A stretch of 64,000 bases of DNA from Nostoc sp. NIES-3756 (GTDB taxonomy: Bacteria > Cyanobacteriota > Cyanobacteriia > Cyanobacteriales > Nostocaceae), in contig NZ_AP017295.1 in the NCBI RefSeq assembly GCF_001548375.1, positions 6,338,001-6,402,000 on the forward strand, in the 5' to 3' direction. Shown piece by piece: positions 1-64,000 of this stretch; position 1 is the stretch's first letter, and every line of letters begins with the position of its first letter. The position numbers and the translations under genes were made by a program. The notes beneath the pieces were generated by a model that saw only the letters and a list, made by a program, of their open reading frames with translations, made no database searches and was not told the origin of the DNA.

Positions 1-383
1 GAGATTAAAAAAGTTGACCTTGCTACGCCCATGTATTCTTTGCCCATAAATTTCTTTAAACGCCATGCACCATAAGCTTCGATAAGTTTATGTTCTGGGT
101 CACTTAAAAGAGTGATGGACAAACTATATTTATCGATAAATTTACAGTGTGCTTTACCAGAATCAGGACTTACGCCTAAAATTTTTGCCCCTAGTTTACT
201 AAATTCTTGATGTAAATCTGTAAAATCCTTAGCTTCTGTAGTGCAGCCTGGAGTATCGTCTTTAGGATAAAAGTAAATTACAACCCACTGATTATTAAAA
301 TCACTTAAACTTACTAAATTACTATTTTGGTCAGGGGTAGAGAAATTAGGCGCAGGTTGTCCAGGTTGGGGGATGTCGCTCAT
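1..383 (-). CDS. prxQ: Peroxiredoxin, PrxQ/Bcp family (C-terminus beyond window)
   Basis: A thiol peroxidase that reduces hydrogen peroxide and alkyl hydroperoxides. The reading frame is open to the left edge, so only about 127 N-terminal residues are visible. The thioredoxin-fold start and the peroxidatic motif DDTPGCTTE are clear, with the peroxidatic cysteine at residue 47. Many PrxQ proteins have a second cysteine five residues later. Here that position is lysine, and the only other cysteine seen is residue 80 in KAHCKF. That spacing (33 residues) fits the subgroup whose resolving cysteine lies in helix 3. The start ATG at 383 begins MSDIPQPGQPAPNF, typical of the family. Family assignment is secure; the cysteine mechanism is inferred. 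Confidence 0.9.
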   Translation of the reverse strand, partial: MSDIPQPGQPAPNFSTPDQNSNLVSLSDFNNQWVVIYFYPKDDTPGCTTEAKDFTDLHQEFSKLGAKILGVSPDSGKAHCKFIDKYSLSITLLSDPEHKLIEAYGAWRLKKFMGKEYMGVARSTFLI

Positions 384-484
384 GATAACACTGATATAAA
401 TCTAATACCTTTAAATTTTATCTAGATTAGGTGCGCCTATTTACCACTTCATATTACTTTTGTTTCTCTAACCCCTGACTATTT

Positions 485-1021
485 CTAAAAATTGTGGCGC
501 TGCTGTCGGCGGCGTTTCCCCCGAAGTTTATTCATGAGAAAGTTAAATATACTCGGTTCAGAAGATGCTGTTGATTCTATCAGGTTTTGTTTTTTACTTC
601 TCCAATAGTCTACAGAATATATATTAAAACCATGACCAGCCAGTAAGATAAACAACACAATTCCGTAACTTAGCATAGAAGTAGCTGCACCCCAATTCTG
701 TACTGATGTCACTCCTAACTTCAAAATAATCATGAGTGCAAAAGTAACGATTAAAGCACTACGAGTTGCTAAACCAATGGTAATTAATATGCCTACTATT
801 AGTTCTACTGGAGGAACTAAATAGGAATTAATTCTTACTAAAAATTCAGGGAAATAAGAATTTTCTAATTGTTTGACTGTAGCTTCCACAAAGCCGGGGA
901 TATTACCAATACGGGTAAATCCATGATTGAAATAATTTACGCCTATGAGAATGCGTAAGAGTAAATAGGCGATCGCAATATCTTTGCGATTGAGTCCTAA
1001 ATAATTTCTGTTGTCAGCCAT
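485..1021 (-). CDS. DoxX-family integral membrane protein
   Basis: A 178-residue membrane protein with four hydrophobic segments, around residues 15-35, 65-85, 88-105 and 115-135. It shows the DoxX-like pattern LRILIGVNYFNHGFTRIG near the start and PPVELIVGILITIGLATR in the second segment. DoxX/DoxD-like proteins are linked to quinone-dependent or thiol redox chemistry, but the exact reaction of this branch is unknown. The C-terminus is short, basic and probably cytoplasmic (KLRGKRRRQQR). It lies 46 bp downstream of the type 2 NADH dehydrogenase in the same direction, so the two are likely co-transcribed. A redox role is inferred from that neighbour. Confidence 0.75.
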   Translation of the reverse strand: MADNRNYLGLNRKDIAIAYLLLRILIGVNYFNHGFTRIGNIPGFVEATVKQLENSYFPEFLVRINSYLVPPVELIVGILITIGLATRSALIVTFALMIILKLGVTSVQNWGAATSMLSYGIVLFILLAGHGFNIYSVDYWRSKKQNLIESTASSEPSIFNFLMNKLRGKRRRQQRHNF

Positions 1022-1067
1022 GATTTTCTACTCCAACTTGAATTAAGTTTGATTGCAGAGATGGAAA

Positions 1068-2384
1068 TCAACGTGATTCTTGCAGATAATGTACATCTGC
1101 TTGAGGATTATGCACACGCTTGCGTTTAGGTGAAATAATTACACGAACGTGGCGATCACTAAATAAATAAGTATGTAGCCAAGTAAGTAAAATTAGCAAT
1201 CGGCTACGGTAGCCAGGAAGATAAACTAAGTGAACCCCCAGCCACATTAACCAAGCCAAAAAACCTGTAAACGCAACCGCCCCAATTTTACCCACCCCTG
1301 AATAACACCCAATAATCGCCAATCTACCTTTATTAAAATAGTTAAAAGGCTTTGGAGATTTTCCTCTGATTTGCAGCCGGATATTCCTCGCTACCGCCAC
1401 ACCTTGCTGGAGTGCTTCCGGCGCAACCCCAGATAATGACTTTCCGTTCTGTTCCACATAAGCCAAATCCCCAACTGCATACACATTGGGATGTTCCAAC
1501 ACTTGTAGAGTGGGATGCACTACTATTTTGCCTTTATGGGCTACAGCTAACTCCTCTGACACTCCAGGGAGGTTGGCTTCTAAACCAGCAGTCCAAATCA
1601 CGGTTTTGGAGGGAATTATTTCTTCATTTTCCAAGTGAACAAATCCATCCGTAACTTGACTGACTCTAGTTTGTAAATATACTTCCACCCCTAACTGATG
1701 CAATTTTTTGTAAGTATGGACTCCTAACTTTTTTGGCAATTCCACTAACAGGCGATCGCCTGTTTGCACTAAAATAATTCTCACTTCCCTAAAATCTATC
1801 GTGGGATAATCCCGGCGTAAGCAGCCTCGCAGCATCTCAACTAATGCACCAGCCAACTCCACACCAGTTGCACCACCACCGACAATAATAAAAGTTAGTA
1901 ATTGTTGCCTTCTGGTTGCATCAGATTCTTGAATAGCTTGTTCAAAACAGGAAAAAATCTGATTTCGTAGTGCTACAGCTTCATCTAAACTTCGCATAGA
2001 AAAAGCATATTCTTCAGCACCGCTAACTCCCCAAAACTGAGTACGGCTACCAGTCGCCAACACTAAAAAGTCATAATTGATTGCACCATTAGTTGTTTTC
2101 ACAACTTGCCCAGAAAAATCAATATGCTCAACCTCAGTCATGAGAAACTGAACTTGAGGCTTTTGATATTTAAAAAAAGAGCGCCGTAAAATCGTGCGGA
2201 TGGGGTAAGCAATGTACTCTGGTTCTATTTGCCCTGTCGCTACCTGATAAAGTAACGGCACAAAAGTATGATAATTATTGCGATCTATTAGTAATACATC
2301 TGCACCAGAATTAGCTAGAGATTGGGCAGCTTGTAAACCACCAAATCCAGCACCAACAATAACAACGCGGCGATTCCTCATCAT
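1068..2384 (-). CDS. Type 2 NAD(P)H dehydrogenase (NDH-2)
   Basis: A single-subunit flavoprotein that oxidises NAD(P)H and reduces membrane quinone without pumping protons. At 438 residues it has normal NDH-2 length. The FAD-binding Rossmann motif VVIVGAGFGGLQAA lies at residues 7-20, and the second dinucleotide motif FIIVGGGATGVELAG lies near residues 165-180. The segment VYAVGDLAYV near residue 302 matches the conserved second FAD contact, and AVARNI follows in the usual place. The C-terminal region is hydrophobic (FTGFLAWLMWLGVHLVYL), consistent with peripheral membrane attachment. The protein begins with two consecutive methionines. Cyanobacteria carry several NDH-2 paralogues with roles in redox sensing; which one this is cannot be told here. 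Confidence 0.9.
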   Translation of the reverse strand: MMRNRRVVIVGAGFGGLQAAQSLANSGADVLLIDRNNYHTFVPLLYQVATGQIEPEYIAYPIRTILRRSFFKYQKPQVQFLMTEVEHIDFSGQVVKTTNGAINYDFLVLATGSRTQFWGVSGAEEYAFSMRSLDEAVALRNQIFSCFEQAIQESDATRRQQLLTFIIVGGGATGVELAGALVEMLRGCLRRDYPTIDFREVRIILVQTGDRLLVELPKKLGVHTYKKLHQLGVEVYLQTRVSQVTDGFVHLENEEIIPSKTVIWTAGLEANLPGVSEELAVAHKGKIVVHPTLQVLEHPNVYAVGDLAYVEQNGKSLSGVAPEALQQGVAVARNIRLQIRGKSPKPFNYFNKGRLAIIGCYSGVGKIGAVAFTGFLAWLMWLGVHLVYLPGYRSRLLILLTWLHTYLFSDRHVRVIISPKRKRVHNPQADVHYLQESR

Positions 2385-2524
2385 TCCCCTCTTGATTGAG
2401 TTGGCTGGCCAAACTATTTAATATTAAGAAATTGTAATAAATCGATATTATAGCCATTATAAATAAGTTGTTAGAAAATACACACCCAATCCAATAAATA
2501 GAGAACAAGGGACAGGTGACACAA

Positions 2525-2550
2525 AAAAGGAGTCCAATTGGACTCCTTTT
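2525..2550 (-). terminator. Perfect palindromic terminator after rplL
   Basis: A perfect 26-bp palindrome, AAAAGGAGTCCAA followed by its reverse complement, about 95 bp past the rplL stop. Read leftward, the GC-containing stem is followed by a run of six T. This fits an intrinsic terminator for the ribosomal operon. The symmetry means it could also stop transcripts arriving from the left. Confidence 0.8.
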
Positions 2551-2588
2551 CTCATCAGAAGAATATTTCAGTAATTAAATTCGACTTT

Positions 2589-2646
2589 CGTAATTACAAA
2601 TTACGAATTACGTTAGCGTAGCGGGGCGTAGCCCATTACGAATTAC
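2589..2646. repeat. Intergenic palindromic repeat abutting the rplL stop
   Basis: Repeated AATTACGAATTAC units flank the inner palindrome GCGTAGCGGGGCGTAGCCC. The right end overlaps the rplL stop codon. Related GCGTAGC-containing palindromes occur elsewhere in the window (near 20150, 33200, 40650, 47100 and 56350), so this is a member of a dispersed repeat class typical of Nostoc-like genomes. Confidence 0.65.
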
Positions 2647-3035
2647 TTAATTGTTACCGTACCGCCAGCTTCTTCAATCCGTTTCTTAGCGTCTTCAGCA
2701 GCTTCCTTAGCGATCGCTTCCTTGATAGGCTTAGGAGCAGCTTCTACTAAATCTTTAGCTTCTTTTAGACCCAAGCCAGTGATTTCACGAACAATCTTGA
2801 GTACAGCAATCTTCTTATCAGCTGGAACAGATTCGAGAATAACGTCAAACTCGGTTTTCTCTTCTACTGGTTCAGCAGCAGCAGCAGCACCAGGAGCAGC
2901 CATCATCATCATGCCACCAGCAGGTGCAGCAGCACTTACGCCAAAAGCTTCTTCAATTTGCTTAACTAATTCAGCAGCTTCCAGTAAAGTCAAGGATTTT
3001 AATTGGTCTAAGATTTGATCGGTTGCAGCAGACAT
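2643..3035 (-). CDS. rplL: 50S ribosomal protein L7/L12
   Basis: The multicopy stalk protein of the large ribosomal subunit, which recruits elongation-factor GTPases. At 130 residues it has the N-terminal dimerisation helix ([21 protein letters not shown]), a flexible Ala/Met/Pro-rich hinge near residues 36-58, and the conserved C-terminal domain with KTEFDVIL and [15 protein letters not shown]. It is the last gene of the leftward operon, 77 bp after rplJ, and is followed by a repeat and a palindromic terminator. The hinge is unusually rich in methionine ([10 protein letters not shown]), as is common in cyanobacterial L12. Confidence 0.98.
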
Positions 3036-3112
3036 TGATATAACTCCTGTAATTTTGATTTAGTTATTTGTTAGTGGTCAGTTGTTAATAGCGCTAACAA
3101 CTAATACTTTGG

Positions 3113-3658
3113 TTAGGCTGCACTATCAGAGTCGCCATTTTCTTTGTCAGCGAGAGCTTGCAATGCACGCGCCAAGCCACCAGGAACTTCGTTGATACCA
3201 ACAGCCAACTTGGTAGCCACACCATTGATAGCACCAGCAATTTGAGCCATGAGTTGTTCCTTGGATGGCAAGTCTCCTAAAGCTTTGACATCTGCTTCTT
3301 TCAGCAGACGGCCTTCCATGACACCACCGCGAAGTTCTGTCTTCTTGCTAGCTTTTTGGAAGTCTTGGTAAGCTTTAATTGCCGAAGAAAAATCTTCTTT
3401 AACTAGCAGAAACGCCGAAGAACCTTTGAGTAACTCCGACAAAGGCTGCCATTTTTCATCATTCTGAATGGCGATGCCCATCAAAGTATTTTTAGTTACT
3501 TTGCAGACAGTACCACTTGGACGTAGCCGCCGCCGTAAGTCGGTAATTTCGGCAACTGTCAGACCTTGGTATTCAATTACCAGTGCCAAACTTGACTCGC
3601 TCAAAGTTTCTTTGAGGTCAGCTACAATTTCTTTTTTATTTTCTAGTGTTCTACCCAT
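3113..3658 (-). CDS. rplJ: 50S ribosomal protein L10
   Basis: The base of the ribosomal stalk; it anchors L7/L12 dimers to 23S rRNA. The protein has 181 residues, with the expected N-terminal RNA-binding domain ([34 protein letters not shown]) and a C-terminal helix that carries L12. The start ATG at 3658 lies behind a purine-rich GAGGTGAAACC stretch. Upstream lies the L10 leader with an attenuator-like hairpin, so L10 probably controls its own synthesis together with rplL. Confidence 0.98.
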
Positions 3659-3729
3659 GTCGGTTTCACCTCCTCAAAATAATCGTCGATTCTCTTGTGA
3701 TGATTTTTTGCTGACTAGGGCAAACAATA

Positions 3730-3754
3730 AACCCCAGCTATCTCAGCCGGGGTT
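3730..3754 (-). terminator. Attenuator-like hairpin in the rplJ leader
   Basis: Read leftward, AACCCCGGCT and AGCTGGGGTT form a ten-pair stem with one G-U pair and a five-base loop, followed by TTATTGTTTG. The mismatch in DNA becomes a G-U pair only in the leftward RNA, which supports function on that strand. It lies between the L10 leader core and rplJ, where a transcription attenuator setting rplJL levels would be expected. Confidence 0.6.
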
Positions 3755-3775
3755 CAGTATCAAGACTCTTGCAAC

Positions 3776-3880
3776 TACAGTGATACACAATTTTCTGCGT
3801 CACTTCCATTCATAGAGCTTTTACCTCGGCAGGATATTAAGCATTAGCACCTGCTGTCTCCGGCTTTGCTTATTTAATTT
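3776..3880 (-). promoter_or_regulatory. Ribosomal protein L10 leader RNA
   Basis: In the leftward transcript this segment reads GCCGGAGACAGCAGGTGC, then CTTAAT, then ATCCTGCCGAGGT. This matches what I remember of the L10 leader family: CAGCAGG pairs with CCTGC, followed by GAGGT. It sits between rplA and rplJ, as in many bacteria. Free L10 (or the L10-L12 complex) binds this RNA and lowers rplJL expression. The boundaries are approximate; the family call is by eye, not by covariance search. Confidence 0.75.
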
Positions 3881-3958
3881 TAGTTATTGGTTATTAGTCA
3901 TTGGCTATTAGTAACAGTATTCTACCTATTACCTATTACCCATTACCTACTACCAAAT

Positions 3959-4675
3959 TTACGCTGCTTCAGTCAGTTTAAAATCTCTCAGAGCGTTGAT
4001 ATCGACTTTAATAGATGGCCCCATTGTGGCAGACACATAAAATGTGCGCCAGTAACGGCCCTTGGCTCCTGAAGGACGGTTACGGTCAATCGTTTCTTGC
4101 AACGCCTTCAAGTTTACCAACAAATCTTCAGGCGAGAAGGATGCCTTACCAAACATAACATGAACGATGCCTGTACGGTCAGCCCGGAACTCTAGTTTAC
4201 CTGCTTTAAATTCAGCGATCGCACTTGCTATGTCAAATGTTACTGTACCACCTTTTGGTGATGGCATTAAACCACGAGGGCCTAATAACTTACCAAGTCT
4301 AGCCACTTGTGGCATAACATCAGGTGTAGCAATCAACTTATCGAAGTCCATTCTACCTTTTTGGATTTCGTCGATTAGTTCTTCTGAACCAACTACGTCC
4401 GCGCCAGCGTTGGAGGCTTCGGTAACTTTTTCACCACGAGCAATTACAGCTACTCGTACAATCTGCCCTGTACCTTTAGGCAATGCAACTGTAGTCCGTA
4501 ATTGTTGGTCTGTATATTTTGGATCAATACCTAAACGGATATGCGCTTCTGCTGCTTCGGCAAATTTTGCTGTAGCTGTTTCTTTCAACAGGCTGAGAGC
4601 ATCTAGAGGCGCGTATTCTCTATCTTCTACTTTTGCTTGCAATTCCCGCAAGCGCCGTGATACTTTCTTGGTCAT
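3959..4675 (-). CDS. rplA: 50S ribosomal protein L1
   Basis: The L1-stalk protein, which binds 23S rRNA near the E site and helps release deacylated tRNA. It is 238 residues long with the hallmark segments [15 protein letters not shown] (near 132-146) and [10 protein letters not shown]. In many bacteria L1 also represses its own operon by binding mRNA. It lies 124 bp after rplK in the same direction. The start ATG at 4675 opens [13 protein letters not shown], as expected. Confidence 0.98.
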
Positions 4676-4799
4676 TTTTATCTCCAGGGGTTGTTGGCGA
4701 AGCTTGGCTTCTCCCCCAATAAATTTTAATTATGTTGTGCTGAGTATTTAGTTCTGAGTATTTAATATTTTACCCATCACTATCAACTCTCTATTTTCC

Positions 4800-5225
4800 C
4801 TAATCTTGGATGGTAACGCCCATATTTTTGGCAGTTCCAGCCACAATTTTCATCGCCGCATCGATATCGTTGGCGTTGAGGTCAGGGAGTTTAGTCTGAG
4901 CAATTTCCCGCAATTGTGCTGTGGTAATTGAACCGACTTTTTTCTTATTAGGCTCGTTAGAACCCCTTTCAATCTTCGCCGCCTTGCGAATCAATACTGA
5001 TGCTGGTGGGGTTTTGAGTACAAATGTAAAACTCCGGTCTTCATAAACCGAGATTTCTACAGGAATTACCATCCCAGCTTGGTCTGCTGTTTTGGCGTTG
5101 TACTCTTTGCAGAACATCATGATGTTAACACCATGTTGACCCAACGCAGGGCCAACTGGGGGTGCTGGGTTGGCTTTTCCAGCATTCAGGGCCAATTTAA
5201 TGACCGCTACTACTTTCTTCGCCAT
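4800..5225 (-). CDS. rplK: 50S ribosomal protein L11
   Basis: Binds the GTPase-associated region of 23S rRNA and takes part in factor binding and in the stringent response. It is 141 residues, the standard length, with [19 protein letters not shown] at residues 14-32 and the C-terminal RNA-binding domain ([28 protein letters not shown]). Only 6 bp separate it from the end of nusG, so the two are probably translationally coupled. Confidence 0.98.
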
Positions 5226-5231
5226 TTTTTA

Positions 5232-5864
5232 TTAGCTCTGTTTTTCTACCTGATTAAATTCCAGTTCTACTGGTGTGTCTCGCCCGAAAATTGAGAGCAA
5301 GGCCTTCAGTTTACTCCGTTCTGGACTAACTTCTATTACCTCGCCTTCAAAGTCCTTAAATGGGCCAGAAAGCACGACTATCTTATCACCACTAGCCATG
5401 TCAATTTTGACAACTGGCTCTTGTTCGGTGGTTTGTTTGAAGATCCGTTCTACTTCAGAATGGCTTAGGGGTAACGGCTTAACGTGTCCACGACCTTTGC
5501 CTGAACCACGTTTTTGTTCTGCTCCCACAAAGTTAATTACATGGGATGTGTTGCGTACCACCTGCCAAGTATCATCATCCATCACCATGCGCACTAACAC
5601 ATAGCCAGGAAATACTTTCTCTTCTGTGTGTGAGCGGCTACCATCCTTACGGATTTTAACTGCTGGTGTATGGGGAATTTCTACTTGGACAATTTTTTCA
5701 GCTACATCAAAAGTTTGAATGCGCTGCTCTAAATTGGTTTTCACCCGTTTTTCGCAACCTGAGGCTACTTGCACTGCATACCAGCGTGCTTCTTTAGACG
5801 CTGTTTCTGCTGTTTCCTCTGACTGCAACCCCGAGTTCATTGGTTCGTCTGCCGCAGAAGTCAT
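5232..5864 (-). CDS. nusG: Transcription antitermination/termination protein NusG
   Basis: NusG binds RNA polymerase, aids processivity and links it to Rho or the ribosome. The NGN domain (ARWYAVQVASGCEKRVKTNLEQ...) is followed by the KOW motif (GDKIVVLSGPFKDFEGEV). The frame is open further up to an ATG at 5888. I prefer the ATG at 5864, which overlaps the secE stop as TGATG and gives 210 residues, because such one-base overlaps usually couple translation. The acidic N-terminal extension before the NGN domain is common in cyanobacterial NusG. Confidence 0.95.
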   Translation of the reverse strand: MTSAADEPMNSGLQSEETAETASKEARWYAVQVASGCEKRVKTNLEQRIQTFDVAEKIVQVEIPHTPAVKIRKDGSRSHTEEKVFPGYVLVRMVMDDDTWQVVRNTSHVINFVGAEQKRGSGKGRGHVKPLPLSHSEVERIFKQTTEQEPVVKIDMASGDKIVVLSGPFKDFEGEVIEVSPERSKLKALLSIFGRDTPVELEFNQVEKQS

Positions 5865-6088
5865 CAGAATACCTGTTTTGCTACCCAAGCGAACAATCCA
5901 TCGACTAAATAGATTAAGGAAGCGGAGAGTGTCACCATGAGCAACACGGCTGCTGATTCGCTGATTAGTTGCTTACGGCTGGGCCAAACTACTTTGTCTA
6001 ATTCTTCTCTAGTTCCTTGGAAAAAGTTGCCAAAGTTGAACCCACCACCAGAAGTCTCTGCGATTTCTGCCTCATTTTTCTTGGCCAC
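5864..6088 (-). CDS. secE: Preprotein translocase subunit SecE
   Basis: An essential small subunit of the SecYEG channel. It is 74 residues with one C-terminal membrane segment (SAAVLLMVTLSASLIYLVDGLF), preceded by the conserved amphipathic segment EELDKVVWPSRKQLISES. This is the single-span form found in cyanobacteria and chloroplasts. It follows tRNA-Trp and overlaps nusG by one base, giving the classical secE-nusG order. Confidence 0.96.
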   Translation of the reverse strand: MAKKNEAEIAETSGGGFNFGNFFQGTREELDKVVWPSRKQLISESAAVLLMVTLSASLIYLVDGLFAWVAKQVF

Positions 6089-6285
6089 GGTCGTCTATCC
6101 CCCGTCTTTAATCAATACAGCTATGACTCTGCTCATTTTCATCCAGGTTGACAGCTTTATTTCCATCAAATTTACTGGAAGCAAAAAAGCTGCAAGTATA
6201 AAACAACTACACCCGAAATCAATAGCACTTTCTGCTATTTTAGCAGTAGTACTATTGGTTCGGGCTGTGTTTTTTACTTTTCGAG

Positions 6286-6358
6286 CGCGCCCTGGAGGAC
6301 TTGAACCCCCGACATCAGGTTTTGGAGACCTGCGTTCTACCAACTGAACTAAGAGCGC
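6286..6358 (-). tRNA. trnW: tRNA-Trp (CCA anticodon)
   Basis: A 73-nt cloverleaf on the minus strand. The acceptor arms GCGCTCT and AGGGCGC pair (with one U-G) and the discriminator base is G. The D arm contains AGTTCAGTTGGTAGAAC, the anticodon loop is CTCCAAA (anticodon CCA), and the T arm is GGGGGTTCAAGTCCTCC. The 3' CCA is not encoded. It lies between rplS and secE, the usual place for trnW next to secE-nusG. Confidence 0.96.
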
Positions 6359-6499
6359 ACAAGCTGGCTTGATTTTTAGTCTTTGTCAAACTTTTTTAGT
6401 TTAACACAACTAAATCGTTATTATAACACAATTTTGTCGAGGGAGCAAGCGGCAGATGCCGCTAATTCACTGAGATTTCTCTCATACCTTGAACAAAAA

Positions 6500-6862
6500 T
6501 TATAAGGAACGGTCGAAGCGCTGCTTGATCCGGGTGGCTTTACCTACGCGACCGCGCAGATAATAAAGTTTAGCACGTCTTACTTTACCACGACGTAATA
6601 CTTTAATGCTATCAATGCGAGGGGAGTGTAACAGGAATACCCGTTCTACACCAACGCCTTGGAATACGCGACGAACTGTAATGGTTTCGTTTAAACCACC
6701 GTTGCGTCTAGCAATGACAACGCCTTCGTATGGCTGTACGCGATATTTGTCGCCTTCTTTAATTTTCACACCGACTCTAACGGTGTCGCCGATGTAAATT
6801 TCGGGCAGATTAGATTTTAAATGCTCCGCTTCTATGGAACGGATAATCTCTTGAGCGTTCAT
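6500..6862 (-). CDS. rplS: 50S ribosomal protein L19
   Basis: A large-subunit protein at the interface with the 30S subunit. It is 120 residues with the characteristic [32 protein letters not shown] (shown here as the span 25-56) and a basic C-terminus ([16 protein letters not shown], then GKATRIKQR). It is the first gene seen of the leftward operon, 141 bp before tRNA-Trp. The 149 bp upstream, shared with a divergent glycosyltransferase, should hold the operon promoter. Confidence 0.98.
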
Positions 6863-7011
6863 GGCCTATTTGCTTCAAAAACTCACAATCATCCATCATA
6901 AATCGAGAATCATATTTCAGTCCACTGCTTTTTTGATAGATAATTTTACAGATACGCCAGCCTAGAAACAAAAGCTATATTGCAGAAGAATTTGTTACAG
7001 GTGGGATACTT

Positions 7012-7956
7012 ATGAAATTTAGTGTTGTCATTACCACGTATAACCGCTTGGATTTGCTGCGTCGGGCGATTAATTCTGTACTGCAACAGACTGTACCCTG
7101 TGAGGTGGTTGTAGTTGACGATTGTTCAACGGATGAGACACAAAGCTATGTCAGAAGTTTGGGTGATTGTGTTGTATATCATCGCAATGAGACCAATCAA
7201 GGTCACTCCGCAGCTGTCAATACTGGGGTGGAGAAGGCTAGCGGTGATTGGATTAAATTTTTGGACGATGACGATTATCTAGATATTAACTGTGTAGAGC
7301 AAATGTCTTGTGCGATCGCACTCTGTCCTGACGCGGTAATTTGCTCTTGTATCGCCGCGCAGGTGGATAGTAACGGTGTTGAATTAAGTCGTACACCCAA
7401 AACTGGCCCTGGTTTAGCTTTTTACATTCCCCAAACCGACATTCATTACGGGATGCTGTTGGAACTTGTGCCATTTGGTACACCAGTACAAGTAGCTTGT
7501 CGCCGCGATGCTTTCTTAAAAACAGGTGGTTGGGATGCTCAACTTAATACTAACTGTGATGATATTGATTCTTGGATTAAAATTGCTCAGTTTGGTCATG
7601 CCATTTTCCTCAATCAGTGCTTGGCTTACCGGACAATTTGGCCTGGTGCTTATAATCAAAAGTTTTCTTTGAATCAGCGTTTAGATACAAATATTCTGAT
7701 GAAGGAAAAAATTTATGCTTTAGTAGCTGAAAAACATCGCCTGCAAATTCCCTCTTTAGATCATATGAAAGATTACTTAAAGCTTCATTGGCTGATAGTT
7801 GCTTTGAAACAGAAGAATTTGTCAAGTTTTATGTCAATGTTAGATACATCTATACTTTCAACTTCTGCCTGGAAATTGTTGCTGAATGCTGTCTATTCAC
7901 GCAAATCACAAATGAATAATGAACGTGTTAATAAATTGGTGTTGATTGAAGCGTAA
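7012..7956 (+). CDS. Family 2 glycosyltransferase
   Basis: A GT-A fold glycosyltransferase of 314 residues that probably adds a sugar to a surface polysaccharide or lipid. Visible motifs are the nucleotide-binding start FSVVITTYNRLDLLRRAINSV, VVVDDCSTDET at residues 34-44, and the DxD-type metal site FLDDDDYLD near residue 84. Later, GGWDAQLNTNCDDIDSWIKI matches the acceptor-side ED-type region. No membrane segment is evident. The gene is divergent from rplS and stands alone; the sugar and acceptor cannot be named. Confidence 0.85.
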   Translation: MKFSVVITTYNRLDLLRRAINSVLQQTVPCEVVVVDDCSTDETQSYVRSLGDCVVYHRNETNQGHSAAVNTGVEKASGDWIKFLDDDDYLDINCVEQMSCAIALCPDAVICSCIAAQVDSNGVELSRTPKTGPGLAFYIPQTDIHYGMLLELVPFGTPVQVACRRDAFLKTGGWDAQLNTNCDDIDSWIKIAQFGHAIFLNQCLAYRTIWPGAYNQKFSLNQRLDTNILMKEKIYALVAEKHRLQIPSLDHMKDYLKLHWLIVALKQKNLSSFMSMLDTSILSTSAWKLLLNAVYSRKSQMNNERVNKLVLIEA

Positions 7957-7965
7957 TTACTGTTT

Positions 7966-8021
7966 GTAGTAAAGGCTTTAGCCTTGATTGTGAATTGGGG
8001 AAGGACTAAAGTCCTTACTAC
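7966..8021. repeat. Hairpin repeat with GTAGTAAG ends
   Basis: The left arm begins GTAGTAAAGGCTTTAGCC and the right arm ends GGACTAAAGTCCTTACTAC. The arms are imperfect inverted repeats, each with its own inner palindrome. The same element recurs at 23663-23711, so it is a dispersed, possibly MITE-like, repeat. Confidence 0.65.
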
Positions 8022-8056
8022 ATAAAATTTAATGATGATTTAAAGGCTGCGATCGC

Positions 8057-8146
8057 CTACTCAATATTCACCCCAAGAAAGTTGTTGAGCAACACATCAA
8101 ATAAATCACCAGTTTTCAGATCATGAAGCAGGGTTTTCTCCTGCAT
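8057..8146 (-). CDS. Very small ORF or gene remnant (29 aa)
   Basis: A short frame downstream of the TetR gene encodes a peptide starting MQEKTLLHDLKTGDLFDV and ending NNFLGVNIE. Its composition looks like real protein rather than random sequence, and it could be the tail of a lost gene. There is no clear ribosome binding site and I do not recognise a family. It is listed for completeness. Confidence 0.2.
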   Translation of the reverse strand: MQEKTLLHDLKTGDLFDVLLNNFLGVNIE

Positions 8147-8179
8147 AAGTAATGACAATTCTCTGTGGAATTATAGTAG

Positions 8180-8878
8180 TTACCCCAACTGATTTTCTAA
8201 GTAACTCACCATCATCCGCTTCATGTCAGCAATCATAGCATCAACATTTCCGCCAGCGTTCTGAATCTCTTTTTCTTGTTGTATTAAATAACTCATGCCT
8301 TTATAAAGGGCTTTTGTCACCCGCGCAGTATGCCAGCCTTGGGTGGGGTTTAGTCCAGGACAAATCCTGAGGAGCAAATCGTAGATAGTCGCCAATATTT
8401 CTTGATCGATCCGTTTGGCTTCTTCTGCAAGCGTGCCTTCCCCTTCATGACCTGCATTTAACTGCCTAAACGCAGGATGCTTGCGCTCGAAGCTAATCAT
8501 GGGGTCAATTACTCGATCAACTATCGTAGAAAAATCCAAGTTGGAGACATCCTGTTTGAGCGCAGCTAAGGTATTACTGCTCAACTGCTGCATATATCGC
8601 TCCCCCAAGGCAGTGAGGATTGCCTGCTTGTTGGAAAAATACTGATATACAGACCCAATGGAAATATTGGCACGCTCGGCTAAGGCATTGGTATTGATGG
8701 CTTCTACCCCTCCTTCTGCTAGTAAATCGGCGGCCGTGTTCAAGATTAAATCACGCCTTTGCCGACCGCGATCGCCTGATGGTTTGCGGCGGCTTTGATC
8801 AGATATGGGATTTTCATCTTCGGATTGTGATTTCACTTTTTTATCACTAGGGGATTGACGATGTGAGTTTTTGCTCAT
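8180..8878 (-). CDS. TetR-family transcriptional regulator
   Basis: A DNA-binding repressor of 232 residues. After a basic, disordered N-terminus (about 40 residues), the TetR helix-turn-helix spans roughly residues 40-85, with ILNTAADLLAEGGVEAINT and ERANISIGSVYQYFSNKQ. The rest is a helical ligand-binding/dimer domain of the type seen in TetR_C members. It is divergent from an NAD-dependent reductase gene. The 88-bp gap carries a perfect inverted repeat that is its likely operator. The inducer is unknown. Confidence 0.88.
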   Translation of the reverse strand: MSKNSHRQSPSDKKVKSQSEDENPISDQSRRKPSGDRGRQRRDLILNTAADLLAEGGVEAINTNALAERANISIGSVYQYFSNKQAILTALGERYMQQLSSNTLAALKQDVSNLDFSTIVDRVIDPMISFERKHPAFRQLNAGHEGEGTLAEEAKRIDQEILATIYDLLLRICPGLNPTQGWHTARVTKALYKGMSYLIQQEKEIQNAGGNVDAMIADMKRMMVSYLENQLG

Positions 8879-8893
8879 ACACTACAAAATATG

Positions 8894-8913
8894 ATGTGAG
8901 TCATTACTCACAT
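8894..8913. promoter_or_regulatory. Probable TetR operator
   Basis: ATGTGAGT and ACTCACAT form a perfect inverted repeat with a 4-bp spacer. It lies 16 bp before the TetR start and 54 bp before the reductase start. Position, symmetry and size (20 bp) fit a TetR dimer site controlling both divergent genes. Confidence 0.7.
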
Positions 8914-8966
8914 TAACAAAGTTCAGACTCAAACTACAACGCATAAAATCAACAGGAATAAGTATC

Positions 8967-9971
8967 ATGAGCGGCAAAATAGCGTTTGTGACTGGCGCAA
9001 CTGGTTTGCTGGGTAGCAATCTTTGTCGAGAGTTGGTATTGCAAGGATGGCGGGTAAAGGGTCTAGTTCGTTCCATTGATAAGGCGAAACGTTTTTTGGG
9101 CAACAGTGGGGTTGAATTTATTCAAGGTGATATTGAAAATGTGCCTGCTTTTGCTCAGCAATTAAAGGGAGTAGATGTGGTATTTCACACGGCCGCCTTT
9201 TTCCGAGAGTATTATCAGCCGGGTAGTGACTGGGAGAAGATGAAGCGTATCAACGTGAATGGCACGATAGAACTTTTGCAAGCAGCAGAGGCGCAGGGAG
9301 TAGCAAGGACTGTTTTTATCTCATCTAGTGGAGTTATTCAGACTTATCCAGACCAGCCTGCCACTGAAACTGCTCCCTACAGCACATTCGCCGACAAGAA
9401 TCTCTATTTCAAAACGAAGGTTTTGGCAGAACAGGAAGTTTACCGATTTTTAGAGACTAGCAAGATGGATGTGGTGATGATTCTTCCTGGTTGGATGATG
9501 GGGCCTGGGGATGCTGCACCGACTTCGGCGGGACAACTGGTACTAGATTTATTAAGACGTAAGTTGCCAGGAGTGATTAATGGTGGTGCTTCATTGACTG
9601 ATGTCAGAGATGTGGCTGCTGCTACGGTGAAAGCTGCTGAACGAGGAGAACGAGGTGGACGTTATCTTGTAGCGGGGCCACTAACAAATATGAAAGATAT
9701 TGCTTTAGAAGTGGAAGCGATTTCAGGGGTAAAAGCTCCTAGAATAGAAATTCCTGATGGGGTTGCACTAGCGATCGCTTGGTTCTTGGAAAAGGTCACA
9801 GGTTTGACTGGAGGTGTCAATCCAATGCCACTAGCTGGTATCCAGAGTTTATTTGAGAAAGCAAGCTTGAGTTCAGCTAAAGCCGAACGAGAGTTAGGCG
9901 CAACCTTTCGCCCTATCAGACATACGTTGAAAGATACGATGTTGTGGTATCAGTCTCAAGGCTATTTATAA
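8967..9971 (+). CDS. NAD(P)-dependent epimerase/reductase (extended SDR, dihydroflavonol reductase-like)
   Basis: An extended short-chain dehydrogenase of 334 residues. The cofactor motif TGATGLLGSNLCREL is at residues 8-22, and the catalytic YxxxK appears as YFKTK near residues 149-153, preceded by FISSSGV. Members of this branch reduce or epimerise keto-sugars, flavanone-like ketones or hopanoid-linked substrates; the substrate here is unknown. The divergent TetR gene and shared operator suggest induction by a small molecule, possibly its substrate. The start ATG at 8967 follows AGGAATAAGTATC, an acceptable binding site. Confidence 0.85.
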   Translation: MSGKIAFVTGATGLLGSNLCRELVLQGWRVKGLVRSIDKAKRFLGNSGVEFIQGDIENVPAFAQQLKGVDVVFHTAAFFREYYQPGSDWEKMKRINVNGTIELLQAAEAQGVARTVFISSSGVIQTYPDQPATETAPYSTFADKNLYFKTKVLAEQEVYRFLETSKMDVVMILPGWMMGPGDAAPTSAGQLVLDLLRRKLPGVINGGASLTDVRDVAAATVKAAERGERGGRYLVAGPLTNMKDIALEVEAISGVKAPRIEIPDGVALAIAWFLEKVTGLTGGVNPMPLAGIQSLFEKASLSSAKAERELGATFRPIRHTLKDTMLWYQSQGYL

Positions 9972-10011
9972 CACAGTCGCTGACTCAGAGTAATATGTGC
10001 GATCGCTTCAG

Positions 10012-10509
10012 TTAAATTTCTGCTTTGGCTACTTTCTCTAAACGATTAACTGCACCTTTTGCCTCTGCGATTAAGTCATTCCAATTATCTGGAGGATGAC
10101 CACTTTCCAGCATTTTTTGAAATACTAAATAAGCGTCTGTCTTACTATCATAGGCTCGCTTGGAGTTTTCATCGTTAACCCAAGCGAAAACAATTATTTT
10201 ACTCTCTTGATGATATCGAAAAAATATCCGGTACTGCTGAAAAAATTTAGCTCTAAACCAATGCTTGTACTCATCACCAAGCGTATCGCCTTGACGATAT
10301 TCGCTACGTGTAGGGTCTTGAGGAATAACATCGAATGCCAGCTTTGCTATAGCAGCTAGAGGCTTTGTGGCGTTTTTCTTCTTGTAATCTTGAGGATACT
10401 TCTGACGCAAATTTTCCACCTGTGTCAGAAGTTCTTCAAACTGGTTAAGGAAGAGAGGATGAGCAAATATGTTCCATTCATTAATCACTAGTGGCTGATT
10501 TACAGACAA
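10012..10509 (-). CDS. yhaV: Toxin of a PrlF/YhaV-type toxin-antitoxin pair
   Basis: A 165-residue protein matching the YhaV family, ribosome-associated RNA endonucleases of the RelE superfamily. Family features are FAHPLFLNQFEELLTQVE at the start, DPTRSEYRQGDTLG in the middle, then HWFRAKFFQQYRIFFRYH and IVFAWVNDENSKRAYDSK. The only usable start is TTG at 10509: in-frame codons upstream are AGT, ATA and then a stop. The antitoxin stop lies 2 bp upstream, so the toxin is probably translated by coupling and weakly, as expected for a TA operon. Confidence 0.85.
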   Translation of the reverse strand: MSVNQPLVINEWNIFAHPLFLNQFEELLTQVENLRQKYPQDYKKKNATKPLAAIAKLAFDVIPQDPTRSEYRQGDTLGDEYKHWFRAKFFQQYRIFFRYHQESKIIVFAWVNDENSKRAYDSKTDAYLVFQKMLESGHPPDNWNDLIAEAKGAVNRLEKVAKAEI

Positions 10510-10511
10510 AC

Positions 10512-10844
10512 TTATTCATCCTCATCCGAGAGTGGTGCATCTAGATCAACATCAACTCCAGCAACCAAGGACTGAACACGGGTTACTAAGTCTGTGCTAA
10601 TTGCTTGTATGTGTTGAGGATTCTTTTGCATATCTCGTGCAATAAACTTGAGAAATTCTCCAAGTATAGGATCACTTTCTGTTTTGTCAGCGCGAGAGAT
10701 AACTACTGTTCCGTCAGGCTGGATATCATAGCGGAGTTTATCGCGTTTATTCAAACCTAGTACCTTGCGAACAGGCTCAGGAACTGTAGTCTGATAGCGA
10801 TCAGTAAGAGTAGATTCTGAATATAAGGCTGGTATTACAGCCAT
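10512..10844 (-). CDS. prlF: Antitoxin, PrlF family (AbrB-type DNA-binding)
   Basis: The 110-residue partner of the YhaV-like toxin. Residues 10-50 form an AbrB/SpoVT-type swapped-hairpin domain (STLTDRYQTTVPEPVRKVLGL, DKLRYDIQPDG); the acidic tail DLDAPLSDEDE probably binds the toxin. The frame extends to GTG at 10850. The ATG at 10844 has AGAGG five bases upstream and is the better start. Such antitoxins repress their own operon, and an AATGCAATTGCATT palindrome lies upstream. Confidence 0.85.
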   Translation of the reverse strand: MAVIPALYSESTLTDRYQTTVPEPVRKVLGLNKRDKLRYDIQPDGTVVISRADKTESDPILGEFLKFIARDMQKNPQHIQAISTDLVTRVQSLVAGVDVDLDAPLSDEDE

Positions 10845-10885
10845 AGCCACCTCTAAACCTATTGGTTAAACTCTATTTATAATGT

Positions 10886-10899
10886 AATGCAATTGCATT
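10886..10899. promoter_or_regulatory. Palindrome upstream of prlF/yhaV, possible operator
   Basis: AATGCAATTGCATT is a perfect 14-bp palindrome 42 bp before the antitoxin start, within promoter distance. Autorepression through an AbrB-type antitoxin is the simplest explanation. The site assignment is inferred from position only. Confidence 0.45.
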
Positions 10900-11038
10900 G
10901 TCTAATCAAGGCGATCGCCACTCCTCATCCGCCTACTCTAATACACAGGTTAAATTAGAATAACCCAACAATATCAAGGTATTGCTGGGTTACTCTACAA
11001 TAAGGCTTAAGTCTGTGCGATCGCACTACTCAACCCAC

Positions 11039-14000
11039 TTAGAACTTGAACATTTTCGTCCATCTACGCAACTGAGTAGACAAAGGCTTACTCCAAGCAC
11101 CACCTAGTACATCGTGGAGTAGGATGTAGAAGCAAGGGATAATAAATAAGGTGAGCATTGTGGCGATCGCCATTCCAAAAAAGACGACGATTCCCAGTGG
11201 TTGTAAAAACTCCGAACCTTCGCCAATACCTAATGCTAGAGGGAACAGTCCTAAAATTGTAGTGACTGTGGTCATCATAATGGGGCGCAGGCGTTGAGGT
11301 GCAGCTTTGAGGATAGCGACTTGACGGGTACAACCTTCTTCTTCCCGAATTTGGTTTGCTAGTTCTACCATCAAGATGCCTGCGTTGACTACAATACCCA
11401 CGAGCAATACTGCACCAACTAAAACGGTTGCACCAATAGCTGTTTGAGTAATATACAGCCCGAAAAGACCCCCAGCTAGTGCTAGTGGAACTGTAAACAT
11501 AATTACTAAAGGGTCAATTAGGGAGTTATACTGCACAGCCATGACGACGAAAATTAAAAACGTTGCCAACGCGCCCAAAGTTTTCAAAGAGTTTTGTAGT
11601 TGCTGATTAGTTTCTTGGGCAGAACTAGGTAAAAATGAAACGCCTTCAGGTAACTCTAAACCTTGAACTATCTGATTTACCTGTGCTAAAGCATCACCAA
11701 GGCTGGCTCCCTCACTGAGATTACCTGCAATAATGAATACTTGGCGCTGATTGATACGCTGAATTTCTCCTGGGGCTTGACCTTCTTGGATACTCGCTAC
11801 GTCCAAAAGGCGTACTAGTTGGTTATTTTCGGTAAATAATGGTAGTCGTTCTAGTTGGGAAGTACGTTGGATAGACTCTTGATTCAACTCGACCCGCACA
11901 TCAACTAGGCGGTTGCTACGTTGAATTTGAGTAGGAACTGAACCCTCAATAGCTGTTTGAATAGTTTGACCGATTTGCTGTGCTGTTAGTCCCAAAGATG
12001 CCACTCTTTCCCAGTCTGGACGAATTTGAACTTCTGGTTGACGGGGGTCTGCATCTGGTCGGAATCTAGCTAATGTGGCGTTTTCATCTAAGGCTTGCAG
12101 AACTTGTCTACCTGCTTGTTGTAGGCTTTGTTCATCTGTACCTTGTAAGATGACATCGACTTCTGAACCTTGTGCTGGGGTATTACTCAAAATTAAACCG
12201 CGTACTTGTCCAGGACTGAGGCGGAGTGTAATTCCTGCTAAATTAAGCTGATTCAACTCTTGAGTTACCTTTTGGACGTAAGCTTCGACATCTTGTCCTG
12301 CTTTGAGCGAAATTGTACTGTTCGCCCTTAAGGGGTTTTCTGTGGTGTTGTTACCAAATAGGGAACCCCCGACAGTTGTGAAAGCATAGTCAGTTTCAGG
12401 TTGTTTAATTAAGATTTCATCCACAGCCTGCATGATTTTTTGGGAGGTTTCCAAGGGTGTACCTGGAGGAAACTGTACTCTTAAGTTGGCTTGTCCTGTG
12501 TTGATGCGGGGTAAGATTTCTTGAGAAACTTGACCTGCCATAAAGACAGTACCGCTACCTAAAACTACTAAGGCAACAGCAATGATAATTAATCTGTAGC
12601 GTAGAACCTGTCTTAATAACCGACCGTAGAAGATTGTGACATCTTCAAAACGATGATTGAACTGTCGTAGTAGCCAAAACTCGCTGACACGACTCGACCA
12701 GGGAATAGCTAGGAGTCGAGAACACAGCATGGGAACTATAGTCACAGCAACAAGGAGAGAGGCGGCTACGGCAAAGCTGATGGTTAAAATTAGTTCGTTA
12801 AAGAGTAGGGCGATAAAGCCGCCAATTAACAAAAAAGGTATGACAGAAACTAAGTTAGCAGCAGTAGCAGCTACTAAAGCAGATTCAACTTCTTGAGAGG
12901 ATGCGATCGCTGTTTCAATATAATATTTAGCATTAGGTTTTGTTTTTGGTTCTCCATCTGCTAATATTTCCCTTTCTTTTTGATTGGGAGTCATACCAGT
13001 TCTTTCGGCAATGTTTTCTAAAATTACGACTGATGTATCAATTGCTTGACCGATACCCAGCGTCAAACCAGCCAAACTAAAGACATTCAGTGTTAAACCG
13101 AATAATTTCATTAGGGCGATCGCTGCTAAAGTACAAAGTGGGATCGCCAAACTAATAATCAAGGTTTGTCTAAGCGAACCTAAAAACAACAGTACGGCTG
13201 CGGCTGCTAACAATGCCCCAGAAACAGCAGAAAAAATCACATCATTGAGAGAATTACGGATGAAGCGAGATTCATCTGTCGTTGGTGTTAAAATCATGTC
13301 TTCTGGAATTAAGCCAGACTGGCGCAATTCTTCTATCCGTCTCTTAACTCCATCAACAACTGTAATTGTGTTAGCATCAGGTTGCTTTTGAATTGATAAT
13401 TTGACTGCTGGCTGGCGGTTGAGATACACAAATACTCGTTGTTCTTCTGTATCGTCAACAACTTGGGCAAAGTCTCGCAGATATACACGCCTGGAAGATG
13501 TGGGAACAGTAGAGTTAGTAGACGATGTAGAGGGAGATGAAGCGACTTCAAAGGAAAGGTCTTCGATTTCCCTAGCATTTTGGAAGCGTCCAAAGGTGCG
13601 AGTCAATGGTTCGGAATTTTGCCCTAAAATCCGACCACCGGAGACATCTTGGTTCCGCGCTGTTAATTGTTCCAGTACATCATTTAAGCCAATTCCCAAG
13701 GCTTGTAAACGATTTAAGTCAACCAATACCCTAACTTCTTCTTCCGCCGCACCAGAGATATCGACTGCGGCGACTCCTGGCACAACACTAAGTTCACGGG
13801 ATAATTCTTCATCAGCAAATACTCGTAAATCTTTACCTTGCAAAGATGTAGAAGTTAGGGCTAATTCGTAGATTGGTTGTTGGGAAGGGTCGAATTTGAA
13901 TACTCGTGGTTCTTCTATTGTGTCAGGAAGCTGTCCTCTGCCCCGGTTAAAGGCCGCAGTGGCATCATTGAGCGCTTGGTCAATATCGCCTCCTGGTTGG

Positions 14001-14311
14001 AAAAATAAATCCAAGCTTACCTGTCCTTCACGGGTACGAGAAAAAACCTGCACAACATTTTCAGTAGCAGATAGAGCTTCTTCTAGAGGTCTGGTAATTT
14101 CATCTATTGCTACTTCTGGTGAAATACCTGGTGCATCCAACCTTACACCAATCCGGGGGTAAGTAATTGACGGTAACAAATCTACTTGGATATTTGTCAG
14201 GAAAAATATCCCCACAACTATTACTGTCAGTGCCAGCATCAGTGTACCGATGTGTTGGCGAATTGAGATAGCACTGATACTAAATCCACTGGTTTTATCT
14301 ACTTGCTGCAT
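11039..14311 (-). CDS. RND-family efflux transporter, inner-membrane pump subunit
   Basis: A proton-driven multidrug-type exporter of about 1090 residues with the AcrB-like layout: one N-terminal span, a large periplasmic domain, five spans, a second periplasmic domain and five spans. TM4 contains GQAIDTSVVILENI, keeping one of the two aspartates of AcrB. TM10 reads GIVVNAGILMVELAN, so the AcrB lysine is replaced by valine, as in SwrC-like and many cyanobacterial pumps. The frame runs to TTG at 14329, but the ATG at 14311 (MQQVDKTSGF) is preferred. The adaptor gene lies 57 bp upstream of that TTG. No outer-membrane TolC gene is nearby. The substrate is unknown. Confidence 0.93.
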   Translation of the reverse strand: MQQVDKTSGFSISAISIRQHIGTLMLALTVIVVGIFFLTNIQVDLLPSITYPRIGVRLDAPGISPEVAIDEITRPLEEALSATENVVQVFSRTREGQVSLDLFFQPGGDIDQALNDATAAFNRGRGQLPDTIEEPRVFKFDPSQQPIYELALTSTSLQGKDLRVFADEELSRELSVVPGVAAVDISGAAEEEVRVLVDLNRLQALGIGLNDVLEQLTARNQDVSGGRILGQNSEPLTRTFGRFQNAREIEDLSFEVASSPSTSSTNSTVPTSSRRVYLRDFAQVVDDTEEQRVFVYLNRQPAVKLSIQKQPDANTITVVDGVKRRIEELRQSGLIPEDMILTPTTDESRFIRNSLNDVIFSAVSGALLAAAAVLLFLGSLRQTLIISLAIPLCTLAAIALMKLFGLTLNVFSLAGLTLGIGQAIDTSVVILENIAERTGMTPNQKEREILADGEPKTKPNAKYYIETAIASSQEVESALVAATAANLVSVIPFLLIGGFIALLFNELILTISFAVAASLLVAVTIVPMLCSRLLAIPWSSRVSEFWLLRQFNHRFEDVTIFYGRLLRQVLRYRLIIIAVALVVLGSGTVFMAGQVSQEILPRINTGQANLRVQFPPGTPLETSQKIMQAVDEILIKQPETDYAFTTVGGSLFGNNTTENPLRANSTISLKAGQDVEAYVQKVTQELNQLNLAGITLRLSPGQVRGLILSNTPAQGSEVDVILQGTDEQSLQQAGRQVLQALDENATLARFRPDADPRQPEVQIRPDWERVASLGLTAQQIGQTIQTAIEGSVPTQIQRSNRLVDVRVELNQESIQRTSQLERLPLFTENNQLVRLLDVASIQEGQAPGEIQRINQRQVFIIAGNLSEGASLGDALAQVNQIVQGLELPEGVSFLPSSAQETNQQLQNSLKTLGALATFLIFVVMAVQYNSLIDPLVIMFTVPLALAGGLFGLYITQTAIGATVLVGAVLLVGIVVNAGILMVELANQIREEEGCTRQVAILKAAPQRLRPIMMTTVTTILGLFPLALGIGEGSEFLQPLGIVVFFGMAIATMLTLFIIPCFYILLHDVLGGAWSKPLSTQLRRWTKMFKF

Positions 14312-14368
14312 TGGGTCGCTTCGCTCCAATTCAAAATAATTCGTAATTCGTGAATTAGGTTCTTCGGG

Positions 14369-15796
14369 TTATTTTGAATTTCCTGGTGGGCTTTGTTCAG
14401 AAAGTATGGAAAGGCGTACTGTTTCGCCATTTTTTAATGGTCTACCACTACGCGCAACATAGCGCTCTCCTGCCTGTAAACCGGATAAAATTTCTACTTT
14501 GCCATCAGCACTTTTGCCTAAAGTGACGGTACGAGATGTAACCGTTGGCTTACCTTGGGTGTCTGCAACTACGAATAATGTACCGTTCTGAGGTTGTGAT
14601 TGCCTACCTGTAGTTGCGGCGCGTTGTTGGTTTCTACCTTCCCTTTGTATAGCTGTTTGTGACACTACTACTCTTTCTGGTGTCTGGTTGGCAAAGTTAA
14701 CCCGTGCTAGCAGTCCGCTACCAATATTGTTTCGACTGTTAGGGATGACTACTTCTACTGGAATCAAACGAGCTGTGGCATCGGCGGCTGGGGAAATACG
14801 GGCAACTCTACCGTTAATTGTTTGATTAGGAAAGGCATCTAAGCGGACTTGTACAGATTGTCCGACTCGAATTTGTGATAGCTCTAATTCGGAAACTTGC
14901 ACTACTACTTTAATTTGGCTCAAGTCGGCAATTTTTAACACTTCGCCGCCTGCTTGTAAGAGATTACCCGGTTCTGTAGCTTTTTCGGTGATGACACCAG
15001 TAATAGGTGATGTGAGGCGTGTATAAGAACGGCGCTCTTTTGTTTGGGCAACTAAGGCTTGTTGGGCAAATACTCTACCTTTAGCAGCCGCAACGGCTTG
15101 TTGTTCTGTGCGTACTTGCTCTATCGCTGCACGTAATGCTTGGGCGGCTGTTCTGGCTTCGGTGCGTGCTTGCTGGGCGGATTGTTCGGATATGGCTCCT
15201 TCTTTAAATAATCTTTCTTGGCGTTGGGCATCGGCTTCGGTTTGTACTACCTGTAGCCTTTCTCGTTCAACTTGAGCGCGGGCATTACTTACTTGGGTTG
15301 TAGCTCTAGCTACTTCTGACTGGAGGGCTGCAAGTTCTGCTTCTGCTTGCTTTAATTCTGTAGCTAGTAGTACATCATCTAATCGCCCGATGTTTTGCCC
15401 TCGCCTAACAGTTTCGCCTACATCTGTGTTTAGGGATAATAGCCTGCCTTCTACTTGCGATCGCAATGATACTGTGCGGAATGGCGTGGTTGTCCCTGTA
15501 TACTCTGGTTGTGTTTCTAGTCTATCTGTACGGGCGATCGCTACATCTACAGGTGCAGACCCACCACGTTCTCCGCCACCTCTTTGCTGAGATTGGGCTT
15601 CGGCTACTTCTTTAGGCAGAGAACCACAGCTTGCAGTCAATACTCCCATACTCAATAAACCCGCAAAAAATAAGATGGATTTTGCAGATAACTTATTAGT
15701 AAATCCTTGTCTAGAGCGGATTTTCAGTACAGGGCTGATAACTGGGTAAGTTTGCTGTTTCATGATTTTTGCTTTAGTGTTGTTGTTCAAAATCAT
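14369..15796 (-). CDS. RND efflux periplasmic adaptor (membrane fusion protein), lipoprotein
   Basis: The adaptor that links the RND pump to an outer-membrane channel. It is 475 residues. The N-terminal hydrophobic segment ends in LTASCGS, a lipobox-like site, so it is probably lipid-anchored. The barrel-sandwich/lipoyl half-motif VSLRSQVEGRLLSLNTDVGETVRRGQ (near 105-130) is followed by a long alanine/glutamine-rich coiled coil (about 140-260), the second half-motif SPITGVITEKATEPGNLLQAG, and the beta-barrel (LDAFPNQTINGRVARISP). Start codons at 15796 and 15763 (MKQQTYPV) are both ATG; the first has a GAGAAG upstream. It forms an operon with the pump. Confidence 0.92.
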   Translation of the reverse strand: MILNNNTKAKIMKQQTYPVISPVLKIRSRQGFTNKLSAKSILFFAGLLSMGVLTASCGSLPKEVAEAQSQQRGGGERGGSAPVDVAIARTDRLETQPEYTGTTTPFRTVSLRSQVEGRLLSLNTDVGETVRRGQNIGRLDDVLLATELKQAEAELAALQSEVARATTQVSNARAQVERERLQVVQTEADAQRQERLFKEGAISEQSAQQARTEARTAAQALRAAIEQVRTEQQAVAAAKGRVFAQQALVAQTKERRSYTRLTSPITGVITEKATEPGNLLQAGGEVLKIADLSQIKVVVQVSELELSQIRVGQSVQVRLDAFPNQTINGRVARISPAADATARLIPVEVVIPNSRNNIGSGLLARVNFANQTPERVVVSQTAIQREGRNQQRAATTGRQSQPQNGTLFVVADTQGKPTVTSRTVTLGKSADGKVEILSGLQAGERYVARSGRPLKNGETVRLSILSEQSPPGNSK

Positions 15797-16258
15797 CTAT
15801 GGTTTGCTTCTCTAACAGAGTTTTTAAAATAACAGCCTTTTTTCCCTAGCGATGAGCCATAAACAGTTTTAGCTGCAAAATAATATTAAGAATAAACTAA
15901 TTATTTAAAGTTACTTTTTTATGTCAAACACTACTACTTTTGGCAGATAAGGTCAAAACAGTGTTTAATATTTTGTTTGTATTAGGTCGGATCAAATTTT
16001 CCTATTTCCTTGAATATTTTCAAGTTAAGGAACTTTTAGAAACTAGAATTAGTCCTAATACTTTTTTCTACTTAATATTCGGATGTAAATATTTAGCAAA
16101 CCTAAATATACATAAATATTAGCAAAAATACTAGCAATGTCATCGTTAATTCGAGATATTTACTAAATATATTAAAAATTATAAATAATAATTGCGTTTT
16201 ATTAAGATGTATTATATATGCAGAACCACTTCTTGTATTTATGTGAGGAAAATCACGA
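15797..16258. other. AT-rich intergenic region
   Basis: 462 bp between the divergent efflux operon and the CpeS-family gene. It must hold promoters for both directions. A short open frame on the plus strand (15940-16122) is hydrophobic, low in complexity and lacks a ribosome binding site, so I do not call it. GAGGAAAATCACGA directly before 16259 is the binding site for the next gene. Confidence 0.5.
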
Positions 16259-16798
16259 GTGACATCACAGCTAAAACTTGCACACACAGCTGATGAATCT
16301 CAAATTATTGAGTTTTTTCAACAATCTGCTGGTCAGTGGCATTCGGAAAGACGTTACTATACTCTCCCCGATGGAGAAACCAAGGAGATGGAAAGTATGA
16401 TTACCATCCGATTTTTAAAGCAAGGTTGCGATGAACTACAAAAACTGGCTCAGATACATGAGTTGTCTGAGTCAGTTATTTTAGTGTGTGGTGCAGAAGT
16501 AAATTGGTGCAGTACGGATGTTCTAAAAAATAGAACCGAGTCGCAAGGTTCGACCCTGTTTGGTGCGTTAGGAAACATCCTCTACCGCGATCGCGGTTTT
16601 GCCACATCCAAACCAGTAACCGCCAAGTATAATTTCTCTAATACCAAAACCCTATGTTTGCGCACTGAATACAATGGTTCAGTATTTGAAGAAGAATTAA
16701 AACTAATAGGCAGCAAATACCGCACCAGACAGACCATCATTTCTCGTGCAGGTGAACAGATAATGATAGGTCAGTATTTAGAAAAGAGAATAGTTTAG
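16259..16798 (+). CDS. Phycobiliprotein chromophore lyase, CpeS/CpcS family
   Basis: CpeS/CpcS proteins attach bilins to cysteines of phycobiliproteins in phycobilisome assembly. This 179-residue protein shows the family start IIEFFQQSAGQWHSERRYYT and continues with ESMITIRFL, then LYRDRGFATSKPVTAKYNF and LKLIGSKYRTRQTII, the lipocalin-like barrel strands. It begins at GTG 16259, with GAGG about ten bases upstream. Heterocystous cyanobacteria have more than one CpeS-type gene; from the sequence alone I cannot tell an active lyase from a paralogue with another role. It is transcribed alone. Confidence 0.85.
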   Translation: MTSQLKLAHTADESQIIEFFQQSAGQWHSERRYYTLPDGETKEMESMITIRFLKQGCDELQKLAQIHELSESVILVCGAEVNWCSTDVLKNRTESQGSTLFGALGNILYRDRGFATSKPVTAKYNFSNTKTLCLRTEYNGSVFEEELKLIGSKYRTRQTIISRAGEQIMIGQYLEKRIV

Positions 16799-16921
16799 TA
16801 GTCCATAGTCAACAGTCCATAGTTGTTGTTTTTCACTATGGACTCTAGATCAATTGCATAGTTCATAGTCAATAATTACAGTTTTCTTACTATTGACTAA
16901 TGACTATGGACTAATGACTAA
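16799..16921. repeat. Short tandem heptamer repeats (STRR-like)
   Basis: Clusters of AGTCCAT, AGTCAAC, AGTCATT and TGACTAA heptamers in both orientations, forming inverted pairs around GTCCATAGT and ACTATGGAC. These degenerate heptamer runs are typical of heterocystous cyanobacteria and may fold as a terminator between two convergent genes. Confidence 0.7.
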
Positions 16922-17491
16922 TTATGCACTTGCTGCTGAGTCAGATTGATTGAGTGCAGTACGTGTATTCCAGGACAGCATGAGACGAGAAACTCCGGTG
17001 AAGAGAACGCTAACACCTACTAGGGTTCCCAATAACCAAGGCGCGTTGAAAGGCCATTGGAACCAAACCATTGCACCTAATATTAAGGTAATAATGCCGT
17101 CACCTAAAACCCAAGTCCAGTTTTGTTGAGGACGTAGGCGGAAGGCGAGAATTAGCTCAAATATACCTTCTGTTAATAAAAAGCTCCCCAACAATAAGGT
17201 GAGTGTCAAAATACCTGTTCTGGGGTAAACGAACAACATCACACCTGTGGCAATGTAAAGACCACTCAATAATATTTTCCAAATAAAACCCCCTTGGTGG
17301 CGGGTTTGAGTAGCGTAAACTAGTTTGGCAAATCCTGAAGAAATCAGAATTAAAGCAACCCAAGTTTCGGCGAAAATTGTAGAAACAGTGGGTATAGCGA
17401 TCGCAATAATTCCCAAAACAATCAACAGAACGCCAATCACTAGCGACCCATTGATATTCTTATTGATGTCATTAGACACATTAGCTGTCAT
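16922..17491 (-). CDS. HdeD-family (DUF308) membrane protein
   Basis: A 189-residue integral membrane protein with six predicted spans in three pairs. It has the repeated DUF308 pattern GVLLIVLGIIAIAIP near the start, GLYIATGVMLFVYPRTG in the middle and GDGIITLILGAMVWFQWP toward the end. HdeD is associated with acid or stress resistance in enterobacteria; in cyanobacteria the function is not established. It lies between convergent repeats and the psaK genes, and no operon partner is obvious. Confidence 0.8.
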   Translation of the reverse strand: MTANVSNDINKNINGSLVIGVLLIVLGIIAIAIPTVSTIFAETWVALILISSGFAKLVYATQTRHQGGFIWKILLSGLYIATGVMLFVYPRTGILTLTLLLGSFLLTEGIFELILAFRLRPQQNWTWVLGDGIITLILGAMVWFQWPFNAPWLLGTLVGVSVLFTGVSRLMLSWNTRTALNQSDSAASA

Positions 17492-17651
17492 ACAAATATT
17501 CCCCTATACTCTAGCGAACCTAAGATTAGGCTAGGAAATTTTTGTAAATGTCGAAAGACCCCTAAGATATAAGCCTTTTAGCAAGTTATACCAATTCTTA
17601 ATCCTTAATAACCTACGGCAAGGCTATTGTGAATGAGTTTTTTATACTAAA

Positions 17652-17669
17652 CTCTCCCCTAGAGGAGAG
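17652..17669 (-). terminator. Hairpin after the first psaK
   Basis: CTCTCC and GGAGAG form a 6-bp stem 27 bp beyond the psaK stop. Leftward, the stem is followed by TTTAGTATAAAAAA. It is a plausible weak terminator for the psaK transcript. Confidence 0.45.
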
Positions 17670-17695
17670 CGCACAATAGAGTGAGTACAAAGACC

Positions 17696-17974
17696 TTAAA
17701 TTACACCCAGGTTAGTTAATCCCAACACAGCAGCAACACCAATAATATGACCAAAACTCATAGCTGCCAAAAATGTACCTACGCTGGGATTATTAAATAG
17801 TGAAGGGAAAGGTAAAGGCATTTTTGGCCCGGTGTGTGGATAGCGAATAGACCAACTGGCAATTAAAAGTATTAATAAACAATTAGCAATAATAATGGGT
17901 GTACCAGTCCAGTTCCATGTTGTACCTGTATTAGCTACTGTGGGTTGAGCCGCTAGTAGAATTGATGAGAGCAT
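17696..17974 (-). CDS. psaK: Photosystem I reaction centre subunit PsaK
   Basis: A two-span peripheral subunit of photosystem I that helps bind light-harvesting pigments and, in some forms, IsiA or phycobilisomes. It is 92 residues. The first span is [17 protein letters not shown]; the loop carries the conserved [11 protein letters not shown]; the second span is [20 protein letters not shown] followed by TNLG. AMSFGHxxGVxxVLGLTN is shared with the next gene, but the N-terminus and loop differ. It lies 246 bp downstream of the second psaK and has its own leader with a hairpin at 18052-18078. Confidence 0.93.
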
Positions 17975-18051
17975 GGTTCTTTCTCCTGCATGGAAAAATT
18001 GATTTAGCTATCAGCCAACAGCAACATCAATACTCCTCTTGGTGAAGTTGT

Positions 18052-18078
18052 AGAATCCTCAGTCATAAGAAGGATTCT
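18052..18078 (-). other. Hairpin in the leader of psaK (17696-17974)
   Basis: AGAATCCT and AGGATTCT form a perfect 8-bp stem with an 11-base loop, between the two psaK genes. No T run follows leftward, so it is more likely an mRNA leader structure or stability element than a terminator. Confidence 0.4.
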
Positions 18079-18184
18079 AATCTCCTTCTAAAGTTGAGGT
18101 AATGATGTAAAAGCTAACTGTACTAAGTTCGCAAGTCTCATGGCTGGAGAAAGAACGAAGGTGAGATTTGAATTGGACTACTTT

Positions 18185-18206
18185 AAGACCCAGAATACTA
18201 GGTCTT
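18185..18206 (-). terminator. Small hairpin after the second psaK
   Basis: AAGACC and GGTCTT pair around a ten-base loop, beginning 15 bp past the psaK stop. The following leftward sequence is not T-rich, so termination is uncertain; it may be a 3' stabilising hairpin. Confidence 0.35.
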
Positions 18207-18220
18207 ACTGACATCGAATT

Positions 18221-18478
18221 TTACAGACGACCAATATTAGTCAATCCCAAGACGATACCAACACCAAGAAGATGACCGAAAGCCATTGCACCGATAAAGG
18301 TAGGAATGCTTACAGGTAGACCTGGGAATTTGGGGCCGACTTGGGGTTTTTCGATTCTGAGACTAAACAACAGAGCCACTACACTGCTAGCACTGATGAT
18401 AATTGCTACGGTAGGCGACCATTCGGGAGTAGTAGGTACAGTTGCAGAAGCTGCTGCTAATAAGGTTGATGTAATCAA
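18221..18478 (-). CDS. psaK: Photosystem I subunit PsaK, second copy
   Basis: An 85-residue PsaK with the same fold as its neighbour: a first span VAIIISASSVVALLFSL, the loop QVGPKFPGLPVSI and a second span TFIGAMAFGHLLGVGIVLGL ending in TNIG. The shared C-terminal span and the different N-terminal half show an old duplication followed by divergence. Cyanobacteria use alternative PsaK proteins under different light; which condition each serves cannot be seen here. Confidence 0.93.
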   Translation of the reverse strand: MITSTLLAAASATVPTTPEWSPTVAIIISASSVVALLFSLRIEKPQVGPKFPGLPVSIPTFIGAMAFGHLLGVGIVLGLTNIGRL

Positions 18479-18595
18479 GTTCTTGTCTCCTAAATATATA
18501 AGACAAAGTTAATCTAGACCTAGAAAATTATAGAGTTAGTTAGGACACAACGAACTTTATCAACCAAATTCATTTCTTCGTTCCCAATATCGGAA

Positions 18596-19240
18596 ATGCT
18601 TATGCGTGTGAAAATTTGCGGCATTACTCAACCACAACAGTCAGTAGCGATCGCTTCTTTGGGTGCAACAGCGCTAGGATTTATCTGTGTACCCTCCTCA
18701 CCGCGTTACGTTAGTGCCGCACAAATTCGGGCAGCCGTGACACCCCTACCAGAAAATATTGATACAATCGGTGTTTTTGCGAATAGTAGTGTTGGGGAAA
18801 TTAGTCAAACAGTACATGATTCTGGGTTAACTGGCGTGCAGTTACATGGTGACGAAACCCCAGAATTTTGTGAACAGTTGCGTGAATCTCTACCCCAAGT
18901 AGAAATCCTCAAAGCCTTGAGGGTACGTAATCTAGAACATCTAGAACAAGCAGTTGTTTATACTAAGTATATAGATACTTTATTACTTGATGCCTATCAT
19001 CCTCAACAATTGGGCGGTACAGGTCAAACCTTAGATTGGCAAATGTTACAACAATTTCGTCCGAGTTGCCCTTGGTTACTAGCTGGAGGACTCACACCAG
19101 ACAATATATTAGAAGCTTTAGGTCAACTTAACCCTGATGGCATTGATTTATCTAGCGGTGTCGAACTCAAACCAGGGGATAAGGATTTGGATAAGGTGGC
19201 GTTGTTATTTGAGAAGTTGGGGGCTAGAGCGAACAGTTAA
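18596..19240 (+). CDS. trpF: Phosphoribosylanthranilate isomerase
   Basis: Catalyses the third step of tryptophan synthesis, an Amadori rearrangement of phosphoribosyl-anthranilate. It is a 214-residue TIM barrel. VKICGIT (residues 4-10) carries the catalytic cysteine, VQLHGDE is strand 4, [20 protein letters not shown] holds the catalytic aspartate, and [10 protein letters not shown] with GIDLSSGVE forms the phosphate site. Starts at ATG 18596 and ATG 18602 (MRVKICGIT) are both possible. It stands alone, convergent with folE. Confidence 0.95.
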
Positions 19241-19247
19241 CAGTTAT

Positions 19248-19298
19248 CAGTTATCAGTTATCAAGTAATTTTCACTGTTCACTGATAACTGATAACTG
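19248..19298. terminator. Inverted heptamer repeat between trpF and folE
   Basis: CAGTTATCAGTTATC and GATAACTGATAACTG are perfect 15-bp inverted repeats with a 21-base spacer, built from AGTTATC heptamers. Placed between convergent genes, it may serve both as a bidirectional terminator and as a member of the heptamer repeat family. Confidence 0.5.
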
Positions 19299-19310
19299 AC
19301 CACCTACTCC

Positions 19311-20030
19311 CTAGAAGAATGCTGCTTGATGACGAATCAAGTTAAAGAACTCTTCTCTAGTTTTGTGTTCTTCTTGGAAGACACCTAACATTGCACTTGT
19401 TACAGTCCAAGAACCTGGTTTCTGCACACCACGCATTACCATGCACATATGACTGGCTTCCATGACCACTGCTACGCCTTGTGGTTCCAAAATTGTTTGT
19501 ACGGCTTCGGCAATTTGGCGAGTTAGCCGTTCTTGGACTTGCAAGCGGCGGGAATACATCTCGACAATACGGGCTAATTTACTTAGTCCTACTACCTTCT
19601 GGTTGGGGATATAAGCAACGTGCGCTCTACCCATGAAGGGTAACATGTGGTGTTCGCACAAGCTAAAGAAGTTGATATCCCGAACTAGTACCATCTCGTT
19701 ATGACCTTCATCAAAGACAGCACCGTTGAGCAATTCTTCTAAAGATTGGTTGTAGCCGCTAGTTAAAAACCGCATTGCTTCTGCCACCCGCTTTGGTGTT
19801 TTCAATAGACCTTCACGTTCTGGGTCTTCACCAACACCTACTAATATGTCTCTGACAGCATTCATCATTTGCTCCATGTGTTCTTCTGAAGGCGGATGCA
19901 AATCAGGTTCCCGTCCATCGTGGGTGTTGCGGTCGGGTCTGGGATTGATGGCTTCTGCTAAATCAGAAATTAGGGGTGATGATTGAGAGCGGTTGAAACC
20001 GTTGGAACCGTTGGAACTAGCAATAGTCAT
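19311..20030 (-). CDS. folE: GTP cyclohydrolase I
   Basis: Converts GTP to dihydroneopterin triphosphate, the first step of folate and pterin synthesis. It is 239 residues, with a variable N-terminus of about 45 residues before the catalytic domain. Zinc ligands are visible in [10 protein letters not shown] (cysteine and histidine) and in [10 protein letters not shown] (second cysteine). [14 protein letters not shown] and [21 protein letters not shown] are family hallmarks. The gene is leftward, downstream of a repeat-rich gap after the SDR gene. Confidence 0.96.
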
Positions 20031-20039
20031 GATGTCAGT

Positions 20040-20250
20040 CTTGGTTATGGTTTAGTCGTTAATCGGTCATTAGTCATTGGTCATTGGTGAGCTAGCGCGG
20101 TCTTCTCTAAGAGACGCTACGCGTTGGCGTAAGCCTGTCTTAGACAAGGGGGTTTCCCCCATGAGCGACTAGCGCTCGCGTAGCGTATCCGAAGGATTCA
20201 CCCGTAAGGGTCATTTGTTATGGGTAAATAACAAATGACTATCAGTAGAG
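20040..20250. repeat. Complex palindromic repeat cluster
   Basis: The 233-bp gap between folE and the SDR gene is almost entirely repeats. It holds GTCATTAGTCATTGGTCATT heptamers, then nested palindromes (GGTCTTCTCTAAGAGACGC, CTACGCGTTGGCGTAAGCC, GGGGGTTTCCCCC, AGCGACTAGCGCTCGCGTAGC) and ends with TGACTATCAGTAG. Related blocks recur at about 40590-40765 and 56330-56450. Confidence 0.7.
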
Positions 20251-20263
20251 AACAAATGACTAA

Positions 20264-20986
20264 TTAAAGTGCGCCAGCGCTGGGCATGAGTGTCAATTCA
20301 TCAATTACAGCTTGTGGTGGTAACAAGGCAATGTGGAGAATTGACTGCGCGACAATTTCTGGGGTGAGCATTTTAGAACGGTCAAAGTCAGCCTTTACGG
20401 TCTGAGTGTCCCAAATTTCAGTGTTGACAGCCCCAGGACAAATGGCGCTCACGCGAATGCCGTGGACACGTTCCTCTTGTGCCAAGGTTTGAGAAAGTGC
20501 CATTAATCCGGCTTTGCTGACACTATAGGCTCCCCAGCCAGGAAAAGCTTGTTTTGCAGCAATCGAGGACACATTGATAATTGTGCCTGTATGGCGATCG
20601 CGCATTCTGGGCAGAATACCCTTAATACACTCAAAAACACTGGTCAAGTTCAAGTTAATTACTTGCTGCCAGTCTGTTAAGGGAGTTTCGCTTAATGTAG
20701 CTGTATATCCTATGCCTGCATTATTTACGAGAATATCTATATCTCCATCGGTGGCGATCGCTTGTATTTTAGCCGCTACTTGCGATACATCTGCTAAGTC
20801 TACATTATAGGCTTTAGCAACGACTCCAGTGTGTTTTGTTGCTTCTACTACAGATGCTAATTTCTCCTGGGAACGGCTCACCAAAGCCACATCTATTCCA
20901 GCTTTGGCAAAAGCTAACGCTGTTGCTTTGCCAATTCCACTACTTGCCCCTGTAATTAGAGCGCGTCGTTTCTGCTCCAAACTCAT
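20264..20986 (-). CDS. Short-chain dehydrogenase/reductase (classical SDR)
   Basis: A classical NAD(P)H-dependent SDR of 240 residues. TGASSGIGKATALAFA at residues 12-27 binds the cofactor, NNAG (near 88-91) is the structural motif, and serine in INVSSIAA with YSVSK (near 154-158) completes the catalytic set. An arginine in VALVSRSQ after strand 2 suggests NADPH. It is not the elongation reductase FabG, which is present separately at 50371-51123. It is in the same direction as accA, aar and ado, but 461 bp downstream of accA with structured RNA between. The substrate is unknown. Confidence 0.88.
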   Translation of the reverse strand: MSLEQKRRALITGASSGIGKATALAFAKAGIDVALVSRSQEKLASVVEATKHTGVVAKAYNVDLADVSQVAAKIQAIATDGDIDILVNNAGIGYTATLSETPLTDWQQVINLNLTSVFECIKGILPRMRDRHTGTIINVSSIAAKQAFPGWGAYSVSKAGLMALSQTLAQEERVHGIRVSAICPGAVNTEIWDTQTVKADFDRSKMLTPEIVAQSILHIALLPPQAVIDELTLMPSAGAL

Positions 20987-21447
20987 GCTTTCTCCCAGTC
21001 TTTAGGCATTTTTGCAAGCCCTTGCCACCTAATTATCGAAATTTTTTGACTCAAAAAGATTAAATCAAGCTTAAATTTCGATGATATTCTCTGACAAATG
21101 CTATGATTTGTTGTTATTATTAGTGTTCTCTTCAATTGTTTTTCAGAAAAACATAACACTTGCTAGCCGAAAACTAGCTATGTCATTAAAGTTAACTAGC
21201 AAATATTTTGTCGTAGCCACCCATCTACATTAGGTGGCCTTCTCAGATATAAATACCTGTGGCTGAGAAGATTGTTAAAAATCTTTAAGTAGCCACAGGT
21301 AATTATAACACTGCTTTTGGGGAATAAATCAATTTGGGGAGTTATTAAAAAAATTCTCTTACTTAGGGTTGTTGACCGGAGGCAGAAGGCTGGAGGCAGG
21401 GACAAGGTAGAAAATACTTCCTTACTCACTCATGACTCAGCACTTAA
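20987..21447. other. Structured intergenic region between accA and the SDR gene
   Basis: 461 bp without a convincing gene. A 77-residue frame on the minus strand is low in complexity and not called. The region holds two overlapping inverted repeats at 21239-21270 and 21255-21300, described separately, and an AT-rich stretch before the SDR start. Confidence 0.5.
21239..21300 (-). promoter_or_regulatory. Two mutually exclusive hairpins
   Basis: ACCTGTGGCT (21255-21264) pairs perfectly with AGCCACAGGT (21291-21300), with an inner AAGATT/AATCTT stem. CTTCTCAG (21239-21246) pairs perfectly with CTGAGAAG (21263-21270). The two overlap at 21263-21264 and inside the first loop, so both cannot form fully. 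This is the arrangement of an attenuator or switch. It lies 148 bp downstream of accA and 253 bp upstream of the SDR start. Confidence 0.4.
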
Positions 21448-22428
21448 TTAATGATTAACTTCTGCAAACACACCAATTTTGCGGAACTTGTCGTAACGTA
21501 GTTGGCGGCGTTCTTGAGATGTTAAGCGGTTGAGTTCTTCTAGGTTATCTAACAAGGCTTGTTTGAGGGTTGTCGCGGCTGTTAAGGGGTCGGAATGAGC
21601 GCCACCGATGGGTTCGGGTAGGATTTGGTCAATAATGCCTAAGTTTTTCAGGTCGTGGGAGACGATTTTGAGGGCGACGGCTGCTTGGGGCGCTTTGCTG
21701 GCATCTTTCCACAGAATCGCGGCGCAGGCTTCAGGGGTAGCTACAGTATAAACAGCATGTTCAAACATTAATAAGCGATCGCCTACACCAATACCCAAAG
21801 CACCACCAGAACCGCCTTCACCGATAACTGTGCATATAATCGGCACATCTAAAGAGAACATCTCACGTAGATTATAGGCGATCGCTTCCCCTGCACCTTG
21901 GCGTTCTGCCACTACTGTAGGTAATGCGCCTGGGGTGTCGATGAATGTTAGAATTGGCATTCTAAATTTGTTGGCGTGTTCCATCAGGCGCATCGCTTTA
22001 CGATAGCCGCCAGGGGTTGCCATGCCGAAATTCCGCGCAATATTATCTTTGGTATCTCGCCCTTTTTGATGACCCAAAATGACCACAGGCTGACCAGCTA
22101 ACCGCGCCACACCACCAATTAAGGCTGGATCATCACCGCCACAGCGATCGCCATGCAACTCCATCCATTCATCACTAATGGCTTGGATATAGTCGAGGGT
22201 ACTGGGGCGACGGGGATGACGCGCCACCTGTAACCTTTGGGCTGGGGATAGAGTGCTAAAAATTTCCTCACGTAGCTGCATAGCGCGTGTCTCTAGCTTG
22301 CGAATTTCACCAGACACATCTACGCCATTTTCCTCTGCCAATTGCCGAATTTGATCAATTCGGTTTGCCAGTTCTGCCAGTGGCTTTTCAAAATCCAACA
22401 GTAGTGGTTTACGCTCAGTTGTAGCCAT
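21448..22428 (-). CDS. accA: Acetyl-CoA carboxylase carboxyltransferase subunit alpha
   Basis: One half of the carboxyltransferase that transfers CO2 from biotin to acetyl-CoA, giving malonyl-CoA for fatty acid synthesis. It is 326 residues, normal length. Family segments include [45 protein letters not shown] and the oxyanion-site glycines in [15 protein letters not shown]. It is directly downstream of aar (98 bp), an arrangement known from alkane-producing cyanobacteria, and supplies the same acyl pathway. Confidence 0.97.
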
Positions 22429-22526
22429 CGTAAAAGTTATGAGGGTTAAGGGTTGAGTTATCAGCCAATAGCCAAAAGCCCCAAGTCTCGACTAATGACC
22501 ATTGACTATTGACTATGGACTATTGA

Positions 22527-23546
22527 CTAAACCAGCAGTGGTCTAAACCCATGTTTTACTGATGCTTGACCAATCTGCTCCATTTTGTCTACGGTAATCT
22601 GATTACGCCCCCAAGAAAAGTTCGTGTACAACTTCTCAAATTCCAGGAGCATAGATTCCGCAAAACAAGCAAATAATTGGCGTGCTGGTACATCCATATT
22701 GACTATTTGCATAATTTTCCAGTCAATATCCAGCGAATGTTCTACAATACCACCATTTAGCACATAAACGCCAGGATGCTGAATTTTTGTACCCAAGTTT
22801 TTCGGATAGCCACCATCAATTAAAAGACAAGGCTGCTTTAAAACTGTAGGGTCAATTTCCACACCTTTAGGCATACTAGCTACCCAAACAACGATATCAG
22901 CTTGGGGCAGTGCTTCATCCAAAGCCATGATTTTGCCCCGTCCCAATTCTGCTTGCAACTCTTGCAGCCGTTCTTGATTACGGGCAATTAACAGCAGTTC
23001 TTTCACATCAGTTTTAGCATCAAGCCAGCGAGTGACGGCACTACCAATGTCACCAGTCGCGCCACATATGGCTACTGTTGCTTGGGAAAGTTCTATACCG
23101 AGTTGTTTTGATGCTTGTTCTACCTGCCGACAAATAATATAGGCTGTGTGAGTGTTACCTGTAGTGAAGCGTTCAAACTCTAACTTAATATTACGAACTT
23201 GGCTGAACTGCTCCAGCTTAAAGTTTTCAAAGATAATGGAGGAGAAACCACCCAAGGCTGTAATATTAATGCCATGCTTTTGTGCATGAGCCATTGCGTT
23301 AAGGACTTTACGGGTGGCAGCTTTAATCCGGCGAGTTGCTAGCATCTCCGGTAAAAAGCAAGATTCTACGTATTTCCCTTCAATTACTTCTCCAGTAATG
23401 CTGGTAACTTTAATGTGATCAACAATCTGTGGTGGGGCGCTGCACCAAAAATCTAGCCCTTGGTCGGCGTATTCCGGGTATCCCAGTTCTTGAGCTACTG
23501 CTTGAGCGTGTTCTAAACTTGTTAAATGTCCAATTAGACCAAACAT
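22527..23546 (-). CDS. aar: Long-chain acyl-ACP reductase
   Basis: Reduces fatty acyl-ACP to fatty aldehyde with NADPH, the first step of cyanobacterial alkane synthesis. It is 339 residues, the family length. The NADPH motif [15 protein letters not shown] is near residues 161-175, and the acyl-accepting cysteine is residue 294 in LFACFAES, the position known for characterised Aar proteins. The N-terminal [19 protein letters not shown] is typical. It sits 180 bp downstream of ado, separated by a hairpin repeat. Confidence 0.97.
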
Positions 23547-23662
23547 GGAGTGATATATTAAGCGTGTGGCTTGGCGAATGCGTGCAATTAGTTAGTAAGA
23601 GATAATACTTAACTCTTAAAAATACTACAGAAGGTGTAAAAGTAATTAGTGAGTCTAAGTTT

Positions 23663-23711
23663 GTAGTAAGCACTTTAGTGCTTAGAAATGCAGGACTAAA
23701 GTCCTTACTAC
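23663..23711. repeat. Hairpin repeat with GTAGTAAG ends, second copy
   Basis: GTAGTAAGCACTTTAGTGC and GGACTAAAGTCCTTACTAC face each other, as in the copy at 7966-8021; the right arms are nearly identical. It lies between ado and aar in the transcript, where it could act as a processing or partial termination hairpin and lower aar relative to ado. Confidence 0.65.
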
Positions 23712-23726
23712 CAACAAAGGTACTAT

Positions 23727-24422
23727 TTATGCTGCTTTGAGTCCATGTGCTGACAAGCGCATAATATCCTTGGTCGTGAAGCCAATGTTACCTAAAGCCT
23801 CGCCGTACTGAATCATAAAATCTTCAACTAGGGCTTCTTTTTCCATAGCTAGAGTTGCGGCATCTTGCTCGACTTGGTTGAGCATTTTCCAGACTATGGG
23901 AAGGTTTTGACGATTAGCTTCTTCTAATTCTGCTTTTGATTCGGCAAAATTTTTCTGTAACCAAACTTCGCCAAAGTTGAGATGACTATATTCATCTTTT
24001 ACTACACCCTCAGTAATTTTACGAGCGAAGTCGTCAGCAACGGGAATGTAGATGTTGTATGCAGCGATCGCAAAACATTCAATGATGAGAGACTGAATCA
24101 GTAGGCAGGTAACAACCTTACCTTCAGCCGCCGCTTTTTGGAAGTTACCGTGCAGTCCAGCAAAAAATTCTTTAGCAAACTGCATATCTGGTGTTACTTC
24201 CAGATTTTTACCACAAGCTTGAAATCCTTTTTTGTGGCGGCTTTCCATTTTCGATAGCCTAATTAGGTCTTCTTTGTATTCTGGCAGCAGATCAGCTAGT
24301 TGGATGTAATTCTCGTAGGCTTCTTGTTCACCTTCAATAACGATCGCATTTATACGGCTATAAGCATCTTTATATTTTTCGCTCTGAAAATCAATTTCTA
24401 AATCGGCTGCAACCTGCTGCAT
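23727..24422 (-). CDS. ado: Aldehyde deformylating oxygenase
   Basis: A ferritin-like di-iron enzyme that converts fatty aldehydes and O2 to alkanes and formate. It is 231 residues. The iron ligands are visible at E32, E60 and H63 (MESRHKKGF), E115 ([10 protein letters not shown]), E144 and H147 ([14 protein letters not shown]). C70, conserved in the family, is present in FQAC. It precedes aar in the same direction with its own upstream region, so it probably has its own promoter. Confidence 0.97.
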
Positions 24423-24600
24423 GATATGTTTACTCCTGTAAACCAGAATTATTTGATACCAAACTTTAATTTACCCTATGAATTTAGGGTATTACTCATT
24501 GTGGTTTAATTTTACTTAACAATTGCCTATGTTATAGATTAGCGGTTGCTGGTGTCTTTATTACTAATACTAAAGAAATAAGTGTTTAGCTGATTAAATC

Positions 24601-25428
24601 ATGCCCAAACTAGATTGGAATTGGAAATCTGCTGACTTTTGGAGTATGGCAGTGCTACTACTGGGGGCATTTATTGTGTTGTTACCACTGTTTGTGGTTT
24701 TTCTCACTTCTTTTGCACCTCCAGGTTCAAATGTAGAACTTTTACCTAAAAATAATTGGTCATTAGCGAATTACCGCGAAGCTTGGCAAAGAGGTAAATT
24801 TTTGTTGGCATTTGCTAATTCTACCTTGGTAGCGATCGCAGTGACGGCATTTCAGATTGTGACTTCGGCATTAGCTGGTTACGCTTTAGCTAGGCTGAAA
24901 TTCCGAGGTAGGCAAGCACTACTGTTAATTGTCTTGGCAACTTTAATCATCCCCTTCCAATTATTGGTGATTCCCATCTTTTTGGTATTGAAGTCGGGAC
25001 ACTTAATTAACACCTACGGAGCATTAATTTTACCAACGGCTGTTAATGGCTTTGGGATTTTTCTTCTACGTCAGTATTTCCAGACAATTCCGGTAGAGTT
25101 GGAAGAAGCCGCAACTATAGATGGTGCGAACCGCTTACAGATTTTATGGCAGATCATGTTACCCCTAGCTCGTCCCGCTTTAGTAACGTTGTTTCTGTTC
25201 ACATTCATCGGCGAATGGAATGATTTATTTAAACCATTAGTATTCACCACAAGACCAGAATTAAGAACAGTCCAGTTAGCCTTAGCAGACTTTCAGGAGC
25301 AGTTTACCAATAATTGGCCTTTGATGATGGCAGCAGTAACTATTGCTACCGTACCCGTGATAGTGTTATTCCTTATCGGTCAGCGTCAGTTTATCCGAGG
25401 TATTGCTACGACGGGGATTAAGAATTAG
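24601..25428 (+). CDS. ABC transporter permease, sugar-type (MalG/CUT1-like)
   Basis: A 275-residue inner-membrane permease with six spans. The cytoplasmic loop that contacts the ATPase has the EAA motif EEAATIDGANRLQILWQIML (near residues 176-195), and IPFQLLVIPIF with NTYGALILP matches carbohydrate permeases of the MalG type. No partner permease, binding protein or ATPase is adjacent, so it must work with subunits encoded elsewhere. The substrate is unknown but probably a sugar or sugar derivative. It is divergent from ado. Confidence 0.9.
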   Translation: MPKLDWNWKSADFWSMAVLLLGAFIVLLPLFVVFLTSFAPPGSNVELLPKNNWSLANYREAWQRGKFLLAFANSTLVAIAVTAFQIVTSALAGYALARLKFRGRQALLLIVLATLIIPFQLLVIPIFLVLKSGHLINTYGALILPTAVNGFGIFLLRQYFQTIPVELEEAATIDGANRLQILWQIMLPLARPALVTLFLFTFIGEWNDLFKPLVFTTRPELRTVQLALADFQEQFTNNWPLMMAAVTIATVPVIVLFLIGQRQFIRGIATTGIKN

Positions 25429-25461
25429 GGAGTGGGGAGTGGGGGGGAAGTGGGGAAAGTA

Positions 25462-25494
25462 ACCCACCCCTAACCCCTCCCAAGAGGGGAACAG
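25462..25494. repeat. Repeat ACCCACCCCTAACCCCTCCC
   Basis: The sequence ACCCACCCCTAACCCCTCCC followed by AAGAGGGGAACAG recurs almost exactly at 56774-56806. The CCCTCCC/GAGGGG part can form a small hairpin. It is one of several dispersed intergenic repeats in the window. Confidence 0.6.
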
Positions 25495-25559
25495 ACAGGC
25501 AAACGAGAGAATAATTATTCTTGCCTCCTGCCTTTCGACTATGGACTAATGACTAATAA

Positions 25560-26591
25560 CTAATTCGTCTCCTGAATTTGCAAACGGACGGTGTGTTCAG
25601 TTGCACCAGTTAGTTGTATTTCCATGACTTCGCTACCTAGTGGTTCTATGGAACTGAGGAGCGATCGCAAGTTGGGTGTACTTGCACCAGTATCTACATA
25701 TAATCTATCTGCCAAATTACTGATACGTTTCCAGGTCATGTATAACTTGGCAATAGTTTGTTCTATCTGGGATGCTTGATTTACTAGGTCAGCAGCTACG
25801 CTTAAACAGCCGACTCTCTGGGCTTCTTCTAAGGCTGTCTCGATGTCTACGTCGTTCTCTGTTAACGCTTGGACTTGGGCGGCGGATTTGAGGTATTTGG
25901 CTAGTTGTCGGGCTTCTGTGGTGGCTTGTTTGAGGGTGTCCACATCTGGGTTAGCCGCTATTTCTTTTTGGATGAATTTTTGGTGTGATTCTGGCAACTT
26001 CTCCATTTCCTTCACCAAAGGGGCAATGTAGCGTGGGGGAAGGGAATTTTCGGCTGCTTTTACCTTCACAGGTTCTGGTAATAAATCTGACGACATGGCT
26101 GTCCATTCGTCCGTGAGTTGACGGACTTCGCGTCTAGTGATGCGATCGCCTTTACTTGCGGCTTCACTCACCATTTGTTGCACTTCTGGGGAAGCTTTGG
26201 AGGTTTCTACAAAGGCGCGTTTACTAAAATTATTGACTGCGCTAGGCTCAAGTTTGCCTTCTTCTAAGAGGGTATCAGCACTATTTGCTAGTTGAATCCA
26301 GGCGTAGGCTTGACTCTTACTAATTTCGCGTTCCTTGAGCCAGTTGAGAAAGCCTGTACCGCGTCCATCACCGCCTTTTTTCTCTCTGTCGCGGATAGCC
26401 CTTAAGATGCGCCCCCGCCAAATTTCGGTTTGCAAATCAAAGCGATCGCATACCTGCCATGCTACATCCAGTTGCTGTTGGAAATCTGACTCAGGAATTT
26501 GTTCGTCTTCGGGATCTGGCAGTTCAAAGGTGAGATCAGCAGGCTGTTGTAAAGCCGCAGCAAGGTCGTTGATATTGTCCGTTGATTGCAC
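25560..26591 (-). CDS. Unrecognised helical protein, conserved-looking
   Basis: A 343-residue soluble protein that I do not assign to a known family with confidence. It has an acidic proline-rich N-terminus, then residues 45-105 (WQVCDRFDLQTEIWRGRIL, GTGFLNWLKEREISKSQAYAWIQLAN) resemble DUF3102/ParB-associated helix-turn-helix segments. A mid part is rich in charged helices (ITRREVRQLTDEW), a coiled-coil-like region spans about 190-300, and the last 50 residues look like beta strands (VMEIQLTGATEHTVRLQIQE). The start is GTG at 26591 with no clear binding site. A nucleic-acid role is a guess based on the helix-turn-helix resemblance. Confidence 0.6.
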   Translation of the reverse strand: MQSTDNINDLAAALQQPADLTFELPDPEDEQIPESDFQQQLDVAWQVCDRFDLQTEIWRGRILRAIRDREKKGGDGRGTGFLNWLKEREISKSQAYAWIQLANSADTLLEEGKLEPSAVNNFSKRAFVETSKASPEVQQMVSEAASKGDRITRREVRQLTDEWTAMSSDLLPEPVKVKAAENSLPPRYIAPLVKEMEKLPESHQKFIQKEIAANPDVDTLKQATTEARQLAKYLKSAAQVQALTENDVDIETALEEAQRVGCLSVAADLVNQASQIEQTIAKLYMTWKRISNLADRLYVDTGASTPNLRSLLSSIEPLGSEVMEIQLTGATEHTVRLQIQETN

Positions 26592-26731
26592 AGTTGATAA
26601 CTTATTACTCTGGGAGTCGGCTTATTATTACACAATCTGGGGACATCAGCGATATTGATATTCCAACTCAAGAGTAGGTAAGGACTTACGCAACGTCACA
26701 AATTTCTCATGTTTTAAATTACACCTAAAAA

Positions 26732-26771
26732 GTTGCAGGAGAGAAACCATCGTTAACCCCTCTCCTGCAAC
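26732..26771 (-). terminator. Terminator after the fasciclin gene
   Basis: GTTGCAGGAGAG and CTCTCCTGCAAC form a perfect 12-bp stem with a 16-base loop, 27 bp beyond the stop. Leftward it is followed by TTTTTAGG, a good intrinsic terminator. Confidence 0.8.
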
Positions 26772-26797
26772 TATAAATTTAGATATCAAGACCTAGC

Positions 26798-27199
26798 TTA
26801 CGCAGGAATCAATACTGTATCAATAACGTGAATAACTCCGTTATCAGCTGCAACATCTGGTGTTACAACATTAGCATCATTGATTTTGACACCATTTGAA
26901 GCATCAATTTTTACACCAGAACCTTCAACAGTGTTAGCTGACTTCAGCTTCACTACGTCAGATGCCAACACTTTACCTGAAACTACATGATAAGTCAGGA
27001 TTTTCTTGAGCTTGGGAATATCCTTGAGCAACGCTTCTACTGTCCCTTCTGGAAGCTTTGCAAATGCTTCGTCAGTGGGTGCAAAAACGGTAAAAGGGCC
27101 AGCACCTTTGAGAGTATCTACTAGTCCAGCAGCTTTGACAGCAGCAACTAGAGTATTGAATGAGCCAGCTTTCACAGCAGTATCAACAATGTCTGCCAT
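26798..27199 (-). CDS. Fasciclin (FAS1) domain protein
   Basis: A single FAS1 domain of 133 residues. FAS1 domains mediate adhesion in many organisms, but the role of the bacterial single-domain form is unclear. The H1 motif is [15 protein letters not shown] (residues 36-50), followed by [13 protein letters not shown] and the H2-like [13 protein letters not shown] at the end. No signal peptide is visible: the protein starts [14 protein letters not shown], so it may be cytoplasmic or exported without a classical signal. It is monocistronic with a strong terminator. Confidence 0.9.
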
Positions 27200-27327
27200 A
27201 TTTTTTGTTTTATCCCTTTACGGTTCTTCACAAATGTAGACTTGTTAACAGTAGATAGTATCTATCTTCAGAAGTATACTCAAACAAAGTAATAGTAAGG
27301 GCTGAAAATGATATGTATAGCTTTGAA

Positions 27328-27648
27328 CTATGGATTATTTGTTCTTAGTACAAAATCTTGATGAGCAGTAACAAGCATCTGTGCCTGTCTTAAAACATTT
27401 CCAAATAGATAAGTAGGAATTTGCCAAGCAGCAACAGTTACTTCTTTAGTAATATCTTGTATGCTAATCGCTATCAGTTCATGCTCTGGTGGTTCTCCCT
27501 CAAATGCACCAGACCAACTAAAAGCTAATAAGAAATCATCATATCCGGGTAAAGATGCAACCAAGCACTCCTCTGGCGTTGCATAGCAAATAATTCCATA
27601 TTCATTGGCAATTGCTATCAGTTTTTGAAACCCATTAAAATTCGTCAT
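27328..27648 (-). CDS. Hypothetical protein (106 aa)
   Basis: A small soluble protein that I do not recognise. It is rich in aromatic and acidic residues (PGYDDFLLAFSWSGAFEGEPPEHELIAI, here residues 34-61) and has no membrane segment or cysteine motif. Its composition looks like genuine coding sequence, and it starts at ATG 27648 just after a run of AACGAGAAAT. It lies alone between the fasciclin gene and the kinase. No function is proposed. Confidence 0.6.
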   Translation of the reverse strand: MTNFNGFQKLIAIANEYGIICYATPEECLVASLPGYDDFLLAFSWSGAFEGEPPEHELIAISIQDITKEVTVAAWQIPTYLFGNVLRQAQMLVTAHQDFVLRTNNP

Positions 27649-27962
27649 TTCTCGTTGTAACTACTGTCAAGTTTGTCTCAAGAGTGAAGATTTAATTATT
27701 TAATTTAGGTTAAGACTAAGTTATGAATTGATTATCAAACTTAGTGCAGATATCTTAGCGCAAGTGATGGGTTCTATTAGCAACAATTGTTACTATTTTA
27801 CAGAACTTTACTTAGATTATGGGCAAGGTTGCTCATGTAAACAATCATGACCAACCTGCAATGCCTTCTGTCTTCAAATAGATAATTGGCAAACATGACC
27901 ACTCTTGGCTGGTACAGGGCAAAATAAAGACAGTAAGAGCGAACAAAAACGCCATCCTGCCA
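27649..27962. other. Intergenic region before the kinase gene
   Basis: 314 bp between a leftward hypothetical gene and the rightward kinase/DarT-macrodomain pair. It should contain promoters for both sides. I see no clear operator or RNA structure. Confidence 0.4.
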
Positions 27963-29093
27963 ATGAGTTACTGTCTTAACCCCCGTTGTCCAAAACCAGA
28001 AAACCCCCATGATGTTAGGTTTTGCCTGAGTTGCGGTTCAAAGTTGCACCTCAAAGAACGCTACCGCGCCGTCAAACCAATTGGACAAGGTGGTTTTGGG
28101 AGAACTTTTTTGGCTGTAGATGAGGATAAACCTTCTAAACCTCGTTGTGTAATTAAGCAATTTTATCCTCAAGCCCAAGGTACTAATACAGTCCAAAAGG
28201 CAGTGGAGTTATTTAACCAAGAAGCCGTGCAGCTTGATGAATTGGGTAAACATCCACAGATACCCGAACTTCTAGCCTATTTTACCCAAGACGATCGCCA
28301 ATATTTGGTACAAGAATTTATCGATGGGTTAAATTTAGCCCAAGAACTAGCCCATCAAGGTGCTTTCAGTGAAACACAGATTCGGCAGTTACTCCATGAT
28401 TTATTGCCTGTACTGCAATTTTGTCATACCAGACAAGTAATTCATCGAGATATTAAGCCAGAAAATATTATTTTACGTAGTAGCGATAATAAATTAGTTT
28501 TAGTAGATTTTGGTGCTTCCAAATCTGCCACTGGCACAGCTTTGAGTCACACTGGTACAAGCATCGGTACACCTGAATATGTTGCTCCAGAACAGATGAG
28601 AGGTAGAGCGTTGTTTGCTAGTGATATTTATAGTTTAGGGGCAACTTGTATTAATTTACTAACTGGGCGATCGCCTTTCGATTCTTACGACACTAACAAC
28701 GATACTTGGATTTGGCAGCAATATGTAACCACGCCAGTTAGTCATAATTTACAGCAGGTACTCAACAAAATGTTAGAAAGTATTCCTGCTAGACGCTATC
28801 AAACAGTAGATGATGTTCTCAAAGACTTAAATCAACATTCTCCTGCACCAAATCCACCAGCCAAGGTAAATCATCCATCGCCACCACCAACTCCGCTAAC
28901 ACCTGTGGCAAAAACCCAGAGTCAGATAGATTTAGAGTTAGAGGAATTAAAAACTCAATTTTTGGTTGGGGGAAAACCAAAACAGCAAAACATACAACCA
29001 CAGCCTACAACTAATATCCCAGCCAAGAAAAGTGAAATTGATAAAGAGTTAGAAGAATTAAAAGCTAAATACCTTGGTAATAATAACGTATAA
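27963..29093 (+). CDS. Ser/Thr protein kinase with N-terminal zinc ribbon
   Basis: A eukaryotic-type protein kinase of 376 residues. The N-terminus has a zinc-ribbon-like set of cysteines (C4, C9, C21, C24). The kinase domain follows: GQGGFG loop at 41-46, lysine in CVIKQF at 65, HRDIKPEN at 161-168, DFG at 182-184, and GTPEYVAPEQMRG. The tail is proline-rich and ends with two copies of a motif SxIDxELEELKxxxL (residues 320-334 and 357-371). No membrane span is seen. Its stop is only 5 bp before the DarT-macrodomain gene, so the two are almost certainly co-transcribed. The target is unknown; the neighbour is a natural candidate. Confidence 0.92.
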   Translation: MSYCLNPRCPKPENPHDVRFCLSCGSKLHLKERYRAVKPIGQGGFGRTFLAVDEDKPSKPRCVIKQFYPQAQGTNTVQKAVELFNQEAVQLDELGKHPQIPELLAYFTQDDRQYLVQEFIDGLNLAQELAHQGAFSETQIRQLLHDLLPVLQFCHTRQVIHRDIKPENIILRSSDNKLVLVDFGASKSATGTALSHTGTSIGTPEYVAPEQMRGRALFASDIYSLGATCINLLTGRSPFDSYDTNNDTWIWQQYVTTPVSHNLQQVLNKMLESIPARRYQTVDDVLKDLNQHSPAPNPPAKVNHPSPPPTPLTPVAKTQSQIDLELEELKTQFLVGGKPKQQNIQPQPTTNIPAKKSEIDKELEELKAKYLGNNNV

Positions 29094-29098
29094 ACTCA

Positions 29099-30265
29099 AT
29101 GACAAAATCAGATATTAAAAGTCTCTACTACATCACACACATTGAAAATTTATCTTCGATACTACAAAGAGGAATTTTATCCCACAAAAAAGTTGAAGAA
29201 TTAACAGTTTCATACACACCAATTTACGACAGTAGCATTGTCAGTAAACGGAAAGATAAAGCTACACCTGCAAGGAGTAGTTTATGGGAGTATGCTAATT
29301 TATACTTCCAGCCGCGTAACCCCATGATGTATCGGGTAGTTCATGAAAAAGACAGAAGGGATATTGCAGTTATTGGAGTTAAACCGGATGTGTTAACAGC
29401 AGCAGGCGGACTAATTACAGATGGAAATGCTGCCAATGATCCAACGCAATTCTTTCCTATTAAAGAAGGTGTAGAACTACTCAAGAAACAATGGAAAATT
29501 ATTCAAAATGAATGGTGGAATGAGCTTGATGGTTCAAAACGCAAAATCATGGCTGAATGCTTAGTGCCAGAAATGATTAACCCAGAGCTAATTCATTCTA
29601 TTTTTGTAGCAGATTATAAAGCTAAAGAGCAGGTAGAAAAACTTATAGGTTCAGCTAGAGTACCAGTGATGCCTGAACCCAATATGTTCTTTCAACCCAT
29701 ATCTGCTGCCAAGATTGGCAATAATATTTCCTTAATCGATGGGGATATGTTCTTTTCCAAGATGCAAACTTTAACAATTAGTGTCAATCTTCAAGGCGTA
29801 ATGGGTAAAGGATTAGCATCACGGGCAAAATATCAGTTTCCTGATGTATATGTAGTTTATCAAGATGCTTGCCGAAATAAACAACTTACTGCGATAAAAC
29901 CCTATCTTTATAAACGCGAGGCTTCCTTAGACCAAGAACTAGCTGATTTAAGTTTCCCTCTTGTAAGTTCCAATGCTGTAAAGTGGTTTTTGTTATTTGC
30001 TACGAAAAGACAATGGCGAGAAAATTCCCGTTTAGATGACATTGAAGGCGGTTTAGACTGGGTAAGGAAAAATTATCATGAACTTGGTATTCAATCCTTA
30101 GCAATGCCAGCTTTGGGTTGCGGTTTAGGTAACTTAAATTGGTCTGAAGTTGGGCCAGTTATGTGTCGTTACTTACATAATATAGGAATTCCAATTGCTA
30201 TCTATCTTCCTAGAGAGAATCAAATTGAGCCTCAATATTTAACTGCTGATTATCTACTAAATTAA
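29099..30265 (+). CDS. DarT-type DNA ADP-ribosyltransferase fused to a DarG-type macrodomain
   Basis: A 388-residue two-domain protein. Residues 1-200 match DarT (DUF4433): H14 and N17 in HIENLSSIL, the NAD-site segment YFQPRNPMMY (69-78), and the presumed catalytic E153 in KIMAECLVPE. Residues 208-388 match the DarG macrodomain: SLIDGDMF, SVNLQGVMGKGLASRAKYQF (229-248), FATKRQW with K303, and PALGCGLGNLNW (337-348). DarT adds ADP-ribose to DNA and DarG removes it. Normally these are two proteins. Here they are one chain, and the DarG C-terminal DarT-binding part is absent because the protein ends after the macrodomain. It follows the Ser/Thr kinase by 5 bp. Domain calls are by motif; activity is not shown. 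Confidence 0.85.
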   Translation: MTKSDIKSLYYITHIENLSSILQRGILSHKKVEELTVSYTPIYDSSIVSKRKDKATPARSSLWEYANLYFQPRNPMMYRVVHEKDRRDIAVIGVKPDVLTAAGGLITDGNAANDPTQFFPIKEGVELLKKQWKIIQNEWWNELDGSKRKIMAECLVPEMINPELIHSIFVADYKAKEQVEKLIGSARVPVMPEPNMFFQPISAAKIGNNISLIDGDMFFSKMQTLTISVNLQGVMGKGLASRAKYQFPDVYVVYQDACRNKQLTAIKPYLYKREASLDQELADLSFPLVSSNAVKWFLLFATKRQWRENSRLDDIEGGLDWVRKNYHELGIQSLAMPALGCGLGNLNWSEVGPVMCRYLHNIGIPIAIYLPRENQIEPQYLTADYLLN

Positions 30266-30272
30266 TAAAAAA

Positions 30273-30296
30273 GTGACCCTAAATATATAGAGTCAC
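30273..30296 (-). terminator. Terminator after gnd
   Basis: GTGAC and GTCAC close a hairpin around an AT-rich loop. Leftward it is followed by six T. It lies 36 bp past the gnd stop and only 8 bp past the stop of the convergent DarT-macrodomain gene. Confidence 0.65.
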
Positions 30297-30331
30297 CAAA
30301 AAATAAGTTGAGAAATTAGAAAACTATAAGC

Positions 30332-31762
30332 TTACTTTTTAGCTTCAGTGATGGGAACCCATTCCGTGTGGAAGCTACCAGGTTTGTCGGTACGCAGGTA
30401 GGTGTGTGCGCCGAAGTAGTCGCGTTGTGCCTGAGTGAGGTTTTGGGGTAGGCGATCACGGCGGTAGCTGTCAAAATAATCTAAGGAGGCGCTAAACGCA
30501 GGTACAGGAATGCCGAGTTTGGCAGCTGTAATAATTACTTCCCGCCAAGCTGCTTGTCTGTCGAGAATTGTTTGTTTAAATTCAGGAGCAAGTAGCAAGT
30601 TAGGTAAAGCGGGATTTTCGTTAAATGCCTTCTTAATCTTATTCAAGAAGCCAGCGCGAATAATACAGCCACCTTTCCAAATTCGCGCTAATTCACTCAG
30701 ATTCAAATTCCAATTAAATGTGGTTGAAGCTGTGGATAACAGCGCCATACCTTGAGCGTAAGAACAAATCTTAGAGCAGTAAAGTGCATCCCGGACTTTG
30801 TTGATAAACTCTTTGGTAGAGCCATCATACTTGCCACTGGGGCCTGTTAGCTGCTTAGATGCGGCTATCCGCTCATCTCGAATTGAAGAGATAATCCGAG
30901 CATTTACGGCTGCGGTAATGGTGGGAATAGAAACGCCCAATTCCAAAGCAGTTTGTACAGTCCAACGTCCAGTACCCTTTTGACCTGCTGCGTCAACAAT
31001 CAAGTCTACCAAGGGTTGCTTTGTATCTGGGTCTACATAGGGGAAGATATTCGCTGTAATCTCAATCAAGAAAGAATTGAGTTCGTCGGTAGTATTCCAT
31101 TCAGCAAATACTTCATGTAGCTCTTTTGCACTTAGCCCACCAGCATTTCTGAGCAAGTCGTAGGCTTCAGCAATCAACTGCATATCGCCATACTCAATGC
31201 CGTTGTGTACCATCTTCACGTAGTGACCGGAACCACCAGGGCCAACGTAGGTAACACAAGGGCCGTCATCGACTTGAGCAGCAATTTTGTTGAAAATTGG
31301 TGACAGATACTCGTAAGAACTTTGTGTACCGCCAGGCATCAGTGAAGGGCCGTTGAGAGCGCCTTCTTCACCACCACTGACACCCATACCCAGGAAGCGT
31401 AAGCCTGCGGGTTCTAGTTCTTGAGTCCGTCTTTGGGTATCTTCAAACCAAGAGTTGCCACCGTCGATGATGATATCGCCTTCATCTAGCAGGGGTTTTA
31501 GCTGTTGGATAACTGCATCCACTGGTTTACCAGCTTGCACCATCACTAGAATTTTGCGGGGACGTTCTAGTGCGGCGACAAACTCTTCCAGGGTGAAAGC
31601 AGCTTTAACGTTGCGTCCACCAGCACGCTGTGCCATGAAGGCATCGGTTTTTTCTCTGGAACGATTATAGACTGCAATTGGGAAGCCATTACGCTCTACG
31701 TTTAGAGCGATATTCTCGCCCATAACGGCTAAACCAATCACACCAAAGCTTTGTAGTGTCAT
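30332..31762 (-). CDS. gnd: 6-phosphogluconate dehydrogenase (decarboxylating)
   Basis: Oxidises 6-phosphogluconate to ribulose 5-phosphate, CO2 and NADPH in the oxidative pentose phosphate pathway, important in dark metabolism and heterocysts. It is 476 residues. The NADP-binding start is FGVIGLAVMGENIALNVERNG, followed by NRS and the substrate segment GMGVSGGEEGALNGPSLMPGG (residues 127-147). The catalytic lysine lies in GHYVKMVHNGIEYGDMQ, and the tail holds RDYFGAHTYLRTD. Complete and normal in length. Confidence 0.97.
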   Translation of the reverse strand: MTLQSFGVIGLAVMGENIALNVERNGFPIAVYNRSREKTDAFMAQRAGGRNVKAAFTLEEFVAALERPRKILVMVQAGKPVDAVIQQLKPLLDEGDIIIDGGNSWFEDTQRRTQELEPAGLRFLGMGVSGGEEGALNGPSLMPGGTQSSYEYLSPIFNKIAAQVDDGPCVTYVGPGGSGHYVKMVHNGIEYGDMQLIAEAYDLLRNAGGLSAKELHEVFAEWNTTDELNSFLIEITANIFPYVDPDTKQPLVDLIVDAAGQKGTGRWTVQTALELGVSIPTITAAVNARIISSIRDERIAASKQLTGPSGKYDGSTKEFINKVRDALYCSKICSYAQGMALLSTASTTFNWNLNLSELARIWKGGCIIRAGFLNKIKKAFNENPALPNLLLAPEFKQTILDRQAAWREVIITAAKLGIPVPAFSASLDYFDSYRRDRLPQNLTQAQRDYFGAHTYLRTDKPGSFHTEWVPITEAKK

Positions 31763-32095
31763 AAACTATGTTTGGCTAACTCTTGCAGGTTCTTTCATCT
31801 TTAAGGGTAAAACGAGTTTTTCACTTCTCCCCTAAAGAAGACATTAAGAGTTAATTTGCAGAATAAAAGCTCACTAGTAACACAGATAAATAGTTTTAAT
31901 TTGTATCCAAATCCGCAATTAACTTGTAAAATTTGCGAAATTGGGGGTTGGGGCTTAGAGGCTGGAGCTTGGAGGATAGAGAAGCAGAGGAATTGAGAAA
32001 GAAAACTTATTTAAAACTCCCTCATCTCCCCCATCTCTCTTAACTCCCTCATCCGCCTGATCCCCAATCCCTAAATAAAAGGAGTAACCTATAAA
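31763..32095. other. Intergenic region between gnd and ycf66
   Basis: 333 bp between divergent genes. It includes purine-rich GGGGTTGGGGCTTAGAGGC and CTCCCTCATC tracts of the type scattered through this genome, and AAAGGAGTAACCT just before the ycf66 start, a good ribosome binding site. Promoters for both genes must lie here. Confidence 0.5.
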
Positions 32096-32845
32096 ATGCT
32101 GGCAAATATCCTAGCCTTGGTGGTTGGCCTTGGTAGTTTAGCAATATACATTTCAGCTTTTTTCTTCCCCGAAATCCACCGCAAGAATGATTTTATTTGG
32201 AGTGGAGTAGGACTTTTTTACGCTCTAGTTTTGTGGGTGTTTGCGCCAAAAATTACTGGAGGATTATTACTAGGCCATATAGCTAGTGTGGCGCTTTTAG
32301 TCTGGTTTGGTTGGCAAACCCTCTCATTACGTCGCTTAGTAACCCCACAGGCACAACAAACCGCAGTTCCTAGCGCTGAGGCGGTAAAATCAACTATCCA
32401 AGAACAAGCGGCTAAATTTTCTCTACAAGAAAAGGTTGCTCAGTTACAGCAAGGTATTGGTAACACCTTGGGAGGTTTGAAAAATAAAGCTCAAAAGGCT
32501 GATACTAAAAAAGCTACAACTGCCCCAGCGCCAACTACAACAAAACCATCTGTTGAGATTATCGATAAAACAGAAAAACCAACACAGGAGGCAGTTACCA
32601 CTACTGAAACTCCTTCTACAGTGGAACCCCCAGCAGCCGTTGTTGCTACTGATATAGAATCTACAACGGAAGTGATCCCAGAAGTTATTCCACCTAATCC
32701 CCCATCCCCTGAATTGGTGGAAGCTGCACAGCCACATCCTGAACCGGAAAATAAGGAACCCATACCTGTAGAAGAAATTGCGCCTGATGCGGTACTTGCT
32801 CCTCCCGCAGAAGCACCACCTGAAGCATTACCGCCGACTAGCTAA
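32096..32845 (+). CDS. ycf66: Ycf66 family membrane protein
   Basis: A protein of cyanobacteria and some plastids, of unknown function. It is 249 residues. The first 85 residues contain three hydrophobic spans (ANILALVVGLGSLAIYISAFFF, FYALVLWVFAPK, LLLGHIASVALLVWFGW), matching the conserved Ycf66 region. The remainder, from about residue 90, is a low-complexity tail rich in Thr, Pro, Glu and Ala (TTTETPSTVEPPAAVVATD), probably disordered and cytoplasmic. The tail length varies widely in the family. Confidence 0.88.
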   Translation: MLANILALVVGLGSLAIYISAFFFPEIHRKNDFIWSGVGLFYALVLWVFAPKITGGLLLGHIASVALLVWFGWQTLSLRRLVTPQAQQTAVPSAEAVKSTIQEQAAKFSLQEKVAQLQQGIGNTLGGLKNKAQKADTKKATTAPAPTTTKPSVEIIDKTEKPTQEAVTTTETPSTVEPPAAVVATDIESTTEVIPEVIPPNPPSPELVEAAQPHPEPENKEPIPVEEIAPDAVLAPPAEAPPEALPPTS

Positions 32846-33384
32846 TGCTGGAAGTAGGGAGTAGAGTTATTTTCTGATTACTCCCTTTCCTATTCCTTAA
32901 TCTGATTTTTGAATGCAAATTGATATTAGTTAAATAAAACTTAGTGTTAGTTTAAAAATAATGTTGGGTTTCAATGCCTAAAGGTTTTTATTTACCAAAT
33001 TTTACTCATATTCAAGACAAATCCTGGTAGTATGGGGTCGCCACTAACTGTATCAGGATTATCTAAACATTCCACAGATTGCTGAGGAGAACTCGAAGAA
33101 TTGTTCGTCTGTCATTTGCATTGATGGCGGGATTTGAATGATTATGGGTGATGACAGCATGATGCTTTGCCCAACAGATTTCTTTTATTCTCACGCATTC
33201 GCGTAGCGTCTCGTAGAGAAGACGCAAAGTCGCCAAGATAAAACTTTGCGGCTTTGCGTCTTCAGAGATGAGATGAATTTTTGAGTTTATACTAAATCAT
33301 CCAAAATCCAGGAACAAACTCAAAATCAAAAACCTTTGTAATTTAAGGGTTTTTGAATTTTGAATTTTGAATTTTGAATTAGTA
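32846..33384. other. Intergenic region with repeats
   Basis: 539 bp between convergent ycf66 and the peroxiredoxin gene. No gene was found. It contains a palindrome near 33192-33235 (CGCGTAGCGTCTCG then AGACGC) with nearby GACGCAAAG and CTTTGCGTC, and a GAATTTT tandem repeat at 33351-33380. Confidence 0.55.
33351..33380. repeat. Tandem GAATTTT heptamer repeat
   Basis: About four copies of TTTTGAA in direct tandem, ending 5 bp before the peroxiredoxin stop codon. Similar TCAAAATTCAAAA motifs occur near 47060 and 50270, so it is a recurrent simple repeat. Confidence 0.65.
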
Positions 33385-34023
33385 TTACTTGTTAGGCTGG
33401 GGTGTTAAACGCAGATAGGGTTTAACTTCTTTGTAGCCTTTGGGGAATTTTTCTTTTAAGACTTCTGGGTCTTTGAGTGAGGGTACAATTACGCAATCTT
33501 CACCATCTTTCCAGTCGGCTGGGGTGGCTACGCTGTAGTTGTCGGTGAGTTGCAAGGAATCGATTACTCGCAACAGTTCGTCAAAGTTGCGTCCAGTGCT
33601 GGGGGGATAGGTGAAGGTGAGGCGCAGTTTTTTGTTGGGATCAATCACAAATACGGAACGTACTGTGACGGCTGCGTTAGCGTTGGGGTGAATCATGTCG
33701 TAAAGGTCGGAAACTTTACGATCTGCGTCTGCCAAAATGGGGTAATTGAGGGTGGTGCTTTGAGTTTCTTCGATATCACCTACCCAGCCGTTATGTGATT
33801 CTACGTCATCAACGCTGAGGGCGATCGCTTTGACGTTACGCTTGTCAAATTCTGGTTTGAGTTTGGCAACTGTGCCTAGTTCTGTTGTGCAAACTGGGGT
33901 GTAGTCAGCAGGGTGAGAAAACAGCACAACCCAGCTGTTACCAGCCCATTCATAAAAATCTATATCGCCGTGTGTGGAGGCTTGTGTAAAGTTGGGTACT
34001 GTATCACCAAGACGGAGAGCCAT
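33385..34023 (-). CDS. 1-Cys peroxiredoxin (Prx6-like)
   Basis: A thiol peroxidase of 212 residues, the length of the Prx6/1-Cys class. The peroxidatic cysteine is residue 45 in HPADYTPVCTTELG. The C-terminal extension has SVATPADWKDGEDCVIVPS, typical of the class. A second cysteine occurs only in DCVIVP, not at the 2-Cys resolving position. Resistance to peroxide in the cytoplasm is the likely role. It is transcribed alone. Confidence 0.93.
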   Translation of the reverse strand: MALRLGDTVPNFTQASTHGDIDFYEWAGNSWVVLFSHPADYTPVCTTELGTVAKLKPEFDKRNVKAIALSVDDVESHNGWVGDIEETQSTTLNYPILADADRKVSDLYDMIHPNANAAVTVRSVFVIDPNKKLRLTFTYPPSTGRNFDELLRVIDSLQLTDNYSVATPADWKDGEDCVIVPSLKDPEVLKEKFPKGYKEVKPYLRLTPQPNK

Positions 34024-34387
34024 AAGAGATTCCCTGTAGTTAAGTAAGACCTGTGTATTCTATCTTGCCATAACGATTAACAAATATCGGTTTCCCCATC
34101 GGCTTTAGGTAGTTTTTAACAAAACTTTAATTTCTTAACCTCAAAGCAGACTGTTTTGATGGGGAATAATACTGGCGAGTTCTGATTATTACACAAATAG
34201 GATATCTTTGTTCCCGACAGTTAATTAATTTGTTTTACTAATTTTCCGAAATCGTCTGGTCAGGATTTGTGGTTCTTTGGTAATTGGTGTCATTTGACAC
34301 TAATCTGCATGGATTGTGCTAATAAATGAATGTCTACTAGTTGGATAATGTCGAGATTTTAGATAAACGGCATTCTGGGATAAATAC
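34024..34387. other. Intergenic region before the VWA-protein operon
   Basis: 364 bp between the divergent peroxiredoxin gene and the three-gene binding-protein/VWA set. It is AT-rich with no obvious repeat. Promoters for both sides are expected, but I cannot name a site with confidence. Confidence 0.4.
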
Positions 34388-36100
34388 ATGATTCTCAAAG
34401 GGTCTTGGTTGAATACGCGCCTCGTAGCAGTTTGCAGTGTCCTGTTACTGACAGCTTGTATCAGTGACTCCAACTCAACAGATAATTTTACGGGTTTAAC
34501 AGTCAAAGTTTTGGTAGGTAGTGCTTTAGGAGACTTTTGTAACCAAGCCGCAAAAAATTTTAATGCAACGCAACCTAAGTTAGATAATGGTAATGCTTTT
34601 CGGGTGGAATGTGAGGCACAAGGTAGCGGTGATATCGTTACTAAGTTGGTTGGTTTGAGCAGTCAGTTAAAGAATGGAACTTTACAGGCTAATGCAGCCG
34701 ATTTTCCCACAATAATTTCCCTGGATGGCGATATATATCACAGCCAGCTAATTTACCGCATTAATCAATTTTTTCCAGGGCAGAATTATATTCCAGACAT
34801 CACTGATGCACCATTGCTAGCTAATACTCCAATGGTATTTATGGCGCAGGCGGATGTAGCGGGAGGGTTGCAGAAGGTTCCCGACCCTTACAAGGCTTTG
34901 GTCACAGCAAAAACTCACAAAGATATCGACCCGACTGCACCATCTATCACAGTTAGTTATGTCCACACTGCACCGACTCGTTCTAACTCTGGTTTACAAA
35001 CATTAGTAGCGCAATATACTAGTGTTTCTGGTAAGCGTCCAGAAGATTTAACGCTGGCTGATGTGCAGACATTTCAGCCGCAAATTCAGCAAATTCAAAG
35101 CAAGATTACTCGTTATGGGGTTTCTACTAACTCTCTCGCCCAAGCGATGGTGAAGAACGGGCCTTTTTGGGCTTCTGTGGGGTCGGTGTACGAGTCTAGT
35201 GTGATTGCTGCCAATGCTAGCTTGCAACCAGGACAGGAGCGTTATCAGGCTATTTATCCCAAGACTACTTTTACGTCTAATATGCGGGCTATTGTGCCTA
35301 CTGCGCCTTGGGTAAGTGCGGATGAAAAGGCTGCTGCGGAGAAGTTTATCACTTATTGGCGATCGCCTGATACGCAAAAAATCGCCACTGATTTCGGTTT
35401 ACGTCCAGGAACTCCTGGGGTAGCGTTGGGGGCAAAGTTTGCTCCTGAGTTTGGTGTAATAGCACAGGCAAAGTATGATTCTCTGCGACCACCAAAGCCG
35501 GAAGTAGTGGATGCAATGCTGAAATCTTGGCAAGAAGCTTCTAAAAAACCATCTTTGGTTGTGGTTGTGGTTGATTCTTCAGGGTCAATGGAGGGTAATA
35601 AGTTACCAGCAGTCCAAAATACTCTGCAAAATTATATTAAGAATCTGGGTAAAAAAGAGCAAATTGCTTTAATTGATTTTGACTCAGAAATTCGCCAAGC
35701 TGTATTAGTTGATGGTACTCCCGCAAACCGCGATCGCGGTTTGCAATTTATTAGTAGTCTTAAGGCTGACGGTGGTACAAAATTATATGATGCTGCTCTG
35801 CAAGCGCGGAATTGGTTACAAAAAAACCGTCGTCCAGAAGCAATTAATGCAGTTTTAATCTTAACTGATGGTGAAGATTCTGGTTCTGAAATATCTTTGG
35901 ATCAGCTATCGACAGAATTACAAAAGAGTGGTTTTTCTACTGACCAACGCATTGGCTTTTTTACTGTTGGTTATGGGAAGGAAGGAGAATTTAACCCCGA
36001 TGCTTTGAAGAAAATTGCTGAATCAAATGGGGGTTACTATTCTAAGGGTGATCCGGAGACAATTTCGCGGTTGATGTCGGATTTGCAGGTGGAGTTTTAA
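34388..36100 (+). CDS. Lipoprotein with solute-binding-like domain fused to a VWA domain
   Basis: A 570-residue exported protein. The signal ends in LLTAC (cysteine 24), so it is probably a lipoprotein. Residues 35-375 form a periplasmic binding-protein-like domain (VKVLVGSALGDFCNQAAKNF, then TAPTRSNSGLQTLVAQY and AAEKFITYW near its end). Residues 388-570 form a von Willebrand A domain with a complete metal site: D396, S398 and S400 in VVDSSGSMEG, DGGTKLYDA, and LILTDGEDSG. VWA domains bind protein partners through the metal ion. The ligand is unknown. It is followed by a coiled-coil protein and a related binding protein, all rightward. Confidence 0.88.
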   Translation: MILKGSWLNTRLVAVCSVLLLTACISDSNSTDNFTGLTVKVLVGSALGDFCNQAAKNFNATQPKLDNGNAFRVECEAQGSGDIVTKLVGLSSQLKNGTLQANAADFPTIISLDGDIYHSQLIYRINQFFPGQNYIPDITDAPLLANTPMVFMAQADVAGGLQKVPDPYKALVTAKTHKDIDPTAPSITVSYVHTAPTRSNSGLQTLVAQYTSVSGKRPEDLTLADVQTFQPQIQQIQSKITRYGVSTNSLAQAMVKNGPFWASVGSVYESSVIAANASLQPGQERYQAIYPKTTFTSNMRAIVPTAPWVSADEKAAAEKFITYWRSPDTQKIATDFGLRPGTPGVALGAKFAPEFGVIAQAKYDSLRPPKPEVVDAMLKSWQEASKKPSLVVVVVDSSGSMEGNKLPAVQNTLQNYIKNLGKKEQIALIDFDSEIRQAVLVDGTPANRDRGLQFISSLKADGGTKLYDAALQARNWLQKNRRPEAINAVLILTDGEDSGSEISLDQLSTELQKSGFSTDQRIGFFTVGYGKEGEFNPDALKKIAESNGGYYSKGDPETISRLMSDLQVEF

Positions 36101-36153
36101 ACGCAGAGAGGCGCTGAGGTTAGCGCGGAGGAATTAGGAGGATTTTTGAGGTT

Positions 36154-36879
36154 ATGGTGAAGTTAGCAAATCCATTCTATTATCCAGTGGCGGTGTTTGT
36201 TGGGGGGGGAAGTTTATTTTTAGGGGTGCGTTTAGCACGCTTGCCAAGTGTAGTGATGTTACCTGTAGCGGTAGGGATTACTGTTGCTGGGGCTAGTTTT
36301 TTAAATTCACGAGAACCCCAGTATTTAGAGTTAGATAATCCAGAGTTAGAAGTGCAAATTAATCATGTAAAAACTTCGGCTTTAGCTTTGGTCAATCAGG
36401 CAAATGAGTTACGTTTAGAAGCTAAGAAATCGCTAACTGATGCTTTTCAGTTAGAACTGTTAGCGGGAATCCAAATGAGTGGCGATCGCCTCATTGAACT
36501 TCCAGGTAAAATTGATAATTTAGTATGGAATATCAACGGTAATAATTCTCTACTTTCAATTGAGGCACTGCAAAAACAATTGCAGGAAGTTAAACAAAAA
36601 ATTCAAGCTAGTTCTGGTGTTGCTAAACAACATTGGCAGCAATTAGCAGATAGTTTGCAAAGGAATATTAAGTTAACAAAAGAGGGTGAAGATACTCGCC
36701 TAGCTAGAATTATTAATATTTCTACCCTAATTCAAGATTCGGGAGGTTTATTACAACGTTTGCAAACAAAATTACGTAACTCAGACTTGAGTGATTCTGA
36801 GCAAATTAATGGCATGATTTTACTGAGCGATGAACTAAATAGCCTAACAGAAAATCTCGATTTGTTGGTTCGTAAATAA
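36154..36879 (+). CDS. Membrane-anchored coiled-coil protein, unknown
   Basis: A 241-residue protein with two N-terminal hydrophobic segments (PFYYPVAVFVGGGSLFLGVRL, then VVMLPVAVGITVAGASFL) and a helical, mostly coiled-coil remainder (about 60-240) rich in Leu, Gln and Asn. No known domain is recognised. It lies 53 bp after the VWA lipoprotein and 28 bp before the second binding protein, so it belongs to their operon and may scaffold them at the membrane. That role is inferred from position. Confidence 0.7.
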   Translation: MVKLANPFYYPVAVFVGGGSLFLGVRLARLPSVVMLPVAVGITVAGASFLNSREPQYLELDNPELEVQINHVKTSALALVNQANELRLEAKKSLTDAFQLELLAGIQMSGDRLIELPGKIDNLVWNINGNNSLLSIEALQKQLQEVKQKIQASSGVAKQHWQQLADSLQRNIKLTKEGEDTRLARIINISTLIQDSGGLLQRLQTKLRNSDLSDSEQINGMILLSDELNSLTENLDLLVRK

Positions 36880-36907
36880 TAGATAACCAAGATGAGAAAA
36901 TAATTTT

Positions 36908-38020
36908 ATGGCTAAGAAAAAGTCTAAGTCTTCCCAAGTTTATACATCTACCGTAATTCTTGCCGCATCATTAGTTTTAACTTATGTCCCACTGCCTGGG
37001 TCACAACAAACTGTAATTATTGTCAGTGGAACAGAATTACAAGAACCATTACAACAGTTAGCAGCAAAGTTTCAGCAGGAACATCCTAATATTAAATTGG
37101 AACTAAAATTTCAAGGTTCCCAAGATATAGTCAATAAATATGTTGACCAAAAAAATGATTTTAAACCTACAGTATTAATTCCCGCTAATGGGGAAATTTT
37201 AACAGAATTAAGCGATCGCCTCCGCGCCACGGACAACAATTCCCCATTTTACGACTCTCCCCGACCCATAGCTAAAACCATATTGGTAGGTATAGCTTGG
37301 CCGGAACGGGGTAAAGTTCTGTTTCCCGATGGACGCTTTCAATGGCAAAGAGTCGAACAAGCCATGCAGGCTAGTAACTGGCAAAAAATTGGTGGTTCTA
37401 GTGACTGGGGTAGCTTTGATTTCGTCACCACAGACCCCACCCGTTCTAATAGCGGTCAGGTGACGTTAAGCCTATGGACACAAGCAAAATTAGGCGGACA
37501 AGTTAATAATAATAGTTTCAATAACCCATCTGTGCAGTCTTTATTTGGTTTGGTGAAAAAATCAGTTTATCAACCACCCCGTTCTACAGATATTCTCTTG
37601 CAAGAGTTTATTACTAGAGGCCCCAATGATGCTGATGTAGCTACAGTATACGAGAGCGTAGCTCTATATCGCTGGCAACAGTCAAGCGTCAGTAGTGGTA
37701 GACCTTATCAGATTTATTATCTCAACCCTTCCATTGAATCTACAGCCACAGCCGCCATTGTCCGCCGAGATGTGGACTCAGGAACGGCGGATGCAGCTAG
37801 AAAGTTTCTCAACTTTGTAACGCAACCTGCACAACAAGCTGTATTGGTTGAGTATGGCTTCCGTCCGGTAAATAATGCTGTTGATTTAAAATCTGTACCT
37901 AAAAGCCCTTGGAATCAAAATATTCCCGGCGCTGAGGTAAAACCAACGGTACAAACCATACCCCCACCAAACCCTGAGATAATTACAGAAATTCAACGTC
38001 TATGGCAAAGGGTGAATTAG
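36908..38020 (+). CDS. Periplasmic solute-binding-like protein, membrane-anchored
   Basis: A 370-residue protein related to the binding domain of the VWA lipoprotein. A basic N-terminus (MAKKKSKSSQ) precedes one hydrophobic segment (VILAASLVLTYVPL) without a lipobox, so it is probably a signal anchor. Shared features are VIIVSGTELQEPLQQLAAKF, TDPTRSNSGQVTLSLW and AARKFLNFVTQ. It lacks a VWA domain. No ABC permease or ATPase is encoded nearby, so it may act as a sensor or partner rather than in transport. Confidence 0.82.
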   Translation: MAKKKSKSSQVYTSTVILAASLVLTYVPLPGSQQTVIIVSGTELQEPLQQLAAKFQQEHPNIKLELKFQGSQDIVNKYVDQKNDFKPTVLIPANGEILTELSDRLRATDNNSPFYDSPRPIAKTILVGIAWPERGKVLFPDGRFQWQRVEQAMQASNWQKIGGSSDWGSFDFVTTDPTRSNSGQVTLSLWTQAKLGGQVNNNSFNNPSVQSLFGLVKKSVYQPPRSTDILLQEFITRGPNDADVATVYESVALYRWQQSSVSSGRPYQIYYLNPSIESTATAAIVRRDVDSGTADAARKFLNFVTQPAQQAVLVEYGFRPVNNAVDLKSVPKSPWNQNIPGAEVKPTVQTIPPPNPEIITEIQRLWQRVN

Positions 38021-38045
38021 TCATTAGTCATTAGTCATTAGTCAA
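38018..38045. repeat. Tandem AGTCATT heptamers
   Basis: Three or four direct copies of TAGTCAT begin at the stop codon of the binding-protein gene. The same heptamer forms clusters at 16799-16921 and 51189-51235. Typical short tandem repeats of heterocystous cyanobacteria. Confidence 0.7.
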
Positions 38046-38133
38046 CAGTTATTAATGATTCTTCTCCCTTGTCTACCTCATCTCCCCCCACTCCCTCATC
38101 TCCCACCCTGCGGGAAGCAAGCTACATCTCTCC

Positions 38134-39303
38134 CTACTCCCTAACCTCCCGATAAGCTTGAATCATTTGCTGGGCGATCGCATCCCAGCTAAAATTTTCT
38201 AAGGCGTAATTTCGGGCGTTTATTCCCCGAAGTTGACGTTCTTGGGGATTTTGCAGCGCTTGTTGTAATAACTCAACTAATGATTCTACCTCTGTTGTTC
38301 CTACCCAGCCTGACTCACTATCATGCACCTGTTGCCAAATATGTACTTGGTCAGAAATAACTACGGGTACACCTGCAACCATTGCTTCAGCTACGGCAAT
38401 ACCAAAGTTTTCGTAGTATGAAGGTAGAACGAATAGATCGGCCGCTTGTAGTAGACTAGCTTTTAATTCGCCTGTAACAAAACCTGTGATTGTAGTGTGC
38501 GATCGCAGTGATGAGTTAGCAATTTGGTCTTTTATTTGTTGTTCATAATCTGGGTCTTGGGGGTTCGTTCCTGCTAAGACAAAATGAAAGTTATTCCCAG
38601 AAGCGAGTAGCTTTTCTAAAGCAGGTATTAATATATCTAAGCCCTTTTTAGGTTCAATCCGAGACATAAATAATATTAATGGCACACCTTGAGGTATTTC
38701 TAACTGAATCAGTAGTGTATTCTCTACTGGTTTCTGCAAAGGTATAACACCCAAAGGAATCACTAAATCGTGGGTATTTACGCCAAATCTTGCGGATATT
38801 TTTGCTTCTTGTTCGCTGGTAAAATGAATTGCTGCTGCACCAGCTAAATTACGCCGTTCAATAATCTCTACATATAACTTTTTTAATTGTTTTTTCTTCT
38901 GTAAATCAGCCGGATCAAGAGTACCTAATGGTCGCAAGATATAAGGTAACTTTTTTTGACGGCATACAGTAGCAGATGCACTACTTACAGGAGAAAATAA
39001 AGCATGAATATGAGCTATATCATATTCATGAGCGTGACTATTTAACCATTTGAGTAAATCTAAAGAAAACTTATAACGGCGGAAGGGAGAACAACGAAAA
39101 TAGATGATTTCATAACCCTCTTGTTTGATAGGAACATTCAAAGGTACATCTAAAGGTTTTTGTCCACTATCACCATTACTATCAGTTGTAATTATTGTCA
39201 CTTGCGCACCAGCTTTAGCTAACGCCGGCGCTAACCCCAATACCATTTGACTAGGGCCACCATAAATCAGAGAAATTGAAGGAACAATTTGGAGAATTTT
39301 CAT
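38134..39303 (-). CDS. Family 4 (GT-B) glycosyltransferase
   Basis: A GT-B glycosyltransferase of 389 residues that probably transfers a sugar during surface polysaccharide synthesis. The N-terminal domain begins KILQIVPSISLIYGGPSQM; the C-terminal domain carries MSRIEPKKGLDILIPAL and the nucleotide-sugar motif LPSYYENFGIAVAEAMVAGVP (written here as residues near 300-320). The frame continues upstream to 39366 through a repeat (CTCTGTG/CACAGAG), so I take the ATG at 39303. It is the last gene of a four-gene leftward cluster. Confidence 0.9.
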   Translation of the reverse strand: MKILQIVPSISLIYGGPSQMVLGLAPALAKAGAQVTIITTDSNGDSGQKPLDVPLNVPIKQEGYEIIYFRCSPFRRYKFSLDLLKWLNSHAHEYDIAHIHALFSPVSSASATVCRQKKLPYILRPLGTLDPADLQKKKQLKKLYVEIIERRNLAGAAAIHFTSEQEAKISARFGVNTHDLVIPLGVIPLQKPVENTLLIQLEIPQGVPLILFMSRIEPKKGLDILIPALEKLLASGNNFHFVLAGTNPQDPDYEQQIKDQIANSSLRSHTTITGFVTGELKASLLQAADLFVLPSYYENFGIAVAEAMVAGVPVVISDQVHIWQQVHDSESGWVGTTEVESLVELLQQALQNPQERQLRGINARNYALENFSWDAIAQQMIQAYREVRE

Positions 39304-39321
39304 TTTAATAAAAAAATAAAA

Positions 39322-39378
39322 CTCTGTGACTCCGTGCCTCTGTGGTGAAATTAAACACAGAGACACAAAGACACAGAG
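39322..39378. repeat. Inverted CTCTGTG/CACAGAG repeat
   Basis: CTCTGTGACTCCGTGCCTC and CACAGAGACACAAAGACACA face each other between the two GT-B genes. This common intergenic repeat explains the open frame upstream of the downstream gene's true start and may form an RNA hairpin. Confidence 0.65.
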
Positions 39379-39382
39379 AAAA

Positions 39383-40558
39383 TTAACTATTAACTAATTC
39401 TTGATAAAACTCATATTGTTTCTTGGCTAAGGCTTTATTTGTGTATTTAACCATAGCTTTTTGATAGCCCTTGTCACCAAGTTCTTGAGTTAACTCTGGG
39501 TTTTCTATCAGTTGTAATAAACAGTTAGCTAATGCTTGGACATTACCTTCAGGAAAGATTAAACCAGCATCACCAATTACATGAGGTATTTCGCCAGAAT
39601 CAGAACCAATAACGGGGACTTGACAAGCCATCGCTTCGATTAATACATGACCAAATTGTTCTTTCCAACCAGCAGCAGTTAAGGTTTTAAATTGATAAGT
39701 TGTTTCTGAAGGAAGTAGCAAAGTACTCATTAAATTAATATAGTTGGCTACTTCGTGATGAGGTACACTCTCTACCAAAATCACCCTATCTTGAATATTA
39801 TTTTCTGAGGCAATTTTAATTAGTTCCTCTTGTAAAGGGCCTCGACCTAATAATAGTAATTTCCAAGGTTTTTTTAAAGGTAATTTAGTTAACGCTTGTA
39901 ACAGTGTCAGTAAACCTTTTTCTGGGACAAATCGCCCAACGAAACCAATAACAAATTCACCCGTGTGAATGCCCAACTTGGCTGCTAATTCTGGTTGTGC
40001 TTTGGGTGCAAACAGGGTTTCATCTACACCCAACTGGGGCATAACTTTAATAGGGCCTTGATACCCCCGTTGTTTTAAAATCTCAGCACCATCTTGATTA
40101 CCAGAAATAATCCCGTGGCTATTGTTGAGATTAAACTTTTCTAATAGGGCAATTGGTGGTTTTAGTTCGTAAGGTAAATTCCACCAAGTGAAAAAGATAT
40201 TTTTTGCTTTTAGACCTAATAGTTGATTTAAGATGATTAATTGAGCATACGCCAACGCCCTAGAACCTTGTTCTGCTTGTATTATTTGGGGGCGGAACTC
40301 ACGCAATAATGAAATTAAATCAGCCCCAAATGTGAGTAGACCTTGGTGATTTTGACTAAAATTAGAAACCGGAACTATCTTAAATGCACCTTCATCACGG
40401 TATTCGGTTTCAATAATTTTATTCTGTACACCCCCAGGTTTCCAAGTTTTAGGTACTACAACTGTAACTTCAATTCCTGGTTCTAGTTGAGACAAAGCAC
40501 GGAGTTTTTCGCAGTTCAGGTCTACGATATAGGTATGACTGGCAACTAAAATTCTCAT
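39383..40558 (-). CDS. Family 4 (GT-B) glycosyltransferase
   Basis: A 391-residue GT-B enzyme. It begins MRILVASHTYIVDLNCEKLRAL, has FVGRFVPEKGLLTLLQALTKL at the start of the second domain (near 205-225), and ends the donor site with FGHVLIEAMACQVPVIGSDSG and the glutamates of EIPHVIG. It belongs to the polysaccharide cluster with the neighbouring GT-B and GT2 genes. The sugar donor is not evident. A 196-bp repeat-rich gap separates it from the upstream GT2 gene. Confidence 0.9.
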   Translation of the reverse strand: MRILVASHTYIVDLNCEKLRALSQLEPGIEVTVVVPKTWKPGGVQNKIIETEYRDEGAFKIVPVSNFSQNHQGLLTFGADLISLLREFRPQIIQAEQGSRALAYAQLIILNQLLGLKAKNIFFTWWNLPYELKPPIALLEKFNLNNSHGIISGNQDGAEILKQRGYQGPIKVMPQLGVDETLFAPKAQPELAAKLGIHTGEFVIGFVGRFVPEKGLLTLLQALTKLPLKKPWKLLLLGRGPLQEELIKIASENNIQDRVILVESVPHHEVANYINLMSTLLLPSETTYQFKTLTAAGWKEQFGHVLIEAMACQVPVIGSDSGEIPHVIGDAGLIFPEGNVQALANCLLQLIENPELTQELGDKGYQKAMVKYTNKALAKKQYEFYQELVNS

Positions 40559-40589
40559 AAATATTTTGTTTAGTTGTTAGTTGTGAGGC

Positions 40590-40765
40590 AGTGCGTTGGG
40601 GAGACAGCGCTGTGGGCGGCTAGCCTCCGGCAACGCCAAGGGCAAATGCCGACTTGTTCGCGTAGCGTCTCCTAGAGAAACAACTGTCGTCGGGTTCTCC
40701 GACTTGTAGCAAATGCCGTTCCCCGCAGGGGTTCTCGGATAGTACCCGTAAGGTTCAGTTGTCAG
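40590..40765. repeat. Palindromic repeat cluster
   Basis: Nested palindromes including GCTAGCCTCCGGCAACGCC, TTCGCGTAGCGTCTCCTAGAG, GTCGGGTTCTCCGAC and GTTCCCCGCAGGGGTTCTC, then tandem CAGTTGT heptamers. It resembles the block at 20040-20250 in motifs and order, and runs into the 3' end of the GT2 reading frame. Confidence 0.7.
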
Positions 40766-41792
40766 TTGTCAGTTGTTTTGGATTAATGACTAATGACTCT
40801 TGACTAATGACTATAGACTCTTTATCTAGACGAGTATAAATTTGACCATCATTCCAAAGTGATTGGATGAGGCTTCCTAAGGCGTTGAAAAAGCCTAATA
40901 CGAAAAATACTGCACGGGTAAAGATTTTGATGGGAGAACCGCTTTTGTGGCAAGGGGGACGACCGAGAACGTGGCAATCAAATAAACGTGAGTAGAGGCG
41001 TAGACATTGGCTTAAGCTGAGGTTTTTCAAACTTAAGAGGAAATGATTATGGTAGAAGGTGAATTGATACTGTAGCGATCGCGTACTAATATCATGACAC
41101 CCACCTGTTTCTTCCCCTAAATGAATTAAATCGGCCTCCGGGTCATACCAAATTTTATACCCTGTGCGCCGAAACCTCAGACAAAAATCTGATTCTTCCC
41201 GGACTGCGCTACCGCGAAATCTTTCATCAAACCGCAGTCCGTATTTAGTAAAAGTCTCTCGCCGGAACGACATATTACAACCCCTAGCTGTTAACACTTG
41301 CTGGGGTTTAATTGTATGCACGAGGTCAATATGATACCAAGCAATTCCGGGATCCATCGCTTCTGGTGGTAAATATTCAATCTCCAGCTTTCCACCAGAA
41401 TCACCTAATTTCATCCTGTCAAATACTCGCCCAGCAACAGCCCCCACTTCCGGATTTTCGATGTAATTTTTCGCATGAGCCGCTAAAAACCCAGGTTTTA
41501 ACTTGACATCATCATCAATAAATAAAATTACGTCTCCAGATGACCGCCGAATAGCATAGTTGCGTGCGCCTGGTAAACTTGCCCAATTCAGGCGAAACCA
41601 TTTTATCTTCCCGGCTGCTGCTACTTCTTGCAAATAAGCTTGAATTTCTGGTTGATGTGTTGGTGACTGGTCTACTACCAATACCTCATAGTTGGGATAA
41701 TCCTGATTTAGAACATCTACAATGCTATCTCTTAGTGGTTCCTCTCGTCCGTAGGTTGGTATGACTACAGTAATCAAAGGCAAATTACTCAT
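40755..41792 (-). CDS. Family 2 glycosyltransferase with repeat-encoded tail
   Basis: A GT-A enzyme of 345 residues, with PLITVVIPTYGREEPLRDSI at the start, VVDQSPTHQPE, the metal site ILFIDDDVKL near residue 93, and an acceptor region (GSAVREESDFCLRFRRTGYKIW). A histidine/glutamate motif DLIHLGEETGG follows. The last 20 or so residues (ESIVISQESLVINPKQ...) are encoded by TGACTAA/AGTCATT heptamer repeats, so the original C-terminus was probably shorter. It is part of the polysaccharide cluster. Confidence 0.88.
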   Translation of the reverse strand: MSNLPLITVVIPTYGREEPLRDSIVDVLNQDYPNYEVLVVDQSPTHQPEIQAYLQEVAAAGKIKWFRLNWASLPGARNYAIRRSSGDVILFIDDDVKLKPGFLAAHAKNYIENPEVGAVAGRVFDRMKLGDSGGKLEIEYLPPEAMDPGIAWYHIDLVHTIKPQQVLTARGCNMSFRRETFTKYGLRFDERFRGSAVREESDFCLRFRRTGYKIWYDPEADLIHLGEETGGCHDISTRSLQYQFTFYHNHFLLSLKNLSLSQCLRLYSRLFDCHVLGRPPCHKSGSPIKIFTRAVFFVLGFFNALGSLIQSLWNDGQIYTRLDKESIVISQESLVINPKQLTTDN

Positions 41793-41966
41793 ATAACTTT
41801 TTACCTAGTTAAAATTTGGTTGCTGAGATTGCCATATCTATCTTGTACCTACTGAGAGTGTAGTTGATTTGCACTGTGTGTGTCAGTGGTTATTTGTTAG
41901 TTCTTTTGCCCAATATTTAATAACCTATCTCTTTTTGGCTCTATCCTTTAGTGAGTAAGCTTTTTA

Positions 41967-43625
41967 TCAAAGTTTTAGTTGTAGGCGTTTCTTATTAATC
42001 TTTTGTTGAGGATTAGCATCTTCTTTATTTTGCTTATCTATTTCTGGTAATTTAAACAATATTCCCGCAAAAAACCAGTAGTACACGGCTACCGGGTCAA
42101 CGTCTAGAGGATAATAATAAGTGTTGTAACTAATAAACAAGACAAACACCCATAAAGCAGCCCCATAAGTACGTAAGTTTCGGTTTTTTATCGACCGATA
42201 CGTTTTAAAAGCTACAAATGAAATGGTAGAAACTAACGCCAAAAAAGCTAGTGTACCTACTATGCCTATTTCATACAGCAGTTTAGGATAGTAAGTTTCT
42301 ATCAACCTTGTGGGGCCTAAAGTACGTGCAGAGTTAGTAGCTCGACCCAAGCCATTCCCTAAAATACTATCTGAACTTCTAAGTGAGTCTTCAAATTGCT
42401 GAACGATAAAATCCTGTGGTGGCGAAGCTTCCCAGCGACTAGTTAAGCTATCTAACCGTTCTTGGACAACCGTAGGGTTAGTGAACATGGCAATTCCTAA
42501 CAAAACAGCTAACCCTGCACCAATGGGAATAAAGCGTTTCAAATTACCTATTTGACCCGTCAGTACAAGCAGAATCACAAAACAAACAGGTACTAACACC
42601 AAAGCGATTCTTTGTCCAGATATAACTGCATTGATAAATATGCCAGCCATAGATCCTAAACTAATTAACCGCCAAATTATTGAAGGATCAGAAAAACCTG
42701 TGGCAAAAGCCAAAAAAGTACTAGCAATTAAAAACCATGCCCATTGCCAAGGCGCAACAAAAGTTCCTGGTAGTCTAATCATTCCTTGATCAGGACTATA
42801 AACTAAAGAACCACCAATGTAACATCGCGCTTCCAACGTTGCCTTAAATAAAGCATCTCCTGAAGCGTATCTAGTACCTTCACATATCCCAGTGAGAAGT
42901 AACAGGTATTGTAAAATACCTAATCCACAGCAGATGAGTATGAGGACAACTTGAAGACGCGATATGAACAGAAAGTCTTTCTTGTCCTTCATTAAGTAAT
43001 AGACACAACCTATTAAGGGCAAATAACCTATAAGTACTTTTAGCCCTAAAATACCCATACCTAAAGGTATTCCATTGTTTGCCTGCCTGAATGGGCCAGA
43101 ATCAGGAGGGCTGAATTGCTGTGCGCCATTGACAAATAGCAATGTCAAAAGACACACACCTAATAAAATAAATAGTGGTGTTCTAATAGCGCGAGGAACT
43201 ATTAATGGTAGATTTTGCCGACGGCAAGCTTGCCAAATAGCAATTAGTGCTGGAAAGTAAAAAGCATCTTTTGCTAGTTGCAAAATAGGACTGTTACCAA
43301 TGTAGTAAGTTATGGTTCCGCCAAAAGGCACATATATCAAAAATGCTATCAGCCCCATAAGCGGATATTTGTAACAAAGGCAGATGACAATAATCCCCAA
43401 AACAACAGGAACTGCTGTTTTAATATCACTGACTAAAAATGCTATAAGCCCTGCAAATAAGCTGACAAATATAACAGTAGTTAGTGTGCTGATGAGTTCT
43501 TTACGTGCTTGGGTCGCTTTACGTTTTTGGGCTAGCTGTTCCTTGATACTCAGGCTAGGGGTTTTAACCTGTGACTGCTTTGTTGCTTTTTTAGAACGTT
43601 TGGGTTTCGATTTTGATACTGCCAT
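41967..43625 (-). CDS. O-antigen polymerase/ligase-like membrane protein
   Basis: A 552-residue polytopic membrane protein with about 11-12 spans, a basic cytoplasmic N-terminus (KSKPKRSKKATKQSQVK) and a large periplasmic loop near residues 380-450 (LDSLTSRWEASPPQDFIV, then FEDSLRSSDSILGNGLGRATN). GNGLGRAT followed by YPKLLYEIGIVGTLAFL matches the pattern of Wzy/WaaL-type proteins. It probably polymerises or ligates surface glycans and is the first gene of the leftward glycosyltransferase cluster. Which of the two activities applies cannot be told. Confidence 0.8.
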   Translation of the reverse strand: MAVSKSKPKRSKKATKQSQVKTPSLSIKEQLAQKRKATQARKELISTLTTVIFVSLFAGLIAFLVSDIKTAVPVVLGIIVICLCYKYPLMGLIAFLIYVPFGGTITYYIGNSPILQLAKDAFYFPALIAIWQACRRQNLPLIVPRAIRTPLFILLGVCLLTLLFVNGAQQFSPPDSGPFRQANNGIPLGMGILGLKVLIGYLPLIGCVYYLMKDKKDFLFISRLQVVLILICCGLGILQYLLLLTGICEGTRYASGDALFKATLEARCYIGGSLVYSPDQGMIRLPGTFVAPWQWAWFLIASTFLAFATGFSDPSIIWRLISLGSMAGIFINAVISGQRIALVLVPVCFVILLVLTGQIGNLKRFIPIGAGLAVLLGIAMFTNPTVVQERLDSLTSRWEASPPQDFIVQQFEDSLRSSDSILGNGLGRATNSARTLGPTRLIETYYPKLLYEIGIVGTLAFLALVSTISFVAFKTYRSIKNRNLRTYGAALWVFVLFISYNTYYYPLDVDPVAVYYWFFAGILFKLPEIDKQNKEDANPQQKINKKRLQLKL

Positions 43626-44167
43626 AGGAGCATTTTAATTTGTTGCCTAGCCTTTACAGGGTTCGCTGAACTGAAGTAAAAATTTATCTACGTCCATCTT
43701 GATTACTGGAAGGGATGTAAGGGTTTTGAACACCTACGCTCCTATACCTTTATACTCTTATACGAACTCTTGATTTTTCGGTTTCATGCGTCAATCCTGT
43801 TTTTATATTGATGGTTAATTGATTATCTATATGTTCTCGTCCACATTTTAATTAATAGTTATAAATAGACTTATTAAAGTGAGAATTGCTCACCCTAATA
43901 AATACTTTTTTATGTTCAGATATAAATTAATATTTACTTAGCGACAGCATTGACTTAGGAATAATTAAGACTGATTTAGTCTTTTTAATCCCTCACCATA
44001 ACAATTATGTTTAATAATTCCTAGATGTTTAATACGTAAATATTATCATGTTAGTATAAACCCTAGTGTTTAACAGAGACAAATTTTACTAGGATATTGT
44101 AAGTAATTTATAATAAATTTATAAAACTTGATTAGAGGCGCACGGTCGTGCGCCTCTACTGATAATA
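43626..44167. other. AT-rich intergenic region upstream of the polymerase-like gene
   Basis: 542 bp between glmM and the polysaccharide cluster, both leftward. It is strongly AT-rich in its middle (43850-44120), with no credible gene. It should hold the promoter of the cluster. A GC-rich hairpin at 44134-44157 lies just after glmM. Confidence 0.5.
44134..44157 (-). terminator. GC-rich hairpin after glmM
   Basis: AGAGGCGCAC and GTGCGCCTCT form a perfect 10-bp stem with a 4-base loop, 10 bp past the glmM stop. Leftward it is followed by AATCAAGTTTTATAAATTT. It may act as a terminator; the same kind of stem is a frequent dispersed repeat in Nostoc-like genomes. Confidence 0.6.
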
Positions 44168-45634
44168 TTAGGGTGTTAAATGTTGCTGTACTTGGGCAAC
44201 TAATTCACTAGTCCAATGGTTAGCAAGTTCAGCGTTAGCGGCTTCTACCATGACGCGAATCACAGGTTCTGTACCAGAAGCCCGGACTAAGATTCTACCT
44301 GCATCACCCATTGCCGCTTCGGCTAGGGCGATCGCTTGTTGTACGGGTTCGCAATTTTGCCAGTTTAAACGGCGATCGCGGTCTACCACTCGCACGTTCC
44401 GCAACAATTGGGGATAGGTTTGAAAGCTTTGGTTTACCAATTCGGCTAAGGAAACACCAGCTTGTTTGACCAAACTTGCCAAATGCAAAGCGGTTAACAC
44501 ACCATCACCAGTCATACCATAATGGCGGCAGAGGATGTGACCTGATTGTTCACCTCCCAACATTCCCCCAGTTTTCATCATCTCGGCTTGCACATATTGG
44601 TCGCCGACGGCGGTACGAATTAATTTACCACCCTGTTGCTGCCAAGCCCGCTCAAAACCCAGATTTGCCATGACGGTAGACACAATTAAGTTATCTGGCA
44701 GTTGGTTTTGTTGTTTGAGGTGTAGTCCCCAAAGGTAGAGGATGTAATCGCCATTCACAGGACGACCAGTGGAATCTACAGCCAAAACGCGATCGGCATC
44801 GCCATCAAAGGCAAAACCTACATCGGCATGATGTTCAGCTACAGCCGCTTGCAGCATTTCCAGGTGGGTAGAACCGCAGTTAACGTTGATGCGATCGCCA
44901 TCTGCGGCATTATGTAGGCAAATAAGTTCTGCACCCATTTCCTGAAATAGTGCCGGTGCTAAACCAACAGCTGCACCCCAGGCTAAATCTAGTACAATCT
45001 TCATCCCTTGCAGATTAGTTGCACCTTGCAGGGGTTGTTTTAAGGCTTCACCATAATCTCTGATTAACTCCAACCTTGAGTAATGCCGTCCGCAATTACC
45101 TAGAATAGCGGGAACTGGTAGATTTCCTCGCAAACCATCTTCAATTTCTGCCTGTAAAGCCTGGACTAACTTGCCACCATTAGCACCAAAAATCTTAATC
45201 CCATTATCTTCTGGCGGGTTATGGCTAGCAGAAATCATCACGCCGCCAATAGCTTCACTCATGCTGGTAAGATAAGCTACGCAAGGCGTAGGACATAAGC
45301 CTAAATACCAAACTTCTAAACCAGCTGCCGTCAACCCCGCACTCAAAGCCATTGCCAACATATCGCTAGAGTTGCGGGAATCTTGTCCTAAAATTACTGG
45401 GCCTAATTGACTCGCATGGCTACGTAAAACTAAACCAGCCCAATAACCAATTTGTAAAGCTAACGGCGCACTCAGTAATTCTCCTACCTTGCCGCGAATA
45501 CCATCCGTACCAAATAAAGGCGTAGTCGGTAAAGATATTGTACTAGGTGCAAAACTGCCCTCTACTACTTTCCCTAAACCCTTAGATTCAGGTGTAACTT
45601 CTCTGATATAGCTTCTAGATATAGATGAAACCAT
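44168..45634 (-). CDS. glmM: Phosphoglucosamine mutase
   Basis: Converts glucosamine 6-phosphate to glucosamine 1-phosphate for UDP-GlcNAc, a precursor of peptidoglycan and surface glycans. It is 488 residues. The phosphoserine loop [15 protein letters not shown] places the active serine at 137, the metal loop is [14 protein letters not shown], the sugar loop GGEQSGH and the phosphate-binding end [14 protein letters not shown]. Compared with the usual 445-450 residues, it has about 35 extra N-terminal residues before [13 protein letters not shown]. It lies next to other envelope genes. Confidence 0.95.
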
Positions 45635-46337
45635 TATTTTTTACGCTCCACACATCACACTAAAAATTATTAATTTAAGGTCAGTTTGATAAATTTCAAA
45701 CGCTGATTACTGAGATTAATAGAAAACTCACTTTCTATTTCACATTTCAGCCCTATCCTACTCCTACCTCGAATGACACAGCCAAGCAAGTCACTTAAGA
45801 AAGAAGTAGTCTTTACCTCTATTGATAAACTCACGCCACTTTACACTTTATTCACAAGCTATGCGTAAATGCTTTGGATTTACTTTATATGATAATTATT
45901 TTTCTCTGAATAAGAAATTTAATTTATTTTTTGTCAGTATTTTTACTGAGATAGGCTCAATTTACTGTAATTTTTTCATTAAAATTTTATAAATAATTTT
46001 GATGCCACTTAGTCTAACCCTTGACTGTGATAGTTGCCAGTAGTAATTAGGCAAATTCATCAAAATCTTATAACAATGAAGGTTTTTGCTTGAGCAAGTA
46101 CTGAATAGGTTAAGAAATGTTTTATGAGTTATTGGTGTACGCAACTGATGATGACTGTTAATTGCTATTACGGTCTTAATTGTGGTGTAAGTTAACAAAA
46201 GTATAAAATCTATTTACTTAAAAAATATTAATATAAATTCTCATCAAATAGTTCTAATGTTACGTTTTAGTGGCATTTTTTAGCTGTCCGTAATTTAAAA
46301 CTCCGGTAGTTGACCTTTTAAAGTTGAGAAATTTAGT
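45635..46337. other. Long AT-rich intergenic region between glmM and ho1
   Basis: 703 bp between divergent genes. An open frame on the minus strand (45962-46198) is rich in rare-looking codons and low-complexity residues and is not called. I see no tRNA or hairpin. The promoter of the heme oxygenase gene is expected near 46250-46330. Confidence 0.45.
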
Positions 46338-47054
46338 ATGAGCAGCAATTTAGCAAGCAAACTGCGTGTTGGTACAAAAAAAGCCCACACAATGGCAGAA
46401 AACGTAGGTTTTGTCAAATGCTTTTTAAAAGGAGTGGTGGAAAAAAGCTCTTACCGGAAGCTAGTGGCTAACTTCTACTACGTATACTCGGCGATGGAAG
46501 AGGAGATGGAGAAGCATCGCCAACACCCAATTGTTTCCAAAATTAATTTTCCCCAACTGAACCGTAAGCATAGCTTAGAACAAGACCTGAGTTATTACTA
46601 TGGAGCTAACTGGCGCGAACAAATCCAACTGTCGCCAGCAGGTGAAGCTTACGTACAACGCATCCGGGAAATTTCAGCCACCGAACCAGAATTGTTGATT
46701 GCTCACTCTTACACCCGTTACTTAGGTGATTTATCTGGGGGTCAAATCCTCAAAAATATTGCTGTCACAGCAATGAACTTGACCGACGCACAAGGAACTG
46801 CTTTTTATGAGTTCGCAGATATTACCGATGAGAAAGCTTTTAAAACTAAATACCGTCAAACTTTAGATGAGTTGCCAATTGATGATGCTACAGGCGATCG
46901 CATCGTTGATGAAGCCAACGCCGCTTTTGGCATGAACATGAAGATGTTCCAAGAACTAGAAGGCAACTTAATCAAGGCGATTGGTATGATGGTATACAAC
47001 ACCTTGACCCGCAAACGCACGCGCGGCAACACTGAATTAGCTACGGCTGAGTAG
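46338..47054 (+). CDS. ho1: Heme oxygenase
   Basis: Cleaves heme with ferredoxin and O2 to biliverdin, CO and iron, the first step of phycobilin synthesis. It is 238 residues, the size of cyanobacterial HO1. The proximal histidine is residue 17 in TKKAHTMAENVGFVKCF, and the distal helix is YLGDLSGGQILKNIA with its glycines. It fits the presence of the CpeS-family lyase in this region. It is transcribed alone, with a long upstream region. The start ATG at 46338 is clear. Confidence 0.97.
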   Translation: MSSNLASKLRVGTKKAHTMAENVGFVKCFLKGVVEKSSYRKLVANFYYVYSAMEEEMEKHRQHPIVSKINFPQLNRKHSLEQDLSYYYGANWREQIQLSPAGEAYVQRIREISATEPELLIAHSYTRYLGDLSGGQILKNIAVTAMNLTDAQGTAFYEFADITDEKAFKTKYRQTLDELPIDDATGDRIVDEANAAFGMNMKMFQELEGNLIKAIGMMVYNTLTRKRTRGNTELATAE

Positions 47055-47319
47055 TATCAATTCAAAATTCAAAACTTGTACTGAGCTTGCCGTTGGCGTA
47101 GCCTCTCCGTTAGGAGAAGTATTCAAAATTCGCTCATTAGGGATTTTGGATAATTAAAAAGGGGCAGTCTCCTTGGGTTCACCTGTAAAGAAGCAGGCGA
47201 TCGCAGAGAGAATGCCCCTAATATTTTGGGGGTTGGGTAATGAGGGGGATGAGGGTGCAGGGGTGCAGGGGAGAAAATAATTAATTACTCAGCACTCAGC
47301 ACTTAGCACTCAGCACTCC
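47055..47319. repeat. Repeats between ho1 and groEL
   Basis: Contains TCAAAATTCAAAA, a GCGTAGCCTCTCC/GGAGAAG palindrome (47091-47120), GGGGCA (47161) with TGCCCC (47213) that could form a long hairpin after ho1, and AGCACTCAGCACT tandem repeats just before the groEL stop. No gene was found. Confidence 0.55.
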
Positions 47320-49043
<1,724 letters not shown>

Positions 49044-49142
49044 GTACTTTAAAAATTCAAACCGGATGTGGATTGAAAAAAAATTGATTAATATACACTT
49101 GATGCTCATGTGGGACACTAGCAGTGATGGTTAAATCGGGAG

Positions 49143-50252
49143 ATGAATATATACGACTCCCTTAAGTCTATAGGCATTGCTGACCCTAGCGGCTCCGGCT
49201 GGTTGGCAGTAGTATTTACATTTATGTTGGCTTGGCTGGTAACGTGGCGTTTAATCCCCACGGTACGCAAATTCGCCTTAAAGGTGGGTTGGGCTGACCA
49301 ACCAAATGCGCGACGGCTCAATCGAGAACCGTTGCCAAATGCAGGGGGTTTAGCCATTTACGCGGGAGTAATCGCCGCTTTGGTTTTAGCAAGCCTCTTG
49401 CGACCCATCGAACTGCAAAGCGTTTTAGCTCAAGTATTGACTATTTTACTAGGGGGTTCAATCCTAGTCTTGGTCGGATTTATTGACGATCAGTTCGGAT
49501 TACCCCCCTCTGTACGTTTATGGGCGCAAATTGTCACAGCACTATTACTAGTAGCTAATGGCATTAGCGTTGATGTGAAATTTGGCACACCAATTGATTC
49601 CATCCTCTCAATGTTGCTAACAGTGCTGTGGGTGGTAGGTATCACCAACGCTGTTAACTTGATGGATGGAATGGATGGATTGGCAGGAGGAATTAGTTTC
49701 ATAACTGCCATGAGTTTGTTAGGCGTATCAGCCCAATTTCCCAATCGGGCGGCGGCTACCTTAGTTTTGGCAGCCTTAGGCGGCGCAGCTTTAGGCTTCT
49801 TGCGCCATAACTTCCATCCCTCAAGAATTATTATGGGTGATGCTGGAGCATACTTTTTTGGTTATGTGTTAGCGGCAACTAGTATTTTAGGTAGCCTACA
49901 ACGAAATACCATATTTGCGCTCAGCCCCACAGTTTTATTTCTGTTATTGCCAGTGCTAGATACTACCCAAGTATTTGTCCGGCGACTACTGGCAGGCAAA
50001 AACCCATTGAGTACCCCTGGTAAAGACCATTTGCATCACCGTTTACTCGCCTGGGGATTCTCTCAACGCCGTGCAGCATTTACCCTGTGGTCAATCACTT
50101 TGGGTTGCAACGTACTAGCGATGAGAGTCCAAGGCATGAGCTTGATGGTCATAGTTGCCACAGCCACTAGTATTATTCTTCTGCTCGGCTTTACAGTCTG
50201 GCAAAGAATGAGAACAGGGAAAAGGGAACAGGAAGTAGGGAGTAGGGAGTAG
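49143..50252 (+). CDS. Undecaprenyl-phosphate GlcNAc-1-phosphate transferase (WecA/TagO-like)
   Basis: Transfers a sugar 1-phosphate to undecaprenyl phosphate at the cytoplasmic face of the membrane, starting glycan synthesis. It is 369 residues with about ten to eleven spans. Conserved motifs are FIDDQFGLPPSVRL, NAVNLMDGMDGLAGG (near 176-190), IIMGDAGAYFFG and the HLHHRLL histidines. The last residues (REQEVGSRE) are encoded by AGTAGGGAG repeats, so the natural C-terminus may be shorter. It is divergent from groEL. The donor is probably UDP-GlcNAc, by homology. Confidence 0.9.
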   Translation: MNIYDSLKSIGIADPSGSGWLAVVFTFMLAWLVTWRLIPTVRKFALKVGWADQPNARRLNREPLPNAGGLAIYAGVIAALVLASLLRPIELQSVLAQVLTILLGGSILVLVGFIDDQFGLPPSVRLWAQIVTALLLVANGISVDVKFGTPIDSILSMLLTVLWVVGITNAVNLMDGMDGLAGGISFITAMSLLGVSAQFPNRAAATLVLAALGGAALGFLRHNFHPSRIIMGDAGAYFFGYVLAATSILGSLQRNTIFALSPTVLFLLLPVLDTTQVFVRRLLAGKNPLSTPGKDHLHHRLLAWGFSQRRAAFTLWSITLGCNVLAMRVQGMSLMVIVATATSIILLLGFTVWQRMRTGKREQEVGSRE

Positions 50253-50370
50253 GGAGAATAATCAATTCAAAATTCAAAAATAAGAAATTCTACCTCCTGC
50301 CTCTCCGCAGTCGCTACAACGGGGGGAACCCCCGCAACGCGCTGCTCTCTGCCTTCTGCCTCCTGCCTCC
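50253..50370. repeat. Repeat-filled gap between wecA-like gene and fabG
   Basis: Contains AATTCAAAATTCAAAA, the palindrome GGGGGGAACCCCC with CGCAACGCG, and CTGCCTCCTGCCTCC tandem units. It separates convergent genes and may terminate both. No coding sequence was found. Confidence 0.55.
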
Positions 50371-51141
<771 letters not shown>

Positions 51142-51188
51142 CTAAATTCCCGCGCTAATTATCTTATGGCGATTTGTACCTAAAACTG

Positions 51189-51235
51189 TCATTAGTCATT
51201 AGTCATTAGTCATTAGTCCATAGTCCATAGTGAAC
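51189..51235. repeat. Tandem AGTCATT/AGTCCAT heptamers
   Basis: Four AGTCATT copies followed by two AGTCCAT copies in direct tandem, between the divergent fabG and thioredoxin genes. Typical short tandem repeats of this genome. Confidence 0.75.
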
Positions 51236-51390
51236 AGTAGAACTAACCTGACAAATGACAACTACTCCCTCATCTCCTCTTCTTCTTTAGTCCCAATCTC
51301 TAGCAACAATAAAAATAAAATAATGTTACACCGTTTTCAGAAATCAGACATTAATATTAAATTCAATCGATAAGAAAATTGGTGTGTCAC

Positions 51391-51708
51391 ATGACTACTA
51401 AAAAACAATTCAACAGCTTTGAAGAGATGCTGTCCGGTTCTGATGTACCTGTTTTAGTAGATTTTTATGCTGATTGGTGTGGCCCGTGTCAGATGATGGC
51501 GACAATTTTACAGCAAGTGAATACTCAACTGAAAGATCGCATACGCATCGTCAAAATTGACACTGAGAAATACACAGAACTAGCTAGCCAGTATCAAATT
51601 GCTGCTTTACCAACACTAGTATTGTTCAAACAAGGTCAGCCAGTAGATCGGATAGAAGGTGTAGTACAAGCACCACAGTTAGTTCAACATCTGCAAAATT
51701 ACCTTTAG
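51391..51708 (+). CDS. Thioredoxin
   Basis: A small redox protein of 105 residues with active-site WCGPC (cysteines 30 and 33) followed by Q, and the cis-proline segment IAALPTLVLFKQGQ. These are the marks of a standard thioredoxin rather than a longer fusion. The frame extends to a TTG at 51379, but the ATG at 51391 (MTTKKQFNSF) is preferred. It may serve thiol regulation or supply electrons to peroxiredoxins such as those in this window. A terminator hairpin follows at 51718-51749. Confidence 0.92.
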   Translation: MTTKKQFNSFEEMLSGSDVPVLVDFYADWCGPCQMMATILQQVNTQLKDRIRIVKIDTEKYTELASQYQIAALPTLVLFKQGQPVDRIEGVVQAPQLVQHLQNYL

Positions 51709-51717
51709 TTATTATGA

Positions 51718-51749
51718 AGTTAGAGATGTAAATTTTTGCATCTCTAACT
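51718..51749 (+). terminator. Terminator after the thioredoxin gene
   Basis: AGTTAGAGATG and CATCTCTAACT form a perfect 11-bp stem with a 10-base loop that includes five T, 10 bp past the stop. The 3' side is AT-rich (ATTAACTATTATT). A moderately convincing intrinsic terminator. Confidence 0.6.
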
Positions 51750-51863
51750 ATTAACTATTATTAACTATTAATTATTTATAACTTTTAGAGATAAAAAACA
51801 CCGTAGCCAAAGTGGAAAGAGACTTAACAAGTTTTTATTGGAGAGCAAATTTGAGATTTTAAA

Positions 51864-51884
51864 CCCCTTCCGCAAAAGAAGGGG
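51864..51884 (-). terminator. Hairpin downstream of the small 57-aa gene
   Basis: CCCCTTC and GAAGGGG pair with a 7-base loop. Leftward the stem is followed by TTTAAAATC. Its distance (94 bp) and orientation fit a terminator for the small gene at 51978-52151, which supports that gene. Confidence 0.5.
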
Positions 51885-51977
51885 CTGGAGTTATGTTCTA
51901 CCGAACTCAGCATTAATAAAAAGAATCCGATAGAGAAATTAGCTCAAGATACTAGCAAAATTAAGAATTACCAATTA

Positions 51978-52151
51978 TCAATGCTGTTGAGGCCCTTTGG
52001 CATCACATTCTTTATGCCAACACCGTTTTAAAAGTCCAATACGCCAATTGTAGGCGAAGCGTCGGGGATTCAACTCTAAGTCACGGTTCAACAATGGTTG
52101 GTTGAGATACTGCCAAAGCGGAAATTTAATTTTGTGGTGTTTATCAGCCAT
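51978..52151 (-). CDS. Small basic protein (57 aa), unrecognised
   Basis: A short gene reading MADKHHKIKFPLWQYLNQ at the start, then NRDLELNPRRFAYNWRIG and a cysteine/histidine-rich end (RCWHKECDAK). The composition is clearly protein-like, with Trp, Tyr and Phe spread regularly and a complete frame from ATG at 52151 to TGA. It ends before a terminator-like hairpin on the same strand. No binding site of strong complementarity is seen. I do not recall a function; the CxxxxC/H cluster could bind metal but this is a guess. Confidence 0.6.
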   Translation of the reverse strand: MADKHHKIKFPLWQYLNQPLLNRDLELNPRRFAYNWRIGLLKRCWHKECDAKGPQQH

Positions 52152-52482
52152 AGCTTAGGAGCAAGATTTTATCTAAATGTTGTGGCAGTAACTCAAACTA
52201 GAGAGTGCAACTACCAAATATGAATTTCTAGTTAAAGATGACATAATTTATATCCAATTGTCCTGGTGGCAATTGCGGATTTCTACCTAAAGATTGATGC
52301 CGAGTAATTTATAAGGAATATACATAAATTCAAACAACCAAGAAGCTAGAGGCTAGAGGCTAGAGTTTTTCTTGGCACAGGCTTACACACCACCTTGCTA
52401 ACAGTACTTAGCCCTCAGCACTCAGTTCTTATTTCTCCGTACAGGCTCACGGCTTGGCTATCACTAACAACACTCACCATAG
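52152..52482. other. Intergenic region after the HetZ-related gene
   Basis: 331 bp between the small 57-aa gene and the HetZ-related gene, both leftward. It includes GAGGCTAGAGGCTAGAG direct repeats (near 52345) and CAGCACTCAG-type repeats. No further gene was found. Confidence 0.45.
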
Positions 52483-53670
52483 TTATTCTTGAGTTCTGAT
52501 AGCTTGTGCTGCGAGATAGACTTTAGTCCATTCACCCATCACTTGATGAGATTTGAGATTTAATTTTTGGGCTACTGTTTCTATGGAGTTACCAGCCTTC
52601 CGCAAATCCAGTATTTCTCGCCCAACGGGAGTTAAATTTGCATACAGTTCTTGCCATTGGTTTTGTGTTAAACCCAGGTTATTCTCTTGCAAGGAAATTG
52701 CTAACCAATTTTCTACGAGTTCTGGTTTACCCTTGAGGGCAAAAACACGCACTGCATGGTAGCTGATTTTTTCTCGTAATCGATAGATTTCTTTGATGGG
52801 TTTGTTTAATTTCTTAGCTATTTCATCTTGGGTTTTACCTTGCAGGTACATTTTTAACCATTCAACTGCTTCTGTTCCCAAGTTTTCTTCTAGGTAGTTG
52901 GCAAATTCTTGTTGTACTGTTTGGCGCAGTGCTTGTTGTTCCTCTAATTGTTGTGCTTCTTGATATTCTGCGATCGCTTGGTTATCTACCAAGTTAATGC
53001 GATTATCGCTATCATCTGTCAGTACTTCTTCAGAAACTAGCCGAACTAAATCGCCTCCTGGTACTTGGGTTAAACCACCACGTTGAGAACGACGTAGGTA
53101 GTTGACGAAACGGTACACTAACAACGGCTGGTTGCGTACTGGACGTAAACAATACTCTTCCACAGTTGCAAACAGCAAATTATCTCTCAGTCTTTTGTCT
53201 AGAGCTACTTCGGCGATATACGCCATCTGCTGCTGAATGTATGTATCGTTTTGCATTAACTCTTGGATTACCTCTTGCAAAACGTCGATAACTGTACGTT
53301 GGCGATCGCGGCTTAAACTAATCCAAGTTTGAATTTTATGCCGTAATGTCGCTAAACTGCCTAATCGAGTAATCAGATTACGATATGCACGTTCCCGTCC
53401 TACATTTAAGTAGCGTTGGCTTAAAATCTTCCAACGATACTCCATCGCTTGCTTCGCAATGTCAAGTTCTTTACCATTGAGCAGATCCAGCCGTTGTGAA
53501 TCGCGTCCTAACAGCCAGAGAGTGATACTTTCTATTGCGGCTGTATTTTGTTCTGGATACTCCGCAGCTAGTCGCTTGCGCCAAAATTGCGCTAGTTTTT
53601 CTGCTTCCGATACCATAGCCTGATTGCACTCCTCGAAACCCTTCTTTAAAGTGTGCATCACAACCCCCAT
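52483..53670 (-). CDS. HetZ-related protein with helix-turn-helix domains
   Basis: A 395-residue soluble, mostly helical protein. The C-terminal half resembles the HetZ family of heterocyst-differentiation regulators as I remember it, especially NNLGLTQNQWQELYANL, ILDLRKAGNSIETVAQKL and the final QVMGEWTKVYLAAQAIR. Two helix-turn-helix-like segments are visible: residues 272-310 (LQGKTQDEIAKKLNKPIKEI) and 358-390. An acidic linker spans about 215-250. The start is ATG at 53670; a shorter form from residue 19 is possible. It lies alone. It is likely a paralogue of HetZ rather than HetZ itself, whose usual neighbours (patU genes) are absent here. Confidence 0.65.
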   Translation of the reverse strand: MGVVMHTLKKGFEECNQAMVSEAEKLAQFWRKRLAAEYPEQNTAAIESITLWLLGRDSQRLDLLNGKELDIAKQAMEYRWKILSQRYLNVGRERAYRNLITRLGSLATLRHKIQTWISLSRDRQRTVIDVLQEVIQELMQNDTYIQQQMAYIAEVALDKRLRDNLLFATVEEYCLRPVRNQPLLVYRFVNYLRRSQRGGLTQVPGGDLVRLVSEEVLTDDSDNRINLVDNQAIAEYQEAQQLEEQQALRQTVQQEFANYLEENLGTEAVEWLKMYLQGKTQDEIAKKLNKPIKEIYRLREKISYHAVRVFALKGKPELVENWLAISLQENNLGLTQNQWQELYANLTPVGREILDLRKAGNSIETVAQKLNLKSHQVMGEWTKVYLAAQAIRTQE

Positions 53671-54339
53671 TTATCGCACTTATCTTCTGAGCTAGCAGTT
53701 CACCCGTGAGTCCGTCATCTTGTGGAAGACGTATCAACGATTCCATTGTTATTACGTCTCTATTGACGAACTTTATGCAGAAATTTCATTAATCAGGAAG
53801 TTTTTTTAGTCTCAAATCGTGGAAATCCTTGTATGCCCGGTGTTTGCTGCAATTTGGTCAACTTTAAAGTTTGTAAAGTTATGTGTTGAGATCACTAATG
53901 GGGCATTTACTTAGAGTAAACGCAGATGCCTATTTTTTTAAATAGGTTTAGAAAAACTAACATTTTGTACCTAAAGAGCGAGAATAATACACCCTAATCT
54001 AGACGCGATTTTAGGCGTATAAGTTTCATCTAAGGGAGATTTGTGGCTATATTATCGAGAAAAGCAACTTTTTAACTATAAATTCTAAGTATTGTTACTC
54101 CTTCTTATATGGGTGTAGATAATTTTAATACTCATGTAAATTACGCAAGTATCATAATTAAACTAACTGTAGGCTGCGTCAGCCCCAATAATTTCGTATA
54201 TTTGACGCACCCTACTACTGTGTCAGTTACGTAAGTCCTGAATCAAATAAAGTATAAGTAATAAAAGCATCCTAAAAACTACGGTTTAGGATGCTTGCTA
54301 ACAAAGAATAAAAATCGTTGTTGAACTTATTGAAACTTA
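53671..54339. other. Intergenic region between pgi and the HetZ-related gene
   Basis: 669 bp with no credible gene. It should hold the promoter of the HetZ-related gene near 53700-53950. At 54170-54240 there is a repeat-like segment with GGCTGCGTCAGCC, GACGCACCCTACTACTG and TCAGTTACGTAAGTCCTG; part of it resembles GGACTTACGCAACGTCAC near 26680 in reverse. The pgi terminator lies at 54265-54296. Confidence 0.5.
54265..54296 (-). terminator. Terminator after pgi
   Basis: AAGCATCCTAAA and TTTAGGATGCTT form a perfect 12-bp stem with an 8-base loop, 44 bp past the pgi stop. Leftward it ends in TTTTATTACTT. A good intrinsic terminator. Confidence 0.8.
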
Positions 54340-55926
54340 TCAGCCAAGGGAAACTTTCAAGGTGCTGGGTTGTCCCAAATTTCCCTGGAAGACAACACCG
54401 CGTTGATTTGCTTGCAGATGGCGTAAAATCTTGTAAATTGCTTCAACTTGGTCGGCAGCACCGACTTTATCAGCGATTTGCTCTAAAGATAGGGCTGTTT
54501 TCTCTTTTTGCAGTAATCCTACTACTTTGGTTTGCAAATCCAGAATGACAGCCGCAGCTTTTTTACCTGCTTCTACACCTGGTTGATGGTAAGCGTTAAC
54601 GTTGACCAAACTAGCGTACAAACCAACAGCACGTTCATACAAAGCAATTAACGCGCCAACTGTCCGGGCATTAACTTGAGGAATTGTGACTGTAATAGAA
54701 TCACGCTGATTTTCATACAAGGCTTGACGGGTTCCTTGGAGAAAACCTGATAGATAATCACCAGAGGTTACGCCTGGGTCTATTTCTGGGGATGGGCCGT
54801 TACGGTCTTCTAAAACTTCGATGAGGGTGGCAAAGAAGTTAGGTACACCTTCGCGTAACTGCTGGACGTAGGCGTGTTGGTCTGTTGAGCCTTTGTTACC
54901 ATAAACGGCAATACCTTGATAAACAGTGTTACCGTCTAGGTCTTGTTCTTTACCTAAAGATTCCATTACTAGCTGTTGTAAGTAACGGCTAAATAACAGT
55001 AAGCTGTCCTTGTAGGGTAGGACTACCATGTCTTTTTCGCCCTTGCCGTTACCAGAGTAATACCAAGATAAAGCTAGTAGCGCCGCCGGATTCTTTTTCA
55101 CATCTGGGATGCGGGTAGCATCATCCATCTCTTTTGCACCTTCTAGCATGGCACGAATGTCGATACCTTGTAATGCGGCAGGAACTAGCCCGACAGAGGA
55201 CATTTCTGAGGTACGTCCACCTACCCAGTCATACATGGGAAATCTGGCTAGCCAGCCTTCAGATTTCGCTAATTTGTCTAGGTTGCTATCTGCACTAGTA
55301 ATAGCTACTGCATATTGAGCAAAGTCTAAATTTTGTCCGGCGTAGGCTTTCTTGACTTCAATCATGCCGTTACGGGGTTCTGGTGTACCTCCAGATTTGG
55401 AGATGACCAAAACCAAGGTGCTAGCAAGATGGTTACGCAATTGGGTAAGAATGCGGTCAATGCCTGCGGGGTCAGTATTGTCGATAAAGTGAATTTTTAG
55501 CGGGGGAAATTCAGAGGCGAGGGCTTCAGCAACAAATTCGGGGCCGAGGGCAGAACCACCAATGCCAATGGAAATAATGTCTGTGAAGCGGTTTGCTTTG
55601 GGAGGATGAATAGCACCCGTTTGGATTTTTTCTGCAAAGGCTTCGATTTGTTCTAGGGTTTGAACAATTTCTTGGGTAAGTTCTGGTGTGGGCGCTAAAT
55701 CTGGGTTGCGTAGCCAATAGTGTCCCACCATGCGTTGCTCATCGGAATTGGCGATCGCACCCTTTTCTAATTCCGCCATATCCGCAAACGCTTTGTCAAA
55801 TTTCGGCAGCAACGACTCTACGAAGGCATCATCAAAACGCATCCGACTGACATCTAGGTACAGTCCTAATCCCTCGTGGAAATATAACCATTCTTGGTAT
55901 CGTTGCCAAAGTGCCTTCGCATCCAT
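54340..55926 (-). CDS. pgi: Glucose-6-phosphate isomerase
   Basis: Interconverts glucose 6-phosphate and fructose 6-phosphate. It is 528 residues, the cyanobacterial length. Features are [19 protein letters not shown] (near 113-131), the sugar-phosphate loop [13 protein letters not shown], the catalytic glutamate in [12 protein letters not shown], and histidine and lysine near [15 protein letters not shown] and VEAGKKAA. With gnd in the same window, it serves the oxidative pentose phosphate pathway and glycolysis. It has a strong terminator. Confidence 0.97.
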
Positions 55927-56030
55927 AGGGAAATCTCTAGTAAAGTGTCCTTCAAAAACAAGTGTAATGTAAGGTTAGAGCCATCCCTGCTTAGTCTTAT
56001 ACAGTTTTAAGTGTTGAAAAATTCTTCACT

Positions 56031-56297
56031 TTAAACATCCGGCATAGGTATGACCCGTAAAAATTTTACAATCTCACCCCTAATTTCTATGCCAACTAAA
56101 TAATTATCTATAGTAAACCGATGAAAGATCCCTTCATCATCCAACCGTCGCAATTGGGGTAAATAATGTAAAGACCTCTTTTGGGCGAACTCAAAAAAAA
56201 CAAAATCGTACACTCGCTGATAAGCAGCAGGCTCTAAACTTCTCAGGTCTACTAAAAACGACCTAGCATAACGTGTTTCTAAACTCACTGAAGTCAC
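56031..56297 (-). CDS. RelE/ParE-like toxin
   Basis: An 88-residue protein with the RelE-type beta-alpha fold: YARSFLVDLRSLEPAAYQRV at the start, a central LPQLRRLDDEGIFHRFTID, and the ending YLVGIEIRGEIVKFLRVIPM. RelE toxins cut mRNA on ribosomes; ParE relatives act on gyrase. Which activity, or whether it is active, cannot be told. Start is GTG at 56297, or GTG nine bases later. Upstream on the same strand is a 65-residue candidate antitoxin, but 154 bp of repeats lie between, unlike normal TA operons. Confidence 0.7.
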   Translation of the reverse strand: MTSVSLETRYARSFLVDLRSLEPAAYQRVYDFVFFEFAQKRSLHYLPQLRRLDDEGIFHRFTIDNYLVGIEIRGEIVKFLRVIPMPDV

Positions 56298-56451
56298 CTT
56301 AAGAGGGGAGAAGGGGGAGACGAGGGAGATGTGGTATGGCTAAACGCCACGCTCCGCGAACGGCTACGCTCACCAACGGGGAGTGGGGGGAGATGGGGAA
56401 GAAAAACTAATGACTGTTGACTATGGACTGTTGACTATTGACTATTGACTA
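56298..56451. repeat. Repeat block inside a toxin-antitoxin-like locus
   Basis: From the right: TGACTATTGACTATTGACTA heptamers, then AGTGGGGGGAGATGGGG, the palindrome GCGAACGGCTACGCTC with CGCCACGCTCCGCG, and GGGGGAGACGAGGGAG. All are common intergenic repeat units of this genome. Their presence between two short genes on the same strand suggests an insertion. Confidence 0.7.
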
Positions 56452-56649
56452 CTAAACAAACATCAACATCCGTATTGCTTCTTCCTGAGTTAAGATGTCC
56501 CACGGTTGCTGCGATCGCTTGACTTGTTGTATAGCACTTAACATATAAAAGTCACAATGCAAAGCGTGAATATCGTGCCATACACTTTCAAGCTCTTCAT
56601 CGCTTAACTGCTCAATTAAGTGATGGATTCTAATTCTCAGTAAGTTCAT
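56452..56649 (-). CDS. Small protein, candidate antitoxin
   Basis: A 65-residue helical, acidic protein beginning MNLLRIRIHHLIEQLSDEEL and ending WDILTQEEAIRMLMFV. HxLIEQLSxEELxxVW-type starts are common in small cyanobacterial antitoxins, which fits the RelE-like gene downstream. No DNA-binding domain is evident. Its ATG overlaps the stop of the upstream partial frame as ATGA, an arrangement of translational coupling. Antitoxin function is inferred. Confidence 0.55.
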   Translation of the reverse strand: MNLLRIRIHHLIEQLSDEELESVWHDIHALHCDFYMLSAIQQVKRSQQPWDILTQEEAIRMLMFV

Positions 56650-56765
56650 ACATTCTCTGTATTACCCAAAACACAAGGATATTGTTCCCAAAAATTATCG
56701 ATGGTTAACGGTAATATATTCCGGTCGCATCGGGATACAATGGCGGGAATTATGAGTGGGGAGTG
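56646..56765 (-). pseudogene. Remnant of an upstream coupled gene
   Basis: A short coding-like segment (IIPAIVSRCDRNILPLT, then IDNFWEQYPCVLGNTENV) ends with ATGA overlap on the 65-residue gene. Upstream in the same frame the sequence is repeat DNA: the ACCCACCCCTAACCCC unit and AGTCATT heptamers. No ATG or GTG start is found in the coding-like part. It appears that the 5' end of a real gene was lost or replaced by repeats. Confidence 0.4.
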
Positions 56766-56773
56766 AGGGAGAA

Positions 56774-56806
56774 ACCCACCCCTAACCCCTCCCAGGAGGG
56801 GAACAG
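56774..56806. repeat. Repeat ACCCACCCCTAACCCCTCCC, second copy
   Basis: Same 20-base unit and GGGGAACAG continuation as at 25462-25494. It lies in the gap between the remnant gene and the rightward LivM-type gene. Confidence 0.6.
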
Positions 56807-56866
56807 CAGAGGAGAAAAAACTAATGACTAATGACTGTTGACTAATGACAACTGACCAATGATAAA

Positions 56867-58003
56867 ATGATTGAATATTTAATTTTTCTAGCAATTTCTA
56901 CAGCAACTTTTGCCCTGTTTAGTCTGGGACTCAACTTACAGTGGGGTTTTACAGGGTTAATTAATTTTGGTCACATCGCTTTTATGACTTTGGGTGCTTA
57001 CACTACGGTTTTGTTAAGCTTCAAGGGTGTGCCTTTATTTATTTCAGCTATTGTGGGCGCGGTTGTCGCGGCTTTGTTGGGTCTGGTGATTGGTTTTGCT
57101 ACTTTGCGTCTACGGGAAGATTACTTAGCCATTGTTACTATTGGCACGGGGGAACTGATTCGCTTGGTGGTGAATAACCAACAGTTACCTGTGGGTAATA
57201 CCTGGGTAGATGGGGCTTTTGGAGTGCAAAGTTATCCTATACCTCTATCAACTCCACCAAATTTATTTTTCCGCTTCTTGATGATTGGGCTATTAACACT
57301 GCTGTTTGCTGTGACAGCATTTTCGTTGTGGCGTTGGATTAGTAGCGCCAAAAAATCCCGCATTACTGATGCGGCTGTTTACAAAACTGGTAGTCAGCAA
57401 GAGTTTATCTCTCGTTTGAGTGTAGGAATTATTTTAGGGATACTTGCAACAGCGATTTATATTTCTGGGGTAATCACACTCTATAACTACATCCCCAAAG
57501 CTGGTTTAATGCTTGTCTCGTTGTTGGTGTTGGCGTTTGTGTTTTGGCGCTTGGAATATTTGGTGCGATCGCCTTGGGGTCGGGTGCTAAAAGCTATCCG
57601 TGAAGATGAGGAAATACCTAAAGCTATGGGGAAAAATGTCTTTTGGTATAAGCTCCAGTCTCTCATGCTGGGTGGGGCGATCGCAGGTGTAGCTGGAGCT
57701 TTCTTTGCTTGGCAACTCAGCGCTATTTACCCAGATAATTTCCAACCACAACTTACCTTTGACTCCTGGATTATGGTGATTCTCGGAGGTTCTGGTAATA
57801 ATATCGGCACTATTTTAGGTGCTGTAATATACTTTGCCTATGATGCTGTGACTCGTGAGGTTTTACCAAGAATTATTCCCCTAGATGAAGCGCGGTTAGG
57901 TGCATTCCGTATTATGGTAATTGGTTTAATTTTAATGGTGCTGATGATTTGGCGACCTCAAGGTATTTTAGGTAAAAAGGAGGAACTTACCCTTGGTAAA
58001 TAA
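56867..58003 (+). CDS. Branched-chain/neutral amino acid ABC permease (LivM-like)
   Basis: An inner-membrane permease of 378 residues with about eight to ten spans. Typical LivM features are LNLQWGFTGLINFGHIAFM (near 23-41), ATLRLREDYLAIVTIGTGE, WGRVLKAIREDEEIPKAMGKNV (near 236-257) and GGSGNNIGTILGAVI. In cyanobacteria such proteins form the Nat neutral-amino-acid transporters; NatD is the closest type but I do not assert it. The stop overlaps the start of the ATPase gene by 11 bp. No LivH-type permease or binding protein is nearby. Confidence 0.9.
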   Translation: MIEYLIFLAISTATFALFSLGLNLQWGFTGLINFGHIAFMTLGAYTTVLLSFKGVPLFISAIVGAVVAALLGLVIGFATLRLREDYLAIVTIGTGELIRLVVNNQQLPVGNTWVDGAFGVQSYPIPLSTPPNLFFRFLMIGLLTLLFAVTAFSLWRWISSAKKSRITDAAVYKTGSQQEFISRLSVGIILGILATAIYISGVITLYNYIPKAGLMLVSLLVLAFVFWRLEYLVRSPWGRVLKAIREDEEIPKAMGKNVFWYKLQSLMLGGAIAGVAGAFFAWQLSAIYPDNFQPQLTFDSWIMVILGGSGNNIGTILGAVIYFAYDAVTREVLPRIIPLDEARLGAFRIMVIGLILMVLMIWRPQGILGKKEELTLGK

Positions 58004-58772
58004 CCAGTCATCCTCACTTCCGTTGTTAGCTGCTTCAGGGCTGTGTAAAAGTTTTGGCGGAATTAAGGCTGTAAAAGAAGCAAGTATTGAAGTTGCCCAA
58101 GGTAGTATTACAGGATTGATTGGCCCGAATGGTGCTGGTAAGACTACTTTGTTTAATCTTTTATCTAACTTCATTCGCCCAGATAAAGGACGGGTGATTT
58201 TTGATGGAGAACCCATTCAGCAATTACAACCACACCAAATTGCTCAACAGGGTCTAGTGCGTACTTTTCAGGTAGCTAGAACTCTTTCTAAGCTGTCGGT
58301 GTTAGAGAATATGTTACTAGCCGCGCAGAAACAAACAGGGGAAAATTTCTGGCAAGTGCAGTTACAACCCCAGGTAGTAGCTAAAGAAGAGAAGCAATTG
58401 CAAGAAAGGGCAATGTTTTTACTGGAATCTGTAGGTTTAGCGAAAAAAGCTTATGATTACGCAGGCGGTTTGTCTGGGGGACAACGTAAGCTGTTAGAAA
58501 TGGGTAGGGCTTTGATGACTAACCCCAAGTTGATTTTGCTAGATGAACCAGCCGCCGGGGTTAACCCAAGATTAATTGATGATATTTGCGATCGCATCGA
58601 AGCCTGGAATCGGGAAGGAATGACCTTTCTGATTATTGAACATAACATGGATGTGGTTATGTCCCTGTGCGATCGCGTTTGGGTACTAGCTGAAGGACAG
58701 AATTTAGCTGATGGAACCCCAGCAGAAATTCAAACCAATCCTAAAGTTTTAGAAGCCTACTTGGGTAAATGA
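57993..58772 (+). CDS. Branched-chain/neutral amino acid ABC ATPase (LivG-like)
   Basis: The ATP-hydrolysing subunit partnered with the LivM-like permease. It is 259 residues. Walker A is GPNGAGKTT (near 45-53), the signature is LSGGQRKLLEMGRAL, Walker B is LILLDEPAAGVNP and the switch histidine is in LIIEHNMDVV. The AAGVNP after the Walker B glutamate marks the LivG group. The likely start is TTG at 57993, which overlaps livM. The Nat-type transporter would need further subunits encoded elsewhere. Confidence 0.92.
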   Translation: MVNNQSSSLPLLAASGLCKSFGGIKAVKEASIEVAQGSITGLIGPNGAGKTTLFNLLSNFIRPDKGRVIFDGEPIQQLQPHQIAQQGLVRTFQVARTLSKLSVLENMLLAAQKQTGENFWQVQLQPQVVAKEEKQLQERAMFLLESVGLAKKAYDYAGGLSGGQRKLLEMGRALMTNPKLILLDEPAAGVNPRLIDDICDRIEAWNREGMTFLIIEHNMDVVMSLCDRVWVLAEGQNLADGTPAEIQTNPKVLEAYLGK

Positions 58773-59131
58773 TTTGTAGGAGGCATGAGGCAGGAGGTAA
58801 TATATTAGTGCTTCCAATTAAGTGTCAGCTTTTGAAAATTTTCGCTTTGTGCAACATCCAGAAAAATCTGTCTAGTGGGAGTAGTGTTTTTAATAGAAAT
58901 ATAGGAAATTTAGTAAAGAAATAAGGTATAGATTTATTTCTATAAAGAATACTGACGACTACAAAAAATGCAGTTAATCTAGGAAGATAATTGCACCATA
59001 GCATCTGCCAGACATATAAGGACATAGAGCTAATCATAAAACTCTGGTAGAAAACAGCTTTCAAGCCTGTTTCCTATTACCTGTCCTCTGTTCCCTGCTA
59101 TAACTAACGCTCACCTTGGAACTAGAAAAAA
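58773..59131. other. Intergenic region before the TPR gene
   Basis: 359 bp with no gene. It includes GTTTCCTATTACCTGTCC and CTGTTCCCTGC repeat-like tracts near 59070. Promoter of the TPR gene is expected near 59050-59130. An open frame on the minus strand is hydrophobic and not convincing. Confidence 0.45.
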
Positions 59132-59527
59132 GTGAATAGCGATCATCAATACCCTAGCTCAGTAGAAATACCAGAGATTAATCGATATATTCAACAGGCT
59201 TATACTCGCTTTGCCCAAGGAGATATCGAGGGAGCGATCGCGCATTTTCATGCAGCAATTTTTCTTCATCCCCAGAGTGCAGAACTTTACACCGCCAGAG
59301 CGCAGTTTCGCAAGAAAAATTTAGGTGATTATCACGGAGCAATAGAGGATTATACTCAAGCAATTTGTATTAATCCTCACAATGCCTTTTTTTATTATTG
59401 GCGTAGTCAAACCTATCAAGAACTGGGTGAGCAGCAAAAAGCAATTGAAGATTACAATGCTGCCATGAATCTAGCGCCAGAAGGTACTATTTATTATGTT
59501 TTTGATAAAACTAGCAACAAGCCATAG
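59132..59527 (+). CDS. TPR-repeat protein
   Basis: A 131-residue protein with about three tetratricopeptide repeats: residues 23-52 (AYTRFAQGDIEGAIAHFHAA), 53-86 (AELYTARAQFRKKNLGDYHG) and 87-120 (AFFYYWRSQTYQELGEQQKA). TPR modules bind protein partners; the partner is unknown. The start is GTG at 59132. It is convergent with the CHASE2 kinase gene and has no operon partner. Confidence 0.8.
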   Translation: MNSDHQYPSSVEIPEINRYIQQAYTRFAQGDIEGAIAHFHAAIFLHPQSAELYTARAQFRKKNLGDYHGAIEDYTQAICINPHNAFFYYWRSQTYQELGEQQKAIEDYNAAMNLAPEGTIYYVFDKTSNKP

Positions 59528-59541
59528 GTGAGAATTAATTC

Positions 59542-59572
59542 GTAATTCGTAATTCGTAATTCGTAATTACGA
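59542..59572. repeat. Tandem AATTCGT repeats
   Basis: Four direct copies of AATTCGT followed by AATTACGAA, between the convergent TPR and CHASE2 kinase genes. Related ATTACGAATTAC units occur at 2589-2646 and ATTCGTAATTCG near 14337. Confidence 0.7.
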
Positions 59573-59625
59573 AAGTTAGACAAAATCTACTTTTAAGGCT
59601 TTGAATCTGTTTACTCAACACTCCC

Positions 59626-61824
59626 CTATAAACTTTCCACAATATTCAGCACCTCTGTTGCTGATTGGAATCTTTGGGTGAAGTCAAGTTGTACCATTTT
59701 ATCTACCACTTTGGTTAATGCTTCGGTGGTGTCTGCGAGTTCCCACCAATATTTCCAAATTTGTTCACCACTCTCCGATGTGATGGGAATAATTACCACG
59801 CCTGTATTGACATCTCTGCGGAAAACTTTAGGATTAACTCCAGTTAAGGCTTGTATCACAACTATTCCCAAAGCATATATATCACTGTTGAGTCTGGGCA
59901 TCCCGCTCATTTGTTCGCCGGGTGCATAAGCTGGCGTACCAACGGCAATAGTCTGATTTTCCTGTTCCTCTGATTGCATTTGGGGTTGGACTTGTTTGAC
60001 TGCACCAAAGTCAATTAAAACAATGTGTCCATCTGCTTTTCGTCTCATCAAGTTATTAGGTTTGATGTCTCGATGAATTACACCGTAGCTGTGAACGAAA
60101 ACTAGGATTTGCAAAACTTCCTTAAGTATACTCATCACATCAGCCAGTGAACGAGGTACTCCTGGAGTTAATTCTTCTGATAAGGGATGACCAGCAATAA
60201 ATTCTTGGACTAAATAAAATAGCTGATCTTCTTCAAAGAAAGCTAATAAATAGGGTATTTGTGGGTGCTTACCCAGAGTTTCCAGAATATATGCTTCATT
60301 ATTAAATAAGCGTCTTAGTACACTCAGATATTGTTCATCTTGGCTGGCTGGACGCATTTGTTTCACAACACAAACAGGACTTCCCGGACGTTGGATATCT
60401 TGGGCTATATAAGTATTGCTAAATCCCCCAGTACCTAAATTGTCAGTAATTTTGTAGCGTTTTTTGAGTACTGTATTCAGCGCTATTGTTTGCCCCATAG
60501 GGTAAACTGTGGGAGCAATTGTCATGGACTGAGCTTGTCTGTTTGGGTTTTGCGAAGCGTATGCTTGTAACTGAGCAATTAAATCTTTTTGCTCTTGCAC
60601 CCGTTGTAAAATCTTCTCTTTTTCTTGTTGACTTTGATAGGCACTATAAGCAAGGACACTACCAGCTGCAACTACTAAACTCAATGCGGGAGAAATTACA
60701 GGAAACCATCCAGCTTGGGTAAAAATGACATAATTAATGCCAAATAAGGCTGCTAAAGATCCACCTTCTGCCAATCCTAAACCTAATGGGTGGCGAATGC
60801 GCCAAGCTAAAAATCCTCCCACTACAGACCAGCCACCTATCCACAGCACTTCACCCCACCCAGGCAAAAACCAAAACAGACGTTGGTTATTCAAAACTGC
60901 GCCCAGAATTTGGCTGATAATTTGGGCGTGAATTTCTACTCCTGCCATCCTACCAGCGTCATCGGCTTTGCCAGTAGTGTATGGTGTATTAAAAATATCT
61001 TTTAAGCTCGGTGCTGTAGAACCAATTAAAACGATGCGGTCTTTGATTAAGTCAGGTTTTACTCGACCTGAGAGTACATCTGTAACGGTAACTTGTTGAG
61101 CTATCTGACGGGGAGAGCGGTAATTTAAGAGAATTTGGTAGCCTTGGGTATCTGCATTTTCATAACCGCCAGAGTAGCTTTGCAGAGGTTTTAGGACTAC
61201 ATCACGCAATTGTAGTTCGTTTTTGGCTGTTAACTGCGGTTGGATACCTGCAACTTCTAAATATTTAAGAGATAATTGCCAACTCAAGGAATAAGGGCTT
61301 TGGCAAATCTCGGACTGAGCCACATTAACTGATATCAAATTCCGCCGAATAGAACCATCGGTATCTTCAACAATATCGCTAAAACCTACTCGTTCTGGTT
61401 CTACTCCCCGTGGGGGTGCAATACCAGCATTCTTAGCATCGGCGTGTTTACAAACAGGAACAATTAAATCACTCTGTTGTAGGCGTTTTAGTAATTTCTC
61501 ATGACCTGGTTGTACAGGTAAGTCACGATAAATATCTAAACCGATCGCTCTGGGTTCTAATTCTTCTAGTTTACCTATCAGTCGGTCTAAAACTTCTCCC
61601 GGTAGAGGCCAAGTCCATTTTTGTAAATCTTCTTCAGTGACAGCCACAATTAACAGACGCGGATCTGTACCACCGTCGCCCCGGGTCTGGAGCATCTGGT
61701 CATAAACTCTTAATTCTAGAGGCTCTAATACTTGCAGCTTTTGCAGTCCTAGCATGAAAATTGTGGCGATCGCGCTAGAAATAATTACTGGCTGTTTTAA
61801 TATTTTCTTAAAATTATCCAACAT
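59626..61824 (-). CDS. CHASE2-domain Ser/Thr protein kinase
   Basis: A membrane receptor-type kinase of 732 residues. A short N-terminal span is followed by the CHASE2 sensor domain (about 35-310, with DPRLLIVAVTEEDLQKW and the ending DRIVLIGSTAPSLKDIF), then three spans (about 320-395). The cytoplasmic kinase has LGTGGFSNTYIAQD, VCVVKQM, HRDIKPNNL, DFGAV and GTPAYAPGEQM. The CHASE2-span-kinase order is frequent in filamentous cyanobacteria. It senses an unknown extracytoplasmic signal. It is transcribed alone. Confidence 0.95.
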   Translation of the reverse strand: MLDNFKKILKQPVIISSAIATIFMLGLQKLQVLEPLELRVYDQMLQTRGDGGTDPRLLIVAVTEEDLQKWTWPLPGEVLDRLIGKLEELEPRAIGLDIYRDLPVQPGHEKLLKRLQQSDLIVPVCKHADAKNAGIAPPRGVEPERVGFSDIVEDTDGSIRRNLISVNVAQSEICQSPYSLSWQLSLKYLEVAGIQPQLTAKNELQLRDVVLKPLQSYSGGYENADTQGYQILLNYRSPRQIAQQVTVTDVLSGRVKPDLIKDRIVLIGSTAPSLKDIFNTPYTTGKADDAGRMAGVEIHAQIISQILGAVLNNQRLFWFLPGWGEVLWIGGWSVVGGFLAWRIRHPLGLGLAEGGSLAALFGINYVIFTQAGWFPVISPALSLVVAAGSVLAYSAYQSQQEKEKILQRVQEQKDLIAQLQAYASQNPNRQAQSMTIAPTVYPMGQTIALNTVLKKRYKITDNLGTGGFSNTYIAQDIQRPGSPVCVVKQMRPASQDEQYLSVLRRLFNNEAYILETLGKHPQIPYLLAFFEEDQLFYLVQEFIAGHPLSEELTPGVPRSLADVMSILKEVLQILVFVHSYGVIHRDIKPNNLMRRKADGHIVLIDFGAVKQVQPQMQSEEQENQTIAVGTPAYAPGEQMSGMPRLNSDIYALGIVVIQALTGVNPKVFRRDVNTGVVIIPITSESGEQIWKYWWELADTTEALTKVVDKMVQLDFTQRFQSATEVLNIVESL

Positions 61825-62381
61825 TTTACTAGGAATTTATTTAATAAAATTTAAGTATTCATTATGTTATTTTATGCTAACAATATCACTGGATAATGTT
61901 TACAATTTTTATAATTAGTTACTGTATATTTTTATAAATTTTCTAGAAAAATATAGGTTTCAGGAGTCAATACTGTTGTCTTTATAACTTATCATAATTA
62001 TACTGACAGTATCAATTCTGTCTCCTACTTAAAATACTCAAAATTAATATCGAATTAACAAAAAAATATTCACTTTTCTTCCCAGCAAATTGAGCAATAT
62101 CATCAAAATTTTATTGCTAATAACCGCAGTGTTGCTTAATTGTCAATTATTGGTTATTAATTTTTAGCCAAGTAATAACGCATGAAAGCAATATTTGGAG
62201 AGGTTTTAATTTCCTGATTGGTGATAGTTGAGTCAGTATCTGAGGATTTGTTTATTCGTTCATTATTCTTTACATAACTTATTTTCATAGAGAATAATCC
62301 TTACTGCATAACTTTACCGCGTTCGTTCATATTATTGGGCAGTGGAATTAAGTCATTTTAGTGTTCAGAGGTTTCGGTGCT
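61825..62381. other. AT-rich intergenic region between the CHASE2 kinase and the two-component pair
   Basis: 557 bp between divergent genes, with no gene or tRNA. It is very AT-rich from 61840 to 62110. AGAGG at 62367-62371 is the ribosome binding site that favours the ATG at 62382. Confidence 0.5.
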
Positions 62382-63500
62382 ATGAACGGGAAAATTTTTC
62401 TACCAAAACAAGAAATTACTATCCATGATTTGAAACCATCAAACATTCAGACATATTGCCAATTGCAGTCTGAACAATTAACTAATCATTGTCCAATTCT
62501 ATTAGCTAGGATTGTCTATTATGATTGTTTTACTCAAAAACACCAAGAAGTAATTAACTATGCGAAAAATCAAGAGCCATTATCGCGTCATAATTTAGCA
62601 TACTTACGTTCACAATCATGGCTAAAGGATTTTCCGCCAGTAGGACAAGTGTATGAGTTTTCCATACAGTATTCAAATTTATTTGCATATATTTGTCCTA
62701 CAGGTTATAGGAAAGAGAAAGCCGAGTATATTCAGATAGTTGCAGAAAAACCTATTTCTGAGAATGTCCAAGAATATATCCAAAAATCTGCTATGCTCCT
62801 TAGCAACTATGCGGACATATATTTGGACTATGGTAGACAAAAATCGGAAATTAAACTGCTAGAACAAGTGCTGCATCGAGTGGGACACCAATTGCGGAGC
62901 TATTTAGCTTTGGTGGGGTTGTATGCCCATAATTTATGCTTTAGCTTAAAACAAAGCCCTGAATATGAACAAGCAACAATCATTCGTGACAGTATCGAAG
63001 ATATAGATAATAATCTCACCGAACTGATAAATTGTGGTCAAGGAGAGAAACTCAAAGTTACACCACAAGATTTAAGAAATTTAGTAGTAGAAAGTATCAA
63101 GACTCTACAACCTCTACTTGATGACAAGCAAGCGAAAATATCAATTCCCGAAACTTCTACCACCTTGTTAATTGACTACTTACAACTAAAGCAAGTTTTT
63201 AACAATATATTAAGTAATGCTGTGTATTTTAGCCCTGATTCTGGCACGATTACTTGTAGTTGGCAAATTTTTCAAACAGAAGTGTTAATTAAAATTTCCG
63301 ATCAGGGTCAAGGACTTTCACCAGAAGATATGCAGAAAATATTTACACCTTTTTACACTCGCAGACCAGGAGGTACAGGACTAGGTTTAACTATTGCCAA
63401 AAAAATAATCTTAGACCATCACGGAAATTTGTGGGCGCAAAGTGTAGCAGAAGGTGGAGCGCAATTTTGTATAATTTTGCCTCGAACCCAGAATATATAG
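62382..63500 (+). CDS. Soluble sensor histidine kinase
   Basis: A histidine kinase of 372 residues. The N-terminal 130 residues form an unassigned, GAF/PAS-sized sensor without membrane spans. The phospho-accepting histidine lies in VGHQLRSYLAL (residue 169). The ATPase boxes follow: FNNILSNAVYFSP (N), SDQGQGLSPED (G1), FTPFYTRRPGGTGLGLTIAK (F and G2). The frame begins at GTG 62361, but the ATG at 62382 has AGAGG ten bases upstream and is preferred. It is 11 bp before a response regulator, clearly its partner. Confidence 0.92.
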   Translation: MNGKIFLPKQEITIHDLKPSNIQTYCQLQSEQLTNHCPILLARIVYYDCFTQKHQEVINYAKNQEPLSRHNLAYLRSQSWLKDFPPVGQVYEFSIQYSNLFAYICPTGYRKEKAEYIQIVAEKPISENVQEYIQKSAMLLSNYADIYLDYGRQKSEIKLLEQVLHRVGHQLRSYLALVGLYAHNLCFSLKQSPEYEQATIIRDSIEDIDNNLTELINCGQGEKLKVTPQDLRNLVVESIKTLQPLLDDKQAKISIPETSTTLLIDYLQLKQVFNNILSNAVYFSPDSGTITCSWQIFQTEVLIKISDQGQGLSPEDMQKIFTPFYTRRPGGTGLGLTIAKKIILDHHGNLWAQSVAEGGAQFCIILPRTQNI

Positions 63501-63511
63501 GAGTGTCAAAT

Positions 63512-64000
63512 ATGGCTAGTGACAATCCTTTAACGGTTTTGTTGGTAGAAGATAACGAACGATTTCGCCAAGGCTTGCGGACTCTGTTAAGTTTTTATCA
63601 TGGTAACGGTTCATTACCTCTAGAGATAGTAGGTGAGGCTAACTCTTTAGAGCAAGTCTTAAAGTTAACAGCAGATAAATCACCAGATTTAATTCTACTG
63701 GATTTGCAACTAGTAGGTAGTGATGGTATTAGTGTTTTATTTTCCTTAAAACAAATTGGTTACTCTGGTAAAGTCTTAGTTTTATCTGCTCATCAAGAAG
63801 ATGAGTGGGTTTTCCGTGCTATGCAGGCGGGAGCATCTGGTTATGTGTTTAAAAATCATTTGGCGACTCAACTATGCGAAGCTATTAACACAGTAACTAA
63901 GTCAGAAATTTATCTACCTTCAGAAGTTGCAAGTCGATTTTTCAGATTTTTCCAGGCTTATTCCGACTCTTGTTTGCGTGCTTGTCATCAGCTGCATTTA
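63512..64000 (+). CDS. Response regulator, receiver domain (C-terminus beyond window)
   Basis: The partner of the preceding histidine kinase. The receiver domain begins VLLVEDNERFRQGLRTLL; the acidic pair is E13/D14, the phospho-accepting aspartate is D64 in LILLDLQLVGSDG, and the lysine is K114 in GYVFKNHL. 163 residues are visible before the window ends. The stretch after residue 120 (EAINTVTKSEIYLPSEVASRF) resembles the start of a NarL/LuxR-type linker, so a DNA-binding domain is likely beyond the edge. GGAG eight bases before the ATG is the binding site. Confidence 0.92.
   Translation, partial: MASDNPLTVLLVEDNERFRQGLRTLLSFYHGNGSLPLEIVGEANSLEQVLKLTADKSPDLILLDLQLVGSDGISVLFSLKQIGYSGKVLVLSAHQEDEWVFRAMQAGASGYVFKNHLATQLCEAINTVTKSEIYLPSEVASRFFRFFQAYSDSCLRACHQLHL

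What the first reader, a model, noticed from the sequence alone, without database searches (positions are those of the whole stretch)
27963..30265. Kinase gene coupled to a single-chain DarT-macrodomain protein
Seen: a zinc-ribbon Ser/Thr kinase ends 5 bp before a 388-residue protein with a DarT-like N-terminal half and a DarG-like macrodomain C-terminal half. Known: DarT modifies thymidine in single-stranded DNA and DarG reverses it, normally as two proteins; full DarG also has a C-terminal part that binds DarT. Inference: here the toxin and its eraser are one polypeptide, the DarT-binding part is missing, and a protein kinase may set the balance. Such a unit could modify DNA reversibly in response to a signal instead of acting as an addiction module.
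Basis: partly seen in the sequence, partly recalled or inferred. Interest (0 to 1): 0.8.

Follow-up and report, generated by a model that had tools for sequence, protein, structure and literature searches.

The report
Single-chain DarTG beside unrelated kinase
A cyanobacterium carries a one-piece enzyme predicted to put ADP-ribose on DNA and take it off again, a kind already known from a solved structure in another bacterium, and the protein kinase gene beside it looks like an older neighbour rather than a partner.

Summary
A Ser/Thr kinase (27963-29093) ends 5 bp before a 388-residue protein (29099-30265). Residues 10-198 are DarT; residues 210-377 match DarG's macrodomain half only. The proposed catalytic residues E153 and K303 are invariant in 82 of 82 fused sequences.

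The fusion is not new. PDB 7omu, "Thermosipho africanus DarTG" (2021), is the same one-chain protein; my model matches it over 375 residues at 1.5 A. Fused relatives fall in 11 named phylum-level groups.

The kinase link is not supported. A close relative of the kinase is in 176 of 192 family genomes, the fusion in 10 of 192. They are adjacent in 6 of those 10, always between the kinase and gnd. In other relatives gnd follows the kinase directly, or a HicAB toxin-antitoxin pair sits there. No kinase-like frame was found at the other 73 of 80 fused loci. Against one close relative the fusion is about 99% identical in DNA, other segments 89.8-97.1%.

Best reading: a self-contained, horizontally exchanged writer-eraser gene making self-limited, reversible thymidine ADP-ribosylation, probably for defence. 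Activity, target and role are inferred, not shown.

The parts
29099..30265 (+). Single-chain DarTG (388 aa): DarT half about residues 1-200, macrodomain half about 208-388
   Evidence: whole-length match to 7omu
29126..29692 (+). DarT (ADP-ribosyltransferase) domain, residues 10-198; E153 in 82 of 82 and R51 in 81 of 82 fused sequences
29726..30229 (+). DarG-type macrodomain, residues 210-377; N230, K237, K303, W306 correspond to TaqDarG N22, K29, K80, W83
29936..29980 (+). Residues 280-294: 15 residues opposite a gap in three split cyanobacterial DarGs, present in the fused relatives aligned and in 7omu; role unknown
27963..29093 (+). 4-Cys prefix Ser/Thr protein kinase (376 aa), older resident gene, judged not part of the unit
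30272..30297 (.). Terminator-like stem-loop, also seen at empty sites L043 and L044 (called on the - strand by the scan; may serve both convergent genes)
30332..31762 (-). gnd-like 6-phosphogluconate dehydrogenase gene (name recalled from its sequence, no family search made): right border of the slot

Best explanation
This is a natural one-chain DarTG (macrodomain class, DarTG2-like). The N-terminal half uses NAD+ to put ADP-ribose on thymidine in single-stranded DNA; the tethered macrodomain removes it through K303. Because writer and eraser are always made 1:1, uninfected cells stay near zero net modification, and DNA marks build up only when writing outruns erasing, for example with a burst of single-stranded phage DNA or if the eraser is blocked. 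It is a self-contained, horizontally exchanged cargo gene, most likely defensive, that landed between an older kinase gene and gnd and is probably co-transcribed with the kinase. Shown by sequence or model: fold, catalytic residues, fusion, insertion slot. Well supported: exchange. Inferred: activity, thymidine target, trigger, defence role, co-transcription.
Against: No activity was tested. NCBIfam equivalog cut-offs for DarT and DarG are not reached. The defence context is weak: of 130 neighbouring frames listed only 10 were scanned, chosen because they looked restriction-like or phage-like, and 8 of the 10 hit such families; by eye many others looked like ordinary chromosomal genes. The window's own neighbours do not look like a defence island (by eye). 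No match at 60% or more was found in the phage or plasmid collections, unlike a typical mobile addiction module. The exchange signal is seen against G005 only; against G048 and G012 the fusion does not stand out from its surroundings in that way, and gene conversion would also explain it. Phylum changes in a tree are no proof of transfer, and many rows are metagenome bins.
Confidence: 0.7

Rival explanations
1. Kinase-gated unit: the upstream kinase phosphorylates the fusion and shifts the write/erase balance in response to a signal.
For: Same strand, 5-bp gap in the window and a 4-bp overlap in 6 of 7 named Nostocaceae loci; the fusion lies before the stem-loop that follows the kinase at empty sites, so one transcript is likely.
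Against: Kinase relative in 176 of 192 family genomes, fusion in 10 of 192; all 10 genus genomes without the fusion keep the kinase; kinase-like frame in 7 of 80 fused loci, all Nostocaceae; 4 of 10 family genomes with the fusion have no kinase within 1.5 kb of it.
Confidence: 0.1
2. Infection sensor of the CapRel type: the C-terminal macrodomain is both cis-antitoxin and sensor, and a phage product that blocks it unleashes the DarT half.
For: Fused toxin-antitoxin proteins of this logic exist (CapRel-SJ46, described in PMC10865869 section 11); the fused family has about 15 extra macrodomain residues.
Against: The eraser looks catalytic (K303, N230 invariant), so inhibition need not be steric; no trigger is known; defence context is weak.
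Confidence: 0.3
3. Domesticated chromosomal regulator: low-level reversible marking of the cell's own single-stranded DNA (replication control or repair), not defence.
For: No match at 60% or more in 50,697 phage and 72,556 plasmid records; purifying selection on both halves.
Against: Patchy presence (10 of 192; 3 of 13 in the genus), slot shared with HicAB, and cross-phylum spread look like dispensable cargo.
Confidence: 0.15
4. Inactive or degenerate fusion.
For: One relative (L098) has an internal stop and one genome (G032) keeps only part of the DarT half.
Against: Catalytic residues invariant in 82 of 82 and dN/dS 0.03-0.07.
Confidence: 0.04

Closest known systems
Thermosipho africanus DarTG (PDB 7omu, released 2021-06-23)
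   Same: Same one-chain DarT plus macrodomain, whole-length homology, about 50% identity (48-53%), same domain arrangement (1.5 A over 375 residues)
   Different: Different organism; the gene neighbourhood of the T. africanus gene was not examined here
Two-gene DarTG2 (Thermus, Mycobacterium tuberculosis; 5m3e, 7omv, 7yk3)
   Same: DarT and DarG macrodomain folds and catalytic residues
   Different: Two proteins, DarG with a C-terminal half; the window's protein lacks that half, has residues 280-294 extra, and has Ile in place of the first Asn of DarG's VNTVN motif
DarTG1 (DarT1 plus NADAR)
   Different: Eraser is a NADAR domain (PMC11543638 passages); here it is a macrodomain
Fused toxin-antitoxins (fused HicAB, CapRel-SJ46, EzeT)
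   Same: Toxin and antitoxin in one chain (PMC10865869 section 11)
   Different: Different chemistry as described there; that none uses a macrodomain eraser is from recall

Membership tests
Fused DarTG (7omu type) | DarT and macrodomain in one chain, homologous over the full length | tested here: met
   Residues 7-387 against 7omu, E 7.8e-131; profile E 1.4e-180
Fused DarTG (7omu type) | Same relative placing of the two domains | tested here: met
Two-gene DarTG2 | DarT fold with catalytic Glu | tested here: met
   Pfam DarT 1.3e-50; E153 aligned with split DarTs; invariant 82 of 82
Two-gene DarTG2 | Macrodomain with TaqDarG K80 and N22 equivalents | tested here: met
   K303 and N230 by the alignment, with K80/N22 data from PMC5179494 passages; 82 of 82
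Two-gene DarTG2 | Separate toxin and antitoxin genes | tested here: not met
   One open frame
Two-gene DarTG2 | DarG C-terminal, DarT-binding half | tested here: not met
   DarG model matched at 1-154 of 338 only; absent in alignment with three split DarGs
Two-gene DarTG2 | NCBIfam equivalog score cut-offs | tested here: not met
   DarT 108 of 150 bits, DarG 127.8 of 250 bits
Two-gene DarTG2 | Modifies and restores thymidine in single-stranded DNA; toxic without the antitoxin | not testable with these tools
   Needs purified protein and toxicity assays
DarTG1 | NADAR antitoxin domain | tested here: not met
   C-terminal half is a macrodomain; no NADAR family listed by Pfam or NCBIfam
PD-T4-6 phage-defence kinase (for the neighbour) | Specific match to PADLOC PD-T4-6 models | tested here: inconclusive
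   Whole-length match, E 2.1e-176; two other cyanobacterial kinases taken as controls match PD-T4-6 models too, at 1.1e-89 and 7.3e-92, so the models are broad although the window's kinase fits better

The most novel reading that the evidence does not exclude
Fused DarTG is a widespread, mainly chromosomal branch of DNA ADP-ribosylation in at least 11 phylum-level groups that has given up the two-gene addiction design: a tethered eraser makes the mark self-limiting, so the protein works as a threshold detector of abnormal single-stranded DNA or as an infection sensor released when its macrodomain is blocked, with the extra macrodomain residues 280-294 taking over the control done by DarG's lost C-terminal half.
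Probability: 0.2. Interest if true: 0.65.

Novelty: new member of a known kind. Interest (0 to 1): 0.3.

Why it matters
It removes a tempting but unsupported story (kinase-controlled DNA ADP-ribosylation) and replaces it with a testable one: an exchangeable single-gene writer-eraser whose fixed 1:1 ratio rules out addiction by differential decay of toxin and antitoxin. If the protein defends against phage, it would show how DarTG can work without a separate antitoxin. The kinase-gnd gap is a small natural experiment, because relatives carry the fusion, a HicAB pair, or neither.

Tried and rejected
Kinase as a functional partner: rejected by presence/absence and synteny. PADLOC PD-T4-6 match of the kinase as a defence call: set aside as non-specific after a control with two other kinases. 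A conserved neighbour for the fusion outside Nostocaceae: clustering of neighbours showed groups that follow lineage (mostly Poribacteria and Chloroflexota loci) and an Eco57I-type methylase beside four related loci (three of the four checked by Pfam). A second fusion or a separate DarG in the window's genome: no other match to the fusion at E 0.001. Phage or plasmid carriage of the fused form: 211 phage and 77 plasmid records matched, all under 60% identity; the 20 best of each were listed, and the long ones among them lie at about 26-31%; the listed long plasmid rows each lie over two annotated genes, and the best phage row (H1) proved to be two frames of 211 and 342 residues. A first structure model from 18 sequences had pLDDT 74 and was replaced by one from 70 sequences. 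Own promoter for the fusion: scan uninformative, 3 promoter-like hits against a mean of 8.3 in shuffles.

Literature: searches (8 searches) listed no paper whose title or abstract opening treats fused DarTG. Passages seen in PMC9411070, PMC5179494, PMC8883491, PMC9503650, PMC11543638 and PMC10865869, one whole section of the last, and a term search in PMC9967889 that found none of six fusion-related terms, did not describe it. The 2021 Nature paper that I recall as belonging to 7omu was not held, nor was the LeRoux 2022 paper, so I claim no absence from print.

Full report
WHAT IS THERE. The finding's coordinates hold. A kinase frame, 27963-29093, is followed after 5 bp by a 388-residue frame, 29099-30265, on the same strand. 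Pfam gives DarT over residues 10-198 (E 1.3e-50) and Macro over 301-354 (E 4.2e-5). NCBIfam aligns residues 210-377 with positions 1-154 of the 338-position DarG model, so the second half of DarG is missing; both halves score below the curated equivalog cut-offs. PADLOC agrees on DarT and DarG. The kinase has the 4-Cys prefix domain, so 'zinc-ribbon kinase' is fair.

CATALYTIC RESIDUES. E153 sits in the column of the conserved Glu of split DarTs from Synechocystis, Tolypothrix and Leptolyngbya plasmids and of one unnamed relative, L016. Against the Thermus DarT chain 7omv the aligned residue is Ala; I take this, from recall, to be the E160A mutant. In the alignment K303, N230, K237 and W306 fall on TaqDarG K80, N22, K29 and W83 (offset of 10 from the chain positions, worked out by hand; H82 also falls in place). 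In PMC5179494 (passages) K80A inactivates TaqDarG, N22A and K29E impair it, H82A and W83A have little effect, E160A makes TaqDarT non-toxic, and the macrodomain alone rescues cells from DarT. In 82 fused sequences E153, N230, K303 and W306 are invariant, R51 is kept in 81, and K237 in 77 with Arg in the other 5. dN/dS is 0.03-0.07 in each half against three relatives (one of the six values has a saturated dS); the comparisons with G005 and L058 gave NG86 values only, and the first has too few changes to judge.

HOW WIDE. A scan of bacterial and archaeal genomes found 157 confirmed relatives, of which the best 80 were kept. 79 of the 80 have the fusion in one frame; L098 has an internal stop. 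Its 11 named phylum-level groups need 18 changes where 10 is the least. That is no proof of transfer, and many records are metagenome bins that may hold stray contigs. In 50,697 phage and 72,556 plasmid records no match reached 60% identity; the listed long matches lie near 26-31%, the annotated plasmid ones cover two genes, and the best phage one is two frames. The fused form therefore looks mainly chromosomal, with the caveat that only the 20 best rows of each search were listed and those collections are uneven in host range.

THE KINASE. In the genus, the kinase is found in 13 of 13 genomes and the fusion in 3 of 13 (E limits 1e-140 and 1e-100). In the family, 176 of 192 and 10 of 192. In 6 of those 10 the order is kinase, fusion, gnd; the other 4 have no kinase within 1.5 kb (window). 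Of the 80 named loci, 7 have a kinase-like frame (E 1e-8) in the fetched flanks, all Nostocaceae; 7 others have under 1200 bases upstream and cannot be judged. These sets overlap: L055 and L059 have contig lengths equal to those of G048 and G012. Five further loci (L034-L038) have no frame matching the kinase. The 9 kinase-adjacent fusions in the tree form one branch, support 100/98.

THE SLOT. In 32 fetched kinase loci (13 of the genus and 19 more of the 30 best of the family search) the next thing downstream is the fusion in 4, gnd within 400 bp in 13, a HicAB-like pair in 3, and another or no clear gene in 12. HicA and HicB were confirmed by Pfam in L042; L047 and L048 were judged by similar sequence. 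At the empty site L044 the kinase stop is followed after 14 bases by the same kind of stem-loop that follows the fusion in the window, and L043 has it further on. The fusion therefore fills the interval between the kinase stop and that stem-loop. In 6 of 7 named Nostocaceae loci it overlaps the kinase stop by 4 bases. Co-transcription is likely, but it is a result of where the gene landed.

RECENT EXCHANGE. Against G005 the fusion is 99.3% (DarT part) and 98.9% (macrodomain part) identical in DNA; the other 15 segments compared range from 89.8% to 97.1%. Exchange of the fusion alone is the simplest reading; gene conversion is another. Against G012 the picture differs: gnd 90.6%, fusion 81-85%, kinase 82% or less, which fits a separate or older acquisition. 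Against G048 fusion (84-85%), kinase body (81%) and gnd (81%) are alike and show no exchange.

MECHANISM. The best-supported account is a tethered writer and eraser. DarT-type transfer onto thymidine in single-stranded DNA and removal by the macrodomain follow from the DarTG2 family (PMC5179494 passages; PMC11543638 passages) and are inferred here. A fixed 1:1 ratio excludes addiction by faster antitoxin decay. Net marking then needs excess substrate or a blocked eraser. Defence is favoured by the slot shared with HicAB, by methylase or restriction genes beside some relatives, and by the anti-phage role of DarTG reported in PMC8883491 (passages). It is weakened by the fact that the 10 neighbours scanned were picked for looking the part, while many of the 130 listed look ordinary by eye. 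CapRel-SJ46 shows that a fused toxin-antitoxin can be an infection sensor (PMC10865869 section 11).

VERDICT. What remains open and worth testing is how fused DarTG is controlled without DarG's C-terminal half and what the extra residues 280-294 do.

Noticed in passing
L042, L047, L048 (kinase-gnd gap): A HicA/HicB toxin-antitoxin pair occupies the same gap as the fusion in three genus relatives, suggesting a small exchange site for toxin-antitoxin genes.
   Followed up: partly
29936-29980 (residues 280-294): Fifteen macrodomain residues opposite a gap in three split DarGs but present in the fused sequences aligned and in 7omu; the neighbouring R273 and E274 are invariant in 70 of 70 aligned sequences.
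   Followed up: partly
L038 9750-10232; L009: Genome G032 keeps only part of the DarT half (about residues 20-185) with no macrodomain half found; the neighbouring genes resemble those of L065, which has a whole fusion. Looks like a decayed copy.
   Followed up: partly
L099 677-1294; L097 3334-4403: Extra DarT-like frames directly upstream of a fusion (a 205-residue one in L099; two partial ones in L097), possible duplicates.
   Followed up: no
L101, L106, L111, L114: Fusion directly beside an Eco57I-type DNA methylase gene in four related loci (three checked by Pfam); in L101 also beside a second methylase-like frame.
   Followed up: partly
L132 (Synechocystis pSYSG): A two-gene DarTG lies beside a restriction specificity subunit, a nucleotidyltransferase and a zeta-type toxin.
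   Followed up: no
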